Source of the DNA: Pseudomonadota bacterium
GTDB taxonomy: Bacteria > Pseudomonadota > Gammaproteobacteria > SZUA-229
DNA: 12,805 nucleotides
Direction: 5' to 3'
Assembly: GCA_030673345.1 (NCBI GenBank)
Contig: DAOVJH010000010.1
Location: 1-12,805, forward strand
This document shows positions 1-12,805 of this stretch, piece after piece. Numbering within the stretch: the first letter of the stretch is position 1; every line of letters begins with the position of its first letter. The position numbers and the translations under genes were made by a program. The notes below the pieces were generated by a model. That model saw nothing but the letters and a program-made list of their open reading frames with translations. It did no database searches and was not told the origin of the DNA.

Positions 1-3
1 CGG

Positions 4-1158
4 TTAAATAATCAGTTTGCTAAGTGCGTTAATCAATTGATCGATATTATCATGCGTATGTTTTGCTGAAAGTGTAATCCGTAGACGTGAAGTACCTTCG
101 GGTACGGTCGGCGGGCGAATGGCGGTCACTAGTAATCCTTGTTCGAATAATTTCTGACTGATATGCATTGCTTTTTTGTCATTACCGATGAGTAATGGCT
201 GTATCGCTGTCTGACTGTTTTCGATCGCTATATCTGCCTGACTGCAACAGTCTCTAAAATAGGAAATGTTGTTGTTTAAGTTCAGTCGATGTTCGGGTTC
301 ATTTTGTATGATTTTTAGACTGCAACGTGTGGATTCAGCAATGGCAGCAGGCATGGCAGTAGTATAGATATAGGTGCGGGCCTTCTGGATAATGGTTTCG
401 ATTAACGCTTCACTGCCTGCGATAAACGCACCGGCTGTGCCGATGGCTTTACCGAGCGTTGCCATATAGATTGGTACATCATCCTGGCTTAATGAGAAAT
501 GCTGCAAACTGCCTTTTCCTGTTTCACCTAAGGTGCCAAATCCATGTGCATCATCGACCATCAACCAGCTATTATTTTTTTTGCACAAAGTTGATAGTGC
601 GGGCAGGTTAGCGATGTCACCATCCATGCTGAAAACACCATCAGTCAGTACCAGCTTTTCAGCGGTCTTATCAACTTTTTGTATTTTCTGTGCAAGGCTG
701 GAAACATCGTTATGCAGATAACGCTGTAACCGGGCACCGCTGATTAAACCGCCGTCGATCAATGATGCGTGGTTTAAACGGTCTTCGAAAATATAGTCAC
801 CTTTTTCGACTAGTGCCTGGCATAAACCCAGGTTAGCCATGTACCCTGTAGAGAACAAAATCGCGCGAGGGTACCCGGTGAATTCAGCTAATTCTTCTTC
901 CAGCTGATGGTGCGCGATGGAGTGGCCATTGACCAGGTGTGCAGAACCGCTGCCGACGCCGAAGTTTTTTATGGCGTCGATGGTTGCCTGTTTTATCTGT
1001 GGATGATTGGCCAGACCCAGATAGTCGTTGCTGCAGAAGCTGATAACGTCCTTGTTATCGATATGCATCTCAACCTGTTGCGGACCTTGTGTTATACGCC
1101 GTGTGCGATAACGATGCTGTCGTTTTCTTTTTTCGAGTTCCTTACTGAGGTCTTTCAA
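4..1158 (-). CDS. bioF: 8-amino-7-oxononanoate synthase (biotin synthesis)
   Basis: A PLP-dependent enzyme of the alpha-oxoamine synthase family that condenses pimeloyl-ACP (or -CoA) with L-alanine to give 8-amino-7-oxononanoate in the cytoplasm. The 384-residue length is normal for BioF. Visible family motifs are FCSNDYLGLA (residues 41-50), GSGSAHLVNGH (69-79), VDDAHGFGTLG (201-211, with the PLP-ring Asp/His) and ATLGKAIGTAGAF (233-245), whose Lys237 should form the Schiff base with PLP. The start codon is TTG: an in-frame stop lies eight codons upstream, no ATG or GTG lies between, and the next in-frame ATG (Met31) would cut into the conserved N-terminal part. I see no strong Shine-Dalgarno, and the gene begins 18 nt after bioB, so translational coupling to bioB is likely. 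The stop codon is at the left window edge, so further bio genes may follow outside. Confidence 0.95.
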   Translation of the reverse strand: MKDLSKELEKRKRQHRYRTRRITQGPQQVEMHIDNKDVISFCSNDYLGLANHPQIKQATIDAIKNFGVGSGSAHLVNGHSIAHHQLEEELAEFTGYPRAILFSTGYMANLGLCQALVEKGDYIFEDRLNHASLIDGGLISGARLQRYLHNDVSSLAQKIQKVDKTAEKLVLTDGVFSMDGDIANLPALSTLCKKNNSWLMVDDAHGFGTLGETGKGSLQHFSLSQDDVPIYMATLGKAIGTAGAFIAGSEALIETIIQKARTYIYTTAMPAAIAESTRCSLKIIQNEPEHRLNLNNNISYFRDCCSQADIAIENSQTAIQPLLIGNDKKAMHISQKLFEQGLLVTAIRPPTVPEGTSRLRITLSAKHTHDNIDQLINALSKLII

Positions 1159-1176
1159 GTGAAAACAGAGAACTTA

Positions 1177-2178
1177 TCAGCAGGAGCATGCTGATTGTTT
1201 GCTTGTACTTTCGAATACGTGTTTTGTGTTCAGACCTAATTTATCAAACAGCTGCTGATCGTGGCTCTCAGCCGGATTGTCAGTGGTTAATAATTTATCG
1301 CCATAGAAAATGGAGTTAGCGCCGGCGAGAAAACATAACGCCTGTGTTTCATCAGACATCTCGGTACGGCCTGCGGACAGGCGTACGACGGATTTCGGCA
1401 TGATGATTCGTGCGGTTGCGATGGTGCGGATAAATTCCAGTGGTTCAATCTCATCGACGCCATGCAGCGGTGTGCCTTCGACCTGAACAAGCATGTTGAT
1501 CGGCACGCTGTCCGGGTGCTGAGGCAGGTTTGAGAGCTGCTGTAAGAGAGAGACGCGGTCGCTGCGCTGTTCACCCATACCCAGGATGCCGCCGCTGCAG
1601 ACATTGATATTCGCGGCCCGAACGTTCGCAAGTGTATCGAGGCGATCCTGATAAGTGCGGGTGGTAATGATGTCGCCATAATGTTCGGGCGAGGTGTCCA
1701 GGTTGTGATTGTAATAATCCAGCCCGGCATCTTTCAGGCGCTGGCTTTGTTTTTCTGTCAGCATGCCCAGGGTGACACAGGTTTCCATGCCGATATCTTT
1801 CACCGCGGTTATCATATCGATAACTTTTTCAAGATTTTTATCCGTCGGGTTGCGCCAGGCTGCGCCCATGCAGAAGCGGCTGGCACCGTTGTCTTTTGCC
1901 AGTTGCGCTTTTTCGATGACTTCGTCCAGTGGCAATAGACGCTCACGTTCGACTTCAGCGTCATTTTTAGAGCTCTGTGAGCAGTAACCGCAGTCTTCAG
2001 GGCAGGCACCGGTCTTGATGCTTAACAGGGTGCTGACCTGCACCTGGTTGGGGTCGAAATTTCCCCGATGAATGCTCTGGGCCTGAAATAACAGGTCGTT
2101 AAAGGGCTGTTCAAAGAGTGCGGTGATTTCCTGTTTTGACCAGTCGTGGCGTAATGCAGGGGTGTTTAATTCTGACAT
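1177..2178 (-). CDS. bioB: Biotin synthase (radical SAM)
   Basis: A radical SAM enzyme that inserts sulfur into dethiobiotin to make biotin, the last step of the pathway. The radical SAM [4Fe-4S] motif is [13 protein letters not shown], with Cys59, Cys63 and Cys66. The auxiliary [2Fe-2S] ligands also appear conserved: Cys103 (RFCMGAA), Cys134 (METCVTLGM), Cys194 ([12 protein letters not shown]) and the unusual Arg266 (VVRLSAGR), each offset by six from the E. coli residues. At 333 residues it is close to the usual length. The ATG start is preceded by a modest AGAAG-type ribosome site. It is first in an operon with bioF and divergent from comF. No recognisable BirA operator half-sites (TTGTAAACC type) were seen upstream, so biotin regulation is not evident from the sequence. 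Confidence 0.97.
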
Positions 2179-2200
2179 AATGAGTGCTTCTGGATATAAT
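2172..2200 (+). promoter_or_regulatory. Predicted sigma70 promoter for comF
   Basis: A -35 box CTGACA (2172-2177, five of six consensus) and a perfect -10 box TATAAT (2195-2200) are separated by 17 bp. Transcription would start near 2207, leaving a leader of about 66 nt before comF. The -35 box includes two bases of the bioB start codon on the other strand. The boxes are read directly; promoter activity is inferred. Confidence 0.6.
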
Positions 2201-2207
2201 TTAGCCT

Positions 2208-2236
2208 ATTTTACACTACACGGATGGTAAGCCCAA
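2208..2236 (-). promoter_or_regulatory. Possible promoter for bioB-bioF
   Basis: On the minus strand, TTGGGC (complement of 2231-2236) and TAAAAT (complement of 2208-2213) are separated by 17 bp. The -10 is five of six consensus and the -35 is weak. Transcription would start near 2201, inside the comF -10 region, so the two divergent promoters share DNA. Confidence 0.35.
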
Positions 2237-2272
2237 AGTTCTTCATGCCTGTGAAGGGCCTGGCTCAGCATT

Positions 2273-2980
2273 ATGAAACTTATGGATAAGTTATTTTCAG
2301 CATTGTTCCCTTCGAGGTGCATCTTCTGCCAACAGACGGTGACGCAGAGCATCGAGGTCTGCACGGACTGTTATCAGTCGCTGCCGCACAATGATGTGTG
2401 CTGCGAGCGCTGTGCGCTACCGCTGGCAGATGAAATCAATCATGCGGTGTTATGCGGACGTTGTATCCAGAAGATGCCTGCTTTTGATTATGCCCACAGC
2501 CTGTTTCGTTATGAAGCAGATGTTATCGGGCTGGTGCATCAGCTGAAGTTCGGTGAAAAGATCGGTCATGCCAGAACCATCAGTGAAATGTTGCTGATGA
2601 AACTGCTTGAAACGGACGAGCAGCCGGACTGTCTGTTGCCTGTGCCGCTGCATAAATCACGGCTGCGTCAGCGTGGATTTAACCAATCGATCGAAATATC
2701 CCGGGTTATTTCTAGAAAACTGGCCATCCCGATCGAGCATTCGGCCGTCGTGCGGCAACGGAGCACTGCTGCCCAGACGGGGTTGAATGCAAAACAGCGT
2801 CAGAAAAATATCCGGGGCGCATTTAGTGTGGTGAGTAAATTACCTTACCGGCATGTGCTCATCGTCGATGATGTGATGACGACGGGAGTGACCGTCAATG
2901 AACTTGCGATGCTGTTAAAAAAGAATGGCGTCAAACGGGTCGGTGTTTTGAGTATCGCGCGTGCACCGGTGAAGGCATAA
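2273..2980 (+). CDS. comF: ComF family protein (double zinc finger plus phosphoribosyltransferase)
   Basis: A ComF/GntX-family protein of 235 residues. ComF homologues are needed for DNA uptake in naturally competent bacteria, and the E. coli homologue supports use of DNA as a nutrient; the exact chemistry is unsettled. The N-terminal third carries cysteine pairs typical of the zinc-binding part: Cys16/Cys19, Cys30/Cys33, Cys44/Cys47 and Cys61/Cys64. The C-terminal half is a type I phosphoribosyltransferase-like domain with PVPLH (123-127), RGFNQS (134-139) and the PRPP-loop signature VLIVDDVMTTGVT (195-207). ATG at 2273 is used, although the only ribosome-site-like sequence, GAAGGG at 2253-2258, is rather distant; a second ATG at 2282 is possible. 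Divergence from bioB is a common gammaproteobacterial arrangement. It converges on ubiA with a 22-nt gap. Confidence 0.9.
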   Translation: MKLMDKLFSALFPSRCIFCQQTVTQSIEVCTDCYQSLPHNDVCCERCALPLADEINHAVLCGRCIQKMPAFDYAHSLFRYEADVIGLVHQLKFGEKIGHARTISEMLLMKLLETDEQPDCLLPVPLHKSRLRQRGFNQSIEISRVISRKLAIPIEHSAVVRQRSTAAQTGLNAKQRQKNIRGAFSVVSKLPYRHVLIVDDVMTTGVTVNELAMLLKKNGVKRVGVLSIARAPVKA

Positions 2981-3002
2981 CGTCACTGTGGCCCAGACGG
3001 CT

Positions 3003-4184
3003 CTAGGTTACATCTGCAAACTGGTAATCGAGCAGAACGCCGATAAAAAGTACCATGCCAAACCAGTTGTTGTTTAAGAAAGCCTTAAAGCAAAGTTCGG
3101 GTTCTCTGTCCTTTATCAGGTATTGCTGGTAGACAGCAAACAGGCTGGCAGCGGTTACCCCAAGATAGTAGAAACCGCTCAGCTCAGCGCGATGACCGAT
3201 GAGCAGAAGATTTAAGATCAGCAGCAATTGTATGATGCCGATGATCAGCTTGTCCTGGTTACCGAAAAGAATTGCTGTCGATTTAACGCCGATCTTGATG
3301 TCATCATCGTAATCGACCATGGCATACATGGTGTCATACGCGGTTGCCCACAGGATAGTGGCCAGAAAGATCAGCCAGGTGATGGCAGTGACTTCATTCG
3401 CCTGCGCCGTGTAGGCCATGGGCGCTGCCCAGCCAAATGCAGCCCCCAGGTGTACCTGCGGCAGGTAATGGTATCGCTTCATGAAAGGGTAGCTGACAGC
3501 AAGTATGATGCCGCCCAGTGACATCCATATCGTCAGTTCATTCATGAATAACACCAGGATAAAGGCGGTGATGCTGAGTGATGAAAAGATCAGTAAGGCT
3601 TCTTTTTCGGAAATCTTTCCTGATGTGAGAGGCCGTTGCCTGGTGCGCGCGACTTTGCTGTCTATGTGGCGGTCAGCGTAGTCATTTATCGCGCAGCCAG
3701 CAGAGCGCATCAGGATGACACCCATGACGAAGACAAATAACACCAGAGGGTCTGGCCAGCCATCAGCCGCTATCCATAATGCGATCAATGTCGGCCACAA
3801 TAACAGCAGTATACCGATCGGTTTATCCAGGCGTACCAGTTGTGCATAGAGCCCTGCCTTGATGTAGGCCGGTGTCTGTTGTACCGATGCAAAACCTTGC
3901 TCAATGGTCTTTTTGAAAGCGCGGTACGCACTCTCTGTTTTGTCGAGCAGTGGATGTCGTGCCATATAATCGATCGATTGATCGATCTTTTTTAGCAGGA
4001 AAACGGAGGCCAGCTGCATTGTTTTAAAAGCGACCCTGACCTGAGATATAACCGCCATAGAACTCTTTTTGAGCAGGACAAGACTGTGCCGCCAGAAGTT
4101 TTGTATTTTTGGAAGCAGAGTGGAAATGATGTTAGAAAATGCTGAGCTGGTATCCATCAGGCGAGATTTTACCTGATTTGTCAT
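3003..4184 (-). CDS. ubiA: 4-hydroxybenzoate polyprenyltransferase with N-terminal extension
   Basis: An integral membrane prenyltransferase that attaches a polyprenyl chain to 4-hydroxybenzoate in ubiquinone synthesis. The UbiA core starts near residue 112: LVRLDKPIGILLLLWPTLIA matches the family N-terminus. The first Mg-diphosphate motif is NDYADRHID (167-175) and the second is DTMYAMVDYDDD (284-295), followed by GVKSTA. Multiple hydrophobic helices span 125-390. The usual length is about 285-295 residues, while this frame is 393 because of roughly 110 extra N-terminal residues that are basic and helical-looking with no domain I recognise. No good Shine-Dalgarno precedes the ATG at 4184. 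Internal ATGs at codons 10, 43, 56 and 74 are possible starts, Met43 having an AAGAG a few bases upstream. ubiC, often adjacent to ubiA, is absent here. Confidence 0.92.
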   Translation of the reverse strand: MTNQVKSRLMDTSSAFSNIISTLLPKIQNFWRHSLVLLKKSSMAVISQVRVAFKTMQLASVFLLKKIDQSIDYMARHPLLDKTESAYRAFKKTIEQGFASVQQTPAYIKAGLYAQLVRLDKPIGILLLLWPTLIALWIAADGWPDPLVLFVFVMGVILMRSAGCAINDYADRHIDSKVARTRQRPLTSGKISEKEALLIFSSLSITAFILVLFMNELTIWMSLGGIILAVSYPFMKRYHYLPQVHLGAAFGWAAPMAYTAQANEVTAITWLIFLATILWATAYDTMYAMVDYDDDIKIGVKSTAILFGNQDKLIIGIIQLLLILNLLLIGHRAELSGFYYLGVTAASLFAVYQQYLIKDREPELCFKAFLNNNWFGMVLFIGVLLDYQFADVT

Positions 4185-4253
4185 TATTAAATCAGACGTA
4201 ATCGATGGTATAGTTTTACCCGGATATTAACCGAGTAGATTATAAATTGGATC

Positions 4254-4784
4254 ATGATGAATATACGACGATTTGAAGGTTTTGTACCGCAGATAGATGA
4301 AACGGTCTTTATCGATGACAGTGCGGTGGTCACAGGTAATGTATCGATTGGTGAAGACAGCTCGGTCTGGCCATGTTGCTCTGTTCGAGGGGATATTCAT
4401 TCGATCACTATCGGTGCGCGTAGCAATATACAGGACGGCTGTGTTCTGCATGTGACGCATGACAGTGAGTATGCGCCGGGCGGTTTCAAGCTGGAAGTGG
4501 GGGATGAGGTTACCGTAGGGCACAATGTGATATTGCATGCCTGTACAGTCGAAGATCTGTGCCTGATCGGCATGGGGTCGACAGTGCTCGATGGCGCGGT
4601 CGTTCAGTCGGGTGCGATGGTGGGTGCTGGTAGCCTGGTACCACCAAATAAAGTACTGGAAGGCGGTTTTATGTGGCTAGGCAGCCCGGTAAAAAAAGTG
4701 CGTGAGCTCACTGACAAGGAAAAAAGCTTTCTTAAATATTCAGCGCAACAATACGTGAAGCTTAAAGACCGTCATTCGGGCTAA
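4254..4784 (+). CDS. Gamma-class carbonic anhydrase-like hexapeptide protein
   Basis: A 176-residue left-handed beta-helix protein of the YrdA/CaiE/PaaY group, related to gamma-carbonic anhydrases. Hexapeptide-repeat character is clear throughout (for example VVTGNVSIGEDSSVW, VTVGHNVILHAC, GAMVGAGSLV). The three histidines expected to hold the catalytic metal in a trimer are present: His66 in VLHVTH, His90 in VGHN and His95 in ILHAC. Arg45 and Asp47 in SVRGDIH and Gln60/Asp61 in NIQD also match the family. Whether it hydrates CO2 cannot be told from sequence; many YrdA relatives show little activity. Two adjacent ATGs (4254 and 4257) are possible starts and neither has a strong ribosome site. 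It is divergent from ubiA, with only 69 bp between. Confidence 0.88.
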   Translation: MMNIRRFEGFVPQIDETVFIDDSAVVTGNVSIGEDSSVWPCCSVRGDIHSITIGARSNIQDGCVLHVTHDSEYAPGGFKLEVGDEVTVGHNVILHACTVEDLCLIGMGSTVLDGAVVQSGAMVGAGSLVPPNKVLEGGFMWLGSPVKKVRELTDKEKSFLKYSAQQYVKLKDRHSG

Positions 4785-4917
4785 TTTAATTTTAACGCTA
4801 AAATTTTTATTTAACTGTCAATTTTGTGACTCTGAACGCAACTTTTGATTATGTATTGGACTATACTTCTTGTCACATACATATGTAACTCATTGATTAT
4901 TGTTGGAATAAGTCTAG

Positions 4918-6834
4918 GTGGTTGTGGATAATAAAAATTCATCGAACATCATTGATCTGAGTGACAGTCTTCAACAAAAAGAGACTGAGATCGAGTTGTT
5001 GCAGGAAACGTTCACTGAGATCGGCAGTGAACTGGATCTGGAGAAAATATTTCGGATCGTTTCAGAGCGGGCGATGGACTTGATCAACGCTGAGACATTG
5101 TTGATTCCGTTACTGGATGATAATTGTGAAACCTATACCTACAGGGGCGGTGCGGGAAAGAACGCCGATGAGATAGTCGGAGAATCGCTGCCATTGGAGT
5201 ACGGGGTTTGCGGCTGGGTCTGGAAGCAGAAAAAACCCTGGTGGCAGGGCATGCTGGATGAGCTTAGCGATGATGAAAAAAATTGCTGGGAGCAGGAGGC
5301 CGGTAACATGATCCTCGTGCCGTTGCAGGGAAGAAGACATTTTCTTGGCGGCATCGCTGGCTTAAATAAAAAAGATGGCACCCGTTTTGACAAAAAAGAT
5401 CTAAACATGCTGCAGTTGTTTGCCAGCATCGTTTCTATTGCTATCGAAAATGCGATGGCAGTTAAAAGCATCGAAGATTCGCATGAGCTAAACGAGGGTT
5501 ACCGATACAAGCTTGAAGGCTTGAATAAACAGCTCATCGAAAGCAGTAAAGAGCTGGAATATCTGTCCTTATACGATTCAGTTACAGCGCTGCCCAATCG
5601 TTCACTGTTCTATGACCGTCTGTCACGCGATATCGCTGAAGCTGAAGAAAATAACAGCATCATCGGCATACTTCTGATCGATATCGACAGCTTTAAGGAT
5701 ATCAATGACACTCTGGGCCATGATCATGGTGACAGCCTGCTGAATAAAATTGCACACCGGTTTAATGATGAAGTCAAAAGTAATGAAACTTTGGCGCGAC
5801 TCGGCGGCGATGAATTTATCGTCGTACTGCCTGATCATAATCAGAAACATGTGATAAAAAGAGCAGAGATGTTCATCAACTGTCTGAGAGAGGCCTTTGC
5901 CATCGAGGACAATACGATAATCGTAAATGCCAGTGTCGGTGTCGCTGTTTATCCTGAACATGGCGTAAGCATCAGCAACCTGTTGAGCCATGCTGATTTT
6001 GCGATGTATGAAGCCAAAAACAGCAATGTAAAAATATGCGTATATGATTCAGACAAAGATCATCTGGCGCAGGGCCATCTTGCGATGGTTGCTGATGCGC
6101 GAAAGGCGCTCGACGAAAAGCAGTTCGAGCTGCATTATCAGCCAAAGATCAGTGCGCAGAGTGGGCAGGTAGTTTCAGCCGAAGCGTTGGGACGCTGGTA
6201 CTGTAAAGACCGAGGTAATGTACCGCCAAATATATTTATCCGCGTTCTTGAGCAGAATGGCATGATCGACGAGTACACATACTGGGCTATAGAGACAGCG
6301 CTGGCACAGGCGAAAGAATGGAAAAGCGGATATAGCATCATGCGTGTTGCTGTAAACCTGTCGCCGCAAACACTGATGCATCCGGACTTTAAAGAAAAGA
6401 TCGATCAGATCATCAAAGGTGAAAGTGATGGTGAGCTGCTAACGTTCGAGATCACGGAAAATCTGTTCCTGTCAGAGTTCGATCGTCTGGCAGAGGTGCT
6501 AGAGCATATCTGTTCGCTCGGCGTAGAATTATCTATCGACGATTATGGCACCGGGTATTCATCGTTGAGTCGATTGAGGCGCCTGCCGGTCAGTGAATTG
6601 AAGATAGATCAAACCTTTATTAAAGAGATGGTCGATAATAAAGATGATCAGGCCGTCGTGCATTCAACGATCGAACTGGCACATAACCTCGGGTTATCAG
6701 TGGTTGCTGAAGGCGTTGAAAATAAATCCGCACTGGATATGCTGACCCGTCTGGGTTGTGACACGATACAGGGTTATTTGATCAGCCGGCCTATGTCGTC
6801 TGAAAAGTTTAACCTGTTTATCGAAGAGCAGTAG
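4918..6834 (+). CDS. GAF-GGDEF-EAL cyclic-di-GMP synthase/phosphodiesterase
   Basis: A cytoplasmic 638-residue signalling protein. A short N-terminal helix (about 15-35) leads into a GAF sensor domain (about 35-182), then a linker helix (about 185-215), a GGDEF domain (about 216-380) and an EAL domain (about 390-638). The GGDEF active site is intact (RLGGDEF, 295-300; substrate/metal region LIDIDSFKDIND). I see no RxxD inhibitory site five residues before GGDEF. The EAL domain keeps its key residues: EAL 422-424, Asn480, Glu514, Asp541/Asp542 in DDYGTGYSS, Lys562, Glu598 and Gln618. Both activities are therefore possible. There are no membrane segments. The start is GTG: an in-frame TAG directly precedes 4918 and the first internal ATG is codon 53, inside GAF. 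GTG at 4924 is an alternative. GGAATAAG at 4905-4912 may be the ribosome site. Confidence 0.93.
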   Translation: MVVDNKNSSNIIDLSDSLQQKETEIELLQETFTEIGSELDLEKIFRIVSERAMDLINAETLLIPLLDDNCETYTYRGGAGKNADEIVGESLPLEYGVCGWVWKQKKPWWQGMLDELSDDEKNCWEQEAGNMILVPLQGRRHFLGGIAGLNKKDGTRFDKKDLNMLQLFASIVSIAIENAMAVKSIEDSHELNEGYRYKLEGLNKQLIESSKELEYLSLYDSVTALPNRSLFYDRLSRDIAEAEENNSIIGILLIDIDSFKDINDTLGHDHGDSLLNKIAHRFNDEVKSNETLARLGGDEFIVVLPDHNQKHVIKRAEMFINCLREAFAIEDNTIIVNASVGVAVYPEHGVSISNLLSHADFAMYEAKNSNVKICVYDSDKDHLAQGHLAMVADARKALDEKQFELHYQPKISAQSGQVVSAEALGRWYCKDRGNVPPNIFIRVLEQNGMIDEYTYWAIETALAQAKEWKSGYSIMRVAVNLSPQTLMHPDFKEKIDQIIKGESDGELLTFEITENLFLSEFDRLAEVLEHICSLGVELSIDDYGTGYSSLSRLRRLPVSELKIDQTFIKEMVDNKDDQAVVHSTIELAHNLGLSVVAEGVENKSALDMLTRLGCDTIQGYLISRPMSSEKFNLFIEEQ

Positions 6835-6846
6835 AATCGCGGTGAG

Positions 6847-6863
6847 TCTGGCAGCTAGCCAGA
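6847..6863. terminator. Small hairpin between convergent genes
   Basis: TCTGGC (6847-6852) and GCCAGA (6858-6863) form a perfect 6-bp stem with a 5-nt loop, between the stop codons of the GAF-GGDEF-EAL gene and aroE. No T-run follows on either strand, so a role as a bidirectional terminator is only a possibility. Confidence 0.3.
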
Positions 6864-6889
6864 ACCATTGGTAAATGCTCTCACAATGT

Positions 6890-7720
6890 TCATAACGTCT
6901 CTCGCAGGTGCTTGATCACTGCAGAAGTTTCTGCTTTGACACCACGCCAGATATAAAAAGATTCAGCCGCCTGTTCGACCAGCATACCTAATCCATCAAA
7001 CACCTGTTCGGCACCATTGTCTATCGACCATTGCATGAATACAGTTGCCTGTGACGAATACATCATGTCGTAGCTGCAGCTGTATTTGTGAAAGATAGTT
7101 GCAGGCAATGGCGGCAGGTCACCCTGCAGGCTGGCCGAGGTACCATTGATGATGACGTCAAAACTATCTCCACCGGTTTCGTCCAGTCCACAACCGTTGA
7201 TATTCCCAAGATCAGAAAAGTCTTCAGCCAGCTGTATGGCTTTCTGTCTCGTTCGATTGGTGATCAATAGAGAGGATGGTTGCTGTTCTAAAAGGGCTTC
7301 GATTATTCCGCGTACGGCACCGCCAGCACCGATGATCAAGATGGTTTTACCTTTGATACCGATATGATGGTTCTGCATCAGGTCGCGAACCAGGCCTACG
7401 CCGTCTGTGGTGTCACCGTATAAACTGCCATCAGCTTCAAGTTTTAATGTATTAACTGCGCCGGCACGTTGTGCCCGGTCACTGTGCTGACTGGCAAGTT
7501 TCCAGGCGTCTTCCTTGAATGGGACGGTGATATTTAGACCTTTACCGTCATGCTGGAGAAAGTCCCTGACGGCTTGATCGAATTGGCCAATTTCGGCAAG
7601 TTCTGCGGTATAGATCAGTGACTGTTTTGTCTGTTTGGCAAAAAGGCTGTGTATCTGCGGTGACTTGCTATGTTTTATCGGATTGCCGAAAACGGCATAG
7701 TGGTCAAGGTTTGTCGTCAT
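6890..7720 (-). CDS. aroE: Shikimate dehydrogenase (NADP)
   Basis: Reduces 3-dehydroshikimate to shikimate with NADPH in the aromatic amino acid pathway. The 276-residue length is typical. Shikimate-binding motifs are present: SKSPQIH (18-24), NITVPFKE with catalytic Lys69, and AGAVNTL (86-92). The catalytic Asp106 lies in GDTTDGVG, where most AroE proteins have GDNTDG, a mild variation. The NADP-binding Rossmann loop is GAGGAVRG (131-138), followed by TNRT (154-157) as expected for NADP selectivity. TSASL (194-198) and YDMMY (217-221) complete the family pattern. It starts 27 nt after the end of hemB on the same strand, so it is probably the second gene of a hemB-aroE transcript. No clear Shine-Dalgarno precedes its ATG. 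Confidence 0.96.
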   Translation of the reverse strand: MTTNLDHYAVFGNPIKHSKSPQIHSLFAKQTKQSLIYTAELAEIGQFDQAVRDFLQHDGKGLNITVPFKEDAWKLASQHSDRAQRAGAVNTLKLEADGSLYGDTTDGVGLVRDLMQNHHIGIKGKTILIIGAGGAVRGIIEALLEQQPSSLLITNRTRQKAIQLAEDFSDLGNINGCGLDETGGDSFDVIINGTSASLQGDLPPLPATIFHKYSCSYDMMYSSQATVFMQWSIDNGAEQVFDGLGMLVEQAAESFYIWRGVKAETSAVIKHLRETL

Positions 7721-7747
7721 TACGGGTGCAGGGTAAGCGATGTGCGT

Positions 7748-8779
<1,032 letters not shown>

Positions 8780-8800
8780 TTAACGTATTGTAACAGGCAA

Positions 8801-8828
8801 AATATACGATGCCATCATTTGATGTCAA
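8801..8828 (-). promoter_or_regulatory. Predicted sigma70 promoter for hemB-aroE
   Basis: On the minus strand a perfect -35 TTGACA (complement of 8823-8828) and a -10 TATATT (complement of 8801-8806, five of six) are separated by 16 bp. Transcription would begin near 8794, about 38 nt before the GTG start. This is a strong-looking constitutive promoter, as expected for heme synthesis. Confidence 0.6.
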
Positions 8829-8848
8829 TATTCAGACATCGTTATACA
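8819..8848 (+). promoter_or_regulatory. Possible promoter for the DUF302 gene
   Basis: TTGATG (8819-8824) and TATACA (8843-8848) are separated by 18 bp; TACAAT two bases later is an alternative -10. Each box matches four of six consensus bases. The -35 overlaps the -35 of the hemB promoter on the other strand. Confidence 0.3.
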
Positions 8849-8905
8849 ATAGCGCAGCATTTGGGTCGGGGCTGGTCAATTTTTTACGAGGGTGCAGGAG
8901 AAATG

Positions 8906-9403
8906 ATGAGAAAGGTGAAAACAATAAAATTATTGATGAACTGGTTTGTGTTTACCCTACTGCTGCTGTCGTTGATACCGGCTCATGCGGACGGAAGTGA
9001 GCAGGCTGTATATAAACAACAGGTGGATAAACCGGTTTCAGAGGTATATGACAAGCTGTACAAAAGTTTGGAAGATGCCCGTTTTTTCGTGGTTTTTGAG
9101 CCAAATATTGGCAATAATCTGGCGCGTTTTTCGAAAAAATGGGGTGATGATTATAATCAAAACAATATCTCAGTGATTCGCAGCATGGTTTTCTGCAACG
9201 GCTGGTATGCCAATAAAGTCAGTAATTCAGACCCGGATATGCTCGGTTTCTGTCCTCTGCATCTTACCGTGATCGAGCGTGATGGTAAGGCCACGGTGTT
9301 ATTTAACAGGCCGGGTGTTATGGCGAAAAACAGCCCTGCCAGAGATTTGCTAAAACAGATCGAAAATGAGGTGATCGAAGCGATAAAGCAAGGTTTGAAA
9401 TAA
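8906..9403 (+). CDS. Secreted DUF302-family protein
   Basis: A 165-residue protein with a clear signal peptide: basic MRKVKTIK, a hydrophobic stretch (about 9-24) and a likely cleavage after Ala28 (AHA). The mature part resembles the DUF302 family (COG3439), with the pattern VSEVYDKLYKSLEDARFFVV near its start and FCNGWYANKVSNSDPDMLGFCP in the middle; this is recognition from memory, not a search. Two cysteines, Cys97 and Cys116, remain in the mature protein and could form a disulfide or bind a metal. The function of DUF302 is not established. The open frame extends up to 8759, but AGGAG at 8896-8900 sits five nucleotides before the ATG at 8906 and the signal peptide fits that start; the ATG at 8903 is the immediate alternative. 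It lies 113 nt upstream of the HvfA-like peptide gene, with no terminator visible between them. Confidence 0.8.
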   Translation: MRKVKTIKLLMNWFVFTLLLLSLIPAHADGSEQAVYKQQVDKPVSEVYDKLYKSLEDARFFVVFEPNIGNNLARFSKKWGDDYNQNNISVIRSMVFCNGWYANKVSNSDPDMLGFCPLHLTVIERDGKATVLFNRPGVMAKNSPARDLLKQIENEVIEAIKQGLK

Positions 9404-9449
9404 AAGACAGGCAGTTTTGAACTTTTGTTTCTGAGATGTTTCAAATCCG

Positions 9450-9455
9450 GTAACC
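9450..9455 (+). promoter_or_regulatory. Possible ECF-sigma -35 element before hvfA
   Basis: GTAACC is the -35 sequence I recall for the Caulobacter SigF-type extracytoplasmic sigma factors that control DUF2282/DUF692 (bufferin) operons. Its distance fits a start near 9485, about 32 nt before the ATG. I could not find a matching -10 (CGAA), and a six-base match is weak evidence. Confidence 0.2.
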
Positions 9456-9516
9456 ATCATTTTGAATGTCAGGATATGGGAAACTGATTAAAAAAACCAA
9501 TAACAAGGAAGAAACT

Positions 9517-9735
9517 ATGAAGAAATTAACATCTGTTGCTGCTAGTGCAGCGATCGTCGCGTCATTTGCTACTGGTAATGTGGTAGCAGCTGAAAATCCA
9601 TTCGGTATGCAGCAGCTAAATACTGGTTACAACGTGGCTATGTCAGAAGGCGTTTGCGGTGAAGGTAAATGCGGTGGTGATAAAGGCAAGGAAGCGAAGT
9701 GCGGTGAAGGTAAGTGCGGTTCTACGGGACAGTAA
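9517..9735 (+). CDS. hvfA: HvfA-like copper-binding RiPP precursor peptide (orphan)
   Basis: A 72-residue exported peptide. Residues 1-25 form a signal peptide (MKKLTSVAASAAIVASFATG, cleavage probably after VAA at 25). The mature part starts ENPFGMQQLNTGYNVA, a conserved-looking segment, and ends in a Gly/Lys/Cys-rich tail with four motifs: EGVCG (44-48), EGKCG (49-53), EAKCG (59-63) and EGKCG (64-68). These features match HvfA-type precursors, whose EGKCG cysteines are converted by HvfB (DUF692) with HvfC (DUF2063) into oxazolone/thioamide pairs that bind copper, as described for Haemophilus influenzae. Modification of this peptide is inferred. Neither hvfB nor hvfC is in the window. The ATG at 9517 has AAGGAA six nucleotides upstream; the frame is open further upstream, but without such a site. 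A strong terminator follows about 60 nt after the stop. The alternative is an unmodified metal-binding low-complexity peptide. Confidence 0.78.
   Translation: MKKLTSVAASAAIVASFATGNVVAAENPFGMQQLNTGYNVAMSEGVCGEGKCGGDKGKEAKCGEGKCGSTGQ
9655..9720 (+). repeat. Two near-identical 21-bp repeats encoding CGEGKCG
   Basis: The copies lie at 9655-9675 and 9700-9720, begin TGCGGTGAAGGTAA and differ at one synonymous position (AAA versus AAG for Lys). Their starts are 45 bp (15 codons) apart, so the tail looks like an in-frame duplication of a Cys-motif pair. Confidence 0.8.
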
Positions 9736-9761
9736 TGCAGCGTAGTAAGTAAAATCATATG

Positions 9762-9786
9762 CATCTGAATATTGTTGTTTCGGATG
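9762..9786 (+). other. Short stem-loop after hvfA
   Basis: CATCTGAA (9762-9769) can pair with TTCGGATG (9779-9786), eight pairs including one U-G, around a 9-nt loop. It has no T-run of its own and sits just before the terminator; it could protect the 3' end of the mRNA or be chance. Confidence 0.3.
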
Positions 9787-9798
9787 AAATGTAAGAAG

Positions 9799-9834
9799 AA
9801 GCCGGCCCAAAAGCATTTTTGGCCGGCTTTTTTT
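9799..9834 (+). terminator. Strong intrinsic terminator after hvfA
   Basis: AAGCCGGCC (9799-9807) pairs with GGCCGGCTT (9821-9829). After one mismatch, AAAA (9809-9812) can pair with TTTT (9816-9819) around a GCA loop. A run of seven T (9828-9834) follows. It ends the DUF302/hvfA transcription unit and separates it from the next gene. Confidence 0.88.
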
Positions 9835-9926
9835 ATTATTGTCGAGCAGATATAGGATGAATACTGGATTTTTCGGCTTAAATTGCCTATAAATATCTTA
9901 TTGAAATGTGACTAAATCCGGGGTTT

Positions 9927-9957
9927 TAACAGATTTTTGATTCTATCTTATCTGTTA
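9927..9957. promoter_or_regulatory. Inverted repeat upstream of the REC-REC-PAS-GGDEF-EAL gene
   Basis: TAACAGAT (9927-9934) and ATCTGTTA (9950-9957) are perfect 8-bp inverted repeats with a 15-nt spacer, ending 73 nt before the ATG at 10031. They could be an operator for a dimeric regulator or a leader hairpin. The rest of the interval from 9835 to 10030 is AT-rich, and I found no convincing sigma70 promoter in it. Confidence 0.4.
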
Positions 9958-10030
9958 GGTGCCTTTAACTCGTCCGCAACTCTTATGAATTGCCCGCTAA
10001 GTATTTTTGAAGTTTTTGGGGAAACATCAC

Positions 10031-12601
10031 ATGCCGCATAATACCACTAAGCAACGTATATTGATGGTTGAAGAATCTGCCACCTTGCGTTACATGCTTG
10101 GTAAGACACTTCAGAAGCAGGGATACGAACTTATTACTGCTGATAGCTTTGAATCAGCGACGCAGACACTGAAGTCTAATACTCTACAGCTAGATGCCAT
10201 CCTGGTCGGCTGGCCCAACTACGAACATTTTGACGAATCCAAACACCTGTTAGTGCTTTTAGATCGAGAACCTTACAGCGAGGTTCCGGTCGTACTGCTG
10301 TCGAATGATGCTGAGGTGGAGCTGCTTAACTGGATGAGTACCCGCAAGACGACGGCGCTTACACCATGGGAAAATTATCAGGAAGTGGTGTCTTCATTGC
10401 AGGCCATGCTGGATCCTGGCGCACAGGAGCCGGTCATCAAGCAGAGTCAGTCGCGTCGCGATGTCAGTCAGACCAATGTTCTGTTTGTCGATGACTCTAA
10501 GAGTATCCGGATCTATTATAAACGTCTGCTGGAGCGGAATAATTATAAAGTGGTGACCGCGAGCTCAGTAGATGAGGCATATAAGGTCGCACATGATGAA
10601 GCTGTTGATATAGCTATCGTGGATTATTTTATGCCAGAGCAAAATGGTTATGTGCTGTGTCAGAAATTAAGAGATGATCCGTTGACTGCCGATATACGCA
10701 CCGCGGTCATCACGGGTACTTACCTGGACTCTGTGATCCGTGACTGCCTACAGGCAGGTGCGATCGAATGTATGTTCAAAAATGAAGCCGAGGAATTATT
10801 CCTGGCACGTATTTCAGGTATGCGTCGTTTTATCGAAGTGCAGCGCTCGATCGAAAAGCAGCGTGAGAATCTTGCAGCCATCCTGGAGTCTGTGGGTGAA
10901 GGTGTCTATGGCGTAGATAAAAATGGTCATATTACTTTCATGAATCCTGCCGCGTTAAAAGTGTTAGGCATGGATGATGTAAAACCTTTTCTGGGTGTGA
11001 GCGCCTATGATGCATTCCATTTTAAAAAGCAGGACGATGGCCGTGACCTGTTGAAAGAAGCGTATTATTCCGGCGAACAGTTAAAAGGCTGGGAGACGAA
11101 ATTTTGCCATAAGAGCGGAAAAGAGATACCGGTCGACTGTACCCTGTATGCCCTGTCGGTCAATGGCAAGCAGGAAGGGTCTGTGATCGCGTTCCGTGAT
11201 ATATCAGAACGCAAGATGATGGAAGAAAAATTGCGTTGGCAGGCAACACATGACCATCTTACCGGTCTGTATAACCGTCGTTACTTCGAAAGTTTTCTCG
11301 AAAAAGAAATCAACAGCGTAAACCGTACCGGAATCATGAGTGCGTTGGTATACCTCGACCTGGATCGATTTAAATATGTCAATGATACAGCTGGCCATGA
11401 AGTCGGTGACAAACTGCTCATCGATCTGAGCCAGGAAATAAGTAAACATCTACGGCGCCATGATGTAGCTGCGCGGATCGGTGGTGATGAGTTTGCGCTG
11501 ATATTGAAAAATGTTGATGAGGGCGTAGCGGTAAGCATCGCTGATGAGATCAGGGTGTCGCTTTCAAATCTGCGCGTTCATCATGAAGATAAGGCGTATC
11601 ACGTAAATGCAAGTTTTGGTATAGTGATGATGGATGTAGCGAACATCACCGCAGGTGACGTGATGGCGAATGCAGATATCGCCTGTCATATCTCGAAACG
11701 CATGGGCAGAAATCAGACGCACATGTATGAGAAGAGCAGTGATGAGCGCAACGCGATGGGCAGTGAACTAGGTTGGTCCGCGCGTATCAGGGAAGCACTT
11801 GAGAAAGACATGTTTCAGTTGCACTTTCAGCCGATCATGGAGATGAAGGATGTCGACCTGATTAATCTGCCAGCGCAGGATGGTGTCCTGTGGCAGAGGC
11901 ATCTGAGTGAAGGCGATAAGATTAATAGCTATGAAGTTCTGGTCAGGATGATCGATGAAAACGGGGAATTAAATTACCCTGATAGTTTTATCCCGACAGC
12001 TGAACGCTTTAACATGATGACAGATATCGATATGTGGGTACTGGAAAATGCACTGCAGGAAGTCGTTGCGACCGGCCCGATGAGTAAAAATATACGTCTG
12101 TCGATAAACATTTCTGGTAATACTGTCGACAGTGATGAAACACTGGGCAGGATAAAGTCACTGATAGAACAATATGACGTCAGTCCGAGTTCGTTGACCT
12201 TCGAGGTGACGGAAACATGTGCGATCGCGAATCTTGAACAGGCGAATGACTTTATAAATGAATTGAGAAAGATCGGATGTCGTTTCTCGCTGGATGATTT
12301 TGGTTCAGGTTTCTGTTCTTTCTCTCAGCTGAAAAATCTGCCTACCGATTTTGTCAAGATCGATGGCCAGTTCGTGCGCAGTATGGCACGCGGTGCGACT
12401 GACAGGGCGATCGTCACCGCGATGAACGATGTCGCGCATTCATTGGGACGGTACACTGTGGCCGAGTATGTCGAAAGCCCCGAGATCGTGCGTCTGTTGA
12501 AGATCTGCGGTGTCGATAGGGTGCAGGGGAATTACATCTCGGTACCGTTGACTGAGCTGCCGCATCGCAACGTGGTCAAGTTGCAGCAACAGCGTTCCTG
12601 A
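10031..12601 (+). CDS. REC-REC-PAS-GGDEF-EAL response regulator
   Basis: A cytoplasmic 856-residue cyclic-di-GMP regulator. The first receiver (about 8-128) is degenerate: Glu14/Glu15 replace the acidic Asp pair, Gly60 replaces the phosphoacceptor Asp, and the conserved Lys is not apparent. The second receiver (about 148-265) is complete: Asp154/Asp155, phosphoacceptor Asp198 in IVDYFMP, Thr228 and Lys250. A PAS domain (about 280-392) precedes GGDEF (484-488, intact), which has an RRHD inhibitory site exactly five residues upstream (475-478). The EAL motif is the EVL variant (635-637), with Asn693, Glu728, Asp755/Asp756, Lys776, Glu812 and Gln832 retained. About 20 extra residues lie between FQP and EVL. 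Both catalytic functions are possible, controlled by phosphorylation. ATG at 10031 is chosen over TTG at 10007 because GGGGA (10018-10022) lies eight nucleotides upstream. It converges on hemF. Confidence 0.93.
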   Translation: MPHNTTKQRILMVEESATLRYMLGKTLQKQGYELITADSFESATQTLKSNTLQLDAILVGWPNYEHFDESKHLLVLLDREPYSEVPVVLLSNDAEVELLNWMSTRKTTALTPWENYQEVVSSLQAMLDPGAQEPVIKQSQSRRDVSQTNVLFVDDSKSIRIYYKRLLERNNYKVVTASSVDEAYKVAHDEAVDIAIVDYFMPEQNGYVLCQKLRDDPLTADIRTAVITGTYLDSVIRDCLQAGAIECMFKNEAEELFLARISGMRRFIEVQRSIEKQRENLAAILESVGEGVYGVDKNGHITFMNPAALKVLGMDDVKPFLGVSAYDAFHFKKQDDGRDLLKEAYYSGEQLKGWETKFCHKSGKEIPVDCTLYALSVNGKQEGSVIAFRDISERKMMEEKLRWQATHDHLTGLYNRRYFESFLEKEINSVNRTGIMSALVYLDLDRFKYVNDTAGHEVGDKLLIDLSQEISKHLRRHDVAARIGGDEFALILKNVDEGVAVSIADEIRVSLSNLRVHHEDKAYHVNASFGIVMMDVANITAGDVMANADIACHISKRMGRNQTHMYEKSSDERNAMGSELGWSARIREALEKDMFQLHFQPIMEMKDVDLINLPAQDGVLWQRHLSEGDKINSYEVLVRMIDENGELNYPDSFIPTAERFNMMTDIDMWVLENALQEVVATGPMSKNIRLSINISGNTVDSDETLGRIKSLIEQYDVSPSSLTFEVTETCAIANLEQANDFINELRKIGCRFSLDDFGSGFCSFSQLKNLPTDFVKIDGQFVRSMARGATDRAIVTAMNDVAHSLGRYTVAEYVESPEIVRLLKICGVDRVQGNYISVPLTELPHRNVVKLQQQRS

Positions 12602-12637
12602 TCGAGAGATGTTTCTGCGGTTGACTGCGATAGACCG

Positions 12638-12805
12638 CTAAACCCAGTCTTTCGGCTTCAGGTAATAACGGTAGAGTTTCTCTTCTTCCGAATCTTTCGG
12701 GATAGCTCTATCGTATTCAAAATGCACCACCGGTGGCAGTGACATCAGGATAGATTCTGTGCGGCCACCAGTCTGCAGCCCAAATAATGTGCCACGGTCG
12801 TAGAC
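12638..12805 (-). CDS. hemF: Oxygen-dependent coproporphyrinogen III oxidase, C-terminal fragment
   Basis: The last 55 codons of a gene that runs off the right edge, too short to stand out as an open frame. The peptide begins [19 protein letters not shown], continues [13 protein letters not shown] and ends YYLKPKDWV. This is the highly conserved HemF C-terminus ([24 protein letters not shown], then a -PRDW-type end). HemF converts coproporphyrinogen III to protoporphyrinogen IX using O2, which points to aerobic heme synthesis. It is on the same strand as hemB and aroE but separated from them by the plus-strand block. The gap to the preceding convergent gene is 36 nt, with only a weak 5-bp inverted repeat and no T-run. 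Confidence 0.93.

What the first reader, a model, noticed from the sequence alone, without database searches (positions are those of the whole stretch)
9517..9735. Orphan HvfA-type RiPP metallophore precursor without local hvfB/hvfC
The peptide has a signal peptide, an NPFGM-L-GY-A segment and four xxCG motifs including two EGKCG. Characterised precursors of this kind sit with a DUF692 multi-iron enzyme (HvfB) and a DUF2063 partner (HvfC). Here it forms a short unit with a DUF302 gene and is closed by a strong terminator, so maturation enzymes must act in trans, be absent, or be replaced by something new.
Basis: partly seen in the sequence, partly recalled or inferred. Interest (0 to 1): 0.75.

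Follow-up and report, generated by a model that had tools for sequence, protein, structure and literature searches.

The report
Second copper-peptide gene, separate from maturase
A bacterium carries an extra, stand-alone gene for a small cysteine-rich, probably copper-binding peptide, and the enzymes that would finish the peptide are encoded elsewhere in the same genome, so this is mostly an ordinary case of a peptide matured at a distance.

Summary
In detail: window 9517-9735 encodes a 72-aa HvfA-family (EGKCG/oxazolin) precursor with a signal-like N-terminus, NPFGMQQLNTGYNVAM and four Cys in two doublets, followed by a strong terminator, with no hvfB/hvfC nearby. But the same 85.6%-complete assembly has one hvfX-hvfB-hvfC block on contig C315, and the usual operon hvfA position lies beyond that contig's cut edge. 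Maturation in trans is the best reading. The locus is an old second-precursor locus: hemB-DUF302-hvfA is seen in 15 of 54 family genomes, the coding sequence is under purifying selection, and a conserved ECF-sigma-like element (GAACTT-N15-TTCAAA, once in the assembly) lies between DUF302 and hvfA. So "one unit with DUF302" is only partly right, and DUF302 often occurs without hvfA. Stand-alone precursors and several precursors per maturase are already in print; the modification has been reassigned to 5-thiooxazole. The more interesting by-product: several near-complete relatives keep hvfA (some also hvfX) after losing hvfB and hvfC, so "no maturase" occurs in the family, though not in this genome. 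No chemistry or expression was tested.

The parts
9517..9735 (+). HvfA-family precursor gene ('D-type', 72 aa): signal-like N-terminus, NPFGM..L..GY segment, EGVCGEGKCG and EAKCGEGKCG doublets
   Evidence: (NF050137 28.9 bits)
9419..9445 (+). conserved ECF-sigma-like promoter element GAACTT-N15-TTCAAA (TTCAAA at 9440-9445)
   Evidence: reading it as a promoter is inference
9795..9833 (+). intrinsic terminator hairpin, followed by a T run
   Evidence: z -3.8; sequence
8903..9403 (+). DUF302 protein with N-terminal signal-like helix; conserved neighbour of hemB, only sometimes of hvfA
7748..8755 (-). hemB-like gene, divergent syntenic flank of the locus
   Evidence: homology among relatives; the name hemB is recalled from the sequence, no family search was run on it
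10007..12601 (+). response-regulator/GGDEF/EAL-type gene, downstream flank (next to hvfA in genus g1 and some others; one gene or more further in g4, g5, g7)
   Evidence: the domain names are recalled from the sequence, no family search was run on it

Best explanation
This is a conserved second-precursor locus of an HvfA-type copper RiPP system. An ECF-type sigma factor turns on the small gene on its own. The Sec signal peptide, with the NPFGM..L..GY segment behind it, is read as a leader by HvfC, made from the separate hvfX-hvfB-hvfC block. HvfB then oxidises the Cys of the two EGKCG-type doublets to 5-thiooxazoles in the cytoplasm. The peptide is exported and binds or buffers copper in the periplasm under envelope, oxidative or metal stress. 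Shown here: family membership at domain level, presence of HvfXBC in the genome, synteny, purifying selection, the conserved upstream element, the terminator. Inferred: promoter function, in trans recognition, the modification, and copper binding.
For: HvfB, HvfC and HvfX models are met by neighbouring genes on C315 of the same assembly. In the 54-genome family 15 genomes carry this D-type copy; 10 of them also have an HvfB-type DUF692 and an HvfC above cut-off, 1 (G017) has HvfB at a contig edge and no HvfC, and 4 (G016, G020, G021, G032) have neither. Eight genomes (G005, G010, G012, G014, G015, G018, G023, G033) have a D-type copy, a further HvfA copy and an HvfB-type gene together; G012 (99% complete) has one DUF692 and one HvfC gene on a contig different from those of both precursors. 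The second doublet EAKCGEGKCG is identical to part of the FonA fragment SGEAKCGEGKCGEK named in a figure legend of PMC12668002 (passages); that text also says that of one- and two-repeat peptides only the two-repeat one was modified in vitro. HvfBC prefers precursor with its signal peptide (PMC13419390, passages). A Haemophilus operon of a DoxX-like, a COG3767, a UPF0276 and a DUF2063 gene responds to an ECF sigma factor (PMC7907618, passages); that this is hvf is my inference. The element GAACTT-N15-TTCAAA occurs once in the 2.18-Mb assembly, here.
Against: No chemistry or expression data. The D-type signal peptide differs from the operon-type one (compare the groups), so HvfC might not accept it. 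D-type copies persist in G020, G021 and G032 (each 99% complete), which lack HvfB and HvfC. The equivalog HvfA model is far from met. The own genome is only 85.6% complete. The upstream element is missing in D-type copies of L159, L173, L013 and L197.
Confidence: 0.66

Rival explanations
1. The peptide works unmodified: an exported free-thiol Cys peptide that binds copper or another soft metal, independent of HvfBC.
For: HvfA-type genes outlive HvfB and HvfC in this family: G020 and G021 (both 99% complete) and G022 (95%) have precursors but no DUF692 and no HvfC hit, and G032 (99%) has only a DUF692 gene 34% identical to HvfB with a sub-cut-off HvfC hit. In G021 and G032 hvfA-gltS-hvfX and the flanking genes are in place and hvfBC is missing. 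KCG cores remain in G021, G022 and G032.
Against: This genome does have HvfBC. In G020 both copies have eroded cores (KCM/KCS, few EGKCG), as expected when modification no longer matters. Ten of 13 copies in HvfBC-less genomes lack the [G/S]Y that this one keeps, although that contrast is confounded by ancestry.
Confidence: 0.2
2. A new maturation route at this locus, for example DUF302 acting as partner or enzyme for the peptide.
For: DUF302-hvfA adjacency is seen in 15 of 54 family genomes and 12 of 80 named DUF302 loci; DUF302 has invariant Cys98, Met113 and Cys117 in a 16-sequence alignment.
Against: DUF302 relatives at E<1e-30 occur in 39 of 54 genomes, with adjacent hvfA seen in 15. The protein has a signal-like N-terminal helix and so probably sits outside the cytoplasm, where MNIO chemistry is thought to take place. 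The fold search gave only DUF302 structures and uncharacterised look-alikes at the top. Canonical HvfBC is present.
Confidence: 0.05
3. Decaying duplicate with no function.
For: Shorter and with fewer Cys (4) than most operon-type copies. In 9 of 18 genomes of the genus the hemB-DUF302 locus is seen without hvfA; in a tenth (G013) the locus was not found.
Against: pN/pS about 0.09-0.40; upstream element conserved; terminator intact; orthologues in both major clades of the midpoint-rooted HemB tree.
Confidence: 0.06

Closest known systems
Oxazolin / HvfA-HvfB-HvfC-HvfX of Haemophilus (Buf_EGKCG/oxazolin family)
   Same: Sec-type N-terminus, KCG/EGKCG doublets, NF050137 domain met; the genome has HvfB, HvfC and HvfX by NCBIfam cut-offs
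   Different: precursor not in the operon; four Cys instead of six (six from PMC13419390, passages); NF050188 equivalog cut-off not met; own ECF-like promoter element
Fontiphorin (FonA, Fontimonas thermophila)
   Same: same EAKCGEGKCG doublet as a FonA fragment named in PMC12668002 (passages)
   Different: FonA has seven sites of modification and its own gene cluster (same passages)
Stand-alone Buf_EGKCG precursors described by Antoine et al. 2025 (PMC12452194; abstract, sections 14, 15, 20 and passages seen)
   Same: precursor gene away from MNIO genes; several precursors with a single MNIO/partner pair; in trans modification already suggested there
   Different: that paper's main text does not mention DUF302 (0 occurrences) and says that some stand-alone genes are single units and others have flanks that are not conserved; here one flank set is conserved within a family
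Buf1/Buf2 bufferins
   Same: MNIO-modified, Sec-exported copper RiPPs (PMC12452194)
   Different: other precursor families (DUF2282; 6/12 Cys); the genome's DUF692 scores below the BufB cut-off (261.9 against 310)

Membership tests
HvfA / Buf_EGKCG-oxazolin precursor family | KCGExKCG-type repeat domain (NF050137) | tested here: met
   28.9 bits, cut-off 19.5
HvfA / Buf_EGKCG-oxazolin precursor family | HvfA equivalog profile NF050188 | tested here: not met
   27.4 bits, cut-off 95; so not filed as HvfA sensu stricto
HvfA / Buf_EGKCG-oxazolin precursor family | N-terminal Sec signal peptide | tested here: inconclusive
   sequence pattern only; no signal-peptide predictor available
HvfA / Buf_EGKCG-oxazolin precursor family | MNIO (HvfB) and DUF2063 partner (HvfC) encoded beside the precursor | tested here: not met
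   none in the window; both on contig C315
HvfA / Buf_EGKCG-oxazolin precursor family | MNIO and partner encoded in the genome | tested here: met
   NF003818 435 bits (cut-off 360), NF050145 322.3 bits (cut-off 142)
HvfA / Buf_EGKCG-oxazolin precursor family | 5-thiooxazole on Cys; copper binding | not testable with these tools
   needs mass spectrometry and metal-binding work
DUF302 family | PF03625 domain and fold | tested here: met
   35.6 bits, cut-off 23; model against 1q9u, Foldseek E 7.2e-9
ECF-sigma regulon member | ECF-type -35/-10 element conserved upstream | tested here: inconclusive
   GAACTT within -200..-30 in 9 of 12 copies the script filed as D type (10 of 14 when L115 and L197, filed under 'other', are moved to D; D copies of G020 and G024 were not in the set); in copies free of N, 8 of 11 against a shuffle mean of 0.58, maximum 4; no expression data and the sigma factor is unknown

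The most novel reading that the evidence does not exclude
The hemB-DUF302-hvfA locus is an ancient, separately regulated branch of the EGKCG peptides that no longer needs MNIO chemistry: the exported free-thiol peptide, perhaps with periplasmic DUF302, handles copper by itself. This would explain why the gene survives in near-complete relatives that have lost hvfB and hvfC.
Probability: 0.12. Interest if true: 0.6.

Novelty: new member of a known kind. Interest (0 to 1): 0.36.

Why it matters
It shows that an apparently enzyme-less RiPP precursor in a draft genome can have its maturase on another contig, and that in this family the operon copy can fall at contig ends. The family also offers a natural series: both genes together, precursor apart from enzyme, and precursor left after loss of hvfB and hvfC. 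That makes the open question of whether EGKCG peptides work without their thiooxazoles directly testable.

Tried and rejected
Considered and rejected: (1) DUF302 as dedicated partner: relatives at E<1e-30 in 39 of 54 family genomes, beside hvfA in 15 (for G022, G026, G059, G060, G061, G066 and G067 the DUF302 place was only compared with profile-hit coordinates, not read, so 15 is a lower bound). Of 80 named DUF302 loci (the best 80 of 124; several are the same genomes as G handles) 12 have an hvfA downstream; 8 of the 80 end less than 400 bases after the gene. (2) A small gene ('small99') sitting where hvfBC is missing, as a replacement: it also lies downstream of hvfC in G023 and has no Pfam match. 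(3) GY segment as proof of HvfBC recognition: [G/S]Y is kept in 51 of 58 copies from genomes not on my list of eight without HvfBC, and in 3 of 13 from those eight. Corrections to the script's table: L030 was misread by my regular expression and is counted as GY; the G020 D copy, missed by the script, was added; G048 gave no sequence. Of the 58, seven are from outside the family, where HvfC was not tested, and G017 and G063 have no HvfC above cut-off. All genomes without HvfBC except the incomplete G016 belong to genera whose HemB is at least 82% identical to that of G021 (G064 itself gave no HemB hit), and operon copies in G023, G028, G036 and G065 lack GY although HvfBC is on the same contig, so ancestry explains much of it. 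D-type copies alone: Fisher p 0.01-0.03 without correction for ancestry. (4) Sigma-70 promoter scan: 5 sites against 3.3 in shuffles. (5) PDB sequence search for DUF302: only two weak hits, E 0.2 and 0.47, to photosystem I subunits. (6) E. coli collection: no match. (7) Paper search 'bufferin' matched 'buffering' and was useless. [quoted passage not shown] nothing here tests it. (9) That DUF302 is not linked in print to these peptides rests only, and the library lacks most subscription papers.

Full report
Observation. The ORF at 9517-9735 (+) is as described: 72 aa, signal-like N-terminus, NPFGMQQLNTGYNVAM, four Cys in two doublets, two EGKCG. NCBIfam's HvfA-family domain NF050137 is met (28.9 bits, cut-off 19.5); the strict HvfA equivalog NF050188 is not (27.4, cut-off 95). 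It belongs to the broad EGKCG/oxazolin family and is not filed here as HvfA sensu stricto. The protein search gave 207 proteins at E<=1e-3, its own cluster included. Nine orthologues compared in 36 pairs give pN/pS of about 0.09-0.40, with synonymous sites near saturation, so it is a real gene under purifying selection. A strong hairpin with a T run follows at about 9795-9833.

Enzymes in the genome. The window lies in an assembly of 2.18 Mb, 494 contigs, 85.6% complete, with one DUF692 gene. Contig C315 (L092, 4,697 bases) reads: glutamate-synthase-like gene cut by the contig start, HvfX, HvfB, HvfC, small lipoprotein-like ORF; HvfB 435 bits (cut-off 360), HvfC 322.3 (142), HvfX 217.1 (80). 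In relatives the order is nth - DUF1841 - hvfA - gltS-like - hvfX - hvfB - hvfC (L138, L139, L140, L122). In the own genome the contig begins about 40 residues inside the gltS-like gene (compare) and a DUF1841 query finds nothing (no positive control of its own). Two searches found one HvfA-type gene, the window's; the profile search is not fully sensitive, since it missed copies in G002, G020 and G024 that the peptide search found. So the usual hvfA position falls in an assembly gap; whether an operon hvfA exists is open. Contigs of G001, G007, G014, G067 and G069 begin in or close to an HvfA-type gene, so breaks there are not rare.

An old second locus. Of 54 genomes searched in the family, 45 have a precursor by NF050137 (48 with G002, G020 and G024), 43 a DUF692 gene, 40 an HvfC above cut-off and 39 a DUF302 relative at E<1e-30. 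The arrangement hemB(-) / DUF302(+) - hvfA(+) (D type) is found in 15 of 54: G000, G005, G010, G012, G014-G018, G020, G021, G023, G024, G032 and G033 (in G016 and G018 it is split over two contigs; the GGDEF-type gene follows directly in g1, g2 and g8 and further off in g4, g5 and g7). These genomes fall on both sides of the midpoint-rooted HemB tree, so the locus is most simply ancestral with losses. Among the 80 named DUF302 loci kept of 124, 12 have an HvfA-type ORF just downstream. The DUF302 link is positional, not obligate.

Control. Between DUF302 and hvfA lies GAACTT-N15-TTCAAA at 9419-9445. It is exact in 16 of 237 loci held, all of them D-type loci; by peptide identity these are seven genomes fetched one to three times (G000, G005, G010, G014, G016, G017, G018). 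It occurs once in the own assembly. With one mismatch allowed, the window has 1 match against 0.10 expected. GAACTT at -200..-30 is found in 9 of 12 copies the script filed as D type and 21 of 46 others; in copies free of N, 8 of 11 and 21 of 46, against shuffle means of 0.58 and 2.5. Moving L115 and L197 to where they belong gives 10 of 14 D-type copies; those without it are L159, L173, L013 and L197. Many operon-type copies read GAACTT followed by GTCATT or GTCTTT. That this looks like an ECF or sigma-E promoter is recalled consensus knowledge. It fits PMC7907618 (passages), where a Haemophilus operon of a DoxX-like, a COG3767, a UPF0276 and a DUF2063 gene is linked to an ECF sigma factor; equating it with hvf is my inference. 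In seven of 54 family genomes a relative of one ECF sigma gene (query with Sigma70_r2 and r4_2) was found at E<=1e-20, in seven of seven within about 3 kb of an HvfA-type gene (G011's is 43% identical, 3 kb away and on the other strand). The own genome has none at that threshold.

Mechanism. PMC13419390 (passages) reports that HvfBC prefers precursor with its signal peptide and that HvfC is required; that text and PMC12668002 (passages) assign 5-thiooxazole, replacing oxazolone/thioamide. In PMC12668002, of one- and two-repeat FonA peptides only the two-repeat one was modified in vitro. The window peptide has two doublets, one of them identical to a stretch of FonA. In trans maturation by the C315 enzymes followed by export is therefore my best reading (0.66). 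PMC12452194 (abstract, sections 14, 15, 20 and passages) already describes stand-alone precursors, several precursors with one MNIO/partner pair, and 67 of 2,583 Buf_EGKCG genomes without MNIO.

Evidence against, and the bolder reading. Precursors persist without HvfB and HvfC in G020 (99% complete), G021 (99%, 10 contigs), G022 (95%), G072 (90%), and in the less complete G016, G027 and G064; G032 (99%) has only a distant DUF692. In G021 and G032 hvfA-gltS-hvfX and both flanks are in place and hvfBC is missing; in G022 and at G027:C409 the gltS-hvfX-hvfBC module is gone but hvfA stays. G021 is a MAG named 'endosymbiont of Galathealinum brachiosum' (P0067, 85 aa, on a contig of the same length, 942,359). 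On the HemB tree one loss is clear (G020 with genus g5, support 0.85); a second rests on G027, only 74% complete, and G022 is not in that tree. Whether the remaining peptides work unmodified cannot be told. G020's cores are eroded and G021's are not. The GY contrast points to relaxed leader constraint but is confounded by ancestry and has counter-examples (G023:C56, G028:C7, G036:C135, G065:C103, G017, G011:C122, G019:C219 without GY; G016, G027:C132 and G072:C2 with it).

DUF302. The model (mean pLDDT 86.4) matches DUF302 structures 1q9u and 1j3m; Cys98, Met113 and Cys117 are invariant in 16 sequences. Its role is unknown; PMC5037610 (passages) speculates on trithionate oxidation for a DUF302 in sox clusters.

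Taxon. The nearest named loci are metagenome-assembled Proteobacteria and Gammaproteobacteria; the window's organism itself is not named by any tool.

Verdict. An ordinary but well-conserved second precursor of a known copper-RiPP kind, matured most likely at a distance.

Noticed in passing
L094 (G021), L112/L222 (G032), L099 (G020), L101 (G022), L114 (G027): hvfA kept after loss of hvfB and hvfC; in G021 and G032 gltS, hvfX and the flanks are in place and hvfBC is missing.
   Followed up: partly
G027:C132 (L113), G019:C50, G068:C19, G069:C194, G030:C20, G072:C2, G011:C122: Relatives of one ECF sigma gene found in 7 of 54 family genomes, in 7 of 7 within about 3 kb of an HvfA-type gene.
   Followed up: partly
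L092:1-1377 and the same place in L094, L095, L137-L140, L122, L134, L136: A glutamate-synthase-like FMN gene (PF01645 tested on the L094 copy) lies between hvfA and hvfX in this family; PMC12452194 main text does not mention 'glutamate synthase'.
   Followed up: no
G001:C211, G007:C307, G014:C200, G067:C16, G069:C194: Contigs begin in or close to an HvfA-type repeat gene, so draft assemblies may lose operon hvfA.
   Followed up: partly
window 8903-9403: DUF302 with invariant Cys98, Met113 and Cys117 and a signal-like N-terminal helix, beside hemB in many of the loci seen; role unknown.
   Followed up: partly
window 4918-6834 and 10007-12601: Two large GGDEF/EAL-type genes in one 12.8-kb window otherwise holding biotin-, ubiquinone- and haem-type genes (names recalled from the sequence, not searched).
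   Followed up: no
L118 (G019:C219) and L040 (G019:C50): G019 has lost the processing genes at the usual locus but holds a divergent hvfA-hvfB-hvfC-hvfX cluster elsewhere (HvfB 56%, HvfC 33% identical to this genome's), near an ECF sigma gene.
   Followed up: no
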